This document shows, piece by piece, positions 1-64,000 of a stretch of 64,000 bases of DNA. The notes beneath the pieces are model-generated. The model had not been told where the DNA came from. It searched no databases and saw nothing but the letters and a program-made list of their open reading frames with translations. The translations under genes and the position numbers were made by a program. Position 1 is the first letter of the stretch; each line of letters starts with the position of its first letter. The stretch is taken from contig NZ_CP035490.1 of NCBI RefSeq assembly GCF_004135205.1, positions 6,253,501 through 6,317,500 of the forward strand, given 5' to 3'. Source of the DNA: Hahella sp. KA22. Its GTDB lineage: Bacteria > Pseudomonadota > Gammaproteobacteria > Pseudomonadales > Oleiphilaceae.

Positions 1-47
1 GATTCAGCTATAGTTAAAAGTACGTCGCACAAACCCTTTTACGCCCC

Positions 48-827
48 ATGCTCTATTGGCTTCGTCTCTTTTTATTGCTGGTTTGCGCCACCACCGTTAT
101 GGCGGAAGAAGACCAGCAGGTGATTCTGGCCAACGGGGAGTGGGAGCCCTTTCTTTCCGAACGCCTGCCCCACTATGGCTTCGCCTCACACTTGGTCACG
201 GAAGCGTTCGCCGCGGTAGGCGTGCAGGTGGAATACCAGTTTTATCCCTGGGCGCGCGCAGAAGCGATGGTGGAAGGCGGACAGATCGACGGTTCTCTGC
301 TTTGGACGCAAACGCCACAGAGGAGTGAGTTCGCTTATTTCAGCGATGTGGTGGTCACCCAGGATGAAGTGCTGTTTCACCTGCGCGTACTACCCTTAGA
401 GCCAAAGTCGCCCGCCGATCTACACGGCGAATCTATCGCCGTCCCCCTGGGCTCCAAACTCGGCGTTTGGAAAGAGGCTGTGGAGTCCGGACAGGTGATG
501 GAGTTCGGAGTGCGGGACATCGAAGTAGGGATGAATATGTTGCTGCGACGACGGGTAGACGCCTTCCCGCTCGCCAAAGCAGTAGGCTACAGCGCACTGC
601 GTGCGCACTTTTCGCCTCAGGAGCAAGCGCTCATCACTCACTCCGCCGCCGTGTTCGATCGCCATGAATACCGGCTTATGCTATCCCGCAAGCGACCCAT
701 GAACGCCAGATTTATCCTGCAGTTCAACGAAGGCTTGCGCCGCCTGCGCGCAAGCGGTCGGTATCAGGAAATGGAAGACGCCTATTATCGCGGCGACTAT
801 GACGCCCGTGACTCCACAGATGACTAA
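48..827 (+). CDS. Periplasmic solute-binding protein (PBP2, amino-acid type)
   Basis: A 259-residue secreted protein. The first ~19 residues form a signal peptide (hydrophobic LRLFLLLVCATTVMA, cleavage after VMA). The rest resembles bacterial extracellular solute-binding protein family 3, with an early GEWEPF segment, a Y/W-rich region around residue 60-70 (FYPWARAEAMV) and a DGSLLW segment typical of that fold. Many such stand-alone proteins in marine gammaproteobacteria are not linked to an ABC transporter, and no permease or ATPase lies next to it here. The ligand cannot be told from sequence. It converges on the flavoprotein gene that ends five bases downstream on the other strand. Confidence 0.8.
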   Translation: MLYWLRLFLLLVCATTVMAEEDQQVILANGEWEPFLSERLPHYGFASHLVTEAFAAVGVQVEYQFYPWARAEAMVEGGQIDGSLLWTQTPQRSEFAYFSDVVVTQDEVLFHLRVLPLEPKSPADLHGESIAVPLGSKLGVWKEAVESGQVMEFGVRDIEVGMNMLLRRRVDAFPLAKAVGYSALRAHFSPQEQALITHSAAVFDRHEYRLMLSRKRPMNARFILQFNEGLRRLRASGRYQEMEDAYYRGDYDARDSTDD

Positions 828-831
828 ATGC

Positions 832-1959
832 TCAGGCGCGAGGGAAACGCCGCATAAAGCGCTTGTCGATAACGTCTTTCCAACGCCATACCCACTCCCC
901 CGCCAGACTGATGCATCCTCGCGCGCCCACCGCATCACGACCGCCGCAGGCCAGCAAACTCAAAAAGCGCCGCTGTGGACGATAGGCCCGCATCGGCAGG
1001 CCACGCAGCAGGCGATGCAGGTTATCGAGTAAGAAAGGAGCCTGACGCACCGCATACACCCCCGCCCTGGGCGTAGGGGAGGCATCAATCCAGGCGCAAT
1101 CACCGACGGCGAACACCTCAGGAAAAGCGATGCTTTGCAGGCTGGGCGTGACGCGAATAAAGCCCTTGGAGGTTAAAGGCAACTCCGTCTGGGTCAACCA
1201 GGGCGCCGCTTTGCCTTGCGTACACCAGAACACATGATCCGCCGGCAGCGTCCGCCCCGTCTTATCCACCAGGCTCTCCGACCTCACTTCCGCGACATCG
1301 AAGTCTGCCTGCGTCTTCACGCCATAGCGATCAAAGCGGCGTTGCAGCCAACGCCGCATACGTTGGGGATAATCCGCCACCGGCTCGCTGCGCGCCACAA
1401 GGGCCACACAATGGGCGACAGGAGCCGACTGCAACGCATGAGCAATAGCGAACGCCAATTCCACTCCGCCCGCGCCGCCGCCCACCACGACAATATTCCG
1501 CACTGCCGGATCGGCGCGCAGGCTAGCATAGGTCTCACGCCAGCGGGGCCAGAAGTCAGCGATGGGTTTAACGGGAATCGCATAGCCAGACGCTCCTGGC
1601 GTGCTCAAGTCAGGAACCGCGCCGATATTGAGGGATAGATAGTCGTAACGCAGCGCTTCTCCACTTTCCAGAAGCGCCATGCGCCCCAAGCAGTCCAGCC
1701 CTTTCACCCGTCCCTCAAGAAACTCCGCTCCCGAATGACGGCACAAAGCCAGCAAATCAATATGCGCCTCCGCATAGTCATAGTGCCCCGCCACCAACCC
1801 AGGCAACATGCCTGAATAAGGACTCAGCGGCCGCTCGGAGACCAGAACCACCCGCACGTTCGGCAGAGGGTCCTTCGCCAGCGCCAGCAGCAACAAAGCG
1901 TGGGTATGCCCGCCGCCAAGAAGAAGTAAAGTGAGAGTACCGGATGGTTCAGCCGTCAC
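832..1959 (-). CDS. FAD-dependent pyridine nucleotide-disulfide oxidoreductase, SelD-associated type
   Basis: A flavoprotein of about 375 residues. An N-terminal dinucleotide-binding loop LLLLGGGHTHALLL is followed by a second nucleotide-binding loop VVVGGGAGGVELA in the middle and a C-terminal FAD motif VFAVGDCAW. The GGGHTH start and the SGMLPGLVAGHY segment are characteristic of the family found either alone or fused to the N-terminus of selenide,water dikinase (TIGR03169). No selD is present in the window, so this is the stand-alone form and its substrate is unknown. The start is uncertain: GTG at 1959 is given, and a TTG seven codons upstream (1980) is also open. It is not obviously NADH dehydrogenase II, being shorter and lacking a membrane helix at the C-terminus. 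Confidence 0.75.
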   Translation of the reverse strand: MTAEPSGTLTLLLLGGGHTHALLLLALAKDPLPNVRVVLVSERPLSPYSGMLPGLVAGHYDYAEAHIDLLALCRHSGAEFLEGRVKGLDCLGRMALLESGEALRYDYLSLNIGAVPDLSTPGASGYAIPVKPIADFWPRWRETYASLRADPAVRNIVVVGGGAGGVELAFAIAHALQSAPVAHCVALVARSEPVADYPQRMRRWLQRRFDRYGVKTQADFDVAEVRSESLVDKTGRTLPADHVFWCTQGKAAPWLTQTELPLTSKGFIRVTPSLQSIAFPEVFAVGDCAWIDASPTPRAGVYAVRQAPFLLDNLHRLLRGLPMRAYRPQRRFLSLLACGGRDAVGARGCISLAGEWVWRWKDVIDKRFMRRFPRA

Positions 1960-2113
1960 AGGATATCGTCCGCACGTCAATGAAATATTGCACTCGTTAT
2001 CCCTGAATAATAGCTGGTCAGCAACCCGAAATACGCAGTAATCTTGAAACGCCCATGCAGTATTTTGGCGATGTGAGCTATCTTTCTTCTATTCATAGTG
2101 GAGGCTTATCGTT

Positions 2114-3097
2114 ATGACGGCTCGCTTATTCTGGCGCTCGGCGACACTGCTCTGTCTCTTCATTACGTCCTTGGCGATGGCGGGCGACATACCCGGCTCA
2201 GAGGATCATCCCATGGTGTCCCGGTACGCCGGCGCGGAAATCATCAAATACGAAAAACAGGCTTTCACTGAAATATCCCTGGCGCAGACCCCGATCCAAC
2301 AGCGAGGCGGCAGGGACAAAAATCCCGGTGCGTTTCTGGAGCTGGAAGGAAAATTGACCCGCGTGGCTTACCGCATTCCCGAGGGGCGCAGTACCTTGGA
2401 AGTTTATCGTAACTACGAGGAAGCGCTACGCGGAGCGGGTTTCGAGATCCTGTTCAGCTGCAAAAATGAAGAATGCGGCGGTAAACCCGCCGGGCGCCCC
2501 TTCAACGAAATCGTGACGCCCAAAGACCTCACTGTAAAAATGATGTTTCATGAGAAGGACCAACGCTACCTGCTGGCGCGCCTGACCCGGGAAGATCAAA
2601 CCGTGCATGTGGCGGTATACATCACCAAGGCTTACTCCATCGGCGGACAGGATAAAAACCGGGTGTTCGTGAATACGCAGGTGGTGGAATCAGCGCCCAT
2701 GCAATCCGGCATGGTGAAGGTGGACGCAGAGGCCATGGCCAAAGGCCTGGATGCGGAGGGACATATCGCGTTGTATGGCGCCTACTTCGACACCGACAAG
2801 GCGGATATCAAACCGGAATCAGCGGAAACCCTGGCGGAAATCGCCAAGCTTATGAAGTCCCAGCCGTCGCTAAAGGTCTTAATTGTCGGCCACACTGATA
2901 ATGCTGGCGCGCTCGATTACAACCGCAGCCTTTCAGAGCACCGCGCCAAAGCCGTGATGGACGCCCTGGTGAGTCAGTACAAGGTTGGCGCTGAACGCAT
3001 GACCGCCTTAGGCGTCGGTATGGCGGCCCCTGTCGCCTCCAACGAAAACGAAGCAGGCAAAGCCAAAAATCGCCGGGTTGAGTTGGTGAAAAGGTAA
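2114..3097 (+). CDS. Outer-membrane OmpA-family protein with N-terminal DUF4892
   Basis: A 327-residue exported protein with a signal peptide ending near SLAMA. Residues ~30-190 resemble DUF4892, with the telltale LFSCKNEECGG and YLLARL segments seen in Pseudomonas DUF4892 proteins. Residues ~215-327 are an OmpA/MotB peptidoglycan-binding domain (YFDTDKADIKPES, then VGHTDN at ~258 and the closing KNRRVEL). The OmpA domain should tether the protein to peptidoglycan; the role of DUF4892 is not known. A good ribosome-binding site (GGAGG) precedes the ATG. It is monocistronic, with a strong hairpin terminator 40 bases after the stop. Confidence 0.85.
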   Translation: MTARLFWRSATLLCLFITSLAMAGDIPGSEDHPMVSRYAGAEIIKYEKQAFTEISLAQTPIQQRGGRDKNPGAFLELEGKLTRVAYRIPEGRSTLEVYRNYEEALRGAGFEILFSCKNEECGGKPAGRPFNEIVTPKDLTVKMMFHEKDQRYLLARLTREDQTVHVAVYITKAYSIGGQDKNRVFVNTQVVESAPMQSGMVKVDAEAMAKGLDAEGHIALYGAYFDTDKADIKPESAETLAEIAKLMKSQPSLKVLIVGHTDNAGALDYNRSLSEHRAKAVMDALVSQYKVGAERMTALGVGMAAPVASNENEAGKAKNRRVELVKR

Positions 3098-3134
3098 CCG
3101 GATAAGATACCCCTCATTTAAGAGAGATAGACAA

Positions 3135-3160
3135 CCAGAGGCCCGCAAAAGGGCCTTTGG
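3135..3160 (+). terminator. Intrinsic terminator of the OmpA-family gene
   Basis: A ten-pair stem, CCAGAGGCCC with GGGCCTTTGG including one G-U pair, closes on a six-base GCAAAA loop 38 bases past the stop codon. Only a short T-rich stretch follows. Confidence 0.6.
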
Positions 3161-3226
3161 TGTATACGTGAAATAACCGGCATATCCGAATACGACCTTT
3201 CCTTCTCTCCCCAGTCTATCTCTACT

Positions 3227-3361
3227 CCGTTCGCCCTGAGCCTGTCGAAGGGCCTTCCAGAGAGCTAATCCATAGGCAATGATCTTTAATCAACATCAGG
3301 AAAGTGGACTATTTTTTCCTCGTCGCTCTGGGAAGCCCTTCGACAGGCTCAGGGCGAACGG
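3227..3361. repeat. Inverted repeat of the TTCGACAGGCTCAGGGCGAA type
   Basis: The left arm (3227-3262) begins CCGTTCGCCCTGAGCCTG; the right arm (3326-3361) is its reverse complement. The first 26 positions are identical and the last ten differ at two. A 63-base spacer lies between. The same core is a well-known dispersed palindromic element in many bacterial genomes. Folding would give a very long stem at the 3' junction of two convergent genes. There is no transposase and no clear target duplication. Confidence 0.8.
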
Positions 3362-3461
3362 GGGGAATGCAGAACGGGCATTCTACGCCGAAGAGTAGAA
3401 TTTCAAGATGCCTGATATTCCCCATCCATAGTGCACCGCAGATGATTGGTCGATGGGTTAC

Positions 3462-4091
3462 CTAACAAAGCATCAGGCGGTCAAAGCCAATCGCGAAGCC
3501 AATTCCTTGCTTATAAGCGCCGCCTCCGACCACTTGCTTTTGTGCACCCAGCTTGGGTACTGAGATTTCGAAGCCATCCTCCATGTAGTAACTTAGCCCG
3601 CGCTTCACGGCGCTGAACACTTCGTACTCCCTGGTTTGCAAAGCCACCATGTTTTCCGCCAGGGCGATCAGTTCTTCCCGAACCTCAGCGGAGGTGGGAT
3701 TAATGACCTCAACCCCGAACTGAAAGAATTCCCGGTAGCGGCCTTCCTGAGGACGCTCATAGCGCCAGCAGCGTTCAAAATACCAAAGCCGCACGTTCTT
3801 TCTGCGCTTGAAGTGTTTGTCCGCCACCAGTTGCACCGTCGCTGTTCCTTCTGGACGCAGACACAAAGAGCGGCCTTTCTTATCCGGAAACACATACATC
3901 TGCCCAAGTATCTCTTCTCCCGCCTTGTCGATGTAGACCTGAGAAGGTTCAATGGAAGGCAGAATCATTTCTTCAAACCCACTGGCTTCCGCCAGCGCAA
4001 TCATCTGATTCAGCAACGCCCTGCGCTTCTTCGCCGTATCGCCACTGATAATTCTTACGCCTTTGGCCAGACCTTCAATTTTATATTCCAT
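3462..4091 (-). CDS. Miniature histidyl-tRNA synthetase-like protein (catalytic core only)
   Basis: Only 209 residues, against roughly 420 for normal HisRS. The order of class II motifs is kept. An LRPEGT segment lies at 78-83 and motif 2 (RYERPQEGRYREF) at 110-122. A HisRS-specific histidine-binding element reads RGLSYY at 164-169 (usually RGLDYY), then GGGAY at 189-193 (usually GGRYD) and motif 3 GFAIGFDRL at 198-206. About 90-100 residues that normally separate motif 2 from RGLDYY (the insertion domain) are missing, and the protein stops right after motif 3, so there is no anticodon-binding domain. It may activate or bind histidine without recognising tRNA-His by its anticodon. HisZ is less likely because HisZ is longer and lacks these motifs. 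A full-length hisS must exist elsewhere. An upstream His-codon leader and terminator suggest control by histidine supply. Confidence 0.75.
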   Translation of the reverse strand: MEYKIEGLAKGVRIISGDTAKKRRALLNQMIALAEASGFEEMILPSIEPSQVYIDKAGEEILGQMYVFPDKKGRSLCLRPEGTATVQLVADKHFKRRKNVRLWYFERCWRYERPQEGRYREFFQFGVEVINPTSAEVREELIALAENMVALQTREYEVFSAVKRGLSYYMEDGFEISVPKLGAQKQVVGGGAYKQGIGFAIGFDRLMLC

Positions 4092-4123
4092 AACAAATTC
4101 CCATTCACTGAATTAAAAACAAT

Positions 4124-4157
4124 AAAAAAGCCCTCGCAGCAACGCTGGGAGGGCTTT
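4124..4157 (-). terminator. Attenuator-type intrinsic terminator before the HisRS-like gene
   Basis: On the minus strand AAAGCCCTC-C-CAGC, loop GTT, GCTG-C-GAGGGCTTT followed by a T run: nine pairs, one mismatch, four pairs, then six T. It ends about 30 bases before the HisRS-like ATG and after the leader frame, so transcripts from the 4264-4291 promoter must pass it to reach the gene. Its 5' arm (4144-4155) can pair instead with 4192-4203 (11 of 12 bases), giving an antiterminator. Confidence 0.8.
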
Positions 4158-4178
4158 CTCAGTGAACGGGCTTAACTT

Positions 4179-4256
4179 TCAACCAAGCAATAGCTCTCCC
4201 AGCCGACGATGCGACAGTGGATGCAGATGCTTTGGATGGATGTTGAAAGTAATCAT
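4179..4256 (-). CDS. Putative histidine leader peptide (25 codons, four His)
   Basis: An ATG at 4256 opens a 25-codon frame ending in TGA. Codons 7, 10, 12 and 16 are CAT; the central stretch reads I-H-P-K-H-L-H-P-L-S-H-R-R. The ATG lies seven bases beyond the -10 box at 4264-4269, so the message would be leaderless or nearly so, and no Shine-Dalgarno site is possible. Codons 18-22 are the segment (4203-4192) that can pair with the terminator's 5' arm. Codons 3-5 (ACTTTCAAC) are perfectly complementary to GTTGAAAGT over the stop codon. This is the layout of amino-acid biosynthetic leader peptides. Translation is inferred, not shown. Confidence 0.6.
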   Translation of the reverse strand: MITFNIHPKHLHPLSHRRLGELLLG

Positions 4257-4263
4257 GCCGGAC

Positions 4264-4291
4264 ATTATGCGTCCGAACAAAAGGATGTCAA
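4264..4291 (-). promoter_or_regulatory. Sigma70-type promoter of the leader/HisRS-like transcript
   Basis: TTGACA (4291-4286), a 16-base spacer, then CATAAT (4269-4264): a perfect -35 and five of six at -10. The expected start falls at about 4256-4258, on or next to the leader ATG. Confidence 0.7.
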
Positions 4292-4320
4292 CCCGCCAGG
4301 CTGACGCCATGCGTCGGAGC

Positions 4321-4368
4321 AAAAAAGCAAAGAAAAGGCCGCGCCTCATAAACAGAGATCGCCGCCTT
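4321..4368 (-). terminator. Terminator of the methyltransferase gene
   Basis: On the minus strand AAGGC...GCCTT encloses GCG/CGC and CTC/GAG pairs, followed by TTTTCTTTGCTTTTTT. It lies just downstream of the methyltransferase stop and separates that gene from the HisRS-like unit. Confidence 0.5.
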
Positions 4369-4404
4369 GATTTTCATTTAGATGAGCCGCGTTTTAATCA
4401 GACG

Positions 4405-5139
4405 TTATTCAACGCGTTGAGCCGCCACAATAAAGAACATCGGGCGTTCCAGCTCGACTTTCAGTTCTGGACATGCCTCGATTTGCTCTGCGCTGGGTCG
4501 CCACTCCTCCAGATGCTTCAGGGTGAAGCCCGTATTAATCAGCATCGTCAGATAGGTTCCCAGAGTACGGTGTTGTTTAACCACGCCATCCGCTAACCAG
4601 TCAGTGGTTCTTGGCCCTTCCACCAGATACTGGTTGATAGGCCAAAGCGTGTTTTTGCGCTGGTCTTCCGCCCAGCCAGGATTCCTGGGCGCCGTATAGA
4701 TCGGATGCTCCGCAGAGAAGATCAGCCAGCCGCCGGGTTTCAGACTGTTATACGCCTGTTCAAACAAGCCTTGCAGATTGGCGATGTAATGCAGCGTCAG
4801 CGAACTGTATACCAGGTCGTAACTGTTCACCGGCAGGGTCAGCGTCTCCAGATCCTCACGCGCATACTGGATGTGGGCGTCCGACGTCATTTCCTCTGCT
4901 TTGCTCAGCATATTCTGGGAAACGTCGACGCCCAGCACGTTGGCGGCGGACTGCTCACGCGCCCAGCGGCAGAACCAACCAAATCCGCAGCCCAGGTCTG
5001 CAACATTCGCGTTCGCCAGCGGGGGCATCAATGCCTTAATCGAAGCCCACTCCGGCGCTCCGTCCAGCCCATTCAGGGAACGTGGCAACTGGCTGTAGCC
5101 TTCGAAGAAAGAATCGGTGTCGTAAATATTTTGTGTCAT
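4405..5139 (-). CDS. Class I SAM-dependent methyltransferase
   Basis: About 244 residues. The Rossmann SAM-binding motif VADLGCGFGWF lies at residues ~47-57, followed by an acidic strand end VLGVDVSQNML, then DLVYSSLTLHYI and LKPGGWLIFSAEHP, which is the Methyltransf_11/25 pattern. The start at MTQNIYD is preferred over one 34 codons upstream because GGAG stands nine bases before that ATG and the upstream extension has no family-like character. The substrate is unknown; the neighbours (argS and the HisRS-like gene) give no clear hint, and each seems separately transcribed. Confidence 0.8.
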   Translation of the reverse strand: MTQNIYDTDSFFEGYSQLPRSLNGLDGAPEWASIKALMPPLANANVADLGCGFGWFCRWAREQSAANVLGVDVSQNMLSKAEEMTSDAHIQYAREDLETLTLPVNSYDLVYSSLTLHYIANLQGLFEQAYNSLKPGGWLIFSAEHPIYTAPRNPGWAEDQRKNTLWPINQYLVEGPRTTDWLADGVVKQHRTLGTYLTMLINTGFTLKHLEEWRPSAEQIEACPELKVELERPMFFIVAAQRVE

Positions 5140-5437
5140 TAGTGTGTACTCCGTTTGAAAAATGCCGGCAACGAACGGGATACAACTTCCTACAGGCGTG
5201 ACGAAGCCCCGTCCGTTGATACGGCGGGGCTGATTTCGCAATTACGCGAACTTAGATTTGCTCACGAATTACGGACGCCCCACCAGGAACGCCCTCAATT
5301 CGGGAAACAATATGAATATCGATGTAAATCATCGCGCGATTATTTCAGGGGACAAATATAGCGTCAATGCAATTCTGTATTCGTACTGGTCCCCAACGAG
5401 CAATTCCGTTGGGGGGACAGAAAAAAGCGGATAGGGA
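5140..5437. other. Spacer between argS and the methyltransferase with two hairpins
   Basis: No supported gene. Hairpin one is at 5205-5231 (AGCCCCG-T-CCGT, TGAT loop, ACGG-CGGGGCT). Hairpin two is at 5389-5418 (CCCCAACG paired with CGTTGGGG). Neither has a T run after it in the argS direction, so either could end argS transcription only by a non-canonical or processed route. Confidence 0.5.
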
Positions 5438-7174
5438 TTACATCCGCTCCAGGGTTTCGATGCCCAGCAAATCCAGACCTTGTTTCAGGGTCTTGGCAAT
5501 GAGCAGTGAAAGCATCAAACGCGAGCTACGTACAGGTTCTTCCGCTTTCAGCACCGGACAAGCTTCATAGAAGTTGGCGAACTCTTTGGACAATTCATAG
5601 AGATAGCCACACAGAATGTGCGGACAGCCTTCAGACGCCACAGAGTGCAATATTTCATTGAACTGCAACAGTCTGACCGCCAGCGCACGCTCAATGGGCT
5701 CCGCCAGTTGCAGGTCACCTTCAAAGGTCAGATTGCCGACTTCGCCTTTCTTGAAGACATTCACAACCCGGCTGTAGGCGTACTGTACGTATGGCGCGGT
5801 GTTGCCTTCCAGGCTGAGCATGGCGTCGAAACTGAAGATGTAATCGCTGGAGCGGTTCTTGGACAGATCCGCGTACTTCACCGCCGCCATACCGACGACG
5901 TGAGCAATGCGATTAAGCTCTTCTTCCGGCATTTCCGGATTCTTTTCTTTCACGACGGCGTATGCCCGACCTTGCGCCTCGGTGAGCAGATCCGCCAGCT
6001 TAACGGTGCCGCCATCCCGAGTCTTGAAGGGCTTGCCATCGGTTCCCAGAACCATGCCGAACGCCATATGCTCCAGAGACATATCAGGGCTGACGAAGCC
6101 TGCCTTGCGACCGGCTGCATAGACCTGATTCAAGTGCAATGACTGCCGCGCATCGACGAAATAAAGCACCCGATTCGCCTTCAGAACCCGCTCTCTGTAA
6201 CGCAGAGCCGCCAGATCAGTGGTGGCGTACAGGTAACCGCCGTCAGACTTCTTCACGATCAACGGCACAGTCTCATCGTCTTTGCCTTTGAACTCGTCCA
6301 TGAAGACACACTCAGCGCCGTCACTGTTGGTCAGCAGGCCTTTCGCGCGCAGATCATCGATAACGTTCGGCAGGTCTTCGTTATAAGCGCTTTCCGGCAT
6401 CACGTCCGCCCGCGTCAGGCTGACATTCAAGCGTTCATATACGTCTTCACAATGCTGCAGAGAGATATCGATAAATGTTTTCCACAGCGACAGGCATTCC
6501 TGATCGCCGGATTGCAGCTTAACAACATACTGACGCGCGCTATCCTTGAATTCAGGATCTTCCTCAAAACACTTCTTGGCCTGACGATAGAAGTTTTCCA
6601 GGTCAGCCAGCTCCATGGACAGGGTCTGCTGGTTTTCCGTCTTCAACTTGTTCATGTAGGCCAACAACATGCCGAACTGAGTGCCCCAGTCGCCCACGTG
6701 GTTCTGACGAATCACCCTGTGCCCCAGAAACTCCAGTGTTCTGACGACGGCGTCGCCGATGATGGTGGAACGCAGATGGCCAACGTGCATCTCTTTCGCG
6801 AGGTTAGGCGCGGAATAATCCACCACCACGGTCTGTTTGGGGCTGTCCAGAGGAATGGTCAGGCGCGGATCGGCCAGCACCTGACGCAGGCTCTGACTCA
6901 TCCAGTCTTTACTCAGGAAAATATTGATAAAGCCAGGGCCGGCGATTTCAACTTTCTCGGCCATGTCGCCCAGATCCAGAACGTCCAGGACTTTGGCGGC
7001 CAATTCGCGCGGGTTCATTTTCAGCGCTTTGGCGACGCCCATCACGCCATTGGCCTGATAGTCGCCGAATTGAGGCTTGCCGGACGGCTTCACGATCGCC
7101 GGGGAGCCTTCTGGAGCGCCCGCCGCATGCAGCGCTGCGCTGATTTTCTGTTCAAGCAATTGTTGCAGATTCAT
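5438..7174 (-). CDS. argS: Arginyl-tRNA synthetase
   Basis: A class I synthetase of about 578 residues that charges tRNA-Arg with arginine in the cytoplasm. It has the N-terminal Add-1 domain beginning [11 protein letters not shown] with FGDYQANG, the HIGH-type motif [12 protein letters not shown], the [13 protein letters not shown] region that replaces a strict KMSKS, and a C-terminal DALR-type anticodon-binding domain ending [10 protein letters not shown]. The ATG at 7174 matches the E. coli N-terminus; a GTG seven codons upstream is also in frame. Length is normal for the family. Confidence 0.97.
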
Positions 7175-7351
7175 AGGAAGATCTTCGTTACTCACAGCAA
7201 CGGGAGTCCGCCGCTGAAACTGATGGAAATGGCGGCCATGATACCGCAGTATCCGGTCAAGGAAAAATCCGCAGTTATCCGGGTAAGACAGAATGTCACG
7301 AATTGAAGGGAACGCCCGCCGGCGAGGAGAGCAGCGGACGTCTATAGATGA

Positions 7352-7912
7352 TTACTCTGAAGGCTGCTCGTCTAATGTACGAGCGATTAGAGTAAAGGCA
7401 ATGTCAGTACCATATCGAGTCTCCAGGTCTCTCTTAACAGCTTCCGCCAACCCTATATAGCTAACGTGGCCAAATAAAGTCTCAACCTTGTAGGGCTGCC
7501 AAACTGTTCCGAGCATATGCTCCATATTATCCATGTTACAGCTCTCGGATTTAATCAGTTCATTCGACTTAAGCGCATGCAGAGTTTTAACAGCGGGACC
7601 ATCCAGCATAAACCCGTTTGGTTCTAACGCATGAGTCAACGCAACGCCCTTTTCACTGACTAACGTTAATTTATAAGGCGTCTCTGGGGTCTGAAAGCGT
7701 TGAAAGTTCTGGCCGCCAACATAGAGCGAACCATCAGGTTCACGGCAGAATGAAACTTTGTTTGTGTATATAGATTCTCCCAGTTTTAGATCGGGAGTTA
7801 TTGCAACAATCTGGTTATGACGAAACAGATAAGAGATATTCTCTTCCACATTAAACTGTGCGGATGCAGTAGTGGATATTGCTAAAAGTAGCCCTGCTAG
7901 TGTTTTGGTCAT
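7352..7912 (-). CDS. Secreted protein of unknown function
   Basis: A 186-residue protein with a clear signal peptide (MTKTLAGLLLAISTTASA, cleaved before QFNVEEN). The start is fixed by a strong AAGGAG site six bases upstream. It has two cysteines (CREP and SCNMD), which could form one disulfide in the periplasm. I recognise no domain. Its DNA looks more AT-rich than its neighbours, which may mean lineage-specific or acquired origin. It stands alone between argS and a gene-poor stretch. Confidence 0.7.
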   Translation of the reverse strand: MTKTLAGLLLAISTTASAQFNVEENISYLFRHNQIVAITPDLKLGESIYTNKVSFCREPDGSLYVGGQNFQRFQTPETPYKLTLVSEKGVALTHALEPNGFMLDGPAVKTLHALKSNELIKSESCNMDNMEHMLGTVWQPYKVETLFGHVSYIGLAEAVKRDLETRYGTDIAFTLIARTLDEQPSE

Positions 7913-8178
7913 ACTGACTTCTCCTTTTTAATAAGTACTCCTCACCTGTCCAGGTGAAGGCGAATCATACTCACAATTATATATTTTTCATACTAATCAA
8001 TTACCTGATCCGAACATCATAATCGCAAAAACGACAAATCAGGCTTGTCAGTCGTCCTGAGTTACTATACTTTCGCCTCACTCGTCACATTGCTTTATAT
8101 ACAAGCGCAAGGACATTTTTATTTGTACAGAAAGGAGTCTGACTTGCCTTTTTACGTTAGTTATATAATCTGAAATAC

Positions 8179-8379
8179 ATGCTTTTTATTGCTGAGATAT
8201 ATCGTCAATAAGTTTCGATAGGCCACGCCTGCACTTTTGATATTTCCGGGCGGCTAGCGGTTGATGGTCGAGAGGAGCCTGTAGCCATACAGGCTACCGC
8301 AGAGCTGGAAAAGAAAGTCAGTGAATCGGGTTATGATCGGGGTTATAAACTTCACATTCACAGTATGAAAGTACACTAA
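8179..8379 (+). pseudogene. Possible decayed gene remnant
   Basis: An ATG at 8179 is in frame with a 55-codon open stretch (8212-8376) but is broken by TAA at codon 11. The open stretch has no ATG, GTG or TTG until four codons before its end. The translation (..TFDISGRLAVDGREEP..) looks protein-like with balanced composition, and a proper terminator follows 25 bases later. I do not recognise the family. It could be the C-terminal end of a small secreted protein whose start has eroded, or chance. Confidence 0.3.
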
Positions 8380-8403
8380 GCTCAACGCCCCGATGCATGC
8401 AGA

Positions 8404-8436
8404 TTATGGCCGATTTATTTCGGCCATAACCTTTTT
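8404..8436 (+). terminator. Plus-strand intrinsic terminator
   Basis: TTATGGCCGA, six-base loop, TCGGCCATAA, then CCTTTTT. The perfect ten-pair stem has a T run on the plus strand only, implying a plus-strand transcript ending here although only a gene remnant lies upstream. Confidence 0.75.
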
Positions 8437-8447
8437 CTCAGATCAAA

Positions 8448-9818
<1,371 letters not shown>

Positions 9819-10016
9819 GTATCATTCCTCCGCTGGGCGCAGACGGGCCGACGACGAACGCATGCCTCACGACCTGACGGCGCGTTTGAAAATTTCCTTA
9901 GTTATAACGTCCTATGAGATGGGAGCGGTTTTGTCATAAATCCGGGTTAGATTTACAATCGCGGCTCTCTGTCACGTATGCTTCCATAACCTGCCCAACG
10001 CGGATATTACCAGAGT

Positions 10017-11087
10017 ATGAAATTTTCTAAATCAGCGCCTAATGGACTGAATACTATTACCTTTTGCTGCGCCCTGGCGCTGGGCGCCAACGCCCTGTCC
10101 GCACAGGCTCAGTTGCAAGAAAAAGATCAGGATGAAACCGAAACCTGCGTCTTCAAAGCGCTGACCCTGGGCCCTGGAGATATGACCATCGACGAGCTGA
10201 AAAGCCGTTGCGGCGTAGAAATCCCCAAAATTCCTGAAGACGCCAGCCCCAAGGTGAAAAATGGAGAAAGCGTTATTGCCGAACGCATTATGCGGGAGCA
10301 GCTTTCCAGCAACAGTCGCAGCGTGATTACTCCCCACATGCGCAACTACCTGATGCCGGTGTCTTACCTGAAAAACCCTAACAGCGAACCGTTACGCGAG
10401 GCTTACGACCTCGGAGAGGACGCCGAGCTGGACAATCTGGAGGCGAAATTTCAGATCAGCCTGAAAGTGCCGCTGGCGCAGGGAACCTTCATCGATTCGG
10501 ACGGGATATTTTTCGGCGTCACCCTCAAGTCCTTCTGGCAGGTATACAACCACGACTATTCAGCCCCCTTCCGGGAGACCAATTATGAGCCGGAGGTGTT
10601 CTGGATCGCGCCGGTGGACTGGACCTTTTCCACCGCGGATTTCAGTCTGCTGGCGGTTGGCTTCAGCCACCAGTCCAACGGTCGTTCGCAGCCGCTGTCG
10701 CGGAGCTGGAATCGTATCTACGCCAACTTCATCTGGGAGCATAGCCGCTTCGTATTCAGTCTGAAGCCCTGGTGGAGAATTCCGGAAGACCCGAAAAAGG
10801 ACAAGCTCGATCCCAAAGGCGACGACAATCCCGATATCGACGACTACATGGGACACTTCGAGTTCACCACCGCCTATCGCTGGGATAACTACGAAGCCAG
10901 TCTCATGCTGCGCAACAACCTGCGCGAAGATAACAAAGGCGCGGTGGAACTGGGGTTCACCTTCCCATTATGGAAGCGACTGCGCGGTTACGTGCAGTAC
11001 TTTAATGGTTACGGCGAAAACCTGATGGACTATAACGCGTCAGTGGAACGCATCGGCATCGGCGTGTTGCTGACGGACCTGCTCTGA
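10017..11087 (+). CDS. pldA: Outer membrane phospholipase A (OMPLA)
   Basis: A 356-residue outer-membrane beta-barrel enzyme that hydrolyses phospholipids misplaced in the outer leaflet. After a signal peptide (cut near ALSAQA) and a ~110-residue N-terminal extension comes the PLA1 barrel. Its catalytic signature GFSHQSNGRS gives His218 and Ser220, and SRSWNR gives Asn232, matching the His-Ser-Asn triad of OMPLA. The C-terminus alternates polar and hydrophobic residues as barrel strands do. The extension between the signal and the barrel, with one Cys pair (ETCVF, KSRCGV), is longer than in E. coli PldA. Calcium-dependent dimer activity is family knowledge. Confidence 0.93.
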   Translation: MKFSKSAPNGLNTITFCCALALGANALSAQAQLQEKDQDETETCVFKALTLGPGDMTIDELKSRCGVEIPKIPEDASPKVKNGESVIAERIMREQLSSNSRSVITPHMRNYLMPVSYLKNPNSEPLREAYDLGEDAELDNLEAKFQISLKVPLAQGTFIDSDGIFFGVTLKSFWQVYNHDYSAPFRETNYEPEVFWIAPVDWTFSTADFSLLAVGFSHQSNGRSQPLSRSWNRIYANFIWEHSRFVFSLKPWWRIPEDPKKDKLDPKGDDNPDIDDYMGHFEFTTAYRWDNYEASLMLRNNLREDNKGAVELGFTFPLWKRLRGYVQYFNGYGENLMDYNASVERIGIGVLLTDLL

Positions 11088-11109
11088 TCAAGCGCTCCGC
11101 CGCACTCTT

Positions 11110-12420
11110 TCAATTGGCGAGCAGGCGGTCGAACATTTTTTCCAGTTCCGCCTGCCGATCATAATAGGAAATCTGATATTGAGGCTCCAGGGCGCTCGAT
11201 AAGTCCTCGCCGTAACGAGCCAGGCCACGTAGTGATTCCAAGGCATTCTGCGCCTCTGTGAGAGAGGCGTTGTCCTGCAAACCGGCCTGCGTCAGCGCAG
11301 CGGCGCTTTCTCCCGACGAGGGGATAAGCAGGCGCCATTCGCCACGGCTGTACGGCGCTACCGGTTCTCCCCGCCACAATCCAGGCGCGTCCAGGCCGAA
11401 CGCCCGCAGGCGCAGCCAGCCTTGCTCAGGCGCAAAGACCCGCAGCCCCCTCGGAGACAGCCGCCAGGGACTTTGATTCTCCACTTGCACCACCAGCTCG
11501 CCCTGCCCCACGACTTCGTCGTACAGGCGTTTATCAACACTGATACGCGTACGTCCGTCCACCATCAACTGACGCACGGAACTGATATCGATGACTTTGT
11601 GTAGTCCCAGCAGGTTATAAGCAGGATAAGTGACGGCGACGATAGCGGTTTTGAGGCCGCTCCAGCGTGGCGTTTCCGCCGCCTTGCCCAGTAAACCGAT
11701 CAGGCCGAGGGTCACCGCGAATACGATAAAAAACTGCGTGGTGCGCCGACCGTACAGGTTGGGAAGGATGACACCGACTGCGCAAAATACAGCGAACGCC
11801 AGCCACCATATAATAGCCGTCGGCGTCACCCAGCCGAATGGCAACGCCAACACGCCAATCGCCGCCAGGATGGCGACGCCGGCGAAGACAAAGCGCCGTG
11901 AACGAAGGTGGGAGGTAAGCGTTTTTTTTACGTCCGGGCGCACAACCCGCACTGCCCGGTTCATCGCTTTGGGTTCAGCAACGACGCCATTGCCGGTTTT
12001 AAAAGGCGAAGGCTGCGGTTGCGGCTTGGGTTTAGGGGCAGACTTTTTCAGCTGCAGGTTCCAGAACTTATGCTCCAGCCCCTGCCTGCAAAGGCTATCG
12101 ACAATCCCCTGGTTAATGGCGTCGTGAATCCCGCTGTCTTTGTCCGGCCCGCCGGGCGCATCAAGCAACACTACGCCCAGGCGCTCCTGCAACTGTTCGC
12201 CCAATTTGCGCCAGACTGATTCCACCTGCGCCATCGCCGTCTGCAACTCTTCCGAGTCCGCCGCCCGGTTGTTGCTCATCGCCCTGCCGATCAGTTCATT
12301 CTGCAAGCGCGTCCAAAACGCCCGCCAGGCCGATGGCGACAGGATGTCATCCACCGTTCCACGGGACTTTATAAATTCTTCGATCTGCGCTTTTTCCATT
12401 CCGTCGTAATCCGCCGTCAC
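11110..12420 (-). CDS. Integral membrane protein of unknown function (partner of the 12484 gene)
   Basis: A 436-residue protein. A soluble N-terminal region (1-~135) has helical, possibly coiled-coil character and is followed by a Lys/Pro/Gln-rich linker (KPKPQPQPSP). Three or four transmembrane helices follow at ~180-270 (FVFAGVAILAAIGVLALPFG, IIWWLAFAVFCAVGVIL, FFIVFAVTLGLIGLLG). A C-terminal soluble domain runs from ~280 to 436. It lies 63 bases downstream of a secreted coiled-coil protein in the same direction, so the two probably form an operon and may act together in the envelope. I recognise neither protein. Confidence 0.7.
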   Translation of the reverse strand: MTADYDGMEKAQIEEFIKSRGTVDDILSPSAWRAFWTRLQNELIGRAMSNNRAADSEELQTAMAQVESVWRKLGEQLQERLGVVLLDAPGGPDKDSGIHDAINQGIVDSLCRQGLEHKFWNLQLKKSAPKPKPQPQPSPFKTGNGVVAEPKAMNRAVRVVRPDVKKTLTSHLRSRRFVFAGVAILAAIGVLALPFGWVTPTAIIWWLAFAVFCAVGVILPNLYGRRTTQFFIVFAVTLGLIGLLGKAAETPRWSGLKTAIVAVTYPAYNLLGLHKVIDISSVRQLMVDGRTRISVDKRLYDEVVGQGELVVQVENQSPWRLSPRGLRVFAPEQGWLRLRAFGLDAPGLWRGEPVAPYSRGEWRLLIPSSGESAAALTQAGLQDNASLTEAQNALESLRGLARYGEDLSSALEPQYQISYYDRQAELEKMFDRLLAN

Positions 12421-12483
12421 CTATCGTTTGTTCAGCACAAGGTCTCGTTGATCTTAGTCGCGTCCCAGGCAGAACGCATGGAT

Positions 12484-14028
12484 TTACAGGGTTCCGCCGG
12501 ATAATGTCGGGGGCGGAGTTTTCTTATCGGCGCGATTGGCGGCATCGTCTGGAGCGGCGTCTGGGGTCATGCCCCCCGCCATCAGCACCCGGCGCAGGTT
12601 ATTCAATGACTGCTCCGCCTGCGCCAGCGCCCCTTTCGCGTATTTCTCCAGCCAATGACGGAACAGGCGCTCCTGCTCCGCTTTGCGCTGTGCGGAAAAA
12701 GCGTCTTTTTGGCCCTTATCCCTGCTCAGGCGGTCATAATATTGTTCCATCGCCAGTAAATTATCGGCGATCTCTTTCTTGACTTGCTCGTGGGCTTCTT
12801 CAATTTTACCCCGCAATTTTCCCTTCGCCGCCGTGGCGTCGTGCAGGTCCAGCAATGCTTCCGTTTGCGCCAGCTTGTTGAGCAGGTAGCTATCGTACTC
12901 CTGTACGCATTGCAGTCGCTCACGCAATTCTTCTTCGCCGGATTCCGCGAACGCCAACAGATACTCTTCACAGCCGAAGGCGTCCGGCGACTTCACGCCG
13001 AAGCGCTCCGTTTGCTGCAACAGATAGTCATACTGAGCCTGAAGACGCAGTGCTTCATTGGTTTCATCCCGCCATACGCGTCGATACAACGCCTGCTCCC
13101 ACTCCAGTTTCTGGGCCCGCGCCTGTTTGTCCAGCTCCGTCACCCTTCTGCTGTGAGCGACGTCTTCACGCGCCATATCGGAACGCACCAGCAGCGCCTG
13201 TTTTGACAGCGCGTCGCGACGTCCAGGCTCCAGCATGGGGTCCAACAGTCCTGCGTCAAAGCTGGCGAGAATCGCCTTCAGCTTATCCCGGTAAACAATG
13301 GGCGTATGCGCGGTTTTATAGGCATCCAGCTTTTCGCGGATAGGAGACAGGGATAAGCGATGCGCTCGGGCGATGACGTCGAGCTGGCTGAACACACGCG
13401 TCTCCAGAGTGCGAATTTCTTCAAATGGATAGAATTCCGCCGCCCAGCGACGCACGCCGGACAAATCCCAACTCATCTCGGCGATTCGCACTCGGGTCGG
13501 CTTGAAGCCTTTGCGCACCACACCTTTGGCCTGCTCTTCCGTCAACCAGAGACGGCCGTCTTCGCCGGGCGTCCAGAACAGATTGCTCCAGTTGAACTGA
13601 TGTGGCAATGAAAGCGACCAGTCGCCGCCGCCCGGTTTCGCCATGCCTGGGTCCACATCAATACACACAGGCTGTTTGAAAGCATTGCTGGGTCCACACA
13701 AATAAACAGTGATATCGTAAGGCAAGATAGTGGCGGCGACCTCCGGAGGAATGCTGTCGCCCTGAATGCCCGCGCCCAACTCTGTGTCAACGAGCCCCGG
13801 TTGCGCCTTCCATTTAATGGAGCCGCTCACGGCGGGTCCGCTCAACAGCGGATAAAGCTCCCAGCGCAGGGAATACGCCATGGGACGCAAGCCGTCTTTG
13901 TCTTGATGTTCCCCGGAAATCTCGCCTTTATGGCCATAGGGAGAAACAGAAGGCGCCGCCGCCAGGGGCGCAGTAAACATGAAGAGGATAAGCGCTGACC
14001 ACCAATGATTATTCAAAGCGCCAACCAT
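12484..14028 (-). CDS. Secreted coiled-coil-rich protein of unknown function
   Basis: A 514-residue protein with an N-terminal signal (hydrophobic SALILFMFTAPLAAA). The N-terminal half (~30-210) looks globular and carries cysteines (YLCGPSNAF, VCIDVDP). From ~220 to ~480 it is rich in Glu, Lys, Gln, Leu and Arg, with long stretches compatible with coiled coil (for example EEELRERLQCVQEYDSYLL and KIEEAHEQVKKEI). The tail is Ala/Asp/Pro-rich. It is first gene of a likely two-gene operon with the membrane protein downstream. No known family is evident. A scaffold or envelope-spanning partner role is a guess. Confidence 0.65.
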   Translation of the reverse strand: MVGALNNHWWSALILFMFTAPLAAAPSVSPYGHKGEISGEHQDKDGLRPMAYSLRWELYPLLSGPAVSGSIKWKAQPGLVDTELGAGIQGDSIPPEVAATILPYDITVYLCGPSNAFKQPVCIDVDPGMAKPGGGDWSLSLPHQFNWSNLFWTPGEDGRLWLTEEQAKGVVRKGFKPTRVRIAEMSWDLSGVRRWAAEFYPFEEIRTLETRVFSQLDVIARAHRLSLSPIREKLDAYKTAHTPIVYRDKLKAILASFDAGLLDPMLEPGRRDALSKQALLVRSDMAREDVAHSRRVTELDKQARAQKLEWEQALYRRVWRDETNEALRLQAQYDYLLQQTERFGVKSPDAFGCEEYLLAFAESGEEELRERLQCVQEYDSYLLNKLAQTEALLDLHDATAAKGKLRGKIEEAHEQVKKEIADNLLAMEQYYDRLSRDKGQKDAFSAQRKAEQERLFRHWLEKYAKGALAQAEQSLNNLRRVLMAGGMTPDAAPDDAANRADKKTPPPTLSGGTL

Positions 14029-14409
14029 GAAAAACTCTCATTGCCATTCCTGTTGATGACCCGATTTACACTTTACTTCCATTTGCTCGGTCTTCCCCTA
14101 ACCGTCAAGCGAACAGCGATCTCTTAACGGCGGGCTTCAGCCGGTGTGTGATTGTGCATAATCCTAAAAAAATAGTAATCCCGCCTTGCACTTAGGCCGA
14201 ATGCCCGAGCTGGAGTCGACTGCCTCCTCCCTCAGTTTATACCTCTATTTACTGACTATATTGCCAAAATGGGGAATTGAACAGATAATGGCCTCCGATT
14301 TACGGCGGCCGAACGGTTTCCATGCCGATTTCCCGGTCGTCGCCCAAGCAGATTCATCTATCAAACCATCCAGAGTTAGCGCTGGTTGTTGTGCACGGAG
14401 TGTGTGGCA
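14029..14409. other. Intergenic region, no gene seen
   Basis: Divergent spacer between the secreted coiled-coil protein and the cysteine-cluster gene, presumably containing both promoters. I see no convincing gene. A 75-codon TTG-started frame here overlaps the next start and was rejected. Confidence 0.5.
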
Positions 14410-14745
14410 ATGAGTGTGGACAACCCCTGTTTGTCCTGTGGCGCCTGTTGCGCCAGTTTTCGCGTGTCTTTTTATTGGGCTGAGGCGGATGCTGAGTCCG
14501 GCGGAGTAGTACCGCTGGAATTTACCGAGAAGCTGAATCCCTGGCGTAGTGTGATGGCTGGCACCAATCAGCCGCAGCCCCGTTGTAGCGCGTTATGCGG
14601 TGATATCGGCGGCTATACGACTTGCTCTATCTATGATCAAAGGCCTTCTCCCTGCCGAGAGTTCGAAGCCGGCTCAGAGGGCTGCCTGAAAGCCAGGGCG
14701 AAGCACGGCTTGCCTTTGGACTTTCCCGACTGGCGGGCCGCCTGA
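14410..14745 (+). CDS. YkgJ-type cysteine cluster protein
   Basis: A 111-residue protein with the CxxCxxCC pattern CLSCGACC at residues 6-13 and later cysteines in RCSALCGD, TTCSIYDQRPSPCREF and EGCLKA. This is the CxxCxxCC (YkgJ, PF03692) family, thought to bind zinc or an iron-sulfur cluster; its function is not established. The ATG at 14410 has GGAG nine bases upstream; a start eight codons earlier is less likely because it precedes the conserved MSVDNPCLSCG beginning. It stands as a single gene. Confidence 0.85.
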   Translation: MSVDNPCLSCGACCASFRVSFYWAEADAESGGVVPLEFTEKLNPWRSVMAGTNQPQPRCSALCGDIGGYTTCSIYDQRPSPCREFEAGSEGCLKARAKHGLPLDFPDWRAA

Positions 14746-14779
14746 ACGAGGCGGCCGCACATCGCTCTGGAATCGAGCC

Positions 14780-15322
14780 TTAGCGTAGTCGACCGGCGCA
14801 ATCCGCGCACTCCAGCACCTGTACGCGCTTGGTGAATGCCGGCGGCGCAGCGCTGTGAAAGGCGTCGCTTTCACTCAGCCTCCGGTAGACGGCTACATCA
14901 TAGGTCAGTGGGTATTGCTTGTCGGATGTCGCATAGCCAGCGCAAACGCCATCGCTGCGAAAAATGCAAAACTCAAACTGATAGGCGCGCGGCCGCACCA
15001 GCTCTACTGTCTCCGTCGTCAGACAAACCCGGTCGCTGTCGCTCAGGCTGCCAGTCACTGCATAGTTATTGCAGATTTCAGCGGTCCCGCCATACAGGTA
15101 CTCCACGCCATCCGCCCCGACAAAACGGCTGACTTGGTTCACTTTGGCGAATATTAACTTTGAACCCACGCCATTCGAAGATTTAGCGTGAAAGATCACT
15201 ACCGGCATATCCGGCGAATAGAAACGGTTCCGATAGATATCGCCCCAGTCCGACTGAGGGCCCAATTGTGCAGAAGCCAGCGCGGGAAACAGCGCCAGCA
15301 TTAAGGACAGCAGTATCTTCAT
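14780..15322 (-). CDS. Secreted protein of unknown function
   Basis: A 180-residue protein with a signal peptide MKILLSLMLALFPALASA. The mature part has six cysteines in three close groups (EICNNY / RVCLTTE; EFCIFRSDGVCAGY; ECADC), suggesting disulfides. No domain is recognised. It converges on the cysteine-cluster gene and precedes the purine island. Neither location nor sequence suggests a role in purine metabolism. Confidence 0.65.
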   Translation of the reverse strand: MKILLSLMLALFPALASAQLGPQSDWGDIYRNRFYSPDMPVVIFHAKSSNGVGSKLIFAKVNQVSRFVGADGVEYLYGGTAEICNNYAVTGSLSDSDRVCLTTETVELVRPRAYQFEFCIFRSDGVCAGYATSDKQYPLTYDVAVYRRLSESDAFHSAAPPAFTKRVQVLECADCAGRLR

Positions 15323-15389
15323 ACAGGTTCTCCCCGGGGATTACGATGATCAACTGAGGAAACCGGCTCGGACGCGAGGCCCGAAGCCT

Positions 15390-15410
15390 TAACCACGTCT
15401 GCCGTGGTTA
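15390..15410. terminator. Hairpin downstream of the RutR-like gene
   Basis: A perfect eight-pair stem, TAACCACG / CGTGGTTA, around TCTGC. It has no T run, so Rho-independent termination is not certain. Confidence 0.4.
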
Positions 15411-15469
15411 GACTCCGGTAAAAGAAGGAAGTTCCCTGAAAGCGAACAAATTATCGCATAAAGGTTATG

Positions 15470-16111
15470 TCAGGGAGTTTTGACGCCGCAGCCTTTCAGG
15501 ATGATGCGAATGAGATTGTCCGCCGCGAAGTCGAAATCCTTGGAGGTCAGCTTTTTACGTCCCAGCACCGCTTCAATCTGGGTGCTGAAGTCCGCGTAAT
15601 GCTGGGTGGCGCTCCAGATCAGAAAAATCAGGTGCTCCGGGGAAATGGGGTCAATTTTGCCCTGGTCGATCCAGGACTGAATCACCGCTGATTTTTCCCT
15701 GACCCACTGCCGGTTATTGGATTTCAGGTATTTGCCCAGCGTGGGCGCCCCGCTGATGATCTCCGTCGCGAAGATTTTGGAGGCCAGTGGATGGGTTTTC
15801 GCCAGCATCACCTTGGAGCGGATATAACGTCCCAGGGCGTCCGCCGGACTGTCTTCCGGGCGGATGGCGTCAAAAGCGGAGTTCCAGAGTTCGACAATGT
15901 CGCTCAACACCGCCAGATAAAGGTCGTGCTTGCTCTTGAAGTAATAATGAACATTGGCCTTGGGCAGCCCCGCCGTGTCTGCAATCTGCTGAACTGTCGC
16001 GCCCTTGAAACCGTGGCGGGCGAATTCAATTTCCGCCGCCCGCAGGATAAGCATTTCATTCTTTTGCCTGATACGGCCCGGATTCTCCACACGGTTTGTT
16101 TTCAATACCAT
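15470..16111 (-). CDS. RutR-like TetR-family transcriptional regulator
   Basis: About 213 residues. The N-terminal TetR helix-turn-helix lies at ~25-65 (FARHGFKGATVQQIADTAGLPKANVHYYFKSK). The C-terminal ligand domain closely tracks E. coli RutR, with ASKIFATEIISGAP, HLIFLIWSATQHYADFSTQIEAV and a similar end. RutR senses uracil or thymine and also governs purine degradation genes in E. coli. Here it sits at the end of the purine importer and deaminase run, and two RutR-box-like palindromes lie in front of xdhA, so it is the likely local regulator. The start is chosen at ATG 16111 (MVLKTNRVENPGR), which has AGGG upstream; starts 5 and 20 codons earlier are possible. Confidence 0.85.
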   Translation of the reverse strand: MVLKTNRVENPGRIRQKNEMLILRAAEIEFARHGFKGATVQQIADTAGLPKANVHYYFKSKHDLYLAVLSDIVELWNSAFDAIRPEDSPADALGRYIRSKVMLAKTHPLASKIFATEIISGAPTLGKYLKSNNRQWVREKSAVIQSWIDQGKIDPISPEHLIFLIWSATQHYADFSTQIEAVLGRKKLTSKDFDFAADNLIRIILKGCGVKTP

Positions 16112-16227
16112 AGTCGCCCTAACCATCCCCTGCTGCTTAATGGGTGAACAGTTCGCGGGCCGCCGCGACAACGGCGACGACGCCCACGGTTAACTCACTG
16201 AATTAACGTATTGTTCATGTTATGGCG

Positions 16228-17589
16228 TCAACTGCAAGCGGCTTGGCGCAAACGCAGCGCCGCAGCGGTATGTTCCGCGCGCAATCGAGCCATATCCACA
16301 TCCATAAGTTCACTGTTTTTGACGCGCCAGCGCCCTGCAACCATGACGGCGTCCGCCTGATGGGCGCCGCACAGCACCAGCGCCGCCAGCGGATCGCCGG
16401 AACCGGAGAAGCGATTCTCATCCAGCTTGAACAACGCCAGATCCGCCTGCTTTCCAACGCCCAGCACGCCCAGCTCAGGACGTTTGAGCAGCTTCGCCGA
16501 GCCCTTGGTGGCCAGGTCCAGCGCCCATTGATGAGTAATCTGGCCTGGCGCATAGCGCAAACGCTGTATCAGCAGCGCCTGACGCACTTCCTGAATCATG
16601 TTGGAGCAATCATTGGAGGCGGAGCCGTCCACCGCCAGCCCCACTGGCGCCCCTCGTTGTTGCAAGTCCAGCGTCTGACATACGCCGGAGCCAAGCAGCA
16701 TATTGGAGCTGGGGCAATGCGCCACGCCCACGCCGCGCCGCCCGAGTTCGTCCATTTCTTCGTCGGTGAAGTGAATGCCATGAGCCAGCCAGACGCCTTC
16801 GTGCATCCAGCCCACTTCCGCCAGATACTCTACCGGCCGCACCCCGTATACCCGTATGCAAAAATCGTTTTCATCCTCGGTTTCCGCCAGATGGGTGTGC
16901 AGCAAAACACCTTCCCGAGACGCCAGATGATTGGTTTCCTGCATGAGTTCGCGCGTTACGGAAAATGGCGAGCAAGGCGCCAGGGCGATCTGCAGCATGG
17001 AGCCGTCATTGGCGTCATGATAGGCGCGGATAAGACGCAGGCTGTCATCCAGGATCGACTGCTCGTCCTGCACCACTGACTGGGGCGGCAAGCCGCCGTC
17101 TTTTTCGCCAAGACTCATGGAGCCCCGCGTCAATACCGCACGAATGCCCATCCTGCGAACCGCTTCCGCCTGAATATCGATGGCGTTGTCGATTTGCATG
17201 GGAAACAGATAATGATGATCCGCCGCCGTGGTGCAGCCTGATAATAAGAGTTCCGCTGACGCCATCTCCGTGGCCAGACGCACCATGTCCGCATCCAGAT
17301 GCGCCCACACTTTGTACAGGCTCTGCAGCCAGGGGAACAAGGGCTTGTTCAGGGCGTCGGGCAACGCCCGCGTCAGTGTTTGATAGAAATGATGATGGGT
17401 GTTGATCAACCCCGGCAGCAATACATGCTGCGAGGCGTCGAAGGTTTCGTCATAAGGAGTAGAAGGCGCGCCGCCGGCGGCCACCAGCTCAACGATTTGC
17501 GAGCCGCGCGTCACCACGCCGCCGCCTGCATCGCAGTTCGCTTCCTGACCGTATATCGCCAGTGGATTCTTTATCCAGAGAGTCGTCAT
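16228..17589 (-). CDS. 8-oxoguanine deaminase / guanine-deaminase-type amidohydrolase
   Basis: A 453-residue metal-dependent amidohydrolase. It shows the metal site LINTHHHFYQTLTRA at ~50-65, then HLAETEDEN, the catalytic region WLAHGIHFTDEE, HCPSSNMLLGSG and the metal-ligand aspartate in AVDGSASND. These features and the length fit the cog0402 subgroup whose characterised member from Pseudomonas aeruginosa (Pa0142) deaminates 8-oxoguanine to urate. Guanine or another aminopurine is a possible substrate too. The start MTTLWIKN follows a GGGTGA site. It is transcribed with the BMP/ABC importer genes upstream. It is distinct from the separate guaD at 31710. Confidence 0.8.
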   Translation of the reverse strand: MTTLWIKNPLAIYGQEANCDAGGGVVTRGSQIVELVAAGGAPSTPYDETFDASQHVLLPGLINTHHHFYQTLTRALPDALNKPLFPWLQSLYKVWAHLDADMVRLATEMASAELLLSGCTTAADHHYLFPMQIDNAIDIQAEAVRRMGIRAVLTRGSMSLGEKDGGLPPQSVVQDEQSILDDSLRLIRAYHDANDGSMLQIALAPCSPFSVTRELMQETNHLASREGVLLHTHLAETEDENDFCIRVYGVRPVEYLAEVGWMHEGVWLAHGIHFTDEEMDELGRRGVGVAHCPSSNMLLGSGVCQTLDLQQRGAPVGLAVDGSASNDCSNMIQEVRQALLIQRLRYAPGQITHQWALDLATKGSAKLLKRPELGVLGVGKQADLALFKLDENRFSGSGDPLAALVLCGAHQADAVMVAGRWRVKNSELMDVDMARLRAEHTAAALRLRQAACS

Positions 17590-17676
17590 CTGATCACCCG
17601 TATTTTGATCGCCCTGATTACCAGACGCCGGAAATACCGGCGCCGGGGCCATCATAATTTAAAGCAGGACGGGCGC

Positions 17677-18774
17677 CTACTTGGGAAGCTCTCCTTCCAC
17701 GCCTTCCACATACCAGTTCAGGGAGAGCAGATCCTCATCGCTCATCACTTCGCCGGCAGGCACTTTGACTGCGCCGCTTTGATCTTTGACCGGTCCCTGG
17801 AAGGGGTGCAGTTTACCGTCGATGATCGCCTGCTTGCGCTCTTCCACCAGTTTGACGACATCTTCCGGAATCGCAGGGTTTAAAGGCGCCAGCGCCGTCG
17901 CCCCGCTCGCCAGGCCGCCCCAGAAGTCGGTTGACGTCCAGGAGCCGTCCATCACTGATTTCACTTTCTCCAGATAGACCGGTCCCCAGTTATGGGTCGC
18001 CGCTGTCAGATGCGCGTCTTTGCCGTACAGAGACATATCGGAGTGATAGCCGAACGCATACACGCCTTTGGCTTGCGCCGCCTGTATAGGTCCAGGGGAG
18101 TCCGTGTGCTGGTTAATGATATCCGCGCCTTGCAGAATCAATGTTTCCGCCGCTTCCCGCTCTTTCGCCGGATCGTACCAGGAACTGACCCAAACCACTT
18201 TCACTACCGCTTTCGGATTGACGCTGCGCAGACCTTGCGTGAAGGCGTCGATGCCGCGCACCACCTCGGGAATCGGGAAAGAGCCGACATACCCAATAAC
18301 ATTGGACTTAGTCATCTTGCCAGCGATAACGCCGGTCAGGTAACGGCCTTCATAAATACGGTCGAAGTAAGTGCCCACATTCTTGGCGCGCTTGTAACCG
18401 CTGGCGTGCTCGAATTTAACTTTGGGAAACTGTTTGGCCACTTTCAGGGTTGGATTCATGTAGCCGAAGGAGGTGGTGAAAATCAGATCGTTGCCGGACT
18501 TGGCCAACTGACGGATCACGCGCTCCGCATCCGCGCCTTCCGCGACGCTCTCGACATAGGTGGTTTTCACTTTGTCGCCGAGCTGCTCTTCAACGTATTT
18601 GCGCGCCTTGTCGTGAGAGTATGTCCAGCCCGCGTCGCCCGTAGGTCCGACATAGACGAAACCGACTTTCACCGGTTCCGCCGCCGTCACGGACTGCGCC
18701 GACATAAACAGCGCCAGTGCGACGCCTGCGGCTTTGGCGAAGCGCTGCGCCAACGATTTCATTTCTTGCTTCAT
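17677..18774 (-). CDS. BMP-family substrate-binding protein of a purine/nucleoside ABC importer
   Basis: A 365-residue periplasmic binding protein with a signal peptide (cut after VTAA, before EPVKVGFVYVGP). The family pattern is GPTGDAGWTYSHDKAR near the N-terminus, then GNDLIFTTSFGYMN, GRYLTGVIAGKM and GADIINQHTDSPGPIQAA. BMP (Med/PnrA-like) proteins bind purine nucleosides or bases. It is last of four importer genes in order ATPase, permease, permease, binding protein, and 88 bases upstream of the purine deaminase, so a purine base is the probable cargo. Confidence 0.9.
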   Translation of the reverse strand: MKQEMKSLAQRFAKAAGVALALFMSAQSVTAAEPVKVGFVYVGPTGDAGWTYSHDKARKYVEEQLGDKVKTTYVESVAEGADAERVIRQLAKSGNDLIFTTSFGYMNPTLKVAKQFPKVKFEHASGYKRAKNVGTYFDRIYEGRYLTGVIAGKMTKSNVIGYVGSFPIPEVVRGIDAFTQGLRSVNPKAVVKVVWVSSWYDPAKEREAAETLILQGADIINQHTDSPGPIQAAQAKGVYAFGYHSDMSLYGKDAHLTAATHNWGPVYLEKVKSVMDGSWTSTDFWGGLASGATALAPLNPAIPEDVVKLVEERKQAIIDGKLHPFQGPVKDQSGAVKVPAGEVMSDEDLLSLNWYVEGVEGELPK

Positions 18775-18875
18775 ACAATGTAACCCCTTCAGCAGGATAG
18801 TTTTTGAGTTATCCGCAGCTCCTTGCGCATCGCCTGACCCAGGCCTTCCGGGCCTGGCGCGTAATCCATCGACCG

Positions 18876-19802
18876 TTAGTCCGCCGGGTGAAACGGTTTG
18901 CCCAGCGATACCGGGGCGTAGAGTTTTACCCTGGCTTTATCCGAGGACAGCAGCACCAATACCACGATGGTCGCAAGGTACGGCATGATCGCCAGCAAAT
19001 TCGGCGACACCGAAAAGCCCAGCCCCTGCGCGACCAGATGCATGATGCTGAAAGCGCCAAACAAGTATGCCCCCAGCAATACCCTCTCGGCTTTCCAACT
19101 GGCGAACACCACCAGCGCCAGAGCAATCCAGCCGCGTCCGGCGGTCATGTTCTCCGCCCACAACGGGGTATAGGCCAGCGATAAGTAGGCGCCCGCGAGT
19201 CCCGCCATGGCCCCGCCGAACATCACCGCCAGATAGCGAATCTTGAACACCGGCAGGCCCGTAGCCTTGGCGGATTGCGGCGACTCGCCCACTGCTTTCA
19301 GCGCTAATCCGGCATGCGAGCGATTCAAAAACAGGTAAACGCCGACAAAAAGCCCGAATGAAAGATAGACCAGCGGATCATGACTGAACAGAATGCGACC
19401 AACGAAAGGAATGTCGGAGAGTAAAGGAATATGCCAGGGCTCGATGCCAACCAGCGGCGTGCCGACATAGTCGCTGCCGACAAACGCGCTGAGACCGGTT
19501 CCGAAAATAGTCAAAGCCAACCCCGTGGCGACCTGGTTGGCGCTTAAGTTAAGCGCGATAAAGCCGAATAACAGAGACATCATCAGTCCCGCCGCCATGG
19601 CGAAGGTGACGCCCAGCCACAGATTGCCGGTCTCCAGGGCGGCAATGAAGCCAATCACCGCTCCCATCAGCATCATGCCTTCCTGGCCCAGATTGAGCAC
19701 ACCGGACTTTTCACACACCATCTCGCCCAGCGCGACAAGGATCAACGGCGTGCCCGTGCGCACGGTGGCGTACAGAATGTTGACTATCAGATCATAATCC
19801 AT
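18876..19802 (-). CDS. ABC importer permease (BPD_transp_2), second subunit
   Basis: A 308-residue membrane protein with eight to ten hydrophobic segments. The conserved core is LVALGEMVCEKSGVLNLGQEGMMLMGAVIGF and the loop GTPLVGIEPWHIPLL. This is the branched-chain/ribose-type permease superfamily found with BMP binding proteins (the YufQ/NupC type). It ends close to the BMP gene and starts 12 bases after the other permease. It forms the transmembrane pore with that gene's product. Confidence 0.9.
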   Translation of the reverse strand: MDYDLIVNILYATVRTGTPLILVALGEMVCEKSGVLNLGQEGMMLMGAVIGFIAALETGNLWLGVTFAMAAGLMMSLLFGFIALNLSANQVATGLALTIFGTGLSAFVGSDYVGTPLVGIEPWHIPLLSDIPFVGRILFSHDPLVYLSFGLFVGVYLFLNRSHAGLALKAVGESPQSAKATGLPVFKIRYLAVMFGGAMAGLAGAYLSLAYTPLWAENMTAGRGWIALALVVFASWKAERVLLGAYLFGAFSIMHLVAQGLGFSVSPNLLAIMPYLATIVVLVLLSSDKARVKLYAPVSLGKPFHPAD

Positions 19803-19814
19803 GACGACGCCCCG

Positions 19815-20951
19815 TTATTGTGAATGCGTGGAGAGGTTTGCGTCAGCGCCGTTCACCAGAGCCGCGGACGACGGCTTGCGCATGGCGTTGAAACGCGGAT
19901 TCAGGCGTATGCGATAAGCGATCAGCACATCGCAGGCCAGCAGGAAAAACAGCAACATGCCCTGGAACAGGCCCGTCAGCGCCAGCGGCAGGTTCAACTC
20001 AATCTGCACCAGCTCGCCGCCGATATAGATCAGCGCCATCAACATGCTCGCCAGAAGAATGCCTACTGGATGCAAACGCCCCAGAAAGGCGACGATAATC
20101 GCTGCGTAGCCGTAGCCCGGCGATACCTGAGGCACCAGCTGCCCGATCGGCCCCGTCACTTCGCATACGCCCGCCAGCCCGGCCAAAGCGCCGCTCAGCA
20201 GCAGCGCCAGCCACACCAGACGGCGTTCTTTAAAGCCGGCGAAGTGAGCGGCGCGAGTGTCCAGTCCCAGCACTTTGATCTGAAATCCAACGAAGGTCTT
20301 GCTCAGCAGCACCCACACCGCCACCAGAGCGAACAATGCGAACAGAATACCGATATGCATGCGGCTGTCTTCCAGCAACAAAGGCAAAGTCACGGCTTCA
20401 GTGAATAGAGCGGACTCGGGAAAATTGAAACCGCCCGGGTCTTTGAGAGGCCCATGCACGCTGAACAGAAGCAAATTCAGGGCGATATAGTTCAGCATGA
20501 TGGTGGTAAGTATCTCATTGGTGTTGAAATGGGTTTTCAACAGTGCGGGAATCGCCGCCCACGCCATGCCCGCCAGCGCACCCGCCACCAACACCAGCGG
20601 CAGAGCGAGTGCGGAATCGCTTTCCAGAAACTGCAGCGCTAAGGCGCCGCCGGCCAACGCGCCCAATAAGAGCTGTCCTTCCGCCCCGATATTCCAGACT
20701 TTACCCCGATAACACACCGCCAACCCCAGGGCGCACAGCATGATCGGCGCGGCTTTCACTCCCAGCTCGGTCCAGCCGTACAAGTCCGATACCGGCGCTA
20801 TAAAGAAGGTATATAAAGTTTGCAGCGGGTCTTTACCCAACGCCCAAAACAAGATGGAGCCGGTAATCAGCGTCAAGGTTCCCGCCAATATGGGAGAGAG
20901 ATACGCCATCCAGCGGGAGTCGTCTACGCGACGCTCCAGTTTAAAAATCAT
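19815..20951 (-). CDS. ABC importer permease (BPD_transp_2), first subunit
   Basis: A 378-residue integral membrane protein with about ten helices. Family segments include KAAPIMLCALGLAVCYRGKVWNIGAEGQLLLGAL and the ALLKTHFNTNEILTTIMLNYIALNLL stretch typical of BMP-linked permeases (YufP type). The N-terminal helix starts near LSPILAGTLTLITGSILFWALG. It partners the 308-residue permease and the ATPase upstream. Confidence 0.9.
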   Translation of the reverse strand: MIFKLERRVDDSRWMAYLSPILAGTLTLITGSILFWALGKDPLQTLYTFFIAPVSDLYGWTELGVKAAPIMLCALGLAVCYRGKVWNIGAEGQLLLGALAGGALALQFLESDSALALPLVLVAGALAGMAWAAIPALLKTHFNTNEILTTIMLNYIALNLLLFSVHGPLKDPGGFNFPESALFTEAVTLPLLLEDSRMHIGILFALFALVAVWVLLSKTFVGFQIKVLGLDTRAAHFAGFKERRLVWLALLLSGALAGLAGVCEVTGPIGQLVPQVSPGYGYAAIIVAFLGRLHPVGILLASMLMALIYIGGELVQIELNLPLALTGLFQGMLLFFLLACDVLIAYRIRLNPRFNAMRKPSSAALVNGADANLSTHSQ

Positions 20952-21001
20952 TGCCCGGCCCCCTTCGCTAACACGTCTGCTTCGTTATGCTCTCTCATCC
21001 C

Positions 21002-22582
21002 TCAGGCCCCCACCGCGTGTTGCGGCGCGGGCTGGGACGACTCCAGAAAGTCGCCCCCCATCCAACCCCCGACTTCTGCGATGGTTGTTCCCCTGGTCTC
21101 TTTAATCGGCGAGATCTTACCCACGTAAAGAGCGCATATGCGGTCGCTGATGGCGAACAACTCGTCCAGATCTTCTGACACCACCAGAATAGCAGCGCCA
21201 CGATCGCGGAGTTCGATCAACGCTTTGTGAATCGCCAGCGCAGCGCCCACATCCACGCCCCATGTCGGATGCGCGGCGATCAGAAGCTTAGGATTCTGCA
21301 GGATTTCGCGGCCAATGATGAACTTTTGCAGGTTGCCCCCGGAGAGGCATTTAGCATGCGTTTCCGTGTTGGGCGCTTTGACGTTGAAGCGGGCACGCAC
21401 GGTTTCAGCGAATTTGCGCACCGCCGGCATGCTGATCAGGCCCGCTTTGGTCAACCCCTGAAAATAACCGGTCAACAGTCCATTCTCTTTCAGGCTCATA
21501 TCCGGCACGGCGCCGCGGCCCAGTCGCTCTTCCGGCACAAAGCCCACTCCCAGTTTGCGGCGCTGCCCGGACGTCATCGCCGCCACCGGCTGCGTCAGCA
21601 GACGAATCGCTGCGGGGGAGTCCACCACCACCGTTTCCCCGCTCAGCGCCGCCAGCAATTCTTCCTGCCCATTGCCGGCCACACCCGCCACACCGAGAAT
21701 TTCACCGGCTTTCACGGTGAAGCTAAGGGACTCCAGATTGACGCCAAAAGGGTCATCCGTCTTCACCGACAGGTTCTCTACAATTAAATAGTCTTCGCCG
21801 CCGGTCGTCTTCTCATGCTCCGCATGCACCGGCGTATCATCCCCCACCATCAGACGAGCGATGCTGTGATTGGTTTCCTCCGCCGGAACGCAATGACCGC
21901 TGACTCTGCCCGCCCGCAAAATGGTGGCGCTGTCGCACAGGGAGCGCACTTCATTCAGCTTATGGCTTATAAATAGAATGCTGCAGCCTTCCCGGGACAG
22001 TTGGCGCAGAGTGGCGAATAGCTGGTCGACTTCTTGAGGCGTTAATACTGAGGTCGGCTCATCCAGGATCAGCAGCTTGATATCCTGTAGCAGGCAGCGC
22101 ACGATTTCCACCCGCTGACGTTCGCCGATAGATAAGGTATGCACCAGCCGGTCCGGGTTCAACGCCATGCCGTATTTGTCGGAGACCTCGCTAATGCGGC
22201 GGGACAAAGCAGCGCGGTCGCGCACCTGTTCTTTGGGCAGGCTGAGAGAAATGTTCTCGGCGACGGTAAGCGTTTCAAACAGAGAGAAGTGCTGGAACAC
22301 CATGCCGATGCCCAATCTGCGCGCCGCCGCCGGATCGGCGATCTCCACCGGCTCGCCTTCCCAATAAATGACGCCGGCGTCAGGCCGGGTAACCCCGTAG
22401 ATAATTTTCATTAAGGTGCTTTTGCCCGCCCCGTTTTCGCCAAGAAGTGCGTGCACTTCGCCAGGACGGATGTTTAGATGAGCGCGATCATTGGCCAGGC
22501 AGCCAGGATACTGCTTGGTGATTCCCTGTAGCTGCAGCCGGTAGTCCTTACTCGGCGGAGGAAGATCAATATCGATTGTCAT
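21002..22582 (-). CDS. Double-domain ABC ATPase of the purine/nucleoside importer
   Basis: A 526-residue cytoplasmic ATPase with two nucleotide-binding domains in tandem. Domain 1 has a Walker [13 protein letters not shown] near residue 50, signature [11 protein letters not shown] and Walker [12 protein letters not shown]. Domain 2 has a degenerate P-loop region ([15 protein letters not shown]), signature [15 protein letters not shown] and [15 protein letters not shown]. This is the layout of YufO/RbsA-type importers. It is the first gene of the minus-strand run, and its start faces the regulatory region with RutR-box-like sites. Confidence 0.93.
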
Positions 22583-22772
22583 GCGCTGCCAAGCCTCTTT
22601 GGAATATTTCTGCTGTTTTTATTCTGTCCGGCTCCGGGGTCTGACGCCGGCCCAGGTCAAACAGGGGCCGCATCATCAACATAAACCCCGGCAATTTCAA
22701 CCGCCCGAGCCCGCTATTTCAGTGGGCTCAGACCGCCTTATGCCGGTTTGCGTTCATTCCGAATGCAAATTT

Positions 22773-22788
22773 TTGGCCAATTGGTCAG
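22773..22788. promoter_or_regulatory. RutR-box-like operator 1
   Basis: TTGGCCAATTGGTCAG matches the E. coli RutR consensus TTGACCANNTGGTCAA at 12 of 14 defined positions. It is centred 27 bases from the second box. Confidence 0.65.
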
Positions 22789-22799
22789 TTTTTTCTTAT

Positions 22800-22815
22800 T
22801 TGACCAATTGATCAA
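22800..22815. promoter_or_regulatory. RutR-box-like operator 2
   Basis: TTGACCAATTGATCAA matches the RutR consensus at 13 of 14 defined positions. It abuts the candidate -35 element at 22818, so binding here should block or reshape initiation toward xdhA. A weaker copy, CTGACCATGTAGACAA, lies at 22923-22938. Confidence 0.7.
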
Positions 22816-23077
22816 CTTTGGCAAAACATTTGCTAACCTTACATTATCGCCATTAATCGCCTAATGTTCGATCAGATCTGACTTGAACTATAGGTTGACC
22901 GAATTTGTATGTAAATAATAACCTGACCATGTAGACAAGTTTTTTAAAGGGCGTAAGCTATAAGGACAGGCGTGAAAAACCAGCGACTGCCTGCGTGTAA
23001 TATTAAGCGGCGTCATGTGGACGTTATAACAAAAAAATTTTAGTAAGCTGTATATAAAAAGATCAAGGTACGCCACG

Positions 23078-24547
23078 GTGATTCGATTTTTACTCAACGA
23101 CGACGCCTTAGAGCTCGACAATTTTGACCCGGATTTGACCATTTTAGAGTTCTTGCGCACCAATAAGGGGCTAACCGGAACCAAGGAGGGCTGCGCATCC
23201 GGCGATTGCGGCGCCTGCACTGCAGTGCTCGCCACAGAAGAGAACGGCGTATTAACCTACCGCTCCATCAATACTTGTATTACCTTCCTGGGCGCACTGC
23301 ACGGCAAACAGCTCATCACCGTTGAATATCTTAACCGGCGCGGAAACCTGCATCCCGTACAGCAGGCGATGGTGGATCAGCACGGTTCTCAATGCGGTTT
23401 CTGCACACCGGGCTTCGTCATGTCCCTGTACGCCCTGTATCAGCATAAACAGCAGAAGGCGGACACGCGCGCCTGCTCACGTCAGGAAGGAGAGGCCTAT
23501 CTGGCCGGCAATCTGTGCCGCTGCACCGGCTATCGGCCTATTCTGGACGCCGCGCGGCAAGCCACCTCTGCTGAGCAACTGGCGCAAATCAAAGAAGATG
23601 AGGCCGCCATCTGCGCCAGACTGGCCGCTATCAAAGCTCAGGGGCCTGGTTCCGTGACTCGTGACGACCAAGGCGTCGCCAAGCACTTTCACCTGCCGAC
23701 GAATCTGGATCAGCTCGCCCAGTTTTACGACGCGGCCCCAAGCGCCCGCCTGCTGGCGGGAGGCACCGATCTGGCGCTGGAAGTCACTCAGCAATTGAAG
23801 CAACTCGACAACATTATCTATGTCGGCGCGGTCGACGAAATGAACGCGTTGACAGTGACTGAAGACACGCTGGAAATCGGCGCGGCCGTCACCTATGAAC
23901 GCGCCATGTCCGCGCTGTCACAGGAATATCCCGATATGGAGCCGTTTCTGGAACGCCTGGGCTCAATGCAGGTGCGCAATCAGGGCACCCTGGGCGGCAA
24001 CATCGGAAACGCCTCCCCTATCGGCGACATGCCGCCCGTACTGCTGGCGTTAAATGCGGAATTGACGCTGCGCAAAGGCGACCAGAGTCGTCGGCTTCCT
24101 ATTGATCAGTTTTTCCTGGACTACAAGAAAACGGCGTTGCAGCCTGGCGAATTCATTGCATCTATCCGCATTCCCCGCGCTCAAGCAAACGCCAGCCTGC
24201 ATTTATATAAAGTCAGTAAACGTCTGGAGGATGATATTTCCGCCGTGTGCCTGGCGTGTTATATCCAAATCGAAAACGGCTCAGTGGCTAACATCCGACT
24301 TGGCGTCGGCGGCATGGCGGCGATACCCAAGCGGGCCACGCTCACCGAGCAGGCCATGCTTGGCCAACCCTGGACGTCGGACACTATCAGCGCCGCTCAG
24401 GCGGCCATAACACAGGAGTTTTCGCCTTTGAGCGATGTCCGCGCCAGCGCTGATTACCGGCGTAAAGTGGCTGCGAATCTGTTGCAGCGGTTGTATATTG
24501 AAAGCGCCAATGGGGCGGTGGCGACGAGGGTATTTCACTATGCGTGA
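23078..24547 (+). CDS. xdhA: Xanthine dehydrogenase small subunit (2Fe-2S and FAD)
   Basis: A 489-residue subunit that passes electrons from the molybdenum centre to NAD+. N-terminal [2Fe-2S] domain: GCASGDCGACTAV. Second [2Fe-2S] domain: QCGFCTPGFVMS and NLCRCTGYRPI. FAD domain from ~200 with LLAGGTDLALEV and RNQGTLGGNIGNASPIGDMPP. The start is GTG with AAGG ten bases upstream. It is first gene of the catabolic run and overlaps xdhB by eight bases, so the two are translationally coupled. Confidence 0.96.
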   Translation: MIRFLLNDDALELDNFDPDLTILEFLRTNKGLTGTKEGCASGDCGACTAVLATEENGVLTYRSINTCITFLGALHGKQLITVEYLNRRGNLHPVQQAMVDQHGSQCGFCTPGFVMSLYALYQHKQQKADTRACSRQEGEAYLAGNLCRCTGYRPILDAARQATSAEQLAQIKEDEAAICARLAAIKAQGPGSVTRDDQGVAKHFHLPTNLDQLAQFYDAAPSARLLAGGTDLALEVTQQLKQLDNIIYVGAVDEMNALTVTEDTLEIGAAVTYERAMSALSQEYPDMEPFLERLGSMQVRNQGTLGGNIGNASPIGDMPPVLLALNAELTLRKGDQSRRLPIDQFFLDYKKTALQPGEFIASIRIPRAQANASLHLYKVSKRLEDDISAVCLACYIQIENGSVANIRLGVGGMAAIPKRATLTEQAMLGQPWTSDTISAAQAAITQEFSPLSDVRASADYRRKVAANLLQRLYIESANGAVATRVFHYA

Positions 24548-26960
24548 TCTGTTGAACAAGCTCGGCAAACCACTTGAGGTGAAGTTGGACGGCGCACCGA
24601 CTGCCGATACGCATCTGGAACAAACCCAAGGTACTCCCAAAGCGGGGCGCAACGCCAAGCACGACAGCGCGCATAAACACGTAGCCGGCGAAGCCCAATA
24701 CATCGACGACCGCTTCTCTCACGCGGGTCAACTCTATGGCTGTGTGGGCAAAAGCCCTCACGCCCACGCCCGCATCCTTTCCATGAATCTGGACAAAGTA
24801 CGCACGGCGCCCGGCGTCCTGTGCGTGATTACCGCCGACGACATACCCGGACATCTGGATATCGGTCCGGTGTTCCCTGGCGATATGCTGCTGGCCAAGG
24901 ATAAGGTGGAGTTTGTCGGTCAGCCTCTGTTCGCCGTCGCCGCGGAAAGCCATAATGCCGCCCGCCGCGCCGTTAAACTGGCGGAAGTTGACTATGAAGT
25001 CTTGCCAGCGACCCTCACTATTGAAGACGCCCTGCAACAACAACTGTTTGTGCGTCCGCCTCATCAAATGCGTCTGGGCGAACCGGAAGCGGCGCTCGCC
25101 AGCGCGCCTAACTGGTTAAGCGGCGATATTGAGGTTGGCGGACAGGAACACTTTTATCTGGAAGGTCAGATTTCCCTGGCGATTCCAGATGAAGACGGCG
25201 GCATGCAGATTTTCTCCTCCAGCCAGCACCCTTCGGAAGTACAGAAACTGGTGGCGGAAGTGCTCGACGTCCCCTTCAATCGCATTACCGTCGACGTACG
25301 GCGTATGGGCGGCGGTTTCGGCGGCAAAGAGACGCAGGCCGCGCCCTGGGCCTGCCTCGCTGCGGTGCTGGCGCGTAAAAGCGGCCGTCCGGTCAAGTTC
25401 CGCCTCAGCCGTAGCGACGACATGGAGATGACCGGCAAACGCCATCACTTCCATAACCATTTCGATGTGGGCTTTGACGACGAAGGCCGCATACTCGCCG
25501 CCGATATTACCGTGAATGGCCTGTGCGGGTACTCACCGGACCTGTCCGACGCTATCGTCGACCGCGCCATGTTCCATGCGGATAACGCTTACTACCTGGC
25601 TAACGCCAACATTATCGGCAACCGCTGCAAGACTCACACAGTGTCCAACACCGCGTTTCGCGGCTTCGGCGGACCGCAGGGCATGATGGCGGCGGAAGCC
25701 ATGATCGAGGCGATCGCCCGTCGCGTCGGTAAAGATCCAGCGGAAGTACGCCTGTTGAACTATTACCGGGAAGATCATGAGCGCTATGACTTCAAGCAGG
25801 GCGGTTATGACGTCACGCCCTACCATCAGAAAGTAGAGCAGAACCTCATTCCGCTGATGACTCGCAAGTTGATGGCGGATGCGGACTATCATGCTCGCAA
25901 AAATGCCATTCGCGCTTTTAACAAATCCAGCCCGATCCTGAAAAAGGGTCTGGCGCTGACGCCGGTGAAATTCGGCATCTCCTTCACCGTGCAGCACCTT
26001 AACCAGGCTGGCGCGCTGATTCATATCTATACCGACGGCAGTATTCACCTGAACCATGGCGGCACTGAAATGGGCCAGGGCCTGTACACCAAGGTGGCGC
26101 AGATCGTGGCGCAGGAATTCCAGGTCGATATGGAGCACATCATTGTTTCCGCCGCGCGTACGGATAAAGTTCCCAACACCTCGCCGACCGCAGCGTCCTC
26201 AGGCACAGACCTGAACGGCAAGGCGGCGCAGAACGCCGCGCAAAAACTCAAAGGCCGCCTGATCGAATTCGCCTGCGAGCAGTATCAGGCCACGCCGGAG
26301 CAGATTCACTTCGCGGATAATCACGTCCATGTGGGCGAGCGGACATTTCCGTTCGCTGAATTCATTCAGCAGGCTTACATGGGCCGTGTGTCTCTGTCCG
26401 CCACCGGCTTCTATAAAACGCCGAAGATCCATTATGATCGCGACACCGCGTCCGGCCGCCCCTTCTTTTACTTCGCCAATGGCGTCGCCGCGGCGGAAGT
26501 GGTGGTCGACACCTTGACCGGCGAGTACAAAGTGCTGCGGGCGGACATTCTGCATGACGTGGGCAAATCGCTGAACCCGGCGATCGACATCGGCCAGATT
26601 GAAGGCGGCTTTATTCAGGGCATGGGCTGGCTCACCACCGAAGAGGTGTGCTGGGACGCCAATGGCCGTCTGCTCAGCAACAGCCCGGCGAACTACAAGA
26701 TTCCCACCCTGGGAGATCTGCCGGAAGTCCTGAACGTTGAGCTATTGCCGGACGAACCCAACCGAGAGGAAACTATTTATCATTCCAAAGCGGTGGGCGA
26801 GCCGCCGTTCATGCTGGCGATGTCAGTCTGGTGCGCCCTCAAAGACGCGATTTCCAGCCTGAGCGATTACCGCATTGACGCGCCGCTGCATACGCCGGCG
26901 ACGCCAGAACGGGTATTGGCGGCGGTTGAGGCGACATTGAGCGCCGCCAAGGGAGAATAA
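24540..26960 (+). CDS. xdhB: Xanthine dehydrogenase large subunit (molybdopterin)
   Basis: An 806-residue molybdenum-cofactor subunit that hydroxylates hypoxanthine and xanthine to urate. Motifs: RRMGGGFGGKETQ in the first Moco-binding part, NTAFRGFGGPQGM with the arginine that positions purines, GGTEMGQGLYTKVAQI, and KAVGEPPFML near the C-terminus carrying the catalytic glutamate. The ATG at 24540 overlaps the end of xdhA; reading frames further upstream inside xdhA are not used. Confidence 0.96.
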   Translation: MRDLLNKLGKPLEVKLDGAPTADTHLEQTQGTPKAGRNAKHDSAHKHVAGEAQYIDDRFSHAGQLYGCVGKSPHAHARILSMNLDKVRTAPGVLCVITADDIPGHLDIGPVFPGDMLLAKDKVEFVGQPLFAVAAESHNAARRAVKLAEVDYEVLPATLTIEDALQQQLFVRPPHQMRLGEPEAALASAPNWLSGDIEVGGQEHFYLEGQISLAIPDEDGGMQIFSSSQHPSEVQKLVAEVLDVPFNRITVDVRRMGGGFGGKETQAAPWACLAAVLARKSGRPVKFRLSRSDDMEMTGKRHHFHNHFDVGFDDEGRILAADITVNGLCGYSPDLSDAIVDRAMFHADNAYYLANANIIGNRCKTHTVSNTAFRGFGGPQGMMAAEAMIEAIARRVGKDPAEVRLLNYYREDHERYDFKQGGYDVTPYHQKVEQNLIPLMTRKLMADADYHARKNAIRAFNKSSPILKKGLALTPVKFGISFTVQHLNQAGALIHIYTDGSIHLNHGGTEMGQGLYTKVAQIVAQEFQVDMEHIIVSAARTDKVPNTSPTAASSGTDLNGKAAQNAAQKLKGRLIEFACEQYQATPEQIHFADNHVHVGERTFPFAEFIQQAYMGRVSLSATGFYKTPKIHYDRDTASGRPFFYFANGVAAAEVVVDTLTGEYKVLRADILHDVGKSLNPAIDIGQIEGGFIQGMGWLTTEEVCWDANGRLLSNSPANYKIPTLGDLPEVLNVELLPDEPNREETIYHSKAVGEPPFMLAMSVWCALKDAISSLSDYRIDAPLHTPATPERVLAAVEATLSAAKGE

Positions 26961-26963
26961 GCC

Positions 26964-27866
26964 ATGTACAGGGAGCAATGGTTCGAAGTCACCCAGCGGC
27001 TCAGCCGCTCCGGGCAGCCCTTTGTGCTGATCACGCTAATCGGCGCGCGCGGCTCTACGCCCCGGGACAGTGGAACCAAGATGGTCGTGTCCGCCGACGC
27101 CACCTTCGACACCATCGGCGGCGGTCACCTGGAGTTCAAGGCCACCGCCATGGCGCGGGAGATGTTGGCGAAGCAGGATTACAGTCAGCGCATGGAAAAC
27201 TTCCCTCTGGGCGCCAGCCTGGGCCAGTGCTGCGGCGGCAGCGCCACCGTTCTGTTCGAAGCCTTTGCGCCCTGCCCCACGCAGATCGCACTATTCGGCG
27301 CCGGCCATGTCGCCAAAGCGCTGGTGACGATCCTGGCGGATCTGCCGGTGCAAGTAACCTGGATCGACTCCCGGGAAGAGCTGTTTCCTGAAACCCTTCC
27401 CGCCAATACTCAAAAACGCGTAGACGCCTATCCCTGCGATGTGATCGACGATCTGCCGGACAACTTTTATTACCTGATCCTGACCCATAACCATCAGCTG
27501 GATTACGAACTGGCGGAAAAGATTCTGCGCCAGGACCGCTTCGCCTATCTGGGCCTAATCGGTTCCACCACCAAGTGGGCGCGCTTCCGCCAGCGATTCG
27601 ACTATCGCGGCGTGGACTCCAGTCAGGTCGAGCGCGTGAGCTGTCCGGTAGGCCTGTCCGCCGTCCCTGGCAAGCAGCCGATGGAAGTGGCGGTGTCCAT
27701 CGCCGCTGAACTGATCGGCCTGTACCACACTTCCGAGAGCCCCACGCAACAGGGCGTGGCCTGGAAAGACATCAAAAGCTGGGCCGCCGATCAGGCAGAG
27801 CCGCGCGACGCCAGCGACACGGACGCTTCAACGTCAACGCAAACATCCTCAGGAGAGACTTTATGA
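26964..27866 (+). CDS. xdhC: Xanthine dehydrogenase accessory protein XdhC
   Basis: A 300-residue chaperone that inserts sulfurated molybdenum cofactor into XdhB. It shows the XdhC/CoxI beginning GARGSTPRDSGTKMVV, GGGHLEFKA, a GQCCGG cysteine pair proposed to hold the cofactor, and a C-terminal Rossmann-like part with LFGAGHVAKAL and YLGLIGSTTKWARF. Three bases follow xdhB, and its stop overlaps the allB start (ATGA). Confidence 0.95.
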   Translation: MYREQWFEVTQRLSRSGQPFVLITLIGARGSTPRDSGTKMVVSADATFDTIGGGHLEFKATAMAREMLAKQDYSQRMENFPLGASLGQCCGGSATVLFEAFAPCPTQIALFGAGHVAKALVTILADLPVQVTWIDSREELFPETLPANTQKRVDAYPCDVIDDLPDNFYYLILTHNHQLDYELAEKILRQDRFAYLGLIGSTTKWARFRQRFDYRGVDSSQVERVSCPVGLSAVPGKQPMEVAVSIAAELIGLYHTSESPTQQGVAWKDIKSWAADQAEPRDASDTDASTSTQTSSGETL

Positions 27867-29230
27867 GTGGCGTCGCCATTCGCAGCCGCAGAGTCATCAC
27901 CGATCAGGGCATGCAGCCTGCAACGGTGCTGATGGCCGGCGGCAAAATCGTGGAAGTGCAGCCTTATGATATGTCGATAGACGCCGACTACAAGCTGGTG
28001 GATGTCGGCAATGACGTGGTGATGCCGGGTCTGGTGGACACCCATGTCCATATCAACGAGCCTGGCCGCACCGAATGGGAAGGCTTCAACACCGCCACCC
28101 AGGCGGCGGCCGCAGGCGGCATCACTACCCTGGTGGACATGCCGCTGAACTGTATACCGGTCACCACTACCGCCGACGCCTTTCGCACCAAGCTGGACGC
28201 CGTGTCCGACAAACTCTGGGTCGACTGTGGCTTCTGGGGCGGCGTTGTCCCGCAGAATATCGACGACCTGCCGGCGTTGCTGGACGCAGGCGTGCTGGGG
28301 GTGAAGTCTTTTCTGATCGACTCCGGCATTGATGAATTTCCGCCAGTGACGGAGAGCGACGTCAAACGCGCCATGCCGATACTGGCGCGTTACAACGTTC
28401 CTTATCTGATCCACGCCGAACTGGACAAAGAGCACAGCCCAGCGCCCACTATCGGCGCCAGCTACCAAAGCTTTCTCGCCTCGCGCCCCAAAGCCTGGGA
28501 AAACGACGCCATTGATCTGATGATCGGCGCCGCCCGCGATTTCAAGGCCCAGGGCGTGGACTGCAAGGTGCATATCGTGCACCTGTCATCCGCAGAGGCC
28601 CTGGCCGCCATCGCCGCCGCCAAAGAAGAAGGCCTGTCCTTTACCGTGGAGACCTGCCCGCACTATCTGACCCTGTTCGCCGAAGCTATCCCTGACGGCA
28701 AAACGCTGTTCAAGTGCTGCCCGCCCATTCGTGAAAACGATAACCGTGAGCACTTATGGCAAGCCCTGGAGCAGCGTCTGATCGACTTCGTGGTGTCCGA
28801 CCACTCACCCTGTACGCCGCAACTGAAAGAGATCGACAGCGGCGACATTGAAAAGGCCTGGGGCGGCATCTCCGCCTTGCAGTTCAGCCTGCCGCTGGTA
28901 TGGCATGAAGCCCACCAAAGAGGACTGTCGCTGCCCTTTATTTCCCGTCTGATGAGCTGGGAAACCGCGCGCTTCGCCGGCTTGGCTCATCGCAAAGGTC
29001 GTCTGGCTCCAGGATATGACGCGGACGTACTGGTGTTTGACGACCATCAGGCGGTCACCATCAGCAAGGACATGATCAAGCATCGCCACAAAATTACGCC
29101 TTATGAAGGCATGCAGGCCACCGGCGCCATTCGCCAGACCTGGCTGCGCGGACAATGCATTTACAAGGACGACCAGTTTATCGGCGCCGCCAAAGGCCAG
29201 CCGCTGCTGAGAGAAAGCAAAGCAGGCTGA
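27863..29230 (+). CDS. allB: Allantoinase
   Basis: A 455-residue amidohydrolase that opens allantoin to allantoate. Metal ligands are seen in DTHVHINEPGRTEWEGF, the lysine that is carbamylated lies in LGVKSFLIDSG, and the later ligands are HIVHLSSAEAL, ETCPHYLTL and VVSDHSPC. Length is normal. It overlaps xdhC by four bases, so allantoin opening is coupled to xanthine oxidation. Confidence 0.95.
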   Translation: MSGVAIRSRRVITDQGMQPATVLMAGGKIVEVQPYDMSIDADYKLVDVGNDVVMPGLVDTHVHINEPGRTEWEGFNTATQAAAAGGITTLVDMPLNCIPVTTTADAFRTKLDAVSDKLWVDCGFWGGVVPQNIDDLPALLDAGVLGVKSFLIDSGIDEFPPVTESDVKRAMPILARYNVPYLIHAELDKEHSPAPTIGASYQSFLASRPKAWENDAIDLMIGAARDFKAQGVDCKVHIVHLSSAEALAAIAAAKEEGLSFTVETCPHYLTLFAEAIPDGKTLFKCCPPIRENDNREHLWQALEQRLIDFVVSDHSPCTPQLKEIDSGDIEKAWGGISALQFSLPLVWHEAHQRGLSLPFISRLMSWETARFAGLAHRKGRLAPGYDADVLVFDDHQAVTISKDMIKHRHKITPYEGMQATGAIRQTWLRGQCIYKDDQFIGAAKGQPLLRESKAG

Positions 29231-29294
29231 GCGCGGACGCAATGAACGACACACAACAACGATTAACCTCCACACTTATTTTGGAATTCTCTGT

Positions 29295-30299
29295 ATGAGT
29301 CACGCCATCGATTTTGAACTGCCCTATCCTGGCGCCCTGAACTTGGCGGCCGAACGCCTGGGAACCCAGGTGTTGTCCTGCAGCGACGATTTCTTCGCCT
29401 CCAAGGACAACCTGATCAAGTCCGGACGCGGCATTTTCATCGCCGACAAATACACGGATAACGGCAAATGGATGGATGGCTGGGAATCACGGCGTCGCCG
29501 CGACGACGGTTACGACTGGTGCACAGTGCGCTTGGGCGCGCCTGGCCGCATCGATTTTATCGACGCTGATACCAATCATTTCCGCGGCAACGCGCCCGCG
29601 TCAGTGTCGCTGGACGCCTGCTACTGTCTGGGCGAGCCGGACGCCGGCACACAGTGGACGGAGATTCTGCCAAAGACCAATGTCAGCGCTCACAGCCAGA
29701 ACCTGATCAAAGTGGACAACGCAGAAAACTGGACCCATGTGCGTTTGAATATCTACCCTGACGGCGGCGTGGCGCGGCTGAGAGTGTACGGCTCTCCCCA
29801 GGTGGACTGGTCGCGCACCCTGCCCGGCGAGCTGGTGGATCTGGCCGCTATCGCCAATGGCGGTCGCGCACTGTTGTGCAGTGATATGTTCTTCAGCGAC
29901 ATGCAAAATCTTCTGATGCCCGGACGCGGCGTCAATATGGGCGACGGCTGGGAAACCAAACGACGTCGCGGCCCAGGCTACGACTGGCTGATCATGCGTC
30001 TGGCCGCTCCGGGAGCCTTGCAGAAAGTGATCGTCGACACCTGCCACTTCAAAGGCAACTACCCTGACCGCTTTTCTCTGGAAGGCGCAGTGGCGGCGGA
30101 CCCGAACAGCACGGACGCAGAAAGCCTGAAAGCCCTGGACTGGCAAGTCGTCATTGCTGAAACCAAACTGCATGCGCACCGCGAGCACCTGTTCATGGAC
30201 GAAATCCTGGACAAAGCCACCGCGTTCACCCATCTGCGCCTGAATATTTACCCTGACGGCGGCGTCAGCCGTCTGCGCGTGCTGGGGTATCCCAAATGA
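29295..30299 (+). CDS. alc: Allantoicase
   Basis: A 334-residue enzyme splitting allantoate to ureidoglycolate and urea. It is built of two homologous allantoicase repeats, each with a GWE(S/T)+RRR..GYDW segment (one near residue 60, the other near 220) and a closing RLNIYPDGG(V)xRLRV. The four-base overlap with uraD indicates coupling. The presence of alc, with no sign of an allC-type amidohydrolase, indicates the urea-releasing route. Confidence 0.95.
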   Translation: MSHAIDFELPYPGALNLAAERLGTQVLSCSDDFFASKDNLIKSGRGIFIADKYTDNGKWMDGWESRRRRDDGYDWCTVRLGAPGRIDFIDADTNHFRGNAPASVSLDACYCLGEPDAGTQWTEILPKTNVSAHSQNLIKVDNAENWTHVRLNIYPDGGVARLRVYGSPQVDWSRTLPGELVDLAAIANGGRALLCSDMFFSDMQNLLMPGRGVNMGDGWETKRRRGPGYDWLIMRLAAPGALQKVIVDTCHFKGNYPDRFSLEGAVAADPNSTDAESLKALDWQVVIAETKLHAHREHLFMDEILDKATAFTHLRLNIYPDGGVSRLRVLGYPK

Positions 30300-30805
30300 G
30301 CCAAGTCACCCTGGATCAACTCAACGCCATGCCGGAGCAAACGGCGCATGCGACCTTCCTGACCTGCTGCTCCAGCGAAGCCTGGGCGCGCGGCATGACG
30401 GCGGCGCGTCCTTTCGCCGACGTAGCGACCGTTTACGAGACGGCCGACAGCATCTGGGCGGGACTGTCCGAACAGGACTACCTGGAAGCCTTCTCAGGAC
30501 ATCCCAAGATCGGCGACGTCAATTCTTTGCGCGCCAAGTACGCTCACACCAAGGCCCTGGCCGCCGGCGAACAGTCCGGCGTCAACAGCGCCGACGAGGA
30601 CACCCTACAGCGCCTGGCCACTGGTAATCAGGCTTACGAAGAGAAATTCGGCTTTATTTTCATTGTCTGCGCCACCGGTAAAAGTGCGGCGGAAATGCTG
30701 TCGCTGCTGGAGGCGAGACTCCCCAACGCGCGTAGCGAGGAAGTTAAAAACGCTGCGGAAGAGCAACGTAAAATCACCCGCATCCGCCTGGAGAAACTGC
30801 TATGA
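30296..30805 (+). CDS. uraD: 2-oxo-4-hydroxy-4-carboxy-5-ureidoimidazoline (OHCU) decarboxylase
   Basis: A 169-residue protein converting OHCU, the unstable product of 5-hydroxyisourate hydrolysis, to S-allantoin. The signature FSGHPKIGD carries the catalytic histidine, and YEEKFGFIFIVCATGKSAAEML is also diagnostic. It overlaps alc and uraH by four bases each. Confidence 0.95.
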   Translation: MSQVTLDQLNAMPEQTAHATFLTCCSSEAWARGMTAARPFADVATVYETADSIWAGLSEQDYLEAFSGHPKIGDVNSLRAKYAHTKALAAGEQSGVNSADEDTLQRLATGNQAYEEKFGFIFIVCATGKSAAEMLSLLEARLPNARSEEVKNAAEEQRKITRIRLEKLL

Positions 30806-31167
30806 GCCAGATCACCACTCATGTTTTGGACACCGCCCAGGGCAAGCCCGCCGCCGGCGTTCCCATTCGCTTCTTCGCCTTTGTCGACGATGACTGGGAA
30901 CAAATCGGCGGCGGCGAAACCAACGCCGACGGCCGTCTACCTAACCTGTTGGAAGAAAACGTGGTATTGCCCGCGGGCCGTTATCTGATGGCCTTCGATA
31001 CCGCGGCATATTTCAAAAAGCTCACGCACACACCCGGTTATCGCGGCGCTGAAACCTGTTTCTACCCGTATGTGGACGTCGTCTTTGAAATCAGCGGCGA
31101 TGGCGAGCATTACCATATTCCTTTGCTGCTCTCTCCCTATGGCTACTCCACTTACCGGGGCAGCTAA
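30802..31167 (+). CDS. uraH: 5-Hydroxyisourate hydrolase (transthyretin-like)
   Basis: A 121-residue protein. The N-terminal THVLDTAQGKPAAGVPI and the C-terminal tetrapeptide YRGS are the two marks that separate hydrolases from transthyretin. It opens 5-hydroxyisourate, made by the urate oxidase PuuD encoded downstream. There is no signal peptide, so it is cytoplasmic. Confidence 0.96.
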   Translation: MSQITTHVLDTAQGKPAAGVPIRFFAFVDDDWEQIGGGETNADGRLPNLLEENVVLPAGRYLMAFDTAAYFKKLTHTPGYRGAETCFYPYVDVVFEISGDGEHYHIPLLLSPYGYSTYRGS

Positions 31168-31168
31168 C

Positions 31169-31669
31169 ATGCCTGCGCGTCGCCTGCATCCGCGGCCGTT
31201 GACCCGGGAAGCCTTCGCGCCCTATGGCGACGTTATCGTCGCCGACGCTGGCAGCGAGCATTTCACCATTAACTACGGGCAGACGGAGCGCTATCACCAA
31301 CTGGCGACGGTAGATGCGGCGGAGTCCGATGGCGCGCCCATTATCAGCCTGTTTCGTTCCACGCCCTTAGCGCAACCGATCAGTCTCCGCATCATGGAGC
31401 GGCACCCACTGGGCAGTCAGGCGTTTTACCCACTAAGCCCCCGCCCTTATCTGGTGGTGGTGGCGCCTCCCGGAGACTTCGACGCCGACAAAGTGAAAGC
31501 CTTTCTGGCGCAACCGGGACAAGGCGTGAACTACCACAAGGGCGTCTGGCATCACTTCTGTCTGGCCCTGGAAGACGTCAGTGACTTTCTTGTCATTGAC
31601 CGCAAAGGACCGGGTAATAACTGCGACGAAGTCGAACTGCCCGACGCGCCTTGGACAATTGATTTATAA
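31169..31669 (+). CDS. allA: Ureidoglycolate lyase
   Basis: A 166-residue enzyme that breaks ureidoglycolate into glyoxylate and urea. Diagnostic segments are LTREAFAPYGDVI near the start, FYPLSPRPYLVVVAPPGDF, and PGQGVNYHKGVWHHFCLAL around residue 115, which supplies histidine ligands. The ATG follows the uraH stop by one base; an upstream in-frame ATG inside uraH would add a meaningless extension. Confidence 0.94.
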   Translation: MPARRLHPRPLTREAFAPYGDVIVADAGSEHFTINYGQTERYHQLATVDAAESDGAPIISLFRSTPLAQPISLRIMERHPLGSQAFYPLSPRPYLVVVAPPGDFDADKVKAFLAQPGQGVNYHKGVWHHFCLALEDVSDFLVIDRKGPGNNCDEVELPDAPWTIDL

Positions 31670-31709
31670 TCCGTTGATTTTGATACGAAATGAGGAACCC
31701 TGACACACC

Positions 31710-33017
31710 ATGACCAGCTCCATCAGCGCCCATCGCGGCCCGCTTTTCCACATGATCGCCGATCCGGCTGAAGTGGGCGAAGAAGCCAGTTATCAGTACT
31801 GGGAAGACGGCCTGCTTGCTGTCGCAGACGGCAAAATTACCGCCGCAGGGGCCTATAGCGATGTGGCTTCGACGCTGCCAGAAGGAACGGCGGTCGAAGA
31901 GCACCCCGACAGCCTTATCGTTCCGGGATTCATCGACACCCATATCCATTATCCGCAAACCGAGATGATCGGCGCCTTCGGCAAGCAGTTGCTGGAGTGG
32001 CTGAATACTTACACCTTTCCCACCGAACGCGACTTTAAGGACCCTCAACATGCGCGCAGAGTGGCGCGGGTGTTTCTGGATGAGCTGCTGAAAAACGGCA
32101 CCACCACGGCGTTGGTGTTCGGCACTGTGCACCCCGAGTCAGTGGACATGTTTTTCGAGGAAGCTCTCGAACGCAATCTGCGCATGATCTGTGGCAAAGT
32201 TATGATGGATCGCCATGCGCCCGATTATCTTTGCGATACCGCGGAAAGCAGCTATCAGGACAGTAAGGCTCTGCTTGAGAAGTGGCATGGCAAAGGTCGG
32301 CTGCTCTACGCCGTGACCCCGCGTTTCGCCCCCACCAGCACGCCGGAGCAGCTGGCGGCGGCGGGCCGTCTGCGTGAGGAATATCCCGACGCCTATATGC
32401 ATACGCATCTGTCGGAGAACCCCGCCGAGTGCGACTGGGTGAAAGAACTGTTCCCGCAATGCGCCAACTATCTGGATGTTTATGACCATTACGGCCTGCT
32501 CGGCAAACGCGCCGTCCTGGCCCATGGCGTTCACTTATGCGAAGACGAATGGAAACGGCTGCACAGCTCGGATTCCGCGCTGGCGTTCTGCCCAACGTCC
32601 AACCTGTTCCTCGGCAGCGGCCTGTTTGCGCTGGAAGAAGCCGAGCGACACAAAGTCAAAGTGGGTTTGGGTACCGATGTGGGCGGCGGCACCAGCTTCT
32701 CCCTGCTGCAAACTCTGAACGAAGCTTACAAAGTCATGCAGTTGCGCGGACATGCGCTGACGCCGTTCAAGAGCTTCTATCTGGCTACGCTGGGCGGCGC
32801 CAGAGCGCTGGAGCTGGACCATTGCCTGGGCGGCTTCACCGCCGGCAAAGAAGCGGACTTCGTGGTGCTGGATAAACGCGCCACGCCGCTGCTGCAACTG
32901 CGCATGGAAAACTGTCGCAGTCTGGCCGAGCAACTTTTCGCTTTCAGCATCCTGGGAGACGATCGCGCCATACGTGCGACTTACGCCGCTGGACGCTGCG
33001 TGCACAAGAAGCAATAA
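31710..33017 (+). CDS. guaD: Guanine deaminase
   Basis: A 435-residue zinc amidohydrolase turning guanine into xanthine for the dehydrogenase. Metal and substrate motifs: DTHIHYPQTEMIGAFG, VTPRFAPTST, MHTHLSENPAE, AHGVHL and GLGTDVGGGTSFSLLQT. An AGGAA site precedes the ATG. It is distinct from the amidohydrolase at 16228, which lacks the PRFAPT segment. Confidence 0.95.
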   Translation: MTSSISAHRGPLFHMIADPAEVGEEASYQYWEDGLLAVADGKITAAGAYSDVASTLPEGTAVEEHPDSLIVPGFIDTHIHYPQTEMIGAFGKQLLEWLNTYTFPTERDFKDPQHARRVARVFLDELLKNGTTTALVFGTVHPESVDMFFEEALERNLRMICGKVMMDRHAPDYLCDTAESSYQDSKALLEKWHGKGRLLYAVTPRFAPTSTPEQLAAAGRLREEYPDAYMHTHLSENPAECDWVKELFPQCANYLDVYDHYGLLGKRAVLAHGVHLCEDEWKRLHSSDSALAFCPTSNLFLGSGLFALEEAERHKVKVGLGTDVGGGTSFSLLQTLNEAYKVMQLRGHALTPFKSFYLATLGGARALELDHCLGGFTAGKEADFVVLDKRATPLLQLRMENCRSLAEQLFAFSILGDDRAIRATYAAGRCVHKKQ

Positions 33018-33101
33018 CACGGCCTGACCTGTGCAGGTTCTGTCGTTTACAGACGAATAGCCGGACGCTATTTGTCTGTCGGATAAAGAACAAAAACACT
33101 G

Positions 33102-33121
33102 GAAGCCGCGGACGCGGCTTC
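33102..33121 (+). terminator. Hairpin between guaD and puuD
   Basis: GAAGCCGC, GGAC loop, GCGGCTTC: eight perfect pairs with a tetraloop but no T run. It may be a partial terminator or RNA-stability element. Just after it a RutR-like half site TTGACCAA (33123-33130) stands before puuD. Confidence 0.4.
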
Positions 33122-33159
33122 GTTGACCAATAACAATTAGACTCTGCTTTGAGGTCAGA

Positions 33160-34374
33160 ATGGACCCGTATTACATCGACTGGATTAATCTTTTCATCCG
33201 CTGGTTTCACGTTATCGCAGGCGTGGCGTGGATTGGCGCTTCCTTTTACTTTGTCTGGCTGGACAACTCCCTGCAGGACCCGCCGGACTGGAAAAAAGAA
33301 AAGGGAATCAAAGGCGATTTATGGGCCATTCATGGCGGCGGCTTTTATGAAGTCGCCAAGTACCGGCTGGCGCCGGAAAAAATGCCGGCCACGCTGCACT
33401 GGTTCAAATGGGAGGCTTACACTACCTGGCTGACCGGTTTCATGCTGTTGTCCCTGATGTACTACTTCGGGGCGGAGACCTACCTGATCGATAAGTCCGT
33501 GATGGAGCTTAGCCAATGGCAGGCTATCGGCATCGGCGTCGGCCTTTTAGTGGCGGGCTGGGCGCTGTACGACGGCTTGTGCCGCTCCCCCCTTTCTCGC
33601 AATGGTTACGTCTTCGGCAGTCTGTTATTGGGTCTCGCTATTCTGGCCAGCTGGGGCCTGACCCAGGTCTTCAGCGCCCGCGGCGCCTATATTCATGTAG
33701 GCGCCCTGATGGGTACGCTGATGGCGGGGAACGTATTGATGATCATCATTCCGTCCCAAAAAGCGCTGGTGAACGCCGTCAAGGCTGGCGCAGCGCCAGA
33801 CCCCAGACTGGGCGAAAACGCCAAACTGCGCTCCACCCATAACAACTACATGACGCTGCCGCTGATCTTCATCATGATCAGCAACCACTATCCCATGACC
33901 TACGGTCACGAGTGGAACTGGGCCATTCTATCGGCGCTGGTCGTCATTACCGCCTTTGCGCGTCATTATTTCAACCTCAAACACAGAGGCGTAAAACAAC
34001 CTGCTATTCTGGTGATAGCCATGGTGATGTTCATCGGTTTGGCGGTGATCGTCAAAAGCACAGGGAAAGCAGACAGCGCAGACGCTGAGCAAGCCGCCGA
34101 CACAGCGGATAAGGTCGGCTTCATGCAGGCTGCGGCGATCATTCACAACCGTTGCGCCAGCTGTCATGCGGCCAAACCAACCCAGGCCGGATTTGCAGAG
34201 GCCCCTGCCGGCGTACTTCTGGACACCACCAGTGGCGTTATGCGCCACCTCCAACAGATTCAGCAGGTGGCGGTGGATTCCAACTACATGCCTCTGGGCA
34301 ACCTGACCGGAATGACGGATGAAGAGCGCCAACAATTGGGCGCCTGGATCAAACAGGGCGGCGGAACCGAATAA
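33160..34374 (+). CDS. puuD: Membrane urate oxidase with C-terminal cytochrome c domain (PuuD)
   Basis: A 404-residue protein oxidising urate to 5-hydroxyisourate. About eight transmembrane helices fill residues 10-300, beginning INLFIRWFHVIAGVAWIGASFYFVWLDN. A periplasmic cytochrome c domain follows with CASCH (Cys332, Cys335, His336) and a methionine-containing segment SNYMPLGNLTGM. This is the PuuD/DUF989 type, which sends electrons to the respiratory chain, not to oxygen directly as uricase does. It fills the only step missing from the upstream operon. Confidence 0.93.
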   Translation: MDPYYIDWINLFIRWFHVIAGVAWIGASFYFVWLDNSLQDPPDWKKEKGIKGDLWAIHGGGFYEVAKYRLAPEKMPATLHWFKWEAYTTWLTGFMLLSLMYYFGAETYLIDKSVMELSQWQAIGIGVGLLVAGWALYDGLCRSPLSRNGYVFGSLLLGLAILASWGLTQVFSARGAYIHVGALMGTLMAGNVLMIIIPSQKALVNAVKAGAAPDPRLGENAKLRSTHNNYMTLPLIFIMISNHYPMTYGHEWNWAILSALVVITAFARHYFNLKHRGVKQPAILVIAMVMFIGLAVIVKSTGKADSADAEQAADTADKVGFMQAAAIIHNRCASCHAAKPTQAGFAEAPAGVLLDTTSGVMRHLQQIQQVAVDSNYMPLGNLTGMTDEERQQLGAWIKQGGGTE

Positions 34375-34382
34375 GTCCGGCG

Positions 34383-34424
34383 GCGTTTTTTATCCAAAGG
34401 AGAATGTTCCTGGGTAAAAAACGC
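34383..34424. repeat. Long hairpin between puuD and gpt
   Basis: GCGTTTTTTATCC pairs with GGGTAAAAAACGC (12 of 13), with an inner AGGA/TCCT stem. It starts eight bases after the puuD stop and probably marks the end of the purine run. Confidence 0.5.
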
Positions 34425-34505
34425 GGCTAGCATATGCAACCCTTTATATGCCTCAGCGATCCCGGGCGGGGTCGCAGGCCAGCCTGAAAGTGACCTAAGC
34501 AGACT

Positions 34506-34997
34506 ATGAGCGACAGTAGATACCATCAAACCATCTTTATTTCGTGGGAAGAACTTCATCGGGACACGCGGATGTTATGCCGCAAGCTGATCGATATGGG
34601 CCGCTGGAAAGGCATTATCGCCATCACCCGCGGAGGCTTGATCCCCGCCGGCATCATCGCCCGCGAACTGGGCATTCGCTACATCGACACCGTTTGCGCC
34701 GTCAGTTATGAAGAGCAGAAGCAATCCGATGACGTCAACGTCATCAAGAGCTTTGACGCTTCCGTCATTGGCGATGGAGAAGGCTATCTGCTGGTGGATG
34801 ATCTGGTGGATACGGGTAAAACCGCCAAAGTAGTGCGCAACCTGATACCCAACGCGTTCTTCGCCACGCTGTACGCAAAACCGCTGGGACGGCCTTTTGT
34901 GGACTTGTGCATTAAAGAAGTGTCTCAGGAAACCTGGATGCGCTTCCCCTGGGACATGGAGCTGAACTACTCAACTCCGCTGGTGGACCGGCTCTAA
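34506..34997 (+). CDS. gpt: Xanthine-guanine phosphoribosyltransferase
   Basis: A 163-residue salvage enzyme that joins PRPP to xanthine or guanine to give XMP or GMP. The order matches E. coli Gpt: WKGIIAITRGGLIPAGIIARELGIRYIDTVC, PRPP-binding loop LLVDDLVDTGKTAKV and the end QETWMRFPWDMEL. It is placed directly after the purine degradation run, where it competes for the same bases. Confidence 0.94.
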   Translation: MSDSRYHQTIFISWEELHRDTRMLCRKLIDMGRWKGIIAITRGGLIPAGIIARELGIRYIDTVCAVSYEEQKQSDDVNVIKSFDASVIGDGEGYLLVDDLVDTGKTAKVVRNLIPNAFFATLYAKPLGRPFVDLCIKEVSQETWMRFPWDMELNYSTPLVDRL

Positions 34998-35030
34998 GAG
35001 CCGGCCTCTCCCAAGCAGAAAACGCGAACG

Positions 35031-35666
35031 TCAGCTCTTCTGCTTGGTGCCGAAAATGCGGTCGCCGGCGTCGCCCAGACCAGGCAGGATATACCCCTTC
35101 TCATTGAGCCTTTCATCAATGGCGGCGGTGTAGATGTGCACGTCAGGATGGGCTTTCTCCACAGCGGCAATGCCCTCCGGCGCCGCCACCAGCACTAATG
35201 CGCGGATTTCGGGGCAGCCTGCTTTCTTAAGCAGATCGATAGTGGAAATCATGGAGCCGCCAGTCGCCAACATGGGGTCGATGATCAACGCCAGACGCTG
35301 ATCCAGCTCACCCACCAGCTTTTCCAGATAGGTTTTCGCTTCCAGGGTTTCTTCATTGCGAACCTGGCCCACTACGCTGACTTTAGCCGCGGGAATCAGA
35401 GATAAAACTCCGTCCAGCATACCCAGTCCTGCGCGCAGAATAGGCACAACCGTCACTTTCTTGCCTTTCAGCTTTTCCACTTCCACCGGCCCGGCCCAGC
35501 CTTGCACCACCTCCGTGCCCAGATTGAAATCTTTACTCGCTTCATAAGTCAGCAGCGCTCCCACTTCCTGAGCAAGTTCGCGAAAGCTTTTGGTGCTGAT
35601 TTCAGCCCGCCGCATCAGTCCGATTTTATGACGGACCAAGGGGTGGCGGATTTCATGGGTAGGCAT
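35031..35666 (-). CDS. upp: Uracil phosphoribosyltransferase
   Basis: A 211-residue enzyme making UMP from uracil and PRPP. It begins [19 protein letters not shown], has [14 protein letters not shown], the PRPP loop [16 protein letters not shown] and the uracil-binding end [17 protein letters not shown]. The ATG at 35666 has GGAG upstream, matches the family start and is preferred over one 33 codons upstream. It converges on gpt. Confidence 0.95.
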
Positions 35667-35859
35667 AGGATATCTCCGGCAAGACCCGAAAAGCAGGAGC
35701 GCTCTCCGGGCATCAGGTAATCTGAATATAAACGCGCAAAATCCTAGCGTATTTTGCGCGTTCACACATCCCTGCAGACGGAAATCTTGCGTGAAAATTG
35801 CAGATATATCGGCATGATGGCCTTTATTCTCTTTATCTGTCCCAACCTTATCGTTCCAG

Positions 35860-37176
35860 TTACTCTTCCTGCCCCGCCGGTTTCTGATTTTTCATGGCGA
35901 CGCCAAATCCGATCTTACCGTTTGCAGGATCACTGGCGTCAAACACCAGCAACTCGCCATCGGCGGATGCAATTCCCATACGGCCGCTGTAAGTCAGCTC
36001 GCCGTTCGGCTCCACGTTATAGGAGACGCTCAGATTTCGCGTCGCAATCCCCGCCGAGGCGCGTATCTGACTGTCAACGCCTGCGCCCGCGCCATCCAGC
36101 GTCAAACGACTGAACGTCGCCTGGGGGATGTCCTGATCTTCAATCACAACGCCCAGCCAGTATTCCCCCAGCAGAGCGTTATTCGCCATATCCGTGGCGG
36201 TGCGCAGACATATCGCGGAGCTTGCCACGGGTCGCCAGCCGCCGACTTCCGCGTTGCCTGGACTATCATCTTCAGGTGGCGTAACGGGAACCTGTTCTTT
36301 CCAGGCCACCCTGGAAAAATGGAATACCCGACCATCAGGCGAGGCGCCTCCCAGTGTGCGTACGCTCCAGCGACAGGGGTCATATACCGGGTTGCCGTCG
36401 TTATCGACAGGACAGTCCAACGTATAGCCTGCGTTCTGAACGACCTCATCAAACGCCTCGTCCAAAGGCGGATCGGACCAGCTTAGAACAGCCTCGTCGT
36501 CAAAAGAGTAAGCAATCGACCTGCTTTCCGATCCTGCGCCCGCACCGGTGCTGCCGATGCGCTGTAAGACGCCGTTTCCGTCTGTATCCAAGGTAGCTTT
36601 ATGAATCTGCACGGTGAGCTTGTTGTCAGCGCCGCTGGGGAAATAGGTTTCTTCAATGCAGAGATAATCGCCCTGGGTGAGGTCTGGTTTCTGATAGACG
36701 ATATCGCCGTCCGGATTCTCGGCGGTAGCGGTTTCGTCGACCTTCACGCCGGCGTAGAAAGTGGTGCTGATGGCGGCGACATCCGTCAGGAAGAAAAGAT
36801 CGCCTGCCGCACTGATGCCCCCATACCGCGATCCGGAGGCATTCATGAAACCCGCGTCGTCAAATTTGTATTTAGGCGTGTTGATCTTGGCGTAACCGCC
36901 ATTGCCGCCTTTATCGAGCAGATCGCCCAACCCTGCGCGTGAGTTGCCGCTGATGATAGAGCGCATGACGCGCGCCTGATCGCGCTGCAGCGAGATTTCC
37001 GATGCATATTGCAAGCCACTGAGAACAAAGTCCGGGCTTGGTACGGTAGGGTCTTTAGGTTTAGTTTCCAGTTTTTCGCAGCCCTGCAGCGTCACTGCAA
37101 CCGCTACGACGATAAGCGCACTTCGGGACCAATGCACAGGCCCCAGGTTGTATTTATTGTTATTCATCGCAATCAA
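35860..37176 (-). CDS. Putative lipoprotein of unknown function
   Basis: A 438-residue protein with a lipobox (hydrophobic [15 protein letters not shown], lipidated Cys near residue 33), so probably anchored to the outer membrane. The mature part is rich in Asp, Gly, Ser and Ala, with several short repeats of acidic loops ([17 protein letters not shown]) that could bind calcium. Four or five cysteines (LCIEE, LDCPVD, DPCRW, ICLRT) may form disulfides. No domain is recognised. It stands alone between upp and the wax-ester synthase. Confidence 0.65.
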
Positions 37177-37272
37177 TGAGCTCAGTGGGGAGTTACCAAC
37201 TGCAATCTTAGGTTACACAAAGATAAATTCATTGATGCAATTGGCAAAAGCGGCGCATAGCGCCGCCTGAGC

Positions 37273-38727
37273 TCAAGCTTTGCGATGGGAGCGGGTTTCC
37301 GCCGCCTGCCAGGACATACCGGTGAGTGAGCAGTATTCTTCCAGAGAATCGATCATTGCGCGGGTCAATTCAGCGGGTTCCGGCAGTAGCGCCCGATCCG
37401 CATTGATGCCGATCTGCACGGACTGGTTATAGCTCAGCAGGCTGACGCCAAGTCCGATATCGCCGGTTTGCGGCACCCAGAACATCAGCTCTTTCACTTG
37501 GCTGCCCGCCAGATAGCGAGCGCGACGCGCGCCTGGCACATTAGAGAGCACCATCGACGTCTTATTACTGAACAACTCCAGCAGCGGTTGTTGCACGCCT
37601 TGGGGAAACAGTCCCATCGCAGTGAGCAATGCATGGGAAAGACTGGGTTGCATCGATTCTTTCAGCGCCGCCATATCGTGCTTGATCTTGTACAGACGCT
37701 CAATGGGGTTGCCAATGCCCGCCGCCAGCGGAACGAAGACTGTACCGAACTGGTTGCCCAATTCCTGTAACTGTTCTCTGCCTAATCGAGTCTCCAATGG
37801 CCGCAGGTTGACAGGCAAAGTGGCGTGCAAACGCACCCCGTCCACCTGATCCATGCGCTCCTGCAACAAGCGTCTCAAGCCGCCGCTGACGCAACTGAGC
37901 AACACGTCGTTAATGCTGCACCCAAACGCCTGAGCGACTTCTTTGAACTTATGCAGGGGAATCAATTCGGACCAAGTGCAGCATTTCATGACGCCCAACT
38001 CGCCACGCAAAGGCGTGGGATCGTCCGCCTCCAGCGCCGCCAGACGCGCAATCTCCGCGGCCCCGTTCAGCCCCTGTCTGACGCCTTCCACTGCATAACC
38101 GGGTTCCCGTAGGATACTTTTACCCTCTTCCGCAATGCGATAGCGCAGCTTGGTGCACTTTTCCACCGCCCGGGACAGCGTCTCCATGCCCATGACGAAA
38201 GACTGCCGCGCACGGACGCCCGCGTCTCGCTGCTTGCCTGGGTCCAGAGGAAATGGATTGATGTTGGGAGACTGGTCGGACAGCGAACCAAACACCGCCA
38301 CCAGCGCCAAACCGTCCGCATAGCAGTGATGCACCCGCATCACGCAGACATGATGGTCGCCATAATTTTCAATGAGGAAGACCTGCCACAACGGCTTACC
38401 CGGGTCCAAGGGCGTGCTCATCAGGTCGCCAATGAATTTTTCCAAAGCGCCTTTATCCGCCGGCTGCGGCAGAGCGACTTTGCGAACGTGGTAATCCAGA
38501 GAGAAGTAGGGATCTTCTTCCCAAAAATAGAATCCGGAATGATTAACCGGCTTTTGCCGAAAGCGGGGAAAGGCCAGAAACCGGGCGTTGATGAGTTCTT
38601 TCAGCTTGTTGAAGGGAATCGGCTCCACCACCGCCATCGCGGTGATCACCATCAGGTTTGTCGGACGATCCAACCGTAACCAGGCTGAATCAACGCCGCT
38701 TACCGGCTCAAAGTGATTATCTGACAT
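37273..38727 (-). CDS. Wax ester synthase / diacylglycerol acyltransferase family protein
   Basis: A 484-residue WS/DGAT-family acyltransferase that would join acyl-CoA to a fatty alcohol or diacylglycerol for storage lipid. The condensation-type active site HHCYADG lies at residues 133-139, agreeing with HHxxxDG. The PLW segment (PGKPLWQVFLIENY) precedes it, and NDVLLSCVSGGLRRLL and a TSMVLSNVPG-type segment follow in the C-terminal half. The ATG at 38727 is preferred to a GTG five codons upstream, which would place the GGAG too close. It lies next to other lipid- and PHA-related genes. Confidence 0.88.
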   Translation of the reverse strand: MSDNHFEPVSGVDSAWLRLDRPTNLMVITAMAVVEPIPFNKLKELINARFLAFPRFRQKPVNHSGFYFWEEDPYFSLDYHVRKVALPQPADKGALEKFIGDLMSTPLDPGKPLWQVFLIENYGDHHVCVMRVHHCYADGLALVAVFGSLSDQSPNINPFPLDPGKQRDAGVRARQSFVMGMETLSRAVEKCTKLRYRIAEEGKSILREPGYAVEGVRQGLNGAAEIARLAALEADDPTPLRGELGVMKCCTWSELIPLHKFKEVAQAFGCSINDVLLSCVSGGLRRLLQERMDQVDGVRLHATLPVNLRPLETRLGREQLQELGNQFGTVFVPLAAGIGNPIERLYKIKHDMAALKESMQPSLSHALLTAMGLFPQGVQQPLLELFSNKTSMVLSNVPGARRARYLAGSQVKELMFWVPQTGDIGLGVSLLSYNQSVQIGINADRALLPEPAELTRAMIDSLEEYCSLTGMSWQAAETRSHRKA

Positions 38728-39175
38728 GAGCTTTCGCCGCACCTCCCCCTACAATTCGGTCATTAGCCATAATGGCTGAAAATCGCAAACTTCTTTACAG
38801 AGCGATTACAAATTTTAACACTGGCTCAAAAGCGGCAATCCTATAATCAAAGTGCGACAACCTGACTGCCTGGTTGGATTTTGCCGGATTTTTCGAGCAG
38901 AAACCGGCGAGTTTGCGGAATGCGCCCTGGCAGTTTAACTGATGTGTCCATGGGGAAACCATAGAGCATCAGGCGACACTTTATATATAAGACTTAAGAT
39001 TACCTCCAGACTTACGAAATAGGCGCCATAATTAACCTATAGGCGCAAACAGCCAAAGTGTCGTCCAGTTGCGAGCACATACAAATATAATAAACCCGTT
39101 GTAGTTTCAGCCACAGGAGGCGAGCGTCTCCAAGCGTGCGGAAAACGGGGCGGCGCGACGGTGGGAGTTACTACC
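38728..39175. other. Intergenic region, candidate promoter only
   Basis: Spacer between the wax-ester synthase and the hydrolase, divergent. A good -10 (TATAAT, 38842-38847) lacks a clear -35. AT-rich stretches near 38980-39045 include TTTATATATAAG and a twice-seen TAGGCGC. No gene is supported. Confidence 0.4.
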
Positions 39176-40105
39176 ATGAAAGCAGTCCATGCCCGTAAGT
39201 TGTTACGACCAATTGATCCGGCCTATACCGAGATGTTTTCCGGTAAGGTCTATTCCGTGGGAAAAGGCGCGGTATCCCTCCGCAATCATAGCGCTCCGGC
39301 GGAAAACACCGTCATCGGCGTCCACGGATTCCTCGAAAATCACTGTTACTTCACCCAGACCTATCAGGCTCCTGATACGGAGCTGATCCTGCTCACCTGC
39401 AGCAATTATCATATTCCCGTCAGCGGGCCGACATTGGAGTCCGCCCCCTGGCAGACGCCTATCAAATATCTTGAAGCGACCATCGAATACGACGCCGCCA
39501 TTCTTAATCAGGTGCTGCAGAATATGCCCAGCACCAATCGGGTGCGGGTGCATGGTCACTCTCGAGGCGGCGCAGTTATTCTGGAAGCCATCAAGCAGTG
39601 GCCCGAACTCTACGCCAATGTGGATGTGGTGCTGGAAGCGCCGGTATTGCCGCAAGGCAAGCTGCACGCATTGGCCCGCGCATTGCTCGACCCGGTCAGC
39701 CACGGCATGTGGCCCTGGGTGATCCGCCTGGTCAACAGCGCCCCTTCCACCACCTACGGTCAAACCTTCTTCGGCAGAATGAATCCCCGCAAGCGGGTGT
39801 TGTTGGATCGTCTGTTTTCATCCACGCGAGACCATCTCACCATTGTGCGCAATATCGAGAATATTCTGGCCTGGATGGAAAAAGGCGACATGACGGCTTA
39901 CGAGCACATGCGTCACGGCACCATCCTGATTCCCAAGATCGACCGCATTCTGGACCGGGACGCCATGCTGCAAAGCGCCGAAAATTCCCCCAACGCCATA
40001 CGCATCATTGAAACCAGCGCCACCAGCCACTTTGTCACGCTGGATAGCCAGGAGTGGGTTCCGCCCTTATCCCTGCTTCCCAATGCGGCCGCCGCCGGCG
40101 CCTGA
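39176..40105 (+). CDS. Alpha/beta hydrolase
   Basis: A 309-residue cytoplasmic protein of the alpha/beta-hydrolase fold. The oxyanion HG motif is VIGVHGFLENH (~47-57). The nucleophile elbow GHSRGG puts Ser129 in the catalytic role, and a C-terminal SATSHFVTL supplies a candidate histidine. There is no signal peptide. The neighbours (WS/DGAT and PHA-type proteins) suggest an ester substrate in storage-lipid metabolism, but that is inference. The ATG at 39176 has GGGAG eight bases upstream. Confidence 0.8.
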   Translation: MKAVHARKLLRPIDPAYTEMFSGKVYSVGKGAVSLRNHSAPAENTVIGVHGFLENHCYFTQTYQAPDTELILLTCSNYHIPVSGPTLESAPWQTPIKYLEATIEYDAAILNQVLQNMPSTNRVRVHGHSRGGAVILEAIKQWPELYANVDVVLEAPVLPQGKLHALARALLDPVSHGMWPWVIRLVNSAPSTTYGQTFFGRMNPRKRVLLDRLFSSTRDHLTIVRNIENILAWMEKGDMTAYEHMRHGTILIPKIDRILDRDAMLQSAENSPNAIRIIETSATSHFVTLDSQEWVPPLSLLPNAAAAGA

Positions 40106-40330
40106 CCTTCCGCAATCTTCCCGCTCCGGCCAGGGACGCGCCGGGTTAACCACCTCCAAGCGCTCACAACTGAGTAACCAATCACAAACTGCGGGAACGC
40201 GACAAAAAGTTAGGTAGGCTTTTCTAATCTATCTTTAGTAAACTTGCCGCCAATCATTCATAGGTTGCGATGAGTCATCGCATTAACGCCGAAAAGACTG
40301 TTTTCTGAAGCCAAATGGCGGGGATCACTC

Positions 40331-41086
40331 ATGTCCAAAGAGAAACTGTTAAGCGTCAACGCAAGAACCGCCAACGCCCGACGCCTGCAACAGTTACTGC
40401 TGGACTACCATAATTACCGGCTGCAGAGAGACGAACATCCCCTGGCGCAGGACATTGACCGACTGTGCGACTGGCAGGCGGATCGCCTCAAAAGAACCCA
40501 TAACGATCTTTACAGCAACCAGCGTTATCACGAAGCGTTAGACTTCCTGCTGAAAGACCTCTATTCCCCAAAAGAGTTCACCCGTCGTGACGCCGACCTG
40601 GAAAGGGTATTTCCGGTGATGGTGAAACTGCTCCCCGATTCCGCGCTGCACACAATCGCCGATCTGGTTGAATTAAATCTGCTCACGCAGCAGCTGGATG
40701 AGCATATCGCCGCCGTTTTACGAGAGATGCGCGTCGAACGCATTACTGAGGACAACTATGCGGAGGCCTTCAGGCGCTGCGACAACTTCGCCTCACGACG
40801 CCGTCAGATCACGCTGATCGACAAAACCGGCCACGAACTGGAAAAGTATGTGAAGAGTCGCTTCATCAGCTTCAGTCTGAAGATAACCGAGGGTCCGGCG
40901 GAAATGGCGGGTCTGGACCAGCTGCACAGTTTCCTGTCCAGAGGCTTCAAGGCGTTCAAGGAAATGGGCGGAGTCAGTCAGCTATTGCGCGTGATCATGC
41001 AGAGGGAAAGCCACATCCTGGAGCAAATCCAGGTTAACGCGGACTCTCCCTTCACCCTGCCGGATAATCTGCGCGCCTACGCCTGA
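40331..41086 (+). CDS. FFLEELY-motif protein of unknown function
   Basis: A 251-residue, mostly helical protein. The segment HEALDFLLKDLYSPKEFTRRD at ~69-89 matches the FFLEELY motif family of gammaproteobacteria, followed by the usual RVFPVMVKLLPDSALHTIADLVELN. The biochemical role is not known. It is adjacent to a PHA-type gene on the opposite strand. Confidence 0.75.
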   Translation: MSKEKLLSVNARTANARRLQQLLLDYHNYRLQRDEHPLAQDIDRLCDWQADRLKRTHNDLYSNQRYHEALDFLLKDLYSPKEFTRRDADLERVFPVMVKLLPDSALHTIADLVELNLLTQQLDEHIAAVLREMRVERITEDNYAEAFRRCDNFASRRRQITLIDKTGHELEKYVKSRFISFSLKITEGPAEMAGLDQLHSFLSRGFKAFKEMGGVSQLLRVIMQRESHILEQIQVNADSPFTLPDNLRAYA

Positions 41087-41112
41087 CTATAGCGAGACGT
41101 AAGCCGGATTTA

Positions 41113-41394
41113 TCAGGCTTTCTTCAGCAGCCCGTCCAAGTGACTGTGAATTTCCTGCTCGATGCGGTCTTTGAAGGGACGGAATAAGAAGCCCAATTCC
41201 ATGTGCAGATGAATCTGGCTCTCCGCCACTTCCAGCTGCCCCTTAACTCCGCTGCGATGAAAGCGCAGAACTTTATCCTCCCACTCATAGTCGACGCTGA
41301 ACCGCTCGGACAGGCTCTGCGCCAGTTCGTCCGCCGCCTGTACGGCATGATCCATATCAAGATTATGTTCACGGGTGAGTTCGATCACTGACAT
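41113..41394 (-). CDS. Polyhydroxyalkanoate granule/system family protein
   Basis: A 93-residue protein of the PHA_gran_rgn family (PF09650): MSVIELTREHNLDMDHAVQAADELAQSL, then WEDKVLRFHRSGVKGQLEV and LGFLFRPFKDRIEQEIHSHLD. It is often near PHA genes or ubiE; its exact role is not settled. Convergent with the FFLEELY gene. Confidence 0.88.
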   Translation of the reverse strand: MSVIELTREHNLDMDHAVQAADELAQSLSERFSVDYEWEDKVLRFHRSGVKGQLEVAESQIHLHMELGFLFRPFKDRIEQEIHSHLDGLLKKA

Positions 41395-41551
41395 CTATAA
41401 AACTCTTTGGTTAATTGCGGAGGCTATTGTTTATGGGTTTTCGCCATGTAAATCAAGCAAAAAAATCCCGCCTTGGGCTGCGAATCGCGGGTAGGACTTT
41501 CCCCGGGACACAGGTAGAATACCGCACAATTATTTTTACGGGAGCAACCTA

Positions 41552-42301
41552 ATGACAGAGCGGGACACCACCCACTTCGGTTACAAACAGGTGCCGGTCA
41601 CAGATAAAGAAAGCCATGTGGCCAAAGTGTTCGACTCGGTCGCCGCCAAGTACGACTTGATGAACGACCTCATGTCGATGGGCATTCACCGCCTCTGGAA
41701 ACGCTTCACTATCGATAAAAGCGGCGTCCGCGCCGGGGCATCGGTTCTGGACATCGCCGGCGGCACCGGCGACCTGACCAAAAAGTTCTCACGTCTGGTC
41801 GGTCCGTCCGGCAAAGTGGTTCTCGCAGACATTAACGCTTCTATGCTGCAGGTTGGCCGCAACCAGCTATTGGATCACGGTTACGGCGACAATATCGAAT
41901 TTGTGCAGGCCAACGCTGAGGCGCTGCCCTTCCCTGACAATAGTTTTGATTGCGTCAGCATCGCCTTTGGTCTGCGTAACGTGACGGACAAAGATCAGGC
42001 GCTGCGGGAAATGCAACGGGTGCTGCGTCCTGGCGGACGCCTGCTGGTGCTGGAGTTCTCCAAGCCCACCAACCCTATTGTCTCCAAAGCTTACGACGCC
42101 TACTCCTTCTCCGCCTTACCGCTGATGGGCAGTCTCGTCGCGCAGGACAGTGAGAGTTATCGCTATCTTGCCGAGTCTATCCGCATGCACCCTGACCAGG
42201 AGACGCTCAAGTCGATGATGGAGCAGGCCGGACTCTGCTTGTGCAAGTACTACAATCTCACCAGCGGCGTAGTCGCGCTGCATACTGGCGTCAAAGCCTG
42301 A
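41552..42301 (+). CDS. ubiE: Ubiquinone/menaquinone biosynthesis C-methyltransferase
   Basis: A 249-residue class I methyltransferase adding the C-2 methyl of demethoxyubiquinol (and menaquinone in some species). The UbiE start [33 protein letters not shown] is diagnostic. SAM motif [14 protein letters not shown] lies at ~68. It is first of ubiE-ubiJ-ubiB with almost no spacing. Confidence 0.97.
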
Positions 42302-42302
42302 T

Positions 42303-42935
42303 ATGAGCCCCTTCGACCCGCTTCTCCTCACCGCCCTCAATGCGACGGCGGAGCGCATCGCGGCGGAGATACTCCGCTACGACGCAGGGTCCTCCGCGCG
42401 TCTGGCGGAGCTGGACGGCAAGTGGGCCCAGCTGTCGTTAACGCCCTTCAATCTGTCCTTGTACGTCAGGTTGGGCGAGCGTCCCCGCTTTGCAGATGAG
42501 GCCGGCGGCGACGTCGATCTCGTCATCCAAGGCTCCCCTGGCGACTTCCTGAGTTATTTACAGAACAAAGGAGGCGCGCAGAACATCCACATCCAGGGCG
42601 ATATGGGCCTGGCGCAACGCATCGCCGCCATCGCCAACAATCTGGAAGTAGACTGGGAAGCCAAACTGGCCGAGCATCTTGGCGATATGCCCGCCCACTT
42701 CCTGGGTACGCGATTGCGAGGTTTCGGTCGCTGGGTGAAACATGTCGGCGACAGCTTTCGCCGTGACGCGGAAGAGTATGTACACCATGAAGCGCGCACC
42801 GCGCCAAGCAAAGATGAAATGAGCTACTGGGCCGATGAAGTCGACCGCGTCCGGATGGATTACGATCGTCTGGAAGCCCGTCTGCAACGCCTGCAACAAG
42901 CCCTTAATCCCGCAGTAAAAGACACTGATAAGTGA
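42303..42935 (+). CDS. ubiJ: Ubiquinone biosynthesis accessory factor UbiJ (SCP2 domain)
   Basis: A 210-residue protein. The N-terminal SCP2 lipid-binding domain (~15-115) binds the hydrophobic quinone intermediates and scaffolds the Ubi complex with UbiK. The C-terminal ~60 residues are helical, with a coiled-coil end ([15 protein letters not shown]). It starts one base after ubiE and overlaps ubiB. Confidence 0.92.
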
Positions 42936-44572
42936 GAAGAATCAACCGCCTTATTCAAATCGTCTGGGTGATCTGCCGCTATCGGCTGGATGAGTTCGCC
43001 CCGTTGACCTTATTGCCGCTGCCTCTGCGTCTGTTGTTTTTGCTGGCGCCCTGGCGTCTGTTTCCCAAACCGCAAATACCCCGCGGCGAACGCCTGAGAC
43101 GCGCGCTGGAGGAGTTGGGGCCAATATTCGTCAAATTCGGCCAGATACTCTCCACCCGTAAAGACCTGCTGCCGGAAGATCTGGCGGACGAGCTCAAGCG
43201 TCTGCAGGACAAAGTGCCTCCCTTCGCCAGCGACTCAGCCGTACGAATCATCGAGGAGTCGCTGAAGTCCCCGATTTCAGAGCTCTTCGCCGATTTTCAG
43301 ACTTACCCGATGGCGTCCGCCTCCATCGCGCAAGTGCATGCCGCCACCTTGAAAAACGGCAAGGAAGTGGTGGTGAAAGTTATCCGCCCCAATATAGAAA
43401 AGACCATTCGCCTGGATATCGCGCTGATGTTGCTGGTGGCGCGCCTGGTCGAAAACTACTGGGAAGACGGTAAGCGCCTGCATCCGATAGAGGTTGTGCG
43501 TGACTACGAACACACGATTCTGGACGAGCTGGACCTGCAGCGGGAAGCCGCCAATACGTCCCAGCTCAAGCGCAATTTCGCTGGCTCCGAGCTGATCTAT
43601 ATCCCGGAAGTCTACTGGGAAATGACCCACTCCCGCGTTCTGGTCATGGAGCGCATCTACGGCGTACCCATCGCGGACGTAGAGCAGCTGCGCAAAGCCA
43701 ACGTTAATATGAAGTTATTGGCGGAGCGTGGAGTGGAAATTTTCTTCACCCAGGTGTTCCGAGACAGTTTCTTCCACGCAGACATGCATCCCGGCAACAT
43801 TTTTGTGGATGTCAGCAATCCCGCCAATCCACGCTACATCGCCATCGATTGCGGTATCGTCGGCACACTAACGCCAGAAGATCAGTCTTATTTAGCCAGG
43901 AACCTGCTGGCCTTTTTCCGCCGCGATTATCGTCAGGTGGCGGTGCTGCATATTTCCTCCGGCTGGGTTCCGGGACATACTCGCGTCAATGAATTTGAAG
44001 CCGCTATTCGCACGGTCTGTGAGCCGATCTTCGAACGCCCGCTGAAAGACATCTCTTTCGGGCAGTTCCTAGTGCGGTTATTTCAGACCGCGCGCCGTTT
44101 CGATATGGAAGTTCAGCCGCAATTGGTGTTGTTGCAGAAGACCTTGTTGAACATTGAAGGACTGGGACGCCAGCTTTATCCAGACCTGGATCTGTGGTCC
44201 ACCGCGCAGCCTTTCCTGGAAAACTGGATGAAACAGCGCATCGCGCCGCCAGGACTTCTAAAGGCTATTAAGCAGCATGCGCCGGACTGGATTGAGCAAA
44301 CGCCGGAGTTGCCGCAGATTCTGTACGAAGCCTTTGATCAACTGCGTCATCTGGATCGCTACAATCAAGCTAATCAGGACAGTCTGGCGAGTTTGAGTCG
44401 CGCGTTTGAAAAGGATAAGCAGCAACGGCGCGACTTCTGGCTCGCGGGCCTGGTGCTCGCGTCCGCTGCGGCGATGGCGATTGGCGATCAGCCCTTGCGC
44501 CTGACGGAGCTGCCATGGCCCTCCGTTACGCTCGCTGTCGCCGGTCTTTACTTGCTTATGCGCCCCAAATAG
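42932..44572 (+). CDS. ubiB: Atypical kinase/ATPase UbiB for ubiquinone synthesis
   Basis: A 546-residue membrane-anchored protein, same length as E. coli UbiB. The KxGQ-type motif reads [16 protein letters not shown] near residue 67. An Ala-rich loop ([14 protein letters not shown]) replaces the kinase P-loop, and catalytic segments HADMHPGN and IDCGIVG follow. Two hydrophobic helices close the C-terminus ([12 protein letters not shown] and [12 protein letters not shown]). GTG start overlapping ubiJ by four bases. Confidence 0.96.
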
Positions 44573-44638
44573 CGCGATAGTAAGGGTGCAGTTTACAAAT
44601 TTGTGACAACCTCCTATTTAAGAAATAAAACGGTAACA

Positions 44639-45028
44639 ATGACAGAGCAGAATTGGCGCCTCGCGATAAAGTGGAATAACGACGGCCTTATCCCCGTCAT
44701 CGCCCAGGACAACGACACCGGAACCGTGCTGATGATGGCGTGGATGAATGAAGACGCGTTGTCGGCAACGATTGCCAAACAGGAAGCGGTGTATTGGTCC
44801 CGCTCCCGGGAAAAACTCTGGCATAAAGGCGAGACCTCCGGGCACGTACAGAAAGTAAAAGATATTCTACTGGACTGTGACGGCGACACATTGCTGCTGA
44901 AAGTTGAACAAATTGGCGGAATTGCTTGTCATACCGGGCGTGAGAACTGTTTTTTCCGTTCTCTTGACGCACAAGAGTGGAAGGTCAACGCGCCGGTGAA
45001 GAAAGATCCGAAAGATATCTACGGATAG
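44639..45028 (+). CDS. hisI: Phosphoribosyl-AMP cyclohydrolase
   Basis: About 129 residues. It opens the adenine ring of PR-AMP in histidine synthesis. Metal-binding aspartates are in [17 protein letters not shown], with cysteines in [11 protein letters not shown]. It is the stand-alone form, separate from hisE, which follows 110 bases later; in E. coli the two are fused. The placement ubiEJB-hisIE-tatABC is common in gammaproteobacteria. Confidence 0.95.
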
Positions 45029-45137
45029 GCGCCCGCCCTCCGCTTCACCCGCTATCACACTGATTGGCGAAGCAGCGACCCGACAGGCGATATAAAAATT
45101 TAGACAATTTGCTTTCAGAGGCTTGGAAAAGCGCAAC

Positions 45138-45470
45138 ATGAACGACATATTGACCCAGCTCGGCAAAGTACTGGAAGAGCGCAAGCTGGCCGATCCGGAT
45201 TCATCCTACGTCGCCAGTCTGCACGCGAAAGGATTGAATAAAATTCTGGAGAAAGTCGGCGAAGAATGCACCGAAACCATCCTCGCCGCCAAAGATGCGG
45301 AACTGGACGGTTCAACGCATAATGTAATTTATGAAACGGCGGACCTGTGGTTTCACAGCCTGGTGATGTTGAGTCACCTGAACATCGGTCCACAGGAAAT
45401 CATGCAGGAGCTGGCCCGGCGCTTTGACATTTCGGGGCTTGAGGAAAAAGCCTCGCGAGGCAAGAAATAA
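45138..45470 (+). CDS. hisE: Phosphoribosyl-ATP pyrophosphatase
   Basis: A 110-residue all-helical MazG-like enzyme converting PR-ATP to PR-AMP, the step before HisI. Motifs [19 protein letters not shown] and [16 protein letters not shown] carry the metal-binding Glu and Asp. The ATG at 45138 matches the family start [16 protein letters not shown]; a TTG five codons upstream is less likely. Confidence 0.95.
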
Positions 45471-45551
45471 CCGCGGACAGTCCGCACCGGCGCTAACGCT
45501 GGACTTGTAGGATTTGGTAATCAGGCAGTAATACTTCAAAGGAGCACAATC

Positions 45552-45794
45552 ATGGGCATATCCATGTGGCAACTACTCATCGTTCTGTTAATCATCGTGC
45601 TGCTATTCGGTACGAAAAAGCTGAAGAACATTGGCGGCGATCTGGGCGGAGCGGTGAAAGGCTTTAAAAAAGCCATGAGCGATGGCGAATCCGAGGAAGA
45701 CAAAGAACCCAAGAAGCTGTCGCAAAATGAGAGCCGCACCATCGAAGGCTCCGTAGAGCGCAACGACGCGAAGACTGAATCCAAACACAGCTAA
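45552..45794 (+). CDS. tatA: Tat translocase subunit TatA
   Basis: An 80-residue protein with one N-terminal helix ([16 protein letters not shown]), the FGTKKL hinge and an amphipathic helix ([15 protein letters not shown]) followed by a charged tail. It multimerises to let folded proteins cross the inner membrane. First of tatABC. Confidence 0.95.
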
Positions 45795-45817
45795 CCCATA
45801 TCGGACGACTATAGTTT

Positions 45818-46228
45818 ATGTTCGATATCGGATTTCCAGAGCTAGCGCTGGTTGCTGTCATTGGCCTGCTTGTGCTCGGCCCGGAGCGTTTGCCCTACGC
45901 CGCGCGCAAAACCGGCTTGTGGGTAGGCCGCATTCGCCGTATGGTCAGTCAGATGTCTTCTGAAATAGACCGGCAATTAAAAGCTGAGGAAATGCGGGAA
46001 CGACTGCGCAAAGAAGGCGATACCCTTGGCTTGGAGAAAATCCAGCAAACCGTCAACGATGCGCTGGCTGAAGCAAAGAAATATGAGGACATGGTTGAGA
46101 AGAACCCGGCTACGCCGATGTCCTCCAAGGCCAGCCCGCCCCAAACGCCGTCTTCCAGGTCAGACTCACAACCGGTAGAATCCCACACCCAATCCGACGA
46201 CGCTCCCAAGCAGCATGACCGCTCCTGA
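45818..46228 (+). CDS. tatB: Tat translocase subunit TatB
   Basis: A 136-residue protein. N-terminal MFDIGFPELALVAVIGLLVLGPERLP is the TatB signature, followed by a long amphipathic and coiled region and a Ser/Pro/Gln-rich tail. It forms the twin-arginine signal receptor with TatC. Its end overlaps the tatC start by 14 bases. Confidence 0.95.
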   Translation: MFDIGFPELALVAVIGLLVLGPERLPYAARKTGLWVGRIRRMVSQMSSEIDRQLKAEEMRERLRKEGDTLGLEKIQQTVNDALAEAKKYEDMVEKNPATPMSSKASPPQTPSSRSDSQPVESHTQSDDAPKQHDRS

Positions 46229-46994
46229 AATGACTCCGCGCGACGACAACGCAGATAAAGAACTGCCGTTATTTGATCACTTGGTTGAACTGCGCAACCG
46301 CTTGCTGCATTCCGTTTTAGCGGTGCTGGTGGCATTCTTGCCCTTGTATGCGTTTCGCAATGAAATCTACGCTTACCTGGCCAAACCGCTGCGCGCGGCG
46401 ATGCCGGAAGGCGCCACCATGATCGCAACCGAAGTGGCGTCGCCGTTTCTGGCGCCCTTCAAGCTGACTATGGTGTTGGCGATCTTTCTCATGATCCCAT
46501 TCATCCTTTATCAGATCTGGTCGTTCATCGCTCCCGCGCTGTATAAGCACGAGAAAAAGCTGGCGATCCCTCTTCTGGTAAGCAGCGTACTTCTGTTTTA
46601 TCTGGGCGTCGCCTTCGCCTACTACGTGGTGTTTCCTCTGGCGTTCAACTTTTTCGCCAGCGCCAGCCCTGAAGGCGTAACGGTGATGACAGACATCAAC
46701 AAATACCTGGATTTCATCCTCAAGCTGTTTTTCGCGTTCGGCTTCGCCTTCGAAATCCCTATCGCCACCGTGTTGATGGTGAAGGTCGGCTTAACAAACG
46801 TAGCCAGCCTGCGGGAAAAACGCCCTTACATTGTGGTTATCTGCTTTATCATCGGCATGTTGTTGACGCCCCCTGACGTTATTTCGCAGACCTTACTGGC
46901 GGTGCCCATGTGGCTGCTGTTCGAAGTCGGCGTCTTATGTAGCCGCTGGGTGGAGCCAACTGCGGACTCCAACTCAGAGTCCATCAACACCTGA
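46215..46994 (+). CDS. tatC: Tat translocase subunit TatC
   Basis: A 259-residue protein with six transmembrane helices that binds RR signal peptides. It begins with a charged cytoplasmic segment DHLVELRNRLLHSV and has the FxLxP-type SPFLAPFKL loop, the AFGFAFEIPIATVLMV helix and the REKRPY segment. PuuD and XDH need no Tat signal, so targets lie elsewhere. Confidence 0.96.
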   Translation: MTAPEMTPRDDNADKELPLFDHLVELRNRLLHSVLAVLVAFLPLYAFRNEIYAYLAKPLRAAMPEGATMIATEVASPFLAPFKLTMVLAIFLMIPFILYQIWSFIAPALYKHEKKLAIPLLVSSVLLFYLGVAFAYYVVFPLAFNFFASASPEGVTVMTDINKYLDFILKLFFAFGFAFEIPIATVLMVKVGLTNVASLREKRPYIVVICFIIGMLLTPPDVISQTLLAVPMWLLFEVGVLCSRWVEPTADSNSESINT

Positions 46995-47016
46995 TTCCCG
47001 ACTTAGTTCAGACGTT

Positions 47017-47724
47017 ATGAATATCCTGTTGTTCTCAGCAGAAGAGCTTTCCGCGTCCGGTCAGCTCTCGCTCACCGACAGACGCGCGGAGCATTTGCGC
47101 AAAGTATTGAAAGCCCAGGCCGGCGACGACATCCGCGTTGGCCAGATCAATGGAGAGATGGGAACCGCTCGCTTACTTGATATCAACGAAGAGCGCGCGC
47201 GCCTGGAAGTGACTCTGAACGCCGAAGCGCCGCCGCCATTGGACCTGACCCTGATCCTGGCGCTACCCCGCCCCAAGATGATGCGCAGAGTGATTCAGAG
47301 CACGGTATCTCTGGGAGTAAAGCGCATCTACCTGATCAACTCTTACAAGGTGGAAAAAAGCTATTGGCAAACTCCTTGGCTGGAGGCCGCCTCACTGAAG
47401 GAAAACTGTCTTCTGGGTCTCGAGCAGGGAGTGGATACCGTGCTTCCAGAAATCCACATGCGTAAACTGTTCAAACCCTTTGTGGAAGACGAGCTGTCGC
47501 AAATCATCGCTGGAAGCGACGCCTGGGTGGCGCATCCCACCTCTGAGGCGCAGTCGCCCCAAGTCAACGGGCCGCTGACTTTGGCGGTAGGTCCCGAAGG
47601 CGGTTTTACGCCTTATGAAGTGAAAAAGTTGGAGGAAATCGGTTTTAAGGGCTTCACCCTGGGTAAGCGCATACTTCGCGTAGAAACGGTTATTCCTGCG
47701 CTGATCGGCAAGCTATATCTGTAA
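47017..47724 (+). CDS. rsmE: 16S rRNA (uracil-1498-N3)-methyltransferase
   Basis: A 235-residue SPOUT-fold enzyme. N-terminal PUA-like part (RAEHLRKVLKAQAGD); knotted SAM site with LTLAVGPEGGFTPYEV and LGKRILRVETVIPALI. It methylates U1498 of the small-subunit rRNA and follows tatC by 22 bases. Confidence 0.94.
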   Translation: MNILLFSAEELSASGQLSLTDRRAEHLRKVLKAQAGDDIRVGQINGEMGTARLLDINEERARLEVTLNAEAPPPLDLTLILALPRPKMMRRVIQSTVSLGVKRIYLINSYKVEKSYWQTPWLEAASLKENCLLGLEQGVDTVLPEIHMRKLFKPFVEDELSQIIAGSDAWVAHPTSEAQSPQVNGPLTLAVGPEGGFTPYEVKKLEEIGFKGFTLGKRILRVETVIPALIGKLYL

Positions 47725-47788
47725 ATCGCACGGCGGTGAGCGCTATCAGAAAGCCTTCGCCGCCATGGACCCGCCACCGCCTCTAGCG

Positions 47789-49042
47789 TTAGACGCCCAT
47801 AGCCTGACGAATCAGTTCTTTTTTGATGAACGGCGTTTTATTCACCAGCGTTAGTCCTGCATTCCTTACTCCGGCAATCATGGGAGAAGGATGTCCAAAG
47901 CCGCGCTTGAACGCCTCCATCAACGTCATCATGGAAAGATTCCCAGCCTGTCGTCGCCGCTGATAGCGTCGCAACATCTCCTCGTGCCCTAGAGGAATGC
48001 TCCGCCCCAAGGCGCGCCGCGCCTCATCCAGCAAGGCGGCGACATCTTCAAATCCCAGATTGACACCCTGCCCCGCCAAGGGGTGAATCGTATGCGCCGC
48101 ATCGCCAATAAGCACCGCGCCGCCATCAAAGTAACGCTTAGCGTGTCGCTGCCTGAGCGGGAAAGCAAAGCGTCGACTGATATCGACCACTTCCCCCAAC
48201 GCCTGCTCGGAGGCGTCGAATAGAGTCGCTTTGAAGCTGGCGTCGTCCAGCTCCATTAACCTGTCCGCTTCCGTAGAATCCGCCGACCAGACAATGGACG
48301 AGCAACGGTAGTTTTGATCCTGATCCAGTAAAGGCAGCAGAGCTAAAGGGCCTGTGGGCAGAAAACGCTGCCGGGCTGTGAAATCATGAGGGCGGGCAGT
48401 TGTAGTCGTCGCAACAATCGCCTGCTGTCCGTAATCCCATTCCCGAGTCGGGATGTGCAACCACTGACGAATACGGGATAGAGCGCCGTCCGCGCCAACC
48501 AACATTCGGCAGGAAACCGTCTCACCGCTCCCGGTTTCAAGGGAGTAACCAGAAGCATCCGGCTTCAACGCACGCACCTGATCTTTGATGACGTGGATGT
48601 TAGAGCGCTCAGCAATGCGTTTATGTAAAGCGGAGGTCACCACACGGTTTTCGACGATCAACCCCAAGCTGCTTTCATACACTTCCGCCGAGGAAAACAC
48701 TATCCGTCCGCTCCCCGCGCTATCCCAAACGTCCATGTCGGTGTAGCGCAGGCTATATGGCTCTATCTCCGCCCAGACATTCAACTCGCGCAGCAGCTTC
48801 TCACTCGCCAGCGTCAGAGCGCTGACACGGGGGTCAAAGCTGTGCGCGTCATTGCACTTGGGAGGCGTCGCCGTGTTCAGTCCACCAGGATCGATCAGGG
48901 CCACTTCTATATCCAGCGCAGACAAGCCCAATGCGATTGCCGCGCCGACCATGCCGCCGCCAACGACGGCGACAGGAAATTGTGTCTTCACAATAGGAAG
49001 CCTCTGCTTTGCAGATTTCGAATAATCAGTATTCAACGCCAT
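47789..49042 (-). CDS. ubiI: UbiH/COQ6-family FAD monooxygenase, UbiI type
   Basis: A 417-residue flavin hydroxylase. FAD-binding VAVVGGGMVGAAIALGLS at the start, the DGALSRIRQW segment (mid), and the FAD ribose site LIGDAAHTIHPLAGQGVNLGFEDVAAL. The position after pepP-ubiH is that of E. coli ubiI (visC), which adds the C5 hydroxyl of ubiquinone; a ubiF role cannot be excluded. It overlaps ubiH by ten bases. Confidence 0.85.
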   Translation of the reverse strand: MALNTDYSKSAKQRLPIVKTQFPVAVVGGGMVGAAIALGLSALDIEVALIDPGGLNTATPPKCNDAHSFDPRVSALTLASEKLLRELNVWAEIEPYSLRYTDMDVWDSAGSGRIVFSSAEVYESSLGLIVENRVVTSALHKRIAERSNIHVIKDQVRALKPDASGYSLETGSGETVSCRMLVGADGALSRIRQWLHIPTREWDYGQQAIVATTTTARPHDFTARQRFLPTGPLALLPLLDQDQNYRCSSIVWSADSTEADRLMELDDASFKATLFDASEQALGEVVDISRRFAFPLRQRHAKRYFDGGAVLIGDAAHTIHPLAGQGVNLGFEDVAALLDEARRALGRSIPLGHEEMLRRYQRRRQAGNLSMMTLMEAFKRGFGHPSPMIAGVRNAGLTLVNKTPFIKKELIRQAMGV

Positions 49043-50268
49043 TGCGGCGCGCGCTCGGCGACGCCCATGGCATACTCAGCGAACCGGCGTTTCGCTGCAG
49101 GCGCCAAATTCAGGCTGATCAGGCCAAACTGCCTGACGCTCTCCAGCCAGGCGGACTTTTCACCGAATAACTTGATCAGTCCATCACTGGCCGTCACAGT
49201 GCGCTTCTGATCCGCCTGCTGGCGCGCCAGGTACTTGTTCAGTATCGGCAGTCCGCCTAATTCTTCACTGGTGACCGCTTCATTCAACGCTTCCGCCAGA
49301 TGCAGCGCATCCCTCAAAGACAGGTTATATCCCTGTCCCGCCACAGGATGCAGCGTATGCGCTGAGTTACCCAGCAACACCAGTCCTTCTCGAACCTGTT
49401 CCTGGGCAGTTTGCAGCGTAAGCGGGTAATGGTTGATATCACCGACCTGGACAATACGACCTATGCGGTAGCCGATTTGAGATTGCAGCGCCTCAGCGAA
49501 ACCGACCTTGTCCAGAGATAGCAGCCCCTGCAGGCGATTGCTCGGAACTGTCCAGACCACCGCCATGCGATCATTACGCACAGACGCCAGCGGCAAAAAG
49601 GCGACGGCGCCGCCATCAATGAAGCGCTCATACGCGATATTGTCGTGTGAACGGGAAAGGCCCACGTTGACCACCAGCGCATGTTGGCCATAGTCCACGC
49701 GATGGCTGGCGACGCCAAAGCCCTCCGCCAGACTGGAGCGTCCTCCGTCGGCAAGCACCAGCAATCTTCCGACGATATCCCTCTCATGTTCCCCTTCCCG
49801 CAGACGCACCGTCATTCCCTCAGGACAGCACTGCGCAGACACCGCCTCGGCGGGCGCCAGTACGGTCAAGTCCGCCCATCCCTCTAACGAGGCAACGAGA
49901 CTGCGTCCGATGGCCGCATTGGGAACCACATAGCCAAAAGCATCCAGGCCCTGTTCGCTTGCCTGCAGGCGGGTCGCGCCCCATTTGCCCTGTTCGGACA
50001 CATGGATAGTGCTGATGCCTCCGGCGTATGGCGCCATCGCGGACCATACTCCCATACGCTCATAAAGGAGGCGAGAGCCGTGAGACAGCGCAGTGGAGCG
50101 AGCATCGAAACTGGGTGTAAAGGGTCCCTCTGACGAGGTCCGCAAGGAGTGCGCCTCCACCAGCGCCACCTGAAAGCGACGCCGGGAAGACTGCTGTAAG
50201 GCCAAAGCCAGGGTTGCGCCGACCAGACCTCCGCCGACGATAACGATATCGTAGTGACGGGTCATCAT
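49033..50268 (-). CDS. ubiH: 2-Octaprenyl-6-methoxyphenol hydroxylase
   Basis: A 411-residue FAD monooxygenase for a ring hydroxylation of ubiquinone. FAD motif IVIVGGGLVGATLALALQ, ADGGRSSLAEG in the middle, and LLGNSAHTLHPVAGQGYNLSLRDALHL. The start overlaps the pepP stop (ATGA), as in the E. coli pepP-ubiH arrangement. Confidence 0.92.
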   Translation of the reverse strand: MMTRHYDIVIVGGGLVGATLALALQQSSRRRFQVALVEAHSLRTSSEGPFTPSFDARSTALSHGSRLLYERMGVWSAMAPYAGGISTIHVSEQGKWGATRLQASEQGLDAFGYVVPNAAIGRSLVASLEGWADLTVLAPAEAVSAQCCPEGMTVRLREGEHERDIVGRLLVLADGGRSSLAEGFGVASHRVDYGQHALVVNVGLSRSHDNIAYERFIDGGAVAFLPLASVRNDRMAVVWTVPSNRLQGLLSLDKVGFAEALQSQIGYRIGRIVQVGDINHYPLTLQTAQEQVREGLVLLGNSAHTLHPVAGQGYNLSLRDALHLAEALNEAVTSEELGGLPILNKYLARQQADQKRTVTASDGLIKLFGEKSAWLESVRQFGLISLNLAPAAKRRFAEYAMGVAERAPQWR

Positions 50269-51584
50269 TTACCCCGCATCAAGGCCTCAATTTCATCGAC
50301 TTTCTTCGGCGTACCCGAGGTCATGACCTCACCGCCCTGTTTGGTCACGATCACATCGTCTTCGATACGAACGCCAATGCCTTTCCAGCGAGGATCGACA
50401 TCTTCCAATTCCGGCGCAATATAAATACCTGGTTCGACAGTCAGCGCCATACCGGGCTCTAACACCCGCCATTCGCCGCCAACTTTGTAATCGCCGACAT
50501 CATGGACATCCAGGCCCAGCCAGTGCCCCGTGCGGTGCATAAAGAATTTCTTGTAGGCCTCGGTTTCAATCAGCTCACTCAATTCGCCTTTGAGCAGGCC
50601 GATTTCACACAGACCTTCAGTAATCACTTTCAATGCCGCTTCGTGCGGCTGATTCCAATGACGACCGGGACGCACTTCTTTAATGGCTGCTTCCTGAGAC
50701 GCCAGTACGATTTCATAGATGGTGCGCTGTTCCGCGCTGAACTGGCCTGATACCGGAAATGTCCGGGTGATATCAGATGCATAGCAGTCCAGTTCACAAC
50801 CCGCGTCGATCAACACCAGATCGCCGCTCTTCAGCTTGTCGTTATTGGTGACGTAATGAAGAATACAGGCATTCTCACCGCCGCCGACAATACAGTTGTA
50901 CGCCTGCGCCCGCGAGCCTTCACGTAGAAACACGTGCTGAATAGCGGCCTCAAGCTGATACTCATACATCCCCGGCTTACAAATGCGCATGGCTTCGTTA
51001 TGCGCCTCAGCGCTGATACGCGCCGCCTGCTTCATGATTTTGACTTCAGCGGATGACTTGAACAGGCGCATATCATGCAACGTATGTTCCAGCGCCACGA
51101 ACTCTCCGGGCGGATGCGCGCCGTTCTTGATTTTGCTGCGAATGACATTGATCCATTCCATGACCCTGCGATCAAACTTTTCGTCCAGTCCCATGGAGTA
51201 GTAAACCCGCTGCTTACCTTCCAGCAAGCCAGGTAGAATTTCATCAACATCGTCGATGGGGAAGGCGTCATCGAAGAGATACTGTTCGATCGCCCCTTCC
51301 TGTCCCGCCAACTTGCCATTCCAGCGTTCGTAGTCAGGGTTCTTTTCCTTGCAGAACAAAATGGATTCGCCGTGCTCACGCTCGGGGATCAGCACCATTA
51401 CCGCATCCGGTTCCGCAAACCCGCTGAGATAATGAAAGTCACTGTTCTGACGGTAGGGATATTCCGAATCACGATTGCGTACGCGAATTGGCGCCGCGGG
51501 CAGAATGGCGATGCTGTTGGGCGTCATCACATCAAGCAGGTGGCGCCGACGTTTCTGATATTCACGAATCGATAATGCTTGCAC
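50265..51584 (-). CDS. pepP: Xaa-Pro aminopeptidase P
   Basis: A 439-residue metalloprotease that removes an N-terminal residue before proline. N-terminal pseudo-active domain with SEYPYRQNSDFHYLSGF. C-terminal pita-bread domain with dimanganese ligands in IDAGCELDCYASDITRTFP, HRTGHWLGLDVHDVG, LTVEPGIYI and VRIEDD. GTG at 51584 (VQALSIREYQKRR) fits the E. coli N-terminus and has AAGAGAG upstream; a start 14 codons earlier is possible. Confidence 0.93.
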   Translation of the reverse strand: MQALSIREYQKRRRHLLDVMTPNSIAILPAAPIRVRNRDSEYPYRQNSDFHYLSGFAEPDAVMVLIPEREHGESILFCKEKNPDYERWNGKLAGQEGAIEQYLFDDAFPIDDVDEILPGLLEGKQRVYYSMGLDEKFDRRVMEWINVIRSKIKNGAHPPGEFVALEHTLHDMRLFKSSAEVKIMKQAARISAEAHNEAMRICKPGMYEYQLEAAIQHVFLREGSRAQAYNCIVGGGENACILHYVTNNDKLKSGDLVLIDAGCELDCYASDITRTFPVSGQFSAEQRTIYEIVLASQEAAIKEVRPGRHWNQPHEAALKVITEGLCEIGLLKGELSELIETEAYKKFFMHRTGHWLGLDVHDVGDYKVGGEWRVLEPGMALTVEPGIYIAPELEDVDPRWKGIGVRIEDDVIVTKQGGEVMTSGTPKKVDEIEALMRGK

Positions 51585-51664
51585 GTCTATCTCTCTTAAA
51601 CTTTTAGTTATCCATATATGGCGCACATCCGTACAAACTGCCGGCGGGCCTTGTCCTTGGGCCG

Positions 51665-52228
51665 TTAATGTAGCGTTTTCTTTTCCGGGGCGGCGTTCTT
51701 TTTGGCTGCGGTAAGTTCCTGCAACACATTCAACGCAGCCACTTTTACAAATTCAGTCAGCTCCAGCAGTTCTCTTTCATCCTGCTCGTCGCCATCCACC
51801 TCTGGGTCCACTTCGCCGATATCCACCAGATCCTGAAGAATTTCCTGAACATCCGCCGAGCAGGAGGACAAGCCGCTACCCAAGACAGACGTCAGCCCCT
51901 CGACGAAGCCCCTGCACCAGTCCGCCAGCGCCGCAACGCGCAGCGAACATTCAACAGCGTCTTCCGGCAACCAGGGCTGAAAGCTCATATTATCCTGCAT
52001 CAGCGCCGCTTCCGCGTAGCCGTATACGGCTTTGAAAGCCGCTTGCAGATTTTCTTCAATCGCATTGACGCTGCCGGCGAAACGCTGCGTGTAGCTCCAC
52101 CAGTCATTATCCTGCGCCCGATCTCCCGCAGCCATTCTTCCACACCAGAGACCGTGAACTCCTGCTGGAGTGGCGTCTGCGTCGATGCGGTTTAATAGTT
52201 GTTGCAGGGCATGGTAGGGTTGGGACAT
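51665..52228 (-). CDS. ygfB: YgfB / UPF0149 family protein
   Basis: A 187-residue helical protein of the UPF0149 family, with GVHGLWCGRMAAGD near the N-terminus, WCRGFVEGLTSVLG in the middle and an acidic C-terminal segment DGDEQDERELLELTEFVKV. Its presence upstream of pepP-ubiH-ubiI is the normal order. In Pseudomonas aeruginosa YgfB has been linked to beta-lactam tolerance through ampDh3. GGAG precedes the ATG by ten bases. Confidence 0.9.
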   Translation of the reverse strand: MSQPYHALQQLLNRIDADATPAGVHGLWCGRMAAGDRAQDNDWWSYTQRFAGSVNAIEENLQAAFKAVYGYAEAALMQDNMSFQPWLPEDAVECSLRVAALADWCRGFVEGLTSVLGSGLSSCSADVQEILQDLVDIGEVDPEVDGDEQDERELLELTEFVKVAALNVLQELTAAKKNAAPEKKTLH

Positions 52229-52675
52229 TCGTTTAACTCTCCAGTCGGGCGGAAACCACCCGCTTCCAAAGGTTTAGCCAATATCACTCGCAACGGCGAA
52301 TGGCGTAACCTTATTAAATAGAATTCATTTGGCAAAAACGCCCGCTCTGCTTTAATAAAGCGCATCGGGCGCAATTGAATATATATGCGACGGCTCAAGC
52401 TTTCGCCATCATGTTTTTTACGGTTCTGACGTCAACTTTATCAGGATCGACTCACGCCAGAATAATGCTGTGTATGCTAACATGACGCCCACTTACATCG
52501 CCACGCGGGTGCGCACGTTGACCCCCTTACATCGGCGACTTATATTTAATTGGACGCCCATGCGCCTACAGTTTGGTTTTCTAACATTTTTCCACTTTGA
52601 TTTGCGTCCGTCATAAGTCGAGTCATGTTAGAAAACTCTTCCTGAAGAACCCTAGCAATACCACTGGAAAAACTT
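52229..52675. other. Divergent promoter region with inverted repeats
   Basis: Spacer between ygfB and the ZapB-like gene with no gene. A 12-base perfect inverted repeat GTTTTCTAACAT (52576-52587) / ATGTTAGAAAAC (52625-52636) lies in the probable leader of the ZapB-like transcript, with a further CTAACATGAC at about 52477. Confidence 0.5.
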
Positions 52676-52882
52676 ATGGATGTTTCTCAGTTGCAGCAGT
52701 TAAGCGATAAAATTGACCGCCTGATACAGAAGTGCAAACAGCTCGAAGCAGATAATCAGGCGCTACGCCAGCTGCAGGAAGACTGGCAAAAGGAACGCAT
52801 GCAACTATTACAGAAAAACGATCTGGCCCGCTCCAAAATCGAGGCCATGATCAGTCGTTTGAAAGCTTTGGAGCAACGTTAA
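52676..52882 (+). CDS. ZapB-like small coiled-coil protein (TIGR02449 type)
   Basis: A 68-residue protein almost entirely coiled coil (LQQLSDKIDRLIQKCKQLEA and onward), with the family-typical end SRLKALEQR. It lies one base before zapA and is co-transcribed. TIGR02449 proteins next to zapA are probably cell-division scaffold partners, like ZapB in E. coli; this is inference. Confidence 0.85.
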   Translation: MDVSQLQQLSDKIDRLIQKCKQLEADNQALRQLQEDWQKERMQLLQKNDLARSKIEAMISRLKALEQR

Positions 52883-53169
52883 TGAGTCGCACCAACAACA
52901 CCGCCACCGTCACTATTCTGGACAAGGAGTACTTGGTCGCCTGTCCTCCGGAAGCGCAACGCCAACTGGAAGACGCTGCGCGGGCGCTGGATCAGAAAAT
53001 GAAAGAAATCCGTGCATCGGGAAAAGTCTACGGCACCGAGAGAATTGCGGTCATGGCCGCCCTGAACCTGACGTATGATCTAATGCAGCAAGGGCAGAAG
53101 ACCGAGCAGGTCTCTACCACCCTAAGCACGCTTCATGAAAAGCTGGATGCCGCATTGAGAAATAAATAA
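52882..53169 (+). CDS. zapA: Cell division protein ZapA
   Basis: A 95-residue protein binding and bundling FtsZ. It begins with beta segments TATVTILDKEYLVACPPEAQRQLEDAARALD, then GTERIAVMAALNLTYDLM and a coiled-coil C-terminal part. It overlaps the ZapB-like gene by one base and precedes 6S RNA. Confidence 0.93.
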   Translation: MSRTNNTATVTILDKEYLVACPPEAQRQLEDAARALDQKMKEIRASGKVYGTERIAVMAALNLTYDLMQQGQKTEQVSTTLSTLHEKLDAALRNK

Positions 53170-53270
53170 CTTTACAAAACATACAATTACGTAATCAAAA
53201 AAGAAAAAAATATTGAATATTCCTGGTTCACCCCACTGCTTTTTTTACATTTTTCGTTATAATAGGACCC

Positions 53271-53455
53271 AAGCTCCCTGAACTGCTCGCCAGTCAGATA
53301 CGTCCTCGAGCCGATGAATTTTATTATTGGTTACCTCCTGCGAGTGATGTGTGCAAGTCCCTCTTGAAGGGAAAGCCTAATTCATTCCAGCGGTTACCTC
53401 CTTGAACCAAAGGGTTCAAGGGCCACGTCAGACAGCGGCTGTCTCGGGGAGTTTA
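53271..53455 (+). ncRNA. ssrS: 6S RNA
   Basis: Between zapA and ygfA, the normal place. The conserved 3' stem-loop CTTGAACCAAAGGGTTCAAG (53401-53420) is nearly the E. coli sequence, and CTCCCTGA at the 5' end pairs with TCGGGGAG at the 3' end to close the rod. A TATAAT box at 53258-53263 sets the start at about 53270. It binds sigma70-RNA polymerase and represses it in stationary phase. The ends are estimates from pairing and -10 placement. Confidence 0.93.
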
Positions 53456-53466
53456 CTTTTTCTGCT

Positions 53467-54066
53467 ATGAATAAAGCGTCTATTCGTCGCGCCATGCGTA
53501 AAAAGCGCAGAGCGCTGACACCCGCCCAACAACGCACCGCCGCCTCCGGCTTGCGAAAATCACTTAACTCAGCCGTCCATCTCAGTCGTAGCGCCCGTTG
53601 GGGTCTATATCTCGCCAACGACGGGGAAATCAATCCGCTTCCAACTATTCAGCGCCTGTGGCGTAGAAAAAAAGCCTGCTACCTCCCCGTGTTACACCCG
53701 CTCTACCACAACCGGCTATGGTTCGTTCGGTATCAGCCCGGAGCCAAACTCAAACCCAACAAATATGGCATCCCTGAACCTGTACTGCGAGGAGCCAAAC
53801 GAGTTCCGCCCTGGTCATTGGATGTGGTGTGCTTTCCATTAGTCGCGTTTGATAAACAAGGGAACCGATTGGGAATGGGAGGGGGTTATTATGATCGCAC
53901 CTTCGCGGATCGCAGGGTCATCATCAGAAGGCCGAAATTGATTGGGTTCGCTCATCATTTCCAGCAGCTTCCAGAGTTGCCTCACGAACCTTGGGACATT
54001 CCACTCTCTGCTGTCGCCACGGACCAACAATTACTCCGCTTTAGAAACAAAAAAGCCCTGCGTTAA
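53467..54066 (+). CDS. ygfA: 5-Formyltetrahydrofolate cyclo-ligase
   Basis: A 199-residue enzyme turning 5-formyl-THF into 5,10-methenyl-THF with ATP. N-terminal RRAMRKKRRALTP, then DVVCFPLVAFDKQGNRLGMGGGYYDRTFAD, which forms the folate/ATP site. It starts 12 bases after the 6S RNA; in E. coli the two are co-transcribed. Confidence 0.94.
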   Translation: MNKASIRRAMRKKRRALTPAQQRTAASGLRKSLNSAVHLSRSARWGLYLANDGEINPLPTIQRLWRRKKACYLPVLHPLYHNRLWFVRYQPGAKLKPNKYGIPEPVLRGAKRVPPWSLDVVCFPLVAFDKQGNRLGMGGGYYDRTFADRRVIIRRPKLIGFAHHFQQLPELPHEPWDIPLSAVATDQQLLRFRNKKALR

Positions 54067-54073
54067 CAGGGCT
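54054..54073. terminator. Bidirectional terminator between ygfA and the small membrane protein
   Basis: AGCCCTG, CGTTAA loop, CAGGGCT. On the minus strand it is followed by six T inside the ygfA end; on the plus strand only by ATTT. It serves the minus-strand small gene best. Confidence 0.65.
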
Positions 54074-54099
54074 ATTTCGGATCGTCGGGAAGACAGGGA

Positions 54100-54243
54100 C
54101 TAATTAACGTCCTCGCCAGCGACGGAAACATATGTGGGCGACGTACGTGCTTCCTTGTGGCCAAAGGTTGTGAAGCCGCTGACGACCAACCCAAGGCAAA
54201 ATACGATCACAAGCGTAAGCATGACGTCAGGCTTGCGCTTCAT
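54100..54243 (-). CDS. Small membrane protein, 47 residues
   Basis: Starts at ATG (54243) with GGGGG five to six bases upstream and ends at TAG (54102-54100). It reads MKRKPDVMLTLVIVFCLGLV followed by VSGFTTFGHKEARTS: a positively charged N-terminus, one transmembrane helix (~8-27) and a short polar tail, with its own terminator downstream. Similar small MKRKPD proteins occur in Pseudomonas as conserved hypotheticals, as far as I recall. Function unknown. Confidence 0.75.
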   Translation of the reverse strand: MKRKPDVMLTLVIVFCLGLVVSGFTTFGHKEARTSPTYVSVAGEDVN

Positions 54244-54413
54244 GCATCCCCCTAATTTTCATTGGCGTTTTTTAATTTTATAAATCAGACAAATAGGTAA
54301 TTGTCTTAACTTGAAATTATAGAAAAGTATTGTAACTCCTGCCTGATTTAAATCAAAGCTTTAAAACGCAATAGTGTGACCGTTTCTGCCTTTACATTAA
54401 AACCTCTTAATTA

Positions 54414-55931
54414 TCAGGCGCCTAGAAACAGTTTGTAGGCAGGGTTATTGGTTTCCTCCCAATACCTGAAACCAACGGTATCCAGCATTTTCCGGAACTC
54501 CGTCATTTCGTCATCGTTCACTTGCGCGCCCATTAAAACACGACTATAAGCGGCGCCATGATTACGATAATGAAACATGGTGATATTCCAGCGTGCGCCA
54601 AACGCCATAAGGAACTTCATCAACGCTCCAGGACGCTCTGGAAACTCAAAACGGAAAACCTTCTCGTTGGTTAACGCCGGCGAGTGCCCGCCCACCATAT
54701 GGCGGATGTGCATTTTGGCGACTTCGTTATCAGTGAGATCAAGCACCGAGTAACCTTTTTCCTCCAACGCGCCAACCAGCTCTTTGCGCTCTTCCAGACC
54801 GGAGCTGATCTGAACGCCTACAAAGATTTGCGCTTCTGTCGCATCACAATAACGATAGTTAAACTCGGTGATATTACGGCGGCTTAACGCCTGAATGAAA
54901 CGCTTGTAACTGCCTGGGCGCTCTGGGATTCTCACCGCCAGAATCGCCTCACGCTCTTCACCGACTTCGGTGCGCTCAGTGATGTAACCCAGACGGTCGA
55001 AGTTCATGTTCGCGCCGCTTACGATGGCGATCAGGTTTTGATCCTGAATTTTTTCTCTCGCCACGTACTTCTTCAAACCGGCAATGGCCAATGCGCCAGC
55101 TGGCTCCGCGATAGAGCGGGTATCCTCAAAGACATCTTTAATGCCCGCGCAGATTTCATCTGTGGAGACAAGAACGACTTCATCCACATACTGACGACAA
55201 ACTTCCCAAGGAGCCTTGCCAATCTGTTTGACGGCGACGCCATCGGCGAAGATGCCCACTTCCGGCAACGTCACCCGCTTGCCCGCCTTCAATGCAGCAT
55301 GGAGGCAGTTGGAGTCTTCCGGCTCCACGCCTATGACTTTGACATCGGGACGCAGATATTTGATGTACGCCGCTACGCCGGCGATTAAACCGCCGCCGCC
55401 AACGGGAACGAACACCGCATGAATAGGAGACGTGTGTTGCCACATAATCTCCATGCCCACCGTACCCTGCCCCGCAATCACCTCTTCGTCGTCATAGGGA
55501 GGTATGTAGATGTAGCCTTTTTCTTTGACCAGCGTTTGCGCATGCGCCGCCGCTTCGTCAAAGGCGTCCCCTTTCAGCACCACTTTCGCGCCCTTCGCCC
55601 GCACGGAATTTACTTTGATTTCCGGCGTGGTTTGCGGCATCACAATTGTCGCTTTGACGCCCAACTTTTGCGCCGCCAGCGCCAGCCCTTGGGCGTGGTT
55701 GCCCGCAGACGCCGCAATCACGCCTTTTTCTTTAGCAATCGCTGAAAGTTGGGCCAGCTTGTTATAGGCGCCGCGCAACTTGAAAGAGAAAACAGGCTGC
55801 AGGTCCTCACGCTTCAATAAAATATGATTATTGAACCTGTGGCTCAGCAGGTGGGCCGACTCCAAAGGAGACTCTATCGCAACATCATAGACTTTGGCGT
55901 CCAGGATCTTTTTTATATATCGGTGGGGCAT
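54414..55931 (-). CDS. ilvA: Threonine ammonia-lyase, biosynthetic
   Basis: A 505-residue PLP enzyme converting threonine to 2-oxobutyrate for isoleucine. The PLP lysine lies in VFSFKLRGAYNKLAQL, the AGNHAQG segment follows, and GGGGLIAGVA binds phosphate. Two C-terminal ACT-like domains (~330-505) give isoleucine and valine control. Length is that of the IlvA type, not the shorter catabolic TdcB. Confidence 0.96.
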   Translation of the reverse strand: MPHRYIKKILDAKVYDVAIESPLESAHLLSHRFNNHILLKREDLQPVFSFKLRGAYNKLAQLSAIAKEKGVIAASAGNHAQGLALAAQKLGVKATIVMPQTTPEIKVNSVRAKGAKVVLKGDAFDEAAAHAQTLVKEKGYIYIPPYDDEEVIAGQGTVGMEIMWQHTSPIHAVFVPVGGGGLIAGVAAYIKYLRPDVKVIGVEPEDSNCLHAALKAGKRVTLPEVGIFADGVAVKQIGKAPWEVCRQYVDEVVLVSTDEICAGIKDVFEDTRSIAEPAGALAIAGLKKYVAREKIQDQNLIAIVSGANMNFDRLGYITERTEVGEEREAILAVRIPERPGSYKRFIQALSRRNITEFNYRYCDATEAQIFVGVQISSGLEERKELVGALEEKGYSVLDLTDNEVAKMHIRHMVGGHSPALTNEKVFRFEFPERPGALMKFLMAFGARWNITMFHYRNHGAAYSRVLMGAQVNDDEMTEFRKMLDTVGFRYWEETNNPAYKLFLGA

Positions 55932-56052
55932 GATGGGAACTTACTAAGTCGCTAGCGGAATTAAGCGCCAAATAATATCGGCATTACGGACCCAACGTCT
56001 ACTATTGATAGGATGCGAAGTCTATAATTCCCCAATTTTTGAGGGCGGGCTT

Positions 56053-56730
56053 ATGAACCAGGACGAACTAAAGCAGGCAGTCGCAAAAGCGGCGTTGGAA
56101 TACATCAAACCCCATCTGCAGACAGATACCATTCTTGGTATCGGGACAGGCTCCACGGCCAACTATTTTATCGACGCCTTGGCGGAAGTAAGAACTCAGT
56201 TCGAGGGCGCGGTCGCCAGCTCAGAGGCTTCCGCCGAACGTTTGAAGAAACACAATATTCCCGTCTATGAACTTAACGCCGTTTCCGGCCTGGAGTTCTA
56301 TATCGACGGCGCAGACGAAACCAACCCACGCCTGGAGTTGATCAAAGGCGGCGGCGCCGCGTTGACGCGAGAGAAAATTGTCGCCGCCAACGCCAAAACC
56401 TTTATCTGTATCGCCGACGAATCTAAATGGGTGGATGTACTTGGCGATTTCCCATTGCCAATAGAAGTTATCCCCATGGCGCGCAGCTATGTAGCAAGGG
56501 AGTTGGTTAAGCTGGGCGGCGACCCGGTCTACCGCGAAGGCTGTGTGACGGATAATGGCAATATTATTCTGGACGTGTTCAACCTGCGTATTCTGGAGCC
56601 CGTAAAACTGGAGCAACAGATCAATCAAATCACTGGCGTGGTCACCAACGGCCTGTTCGCCATGCGCCCTGCTGACGTACTCCTGCTGGGATCACAGGAA
56701 GGCGTAAAAACTATCAAGGTTGACGCCTGA
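56053..56730 (+). CDS. rpiA: Ribose-5-phosphate isomerase A
   Basis: A 225-residue pentose-phosphate enzyme. [14 protein letters not shown] near residue 35, [25 protein letters not shown] with the catalytic Glu and Asp, and [20 protein letters not shown]. The start at ATG 56053 follows GAGGG. It is divergent from ilvA, which is common in gammaproteobacteria. Confidence 0.95.
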
Positions 56731-56870
56731 TTTAGTCTGGCGCGCGCCATCTAGCCAGGGCCGCGCCATTCGCTCCCTCCCTTCTGTTGCAGTCTCGTTT
56801 ACAGATCTCTCCTGTTTCTTTGATGTATCCACAGCGCTCCCCCCTTTTAAATCATCCAAGCCCCCACAAA

Positions 56871-56888
56871 AAACAAGCGCTTGCTTGG
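56871..56888. promoter_or_regulatory. Candidate TetR-type operator before the acyl-CoA dehydrogenase
   Basis: AAACAAGCGCTTGCTTGG contains the perfect palindrome CAAGCGCTTG (56874-56883), with near-symmetric flanks. Such palindromes are common TetR-family operators ahead of fatty-acid oxidation genes. Confidence 0.45.
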
Positions 56889-56943
56889 TTTTAAATTGAT
56901 CGATAAGCTGAGCCCTGATAACAACTAGATATGGGACTTGCGC

Positions 56944-58074
56944 ATGTTCAACGAGACTCATCAAATGGCGCGGCGCACCACCGCCGCATTCATCAAACAA
57001 CATGTCGCGCCTTATATTCAGGAATGGGAGGAAGCGGGCTCGTTTCCTCGGGAGATCTATCGTCTGGCGGGAGAGGCCGGCGTGCTCGGCGTTGGTTTCA
57101 ATGAAAAGTGGGGAGGCTCCGGCGAAAGCGATATATTGATGAAAGTCGCTGTCAGCGAAGAGCTCATGCGCAGCAATTCTGGCGGATTTGTCGCCAGCCT
57201 TGGGTCATTGGATATCGCTCTGCCTCCCATCGCACGCTGGGGCAGCCCGACGTTACAAGAAAAAGTCATTCCCCCCGTACTCAATGGAGACAAAATCGCC
57301 GCCCTCGCCATCACAGAACCTGACGGCGGTTCTGACGTCGCCAATTTAAAAACGCGCGCCGTACGGGAAGGAGATCTTTACCGCATCAATGGCTCCAAGA
57401 CCTTCATCACCAGCGGCCATCGGGCGGACTTCTACACGGTGGCCGTACGCACCGGCGGCGAAGGCCACGCAGGTATCAGCCTGATTTTGGTGGAGCGGGA
57501 GCGAGAAGGATTTAGCACGGGTCAACCACTGAAGAAGATGGGTTGGTGGGCGAGCGATACCTCAGAGCTGTTCTTTAATGACTGCCTTGTTCCGGCTGAA
57601 AACCTCATCGGTCCTGAAAACAGCGGCTTCATCGCTATCATGAGCAACTTTCTGATGGAGCGCCTCGCGCTTTCCATCATGGCTTACATGACCGCGCAAA
57701 TCGCCTACGAGCAAGCCTTGAACTATGCCTGCCAGCGAGATGCATTCGGTAGGAAAATAGCCAAGTTCCAGGTCATTAAGCATCGCCTGGTCGAGATGGC
57801 GACGCAGGTGGAGATCGCTCGCAACTACACATTAAACATTGCTCAACGCATACAAAACGGCGATAACCCAATCAAAGAAGTCGCCATGGCGAAGAACTTT
57901 TGTGCTCAGGCCGCCCAAGAGGTAACGGATGCAGCCGTGCAGATTCATGGCGGCATGGGCTATATGCGCGAGTCCGTAGTGGAGCGGCTGTACAGGGACG
58001 CCCGCATACTCAGCATTGGCGGCGGCTCCACCGAAATCATGAACGAGATTATCGCCAAGCAACTCGGTCTCTAA
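56944..58074 (+). CDS. Acyl-CoA dehydrogenase
   Basis: A 376-residue FAD enzyme making a 2,3-double bond in an acyl-CoA. N-terminal MFNETHQMARRTTAAFIKQHVAPY, FAD segment ALAITEPDGGSDVANLKTRA, catalytic-region loop AQIAYEQALNYACQRDAFGRKIAKFQVIKHRL and the C-terminal QIHGGMGYMRESVVERLYRDARI. The chain specificity is unclear; the family includes short-, medium- and long-chain and branched types. Confidence 0.92.
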   Translation: MFNETHQMARRTTAAFIKQHVAPYIQEWEEAGSFPREIYRLAGEAGVLGVGFNEKWGGSGESDILMKVAVSEELMRSNSGGFVASLGSLDIALPPIARWGSPTLQEKVIPPVLNGDKIAALAITEPDGGSDVANLKTRAVREGDLYRINGSKTFITSGHRADFYTVAVRTGGEGHAGISLILVEREREGFSTGQPLKKMGWWASDTSELFFNDCLVPAENLIGPENSGFIAIMSNFLMERLALSIMAYMTAQIAYEQALNYACQRDAFGRKIAKFQVIKHRLVEMATQVEIARNYTLNIAQRIQNGDNPIKEVAMAKNFCAQAAQEVTDAAVQIHGGMGYMRESVVERLYRDARILSIGGGSTEIMNEIIAKQLGL

Positions 58075-58161
58075 GCTCGGACAGACGCCTTATTGGTTTT
58101 AGCGGGGCAAAGCTCCTATAATTTGCTGCCCAGCTTTTTAATAGAATGGAAAGTACAGATT

Positions 58162-58689
58162 ATGAACTTTGACAATATTTCCGCAGGTAAAGAACTGCCA
58201 GACGACATTAACGTCGTAATCGAAATTCCTGCGCAAAGCAGCCCGATTAAATACGAAATCGACAAAGACTCCGGTGCGGTAGTTGTCGACCGTTTCATGG
58301 CCACGCCCATGTTCTATCCCTGCAACTACGGCTTTATTCCTCACACTCTGTCTGACGACGGCGACCCGCTGGATGTGTTGGTTGTTGCGCCCTACCCGAT
58401 CCAGCCAGGCGCAGTGATCCGCTGCCGTCCAATCGGCGTGTTGAACATGACAGACGAAGCCGGCGAAGACGCCAAGCTGTTGGCGGTTCCTCACTCCAAG
58501 CTGACTCCGCTGTACAAAAACGTCAACGAGCCGACCGACCTGCCTGAACTACTGATCAAGCAGATCGAGCATTTCTTTGAGAACTACAAGGATCTTGAAG
58601 AAGGCAAGTGGGTGAAAATTGCTGGATGGGCGGACCGCGAAGCAGCCCGTAAGGCGATTCAAGACGCAGTGGCAGCCTACAAAGGTTAA
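58162..58689 (+). CDS. ppa: Inorganic pyrophosphatase
   Basis: A 175-residue soluble family I enzyme splitting PPi. The signature [11 protein letters not shown] with metal-binding aspartates follows [12 protein letters not shown]. The ATG at 58162 gives the standard start [23 protein letters not shown]; a start 23 codons upstream is an artefact. A strong hairpin ends it. Confidence 0.97.
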
Positions 58690-58700
58690 TTGTTGCCGAC

Positions 58701-58724
58701 TCGGCGACGCTCCTGCGTCGCCGA
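58701..58724. terminator. Strong hairpin between ppa and hldE
   Basis: TCGGCGACGC, TCCT loop, GCGTCGCCGA: ten perfect pairs with a tetraloop, between two convergent genes. No T run on either side, so its role in termination is likely but unproven. Confidence 0.55.
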
Positions 58725-58764
58725 TCACTCCCCTTATCAAAGAGATCTTCGCAATGTGGAACGA

Positions 58765-60198
58765 CTACTTGTCCTGATCCTTGCGAATCTTTTCAACGAT
58801 AGCGGTGGTTGAACAGTTATCCAGAAAGTCCAACGCCCGAACCTCTCCACCATAACCTTCGACGATCTCCCAACCGACCACCTGTTCTTTACTGTAGTCG
58901 CCGCCTTTCACCAGGATATCCGGTTTCAGAATCTCCAATAAACGCTCTGGCGTGTCATCTTCGTACCAGGTAACCCAGTCCACTGCTTCCAGGCCCGCGA
59001 GCACGGCCATCCTGCGTTCGAGAGGGTTAATTGGACGCGCTGGACCTTTTAAACGGCTCACAGAGGCGTCGCTGTTAATAGCAACGACCAATCGGTCCCC
59101 CAGTTTTCGCGCCTGATCCAGATATCCCACATGGCCGGCGTGAATGATATCGAAGCAGCCGTTAGTGAACACGATTTTCTCGCCGTGCGCGCGGGCGTCG
59201 TCCAACGCCACTTTCAATTGCTCCACCGTCATCGCGCCACGCCCTGCGCCTTGCTCCTGCTGAACTGCACGACGCAATTCCGGCGCGCTAACTGACGCCG
59301 TACCCAGTTTACCCACAACAATGCCAGCGGCAATATTGGCCAGCGCCACCGCTTGCCCCATATCACTGCCTGCCGCCAAGGCGGCCGCAAGCACAGAGAT
59401 AACCGTATCGCCTGCGCCAGTAACATCGAAGACTTCTTTCGCCTGTGCAGGCAAATGCAGTTCGGATCGTCCCGCTCTCAACAGGGTCATCCCCTGTTCA
59501 CTGCGAGTCACCAGCAACGCTTCAAGCTCCAGCTCCTCAACCAGTTTTAAGCCTCGCTGAACCAGTTCCGCCTCGCTTGTACAATGCCCTACCACCGCTT
59601 CAAATTCAGATAAGTTAGGGGTGATCAGGGTTGCGCCACGATATTTCTCGAAGTCGCTGCCCTTAGGGTCAACCAACACGGGGATTTGTTTGCTTCGCGC
59701 CAGTTGAATAAAAGCTTGAGGATCGCGTAAGGCGCCCTTGCCGTAATCGGACAAAATCAAAGCCCCTGCACCGGCTAGCTGGCCTGCGACTTTCTTTTCC
59801 AGCGGCTCCTGGGGAACACCAGCGAAGCTCTCTTCGAAATCCATGCGAATCAATTGCTGGTGACGACTGACTACCCGCAACTTGGTGATGGTCGGCAGAG
59901 TTTCGTGCTCCTGAAAATCCGCCAGTATGCCAGCGGACTCCATCCGCGCCGCCAGTGACTGCGCAGCCTCATCTTTACCCGTTACCCCCAAAATCACCGC
60001 CGCACTGCCCAGCGCAGCGATGTTCAAGGCCACGTTAGCTGCGCCGCCAGGCCGGTCTTCCAACTGCTCCACTTTGACGACGGGCACCGGCGCTTCAGGA
60101 GAAATCCTTGATGTCGCGCCGTACCAGTAGCGGTCCAGCATAACGTCACCAACCACTACGACCCGTGAATTCTGAAACATTGGAAGCTGTATCTGCAT
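58765..60198 (-). CDS. hldE: Bifunctional heptose kinase/adenylyltransferase
   Basis: A 477-residue enzyme that phosphorylates D-glycero-beta-D-manno-heptose-7-phosphate and later adenylates it, giving ADP-heptose for LPS core. N-terminal pfkB kinase: [20 protein letters not shown] and [13 protein letters not shown]-terminal cytidylyl-like domain from ~345: [18 protein letters not shown]. The ATG at 60198 has GAGGA six bases upstream and is preferred to one nine codons upstream. Confidence 0.95.
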
Positions 60199-60376
60199 GC
60201 CCGTCCTCAAAACTGAAGCCTTCATTTATCTGTTTGCGATGGAAGAATCGCGCCGCAATATTAGCACGCCTCTCCCCCTCACAGCACCTTACCGCTCCGT
60301 CAACTGGCCTGACAAACTGGAGAGCCGGACGGGATCGGGCTAAAATGCGCTTCTTTTGTTTTGGGAACGCCGTTAA

Positions 60377-61309
60377 GTGTCCGAAGAGAAACGCGATCTG
60401 ACCTACTCAGACTTTATTCACCCCCGCTACTGGCCAACCTGGCTTGGGATCGCTTTACTATGGCTGATCGCCCATGCGCCTTTGGCCTTTCAACGCGCCC
60501 TGGGGATTATGTTGGGCCGCGCCGCCTACTATTTTTTGCCCAAGCGACGCAAAATCGCCGAGGTTAATATTAATCTTTGCTTTCCAGAACTTGCCGCAGC
60601 GCAGAGACAAGCTTTGGTAAAGTCCGCCTTTGACAACAACGCCATCGGCTATTTCGAGGCCGCCTCCGCCTGGTTTACAGGAAAAGAGCGCTTTCGCGCC
60701 ATCACCAAAGCTCATGGCCTGGAAAACCTGCAAGAAGCTCAGGCCAAAGGCAAAGGCGTAATATTGCTGGGGGGGCACTTCACCACACTGGACCTCGGCG
60801 GCGCACTGTTTGACCTCTATTCCACTGCGGCATGCATGCAGAGAGACCACGATAATCCCTTATTCAATCTGGTGATGACTCGCGCCCGCAGTGACTTCTG
60901 CCATCCCGTAATGGGAAAAGATGATTTACGCGGCCTCATCCGCCACCTGAAAGCCGGCGGTACGATCTGGTACGCCACAGATCAGGATTATGGCCTGCGC
61001 GGCAGTGTATTCGCGCCATTTTTTAATGTTCCGGCGGCAACGATCACCACTACATCACGCATCGCGCAAAAAACCGGAGCGCCTGTGGTCCCCTTTAGTC
61101 ACTTCCGTAACGAAAACGGGGGCTACGACGTCTACTTCGAGCCCGCGCTATCTGACTACCCATCCGGCGACGACCTTGCAGACGCCACCGCCACGAATCT
61201 GGCGATAGAAAACGCCATCCGCCGCTATCCCGCCCAATACCTGTGGATGCATCGGCGGTTTAAGACTGAGGAGAACAGGGAGAATCATTCGCATTATGGC
61301 GGCAAGTAA
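60377..61309 (+). CDS. Lipid A biosynthesis lauroyl-type acyltransferase
   Basis: A 310-residue LpxL/HtrB-family acyltransferase attached to the inner membrane, adding secondary acyl chains to Kdo2-lipid A. N-terminal FIHPRYWPTWLGIALLWLIAHAP; HX4D catalytic motif LLGGHFTTLDLGG; ATDQDYGLRGSVFAPFF; C-terminal PAQYLWMHRRFKT. GTG start. Exact acyl chain unknown. It overlaps the heptosyltransferase by 14 bases. Confidence 0.9.
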   Translation: MSEEKRDLTYSDFIHPRYWPTWLGIALLWLIAHAPLAFQRALGIMLGRAAYYFLPKRRKIAEVNINLCFPELAAAQRQALVKSAFDNNAIGYFEAASAWFTGKERFRAITKAHGLENLQEAQAKGKGVILLGGHFTTLDLGGALFDLYSTAACMQRDHDNPLFNLVMTRARSDFCHPVMGKDDLRGLIRHLKAGGTIWYATDQDYGLRGSVFAPFFNVPAATITTTSRIAQKTGAPVVPFSHFRNENGGYDVYFEPALSDYPSGDDLADATATNLAIENAIRRYPAQYLWMHRRFKTEENRENHSHYGGK

Positions 61310-62402
61310 AATCATTCCCAGCCTCCTGCTAAAGGACGCGGTGGACTTTTCCAGGATCAAGCGAGTTCTTGTCATCAAGCTTCGCCACCATGGCGATGTT
61401 CTGCTGAGTTCTCCCGTTTTTACCGCGTTAAAGTCACAACACCCTCATCTTGAGGTAGATGGCTTGGTATACAAAGATACTCAGGACATGCTGAGTCTTC
61501 ACCCTGCCATATCGCAATTGCATCTGATTGACAGGGGATGGAAGAAGCTCGGCGTTCGACGTCAACTTGAAGCGGAATGGGGGCTGATTAGTCAGCTCAA
61601 GCAACGTCAGTACGACTTGGTTATTCACTTAACCGAACACTGGCGCGGCATGTTGTTGACTCGATTGCTTAAGCCCAGGTTTTCCGTCTGTCAGATCTAC
61701 GCCCGACGTCCAGGAAAACTCTGGAAAAAGACATTTACTCATCACTATCCAGTGAACGCAAAACATCGCCATACCGTTGAGAAACACCTCGACGCTCTAC
61801 GCAGAATAGGCCTGTATCCAAGTGATGAAGAACGACGCCTGACCGCTGTCGCAGGCGATTCAGCAGAACACGCAGTCCTTGATCGCTTGGCGGAACAGGG
61901 CGCGTCAACAGGTGAATACATCCACATACATCCTACCTCCCGCTGGCTTTTTAAAAGTTGGGATGTGGATAAAATGGCGGACCTAATCAATCGATTACAG
62001 GAAAGGGGACACACCATAGTCCTTAGCGCAGCCCCGAGCGGGGATGAAATGCGTATGATGGAAGATATTCTGGGGCGTCTGGTTCACCCCGTTATCAACT
62101 TCAGCGGGACTCTGACGCTCAAAGAGTTAATAGCTCTGATACAGCATGCGAAGTTGTTCATCGGCGTAGACTCTGTTCCGATGCATATTGCTTCAGCAAC
62201 TCAAACTCCGTGCGTAGCCCTATTTGGTCCCAGCAACGAACGGGAGTGGTCTCCCTGGCTAAACAAACACGTAATTCTATCGTCAAACCATCCTTGCCGC
62301 CCCTGCGACCTTGCCGGATGCGGCGATGGCTGGCGAAGTGAATGCCTGTCACACATAAAGGTTGAACAGACACTGAATGCCGTGGAGCGCTTGACGTCGT
62401 GA
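61296..62402 (+). CDS. waaQ: LPS core heptosyltransferase III (RfaQ/WaaQ type)
   Basis: A 368-residue GT9 glycosyltransferase adding a heptose to the LPS inner core from ADP-heptose. RVLVIKLRHHGDVLLSSPVF near the start, HPTSRWLFKSWDVDKMADLI and FIGVDSVPMHIASATQTPCVALFGPSNEREWSPW in the C-terminal domain. The HH in LRHHGD is typical of WaaQ. It overlaps both neighbours, so the run is an operon. Confidence 0.9.
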   Translation: MAASKIIPSLLLKDAVDFSRIKRVLVIKLRHHGDVLLSSPVFTALKSQHPHLEVDGLVYKDTQDMLSLHPAISQLHLIDRGWKKLGVRRQLEAEWGLISQLKQRQYDLVIHLTEHWRGMLLTRLLKPRFSVCQIYARRPGKLWKKTFTHHYPVNAKHRHTVEKHLDALRRIGLYPSDEERRLTAVAGDSAEHAVLDRLAEQGASTGEYIHIHPTSRWLFKSWDVDKMADLINRLQERGHTIVLSAAPSGDEMRMMEDILGRLVHPVINFSGTLTLKELIALIQHAKLFIGVDSVPMHIASATQTPCVALFGPSNEREWSPWLNKHVILSSNHPCRPCDLAGCGDGWRSECLSHIKVEQTLNAVERLTS

Positions 62403-63550
62403 CGATCAAATTGGCGATAATCAGACAGAAATACCGGCCTGACGGCGGAGCGGAACGCTTCATCAGTCGGGCGCTGGATGCTCTCGGCGCACAAAATCTG
62501 GAGCTGACCGTACTTACCCGAAAATGGGAAGGGCAAGCCAGTAACGTCAGAGTCATCACCTGCAACCCTCCCAAGTGGGGGCGCATATCCCGGGAAAAAC
62601 GCTTTGCTCAGGCTGTCTGCGCTCAAGTTGCAGAGCATGACTTTGATCTTGTGCAGTCCCACGAGCGCATGCCCTGCTGTGACATCTACCGCGCGGGTGA
62701 CGGCGTACACCGATCCTGGCTGGAACAGCGCAAACGGATTCTGCCGAAGGTTAAGCAAAGGTGGTTGGAGCTTAGCCCTTACCATCGCTATGTATTGGAA
62801 AGTGAAAAGCGCTTATTCGCATCATCCCGATTACGCGCGGTCATTTGTAATTCTCATATGGTGAAAGAGGAAATCATCCGTTATTTCAACTTTCCCGAAG
62901 CCAACATTCATGTTATTTACAACGGCGTCAACGCAGAGCAGTTCTCGCCTCAAGCTTGTGCGCCACACCGAGCCAAAATCCGTCAACAGTTGGGTATTCC
63001 AACAGAGGCAACAGCCTTAGTATTTGTTGGATCAGGGTTTGAAAGGAAGGGCTTAGCTACTGCTATCACCGCTCTAGCTCAAACTTCGCCTCAGACTCAC
63101 TTGATCGTGGTCGGCGGGGATAAGCACGAGAGGGCTTACCGATCACAAGCACACAAACTGGGGCTGAATGAGCGAGTACATTTCGCGGGGGTAAAAAGAG
63201 AGGTTATTCCCTACTACGCCGCCGCCGACGCCCTTATTTTACCTGCCCTATACGATCCCTTTCCTAACGTTATATTTGAAGCAATGGCCTGCGCCTTACC
63301 CGTGATCACATCCAGGCAATGCGGTGGCGCAGAACTGGTTAAACGAAGTGAGAGCGGCTATGTAGTCGACGCATTGGACTCTGCTGGCTGTGCCAACGCG
63401 ATCACCAATCTTCTCGACCAGCCTCATAGGCTTAACCTTGGCGCCGCTGCGCGTAAAGCTATTGAACCATACAGCCCAGAGCGCATGGGCCAACAATTAA
63501 CAGACTTATATAAACGTTTACTCCCGGTAAACGGCAGCATGGAATCATAG
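62399..63550 (+). CDS. GT4 glycosyltransferase (WaaG-like)
   Basis: A 383-residue glycosyltransferase group 1 protein. N-terminal IIRQKYRPDGGAERFISRAL; C-terminal domain VIYNGVNAEQFSP, FVGSGFERKGLATAI, and the donor-binding LPALYDPFPNVIFEAMACALPVIT. It resembles WaaG, which adds the first outer-core glucose, but the donor is not proven. GTG start overlaps waaQ by four bases. Confidence 0.88.
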   Translation: MTIKLAIIRQKYRPDGGAERFISRALDALGAQNLELTVLTRKWEGQASNVRVITCNPPKWGRISREKRFAQAVCAQVAEHDFDLVQSHERMPCCDIYRAGDGVHRSWLEQRKRILPKVKQRWLELSPYHRYVLESEKRLFASSRLRAVICNSHMVKEEIIRYFNFPEANIHVIYNGVNAEQFSPQACAPHRAKIRQQLGIPTEATALVFVGSGFERKGLATAITALAQTSPQTHLIVVGGDKHERAYRSQAHKLGLNERVHFAGVKREVIPYYAAADALILPALYDPFPNVIFEAMACALPVITSRQCGGAELVKRSESGYVVDALDSAGCANAITNLLDQPHRLNLGAAARKAIEPYSPERMGQQLTDLYKRLLPVNGSMES

Positions 63551-63551
63551 A

Positions 63552-64000
63552 ATGCAATCAGCCGAGCCTAAACCCGCCTTTTTGATAACTATTGACACAG
63601 AGGGCGATAATATCTGGTCCAGCCCCCGCCAAATTGAAACAAAGAACGCAGGTTTCCTCCCGCGGTTTCAGGAGTTGTGTGAGCGCTTTGGTCTCAAGCC
63701 GACTTACTTGACCAATTATGAAATGGCGATATCCGACGAATATATTGAGTTCGCAAAAGACTGCCTTGAACGAAATACAGCTGAGGTCGGCATGCATCTT
63801 CATGCCTGGAATAGCCCGCCCGAGGAGAGTCTGACGGAGGACGACTATCGCTATCTGCCTTATCTAATTGAATATCCAGAAGCTCTTATAGAACAGAAAA
63901 TTGACTATCTAACCAAACTCTTGGAAGACACTTTCTCCAGCAAAATGACTAGTCATCGTGCAGGAAGATGGGCGTTTAACGAGTTCTATGCGCAGACGCT
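63552..64000 (+). CDS. Polysaccharide deacetylase family protein (cut by the window end)
   Basis: An open frame from ATG 63552 to the window end (149 codons, no stop). The start MQSAEPKPAFLITIDTEGDN matches the NodB-type deacetylase core (DTEGDN with the metal-binding aspartate), followed by GMHLHAW (histidine ligands) and SHRAGRWAFNE, the usual third motif. It probably trims acetyl groups from a sugar in LPS or a capsule. It starts one base after the GT4 stop, so it belongs to the same operon. Confidence 0.8.
   Translation, partial: MQSAEPKPAFLITIDTEGDNIWSSPRQIETKNAGFLPRFQELCERFGLKPTYLTNYEMAISDEYIEFAKDCLERNTAEVGMHLHAWNSPPEESLTEDDYRYLPYLIEYPEALIEQKIDYLTKLLEDTFSSKMTSHRAGRWAFNEFYAQT

Follow-up and report, generated by a model that had tools for sequence, protein, structure and literature searches.

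A predicted histidine attenuator in front of a gene for a probable minimal histidyl-tRNA synthetase in Hahella, within a family whose expression looks tied to histidyl-tRNA shortage

We analyzed a 64,000-nt stretch of DNA from Hahella sp. KA22 (contig NZ_CP035490.1, positions 6,253,501 to 6,317,500; "the window" hereafter means this whole stretch), in which a short minus-strand gene, here called mini-HisRS, follows a leader region with the features listed below (positions are those of the window).

4264 to 4291, minus strand: sigma-70-like promoter, with TTGACA at 4291-4286, a 16-nt spacer and CATAAT at 4269-4264
4179 to 4256, minus strand: 25-codon leader peptide MITFNIHPKHLHPLSHRRLGELLLG plus TGA, with His at codons 7, 10, 12 and 16
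4199 to 4220, minus strand: candidate 1:2 hairpin (anti-antiterminator) whose loop holds the invariant His codon 16; the hairpin is weak in the window
4192 to 4203, minus strand: 5' arm of the antiterminator (region 2), pairing with 4155-4144 at 11 of 12 positions
4159 to 4170, minus strand: 5' arm of a 12-bp helix, CCCGTTCACTGA (-21.3 kcal/mol)
4144 to 4155, minus strand: 3' arm of the antiterminator, which is also the 5' arm of the terminator (region 3), placed by pairing count and duplex energy
4124 to 4160, minus strand: intrinsic terminator with six T, folding at -23.5 kcal/mol
4100 to 4111, minus strand: 3' arm of the 12-bp helix, TCAGTGAATGGG, in the Shine-Dalgarno region just upstream of the mini-HisRS ATG
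3462 to 4091, minus strand: mini-HisRS, a 209-aa histidyl-tRNA synthetase catalytic core with one His residue and without the insertion and anticodon-binding domains

The mini-HisRS gene, whose ATG lies at 4091, has a methyltransferase gene upstream and a convergent OmpA-type gene as neighbors. Its product belongs to Pfam family PF13393 and meets both criteria for a histidyl-tRNA synthetase (HisRS) core, namely the class II HisRS fold and the conserved motifs. The best NCBIfam model is hisS (160.5 bits, under the TIGR00442 cut-off of 286.75 bits), with the HisZ model scoring lower (87 bits, cut-off 271.65). The segments LRPEGTA, RYERPQEGRYREF, RGLxYY and GGG, together with motif 3—after which the protein ends—are invariant or nearly so in the 23 and the 20 relatives aligned; exceptions in motif 2 are the mega-phage rows L050 and L051. 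The predicted structure (pLDDT 90.2) best matches HisRS 1adj with bound histidine (Z 25.0 and rmsd 2.0 over 205 of 209 residues), whose sequence is identical to Thermus thermophilus entry 1h4v, compared with Z 23.2 for HisZ 5m8h; the best Foldseek match is HisRS 1kmn. The family is also nearly devoid of histidine, which makes up 20 of 9,269 residues in the C-parts of 52 mini-HisRS proteins (0-1 per protein in 50 of them), compared with 2.02% and at least five per protein in canonical HisRS ORFs (n = 41 of 45 loci). As far as composition can indicate, this near absence fits a protein made while His-tRNA is scarce.

The first-pass annotation had described a TTGACA-16-CATAAT promoter with an ATG within seven bases of it, followed by a 25-codon frame with His at codons 7, 10, 12 and 16, and both were found on the minus strand where it had placed them: the leader ATG at 4256 stands 7 nt from CATAAT, and the frame runs from 4256 to 4179, with its TGA stop at 4181-4179. 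The minus-strand segment 4300-4089, which bears this ATG, holds all the elements named in that annotation. The promoter scan gave 11 of 12 consensus matches, a match that is by itself at chance level (2 found vs. 1.9 expected in the scanned stretch), and a fold as good as that of the 138-nt leader was reached by 1 of 200 shuffles (z -3.69). It is conservation in relatives, rather than the promoter match, that places this anatomy above chance.

Downstream of the His codons, region 2 (4203-4192) and region 3 (4155-4144) pair at 11 of 12 positions, as had been proposed for an antiterminator, with a duplex energy of -21.9 kcal/mol, and the strong terminator with six T was likewise recovered (4160-4124, -23.5 kcal/mol). 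Antiterminator and terminator share one arm and are mutually exclusive, an arrangement that is conserved in relatives.

We searched for the mini-HisRS gene in 97 related genomes, genome contigs, viral contigs, plasmids and phages, and further in 58 genomes around G105, 40 around G113 and 17 of one Massilia genus. Its distribution is patchy even within Hahella, where G003 and G006 do not carry it, and it occurs in 4 of the 17 Massilia genomes. After L035, L040 and L169 were dropped as copies of L006, L004 and L038, respectively, 20 distinct bacterial loci of the window's clade remained, and at 17 of these the leader is present with its ATG, His codons and both alternative stems (the window, L003-L007, L032, L036-L039, L041-L044, L049 and L167). 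These leaders span seven genera of gamma- and betaproteobacteria. Relatives lacking the ATG, the His codons or one of the stems had been named as what would refute an attenuator; when looked for, they amounted to three loci (L131, which is the same as L033, L132 and L034), all in carriers without canonical hisS, while these elements are in place at the other 17, the window included. Upstream of L034 lie a palindrome and a short ORF containing one His, which we excluded as a His leader.

Across 16 aligned leaders the invariant elements are TTGA of the -35, CATGA at the start, the last His codon, GGCTGGG.G.GC and GCCCTC...GAGGGCTTTTT, and most of GGCTGGGAGAGCTATTGCT and the outer terminator stem are also among the invariant columns of these sequences from seven genera. 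In the variable half of 15 leader peptides (L005 and L167 left out), His is the commonest residue (55 of 244), with L007 and L036 having only two His codons. The leader ATG follows the best -10 by 6-8 nt in 15 leaders and by 9 nt in L007; for L042 and L044 the -10 (TATGAT, 6 nt from the ATG) was read by eye, and in L041 and L049 it is poor (3 of 6 matches). Since a spacing this short and this conserved would put the transcript start at or beside the ATG, with no room for a Shine-Dalgarno sequence in front of it, the leader is probably leaderless, the transcript start itself being inferred. Taken together, these comparisons support a conserved His-codon attenuator, in which the read-through response is likewise an inference.

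The alignment also allowed the individual helices to be assessed. Pairing between region 2 and region 3 holds in 98.9% of 176 cells over 16 sequences, compared with 41-59% when the arms are slid, and the six outer pairs of the terminator are invariant. An alignment had been suggested as the place to look for retained His codons together with compensatory changes: the His codons and both stems are retained, but covariation is scant, with no two-sided change in the antiterminator among the 16 leaders and a terminator covariation score no better than shuffles (reached by 227 of 500). One inner terminator pair (191-203) is UA in three sequences, CG in two and unpaired in 11. The near invariance of the block GGCTGGGAGAGCTATTGCT, which in this alignment goes beyond what pairing alone needs, accounts for the thin covariation. 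In its own genome, allowing up to three mismatches, GGCTGGGAGAGCTATTGCT occurs once, exactly and at the leader (a reversed control pattern gave three chance matches), and on this single occurrence we rejected it as a general operator of the Hahella genome; no exact match was found in viral contigs.

Three further helices differ in how widely they are kept. The 9-base pairing noted in the first-pass annotation is indeed perfect in the window (4250-4242 with 4183-4175), but is kept only in four close Hahella sequences of the 16-leader alignment, and was rejected as a general element. A more widespread competitor is the hairpin around the last His codon, whose common stem (4217-4212 with 4205-4200) is paired in 83.3% of cells, vs. 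24-70% when slid. This stem is a perfect 6 bp in 6 of 16 leaders (L006, L041-L044 and L049), has one mismatched pair in 10 of 16 and takes another register in L036, and its basal pair is GC in ten sequences and AU in three. A control slid by -3 had a covariation score at least as high and more two-sided changes. In the window only 5 of 6 pairs form (-1.1 kcal/mol for the stem common to relatives, with the best local fold at -5.0), so that a 1:2 hairpin occupying region 2 in the absence of a ribosome is plausible in relatives and weak here.

The third helix, of 12 bp between 4170-4159 and 4111-4100, was missing from the earlier annotation. Its arms differ in sequence among the four Hahella sequences, L006 and L007, and in each of these the native partner beats all foreign ones (0 of 12 or 0 of 15 pairing as well). 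In the remaining 10 of 16 sequences foreign partners pair equally well, and we rejected a Shine-Dalgarno-sequestering helix as a general feature. What may remain is a lineage-limited device that hides the Shine-Dalgarno sequence when the terminator is bypassed without antitermination, a weaker step of the interpretation.

To follow the effect of ribosome position, we predicted folds with a ribosome placed on the leader. With the 3' arm of the terminator still unmade and the ribosome at codon 7, 10 or 12, the free RNA folds into the antiterminator, which is in line with the earlier expectation that stalling at His codons 7-12 would free it; with the ribosome at codon 16 the predicted antiterminator is shortened (-12.7), and at the stop codon it does not form. 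For the complete leader, prediction ends in the terminator wherever the ribosome stalls, which means that the switch must be kinetic. Kinetic switching is a property of classical attenuators. We also searched Rfam at the gathering score and then up to an E-value of 1: on the transcribed strand, RF00514 (His_leader) gave no match above the gathering score and no family matched convincingly, the best being Leu_leader (17.7 bits vs. a gathering score of 50), and RF00514 matched the opposite strand at 21.6 bits, under its gathering score of 49.

We additionally compared the presence of the leader with that of canonical hisS. Among 16 carriers checked (the genomes of L038, L044, L049 and L167 lie outside this check), canonical HisRS is present in all 13 leader-bearing genomes (six plus seven), and the three carriers whose mini-gene loci have no His leader—G104, G105 and G113—are the three without canonical hisS. 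The hisS model exceeded its cut-off in three of five genomes searched, falling below in G104 and G105, and in G113 and G105 a PF13393 search returned HisZ and the mini-gene alone, in G104 the mini-gene alone. Among the 58 genomes around G105, only G105 and G113 have the mini-gene. Five of the 56 relatives without it (G109, G114, G126, G153 and G157) also lack a HisRS-length match, so that absence of hisS alone is weak evidence and incompleteness is a real concern; completeness values for G104, G105 and G113 are not given.

Gene order is more informative in two of these genomes. Reading the proteins without a family search, we assigned the Hahella order as rlmN-pilF-rodZ-ispG-hisS-yfgM-bamB-der. 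G113 has rlmN-pilF-yfgM-bamB-der within a 457-kb contig, with hisS missing between pilF and yfgM; rodZ and ispG are missing there too, which indicates loss of a segment. In G105 the order is rlmN-pilF-rodZ-[hisS relic]-yfgM-bamB-der, the relic being 29 codons that match HisS residues 26-54 (55% identical, E 1e-5). The within-contig deletion in G113 and the relic in G105 are not assembly gaps. The G104 contig ends too early to show a deletion, and the ispG neighborhood was rejected as proof of hisS loss in G104, given that hisS also lies away from ispG in Pleionea (G103). Hahella, G105 and G113 each have a separate HisZ of 392-407 aa; those of G105 and G113 align with the Hahella HisZ and do not carry the HisRS motif-2 sequence.

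From these gene contents, the mini-gene seems to have replaced hisS in some bacteria. A back-up role would call for no His switch where the mini-gene is the only synthetase, and the 13-vs.-3 pattern matches this, with the qualification that G105 and G113 are related and hence not independent. Because the carriers without a leader are those without canonical hisS, two of them with hisS missing from its operon, mini-HisRS probably charges tRNA-His, although aminoacylation is inferred and its support indirect.

Charging without an anticodon domain has some precedent, in that HisRS charges minihelices and microhelices via G-1:C73, with the anticodon also mattering in vivo in E. coli (PMC9976931, in the portion of the text available). 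We scanned 25 viral and phage loci (4 + 21, with L079 onward left out) for tRNA genes, and found at least one in the fetched flank at 20 of them, often as a long array. A tRNA-His(GTG) is present in the flank at 15 of the 25, and each of these 15 loci has at least one tRNA-His with G-1 and C73 (16 of 20 genes); in the Sinorhizobium phage Phosso it lies 220-280 bp upstream of the mini-HisRS copy, depending on the start taken. According to the accessible parts of two articles, some groups of alphaproteobacteria have a tRNA-His without G-1 and C73, and the E. coli HisRS/tRNA-His pair is orthogonal in Caulobacter (PMC9976931, PMC3875453). A Phosso-type phage pair could therefore be orthogonal or self-contained in alphaproteobacteria of that kind, although whether Sinorhizobium is among them was not checked.

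We are quite confident, for the window, that a ribosome-mediated His attenuator controls the gene for a minimal histidyl-tRNA synthetase and that this mini-enzyme is an emergency back-up to hisS, with transcript start, stalling, induction and catalysis all inferred. What can be read from the sequence directly is the anatomy, its conservation, the predicted fold, the catalytic motifs, the low His content and the failure to find canonical hisS in three carriers. In the proposed mechanism, transcription would begin at the leader ATG or next to it, and translation of the leader peptide would proceed without a Shine-Dalgarno sequence. When His-tRNA is plentiful, the ribosome would reach the stop codon and cover region 2, and the terminator would form; when it is scarce, stalling at His codons 7-12 would leave region 2 free to pair with region 3 before region 4 is made, letting transcription enter the mini-HisRS gene. 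In Hahella, the 12-bp helix may additionally hide the gene's Shine-Dalgarno sequence and so mute leaky read-through, although this step is weaker. The enzyme, being almost free of His, could be made during the shortage, and would probably charge tRNA-His via its G-1:C73 end without reading the anticodon.

The alternative that survives best accepts the attenuator but has mini-HisRS activate histidine for a target other than tRNA, such as a protein, a carrier, a tRNA modification or a natural product. We consider this unlikely, but histidine activation for such a role is not excluded: the anticodon domain is gone, the window holds no evident partner gene, and several shortened synthetase paralogues do have roles other than tRNA charging (PMC9437257, as far as the accessible text goes). 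It is harder to reconcile with the searches of G104, G105 and G113, which yielded no other HisRS candidate than mini-HisRS, with the tRNA genes flanking 20 of the 25 scanned phage loci (tRNA-His at 15) and with the retention of the motif-2 loop RYERPQEGRYREF in the window's clade. GluQ-RS, EpmA and the amino-acid:carrier-protein ligases are examples of such non-charging paralogues. Charging of tRNA-His remains the reading that we prefer.

Outside the window, some phage and Paraburkholderia relatives of the gene are split into two frames. After grouping or dropping repeated contigs among L053-L126, 39 distinct phage or viral loci remained, of which 20 are broken with a +1 continuation, 18 are unbroken and one is broken otherwise. 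Together with two Paraburkholderia plasmids, the former give 22 shift loci, some of them near-copies (L067/L095); L077/L126, with another kind of break, and L052, with a truncated gene, are left out. All 22 overlaps hold (C/G)TT-CA(T/C), with CTT in 14 and GTT in 8 and with CAT in 17 and CAC in 5, and in L057 the overlap permits just two codons, GTT CAC. The His codon is followed by a stop in 15 loci and by a sense codon in seven, the latter pointing to the His codon, rather than the stop, as the slow one. Anti-Shine-Dalgarno energy reaches its minimum at -2/-3 nt before the slip codon (mean -6.78 kcal/mol vs. -0.13, sd 1.79, over the profile), with values at or below -5.7 in 18 of 22 loci, weak ones in L067 and L092 and none in L066 and L098.

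The L061 site reads AGG GGG TCT CTT CAT TGA. The RF2 (prfB) site is AGGGGG UAU CUU UGA C. Of the hallmarks of RF2-type shifting, the 22 loci taken together show the SD-like motif inside the gene, some 3 nt ahead of a slippery CUU, and the +1 continuation, but not a stop as the slow A-site codon, this codon being CAT or CAC in all 22. Such an arrangement predicts a +1 shift that would complete the protein only while the His codon is "hungry": with His-tRNA short, the CAY codon would stay empty and the P-site tRNA would slip to UUC, giving the full mini-HisRS, whereas with His-tRNA plentiful His would be inserted and a short peptide would end. A weak point of the proposal is that slippage of GUU costs a first-position mismatch. 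According to what is accessible of a 2016 recoding review (Atkins and others, PMC5009743), "no examples are known" of hungry-codon frameshifting for starvation-specific proteins.

These split frames could instead be sequencing errors or decaying genes, which we regard as improbable. In its favor, 19 of the 22 come from metagenomic contigs, L077/L126 and L052 are damaged in other ways, and the frame is intact in 18 of the 39 distinct phage loci; yet the +1 sense and the (C/G)TT-CA(T/C) signature, mostly with an SD-like motif, are common to 22 distinct loci, two of them on RefSeq plasmids and one in an isolated phage, and the downstream parts of these loci stay open and conserved. Error or decay also sits poorly with L069 and L101, which carry a like site at other positions in the gene. 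In a tree (built without L073, L104, L108 and L113 and without L004, L044, L075 and L076), L069 is placed with the attenuator clade and the starred branches force at least three changes of shift label, although long branches (L101, L072 and the two Paraburkholderia rows) make some placements unsure.

A HisZ-like regulator of histidine biosynthesis is a very doubtful identity for mini-HisRS: PLSDB annotates Paraburkholderia L046 and L048 in this way, and HisZ is a HisRS paralogue that lacks an anticodon domain and comes close in fold (Z 23.2), but the hisS model outscores hisZ (160.5 vs. 87 bits), the catalytic motifs are kept, and Hahella, G105 and G113 have the separate 392-407 aa HisZ; we rejected a HisZ function on the model scores and these separate genes.

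The distant Paraburkholderia homologues are preceded by an unrelated His leader (L046: MELRNVPSKAHHHHGRYPLRRGPLRP), whose antiterminator (-19.5 and -19.8 kcal/mol) compares with a terminator of -13.5 kcal/mol, and the Paraburkholderia plasmids have both this leader and the +1 shift. A plainer view takes the window's leader for an unremarkable 5' region in which a His-rich ORF arose by chance, with control by the terminator alone or by a protein. It can draw on the chance-level promoter scan and the over-conserved RNA block, but is scarcely credible: gamma- and betaproteobacteria alike retain the frame, the His codons, the spacing of the start and both stems, and Paraburkholderia has a His leader of its own that is unrelated to this one.

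Expression of the mini-HisRS family thus looks tied to His-tRNA shortage in several separate ways. In its full form, we judge it fairly likely, from sequence comparison only, that this family of chromosomes, plasmids and huge phages is gated by such shortage through at least three devices of separate construction—two unrelated leader attenuators and a hungry-His +1 frameshift at three positions in the gene—and that in some bacteria the mini-gene has replaced hisS and has no His switch. The relatives supply candidates for natural genes in which a hungry sense codon sets the reading frame, and the family bears on the minimum size of a working synthetase and on how phages secure tRNA charging. 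A literature search, with subscription papers mostly outside it, turned up no paper that we noticed on a 209-aa HisRS or a His-codon frameshift.

Compared with known systems, the window's attenuator resembles that of the his operon (hisL; RF00514) in its His-codon leader peptide, alternative stems and intrinsic terminator, and differs from it in acting on a mini-HisRS gene outside a his operon, in being probably leaderless, and in having 2-5 mostly scattered His codons and no own-strand Rfam match. The hisL leader has a run of seven His codons. For a leader ATG at the start of the attenuator RNA—inferred for the window—the parallel is trpL of Sinorhizobium meliloti, where the RNA starts with the leader-peptide ATG and may act as a leaderless mRNA (PMC7298713, in the part of the text accessible), although trpL has Trp codons and serves a biosynthesis operon. 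For ribosome-mediated attenuation of a second synthetase gene there is a precedent in an auxiliary tryptophanyl-tRNA synthetase gene (Vecchione and Sello 2010, available only as a title in the references of PMC4787780). Unlike that antibiotic-resistant TrpRS, mini-HisRS is a minimal His core, found among its relatives in seven genera, on plasmids and in phages. The gene in the Trp case is reportedly S. coelicolor trpRS1. Mini-HisRS itself shares the class II core fold with canonical HisRS and HisZ, but at 209 aa, nearly His-free and without insertion and anticodon domains it is unlike the former, and in keeping the catalytic motifs it is unlike the latter. The phage and Paraburkholderia relatives, and not the window, resemble RF2 (prfB) in their internal SD-like motif, the similar spacing before CUU, the +1 slip and the autoregulatory logic, and depart from it in having a His sense codon rather than a stop as the slow A-site codon. 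Collectively, a Trp precedent exists for the attenuation of an auxiliary synthetase, the window places a predicted His attenuator before an unexpected gene, one for a minimal synthetase that may charge tRNA-His independently of the anticodon, and the mini-HisRS family as a whole goes further than that precedent.

In the His-codon attenuator leader of the window mini-HisRS gene, the block GGCTGGGAGAGCTATTGCT at 4204-4186, together with its encoded peptide LGELLL, shows a cross-class conservation that exceeds base-pairing needs, and a second role, as RNA or as peptide, is possible. Downstream of the gene, at 3220-3350, we spotted by eye a CCCTTCGACAGGCTCAGGGCGAACGG-type repeat in two inverted copies, and the window additionally carries an RNA gene:

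53272-53454, plus strand: 6S RNA gene (RF00013, 107 bits)

Outside the window, we observed a 29-codon relic of canonical hisS flanked by rodZ and yfgM (locus L165, 6119-6033), in a genome where the mini-enzyme is the only HisRS candidate found. The mini-HisRS gene of Undibacterium umbellatum is interrupted by a MITE-like insert of ~260 bp with long terminal inverted repeats (L044, ~4505-4770). The copy of Paraburkholderia caribensis (L052, 5905-6540) retains the His leader, nearly fused to the remainder of the gene, without the terminator and the N-terminal part.

In four phage loci, a second tRNA gene with anticodon GTG adjoins the G-1/C73 tRNA-His; one of each pair may possibly serve the host enzyme and the other the phage enzyme. 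The second genes are:

L053 2291-2366: lacks C73 and G-1
L056 2012-2087: lacks C73 and G-1
L061 3707-3779: lacks C73 and G-1
L051 1265-1338: lacks C73

Finally, mini-HisRS genes of phages and Paraburkholderia contain a +1 frameshift site, (C/G)TT-CA(T/C), at the following loci:

L046 5904-5996
L048 5904-5996
L047 3913-4005
L053, L055-L063, L066, L067, L069, L081, L091, L092, L095, L098, L101: near the match start of each

The downstream frame holds the annotated gene start in all three annotated records with the frameshift (L046, L047 and L048), and most of these sites are accompanied by an internal Shine-Dalgarno sequence like that of RF2.
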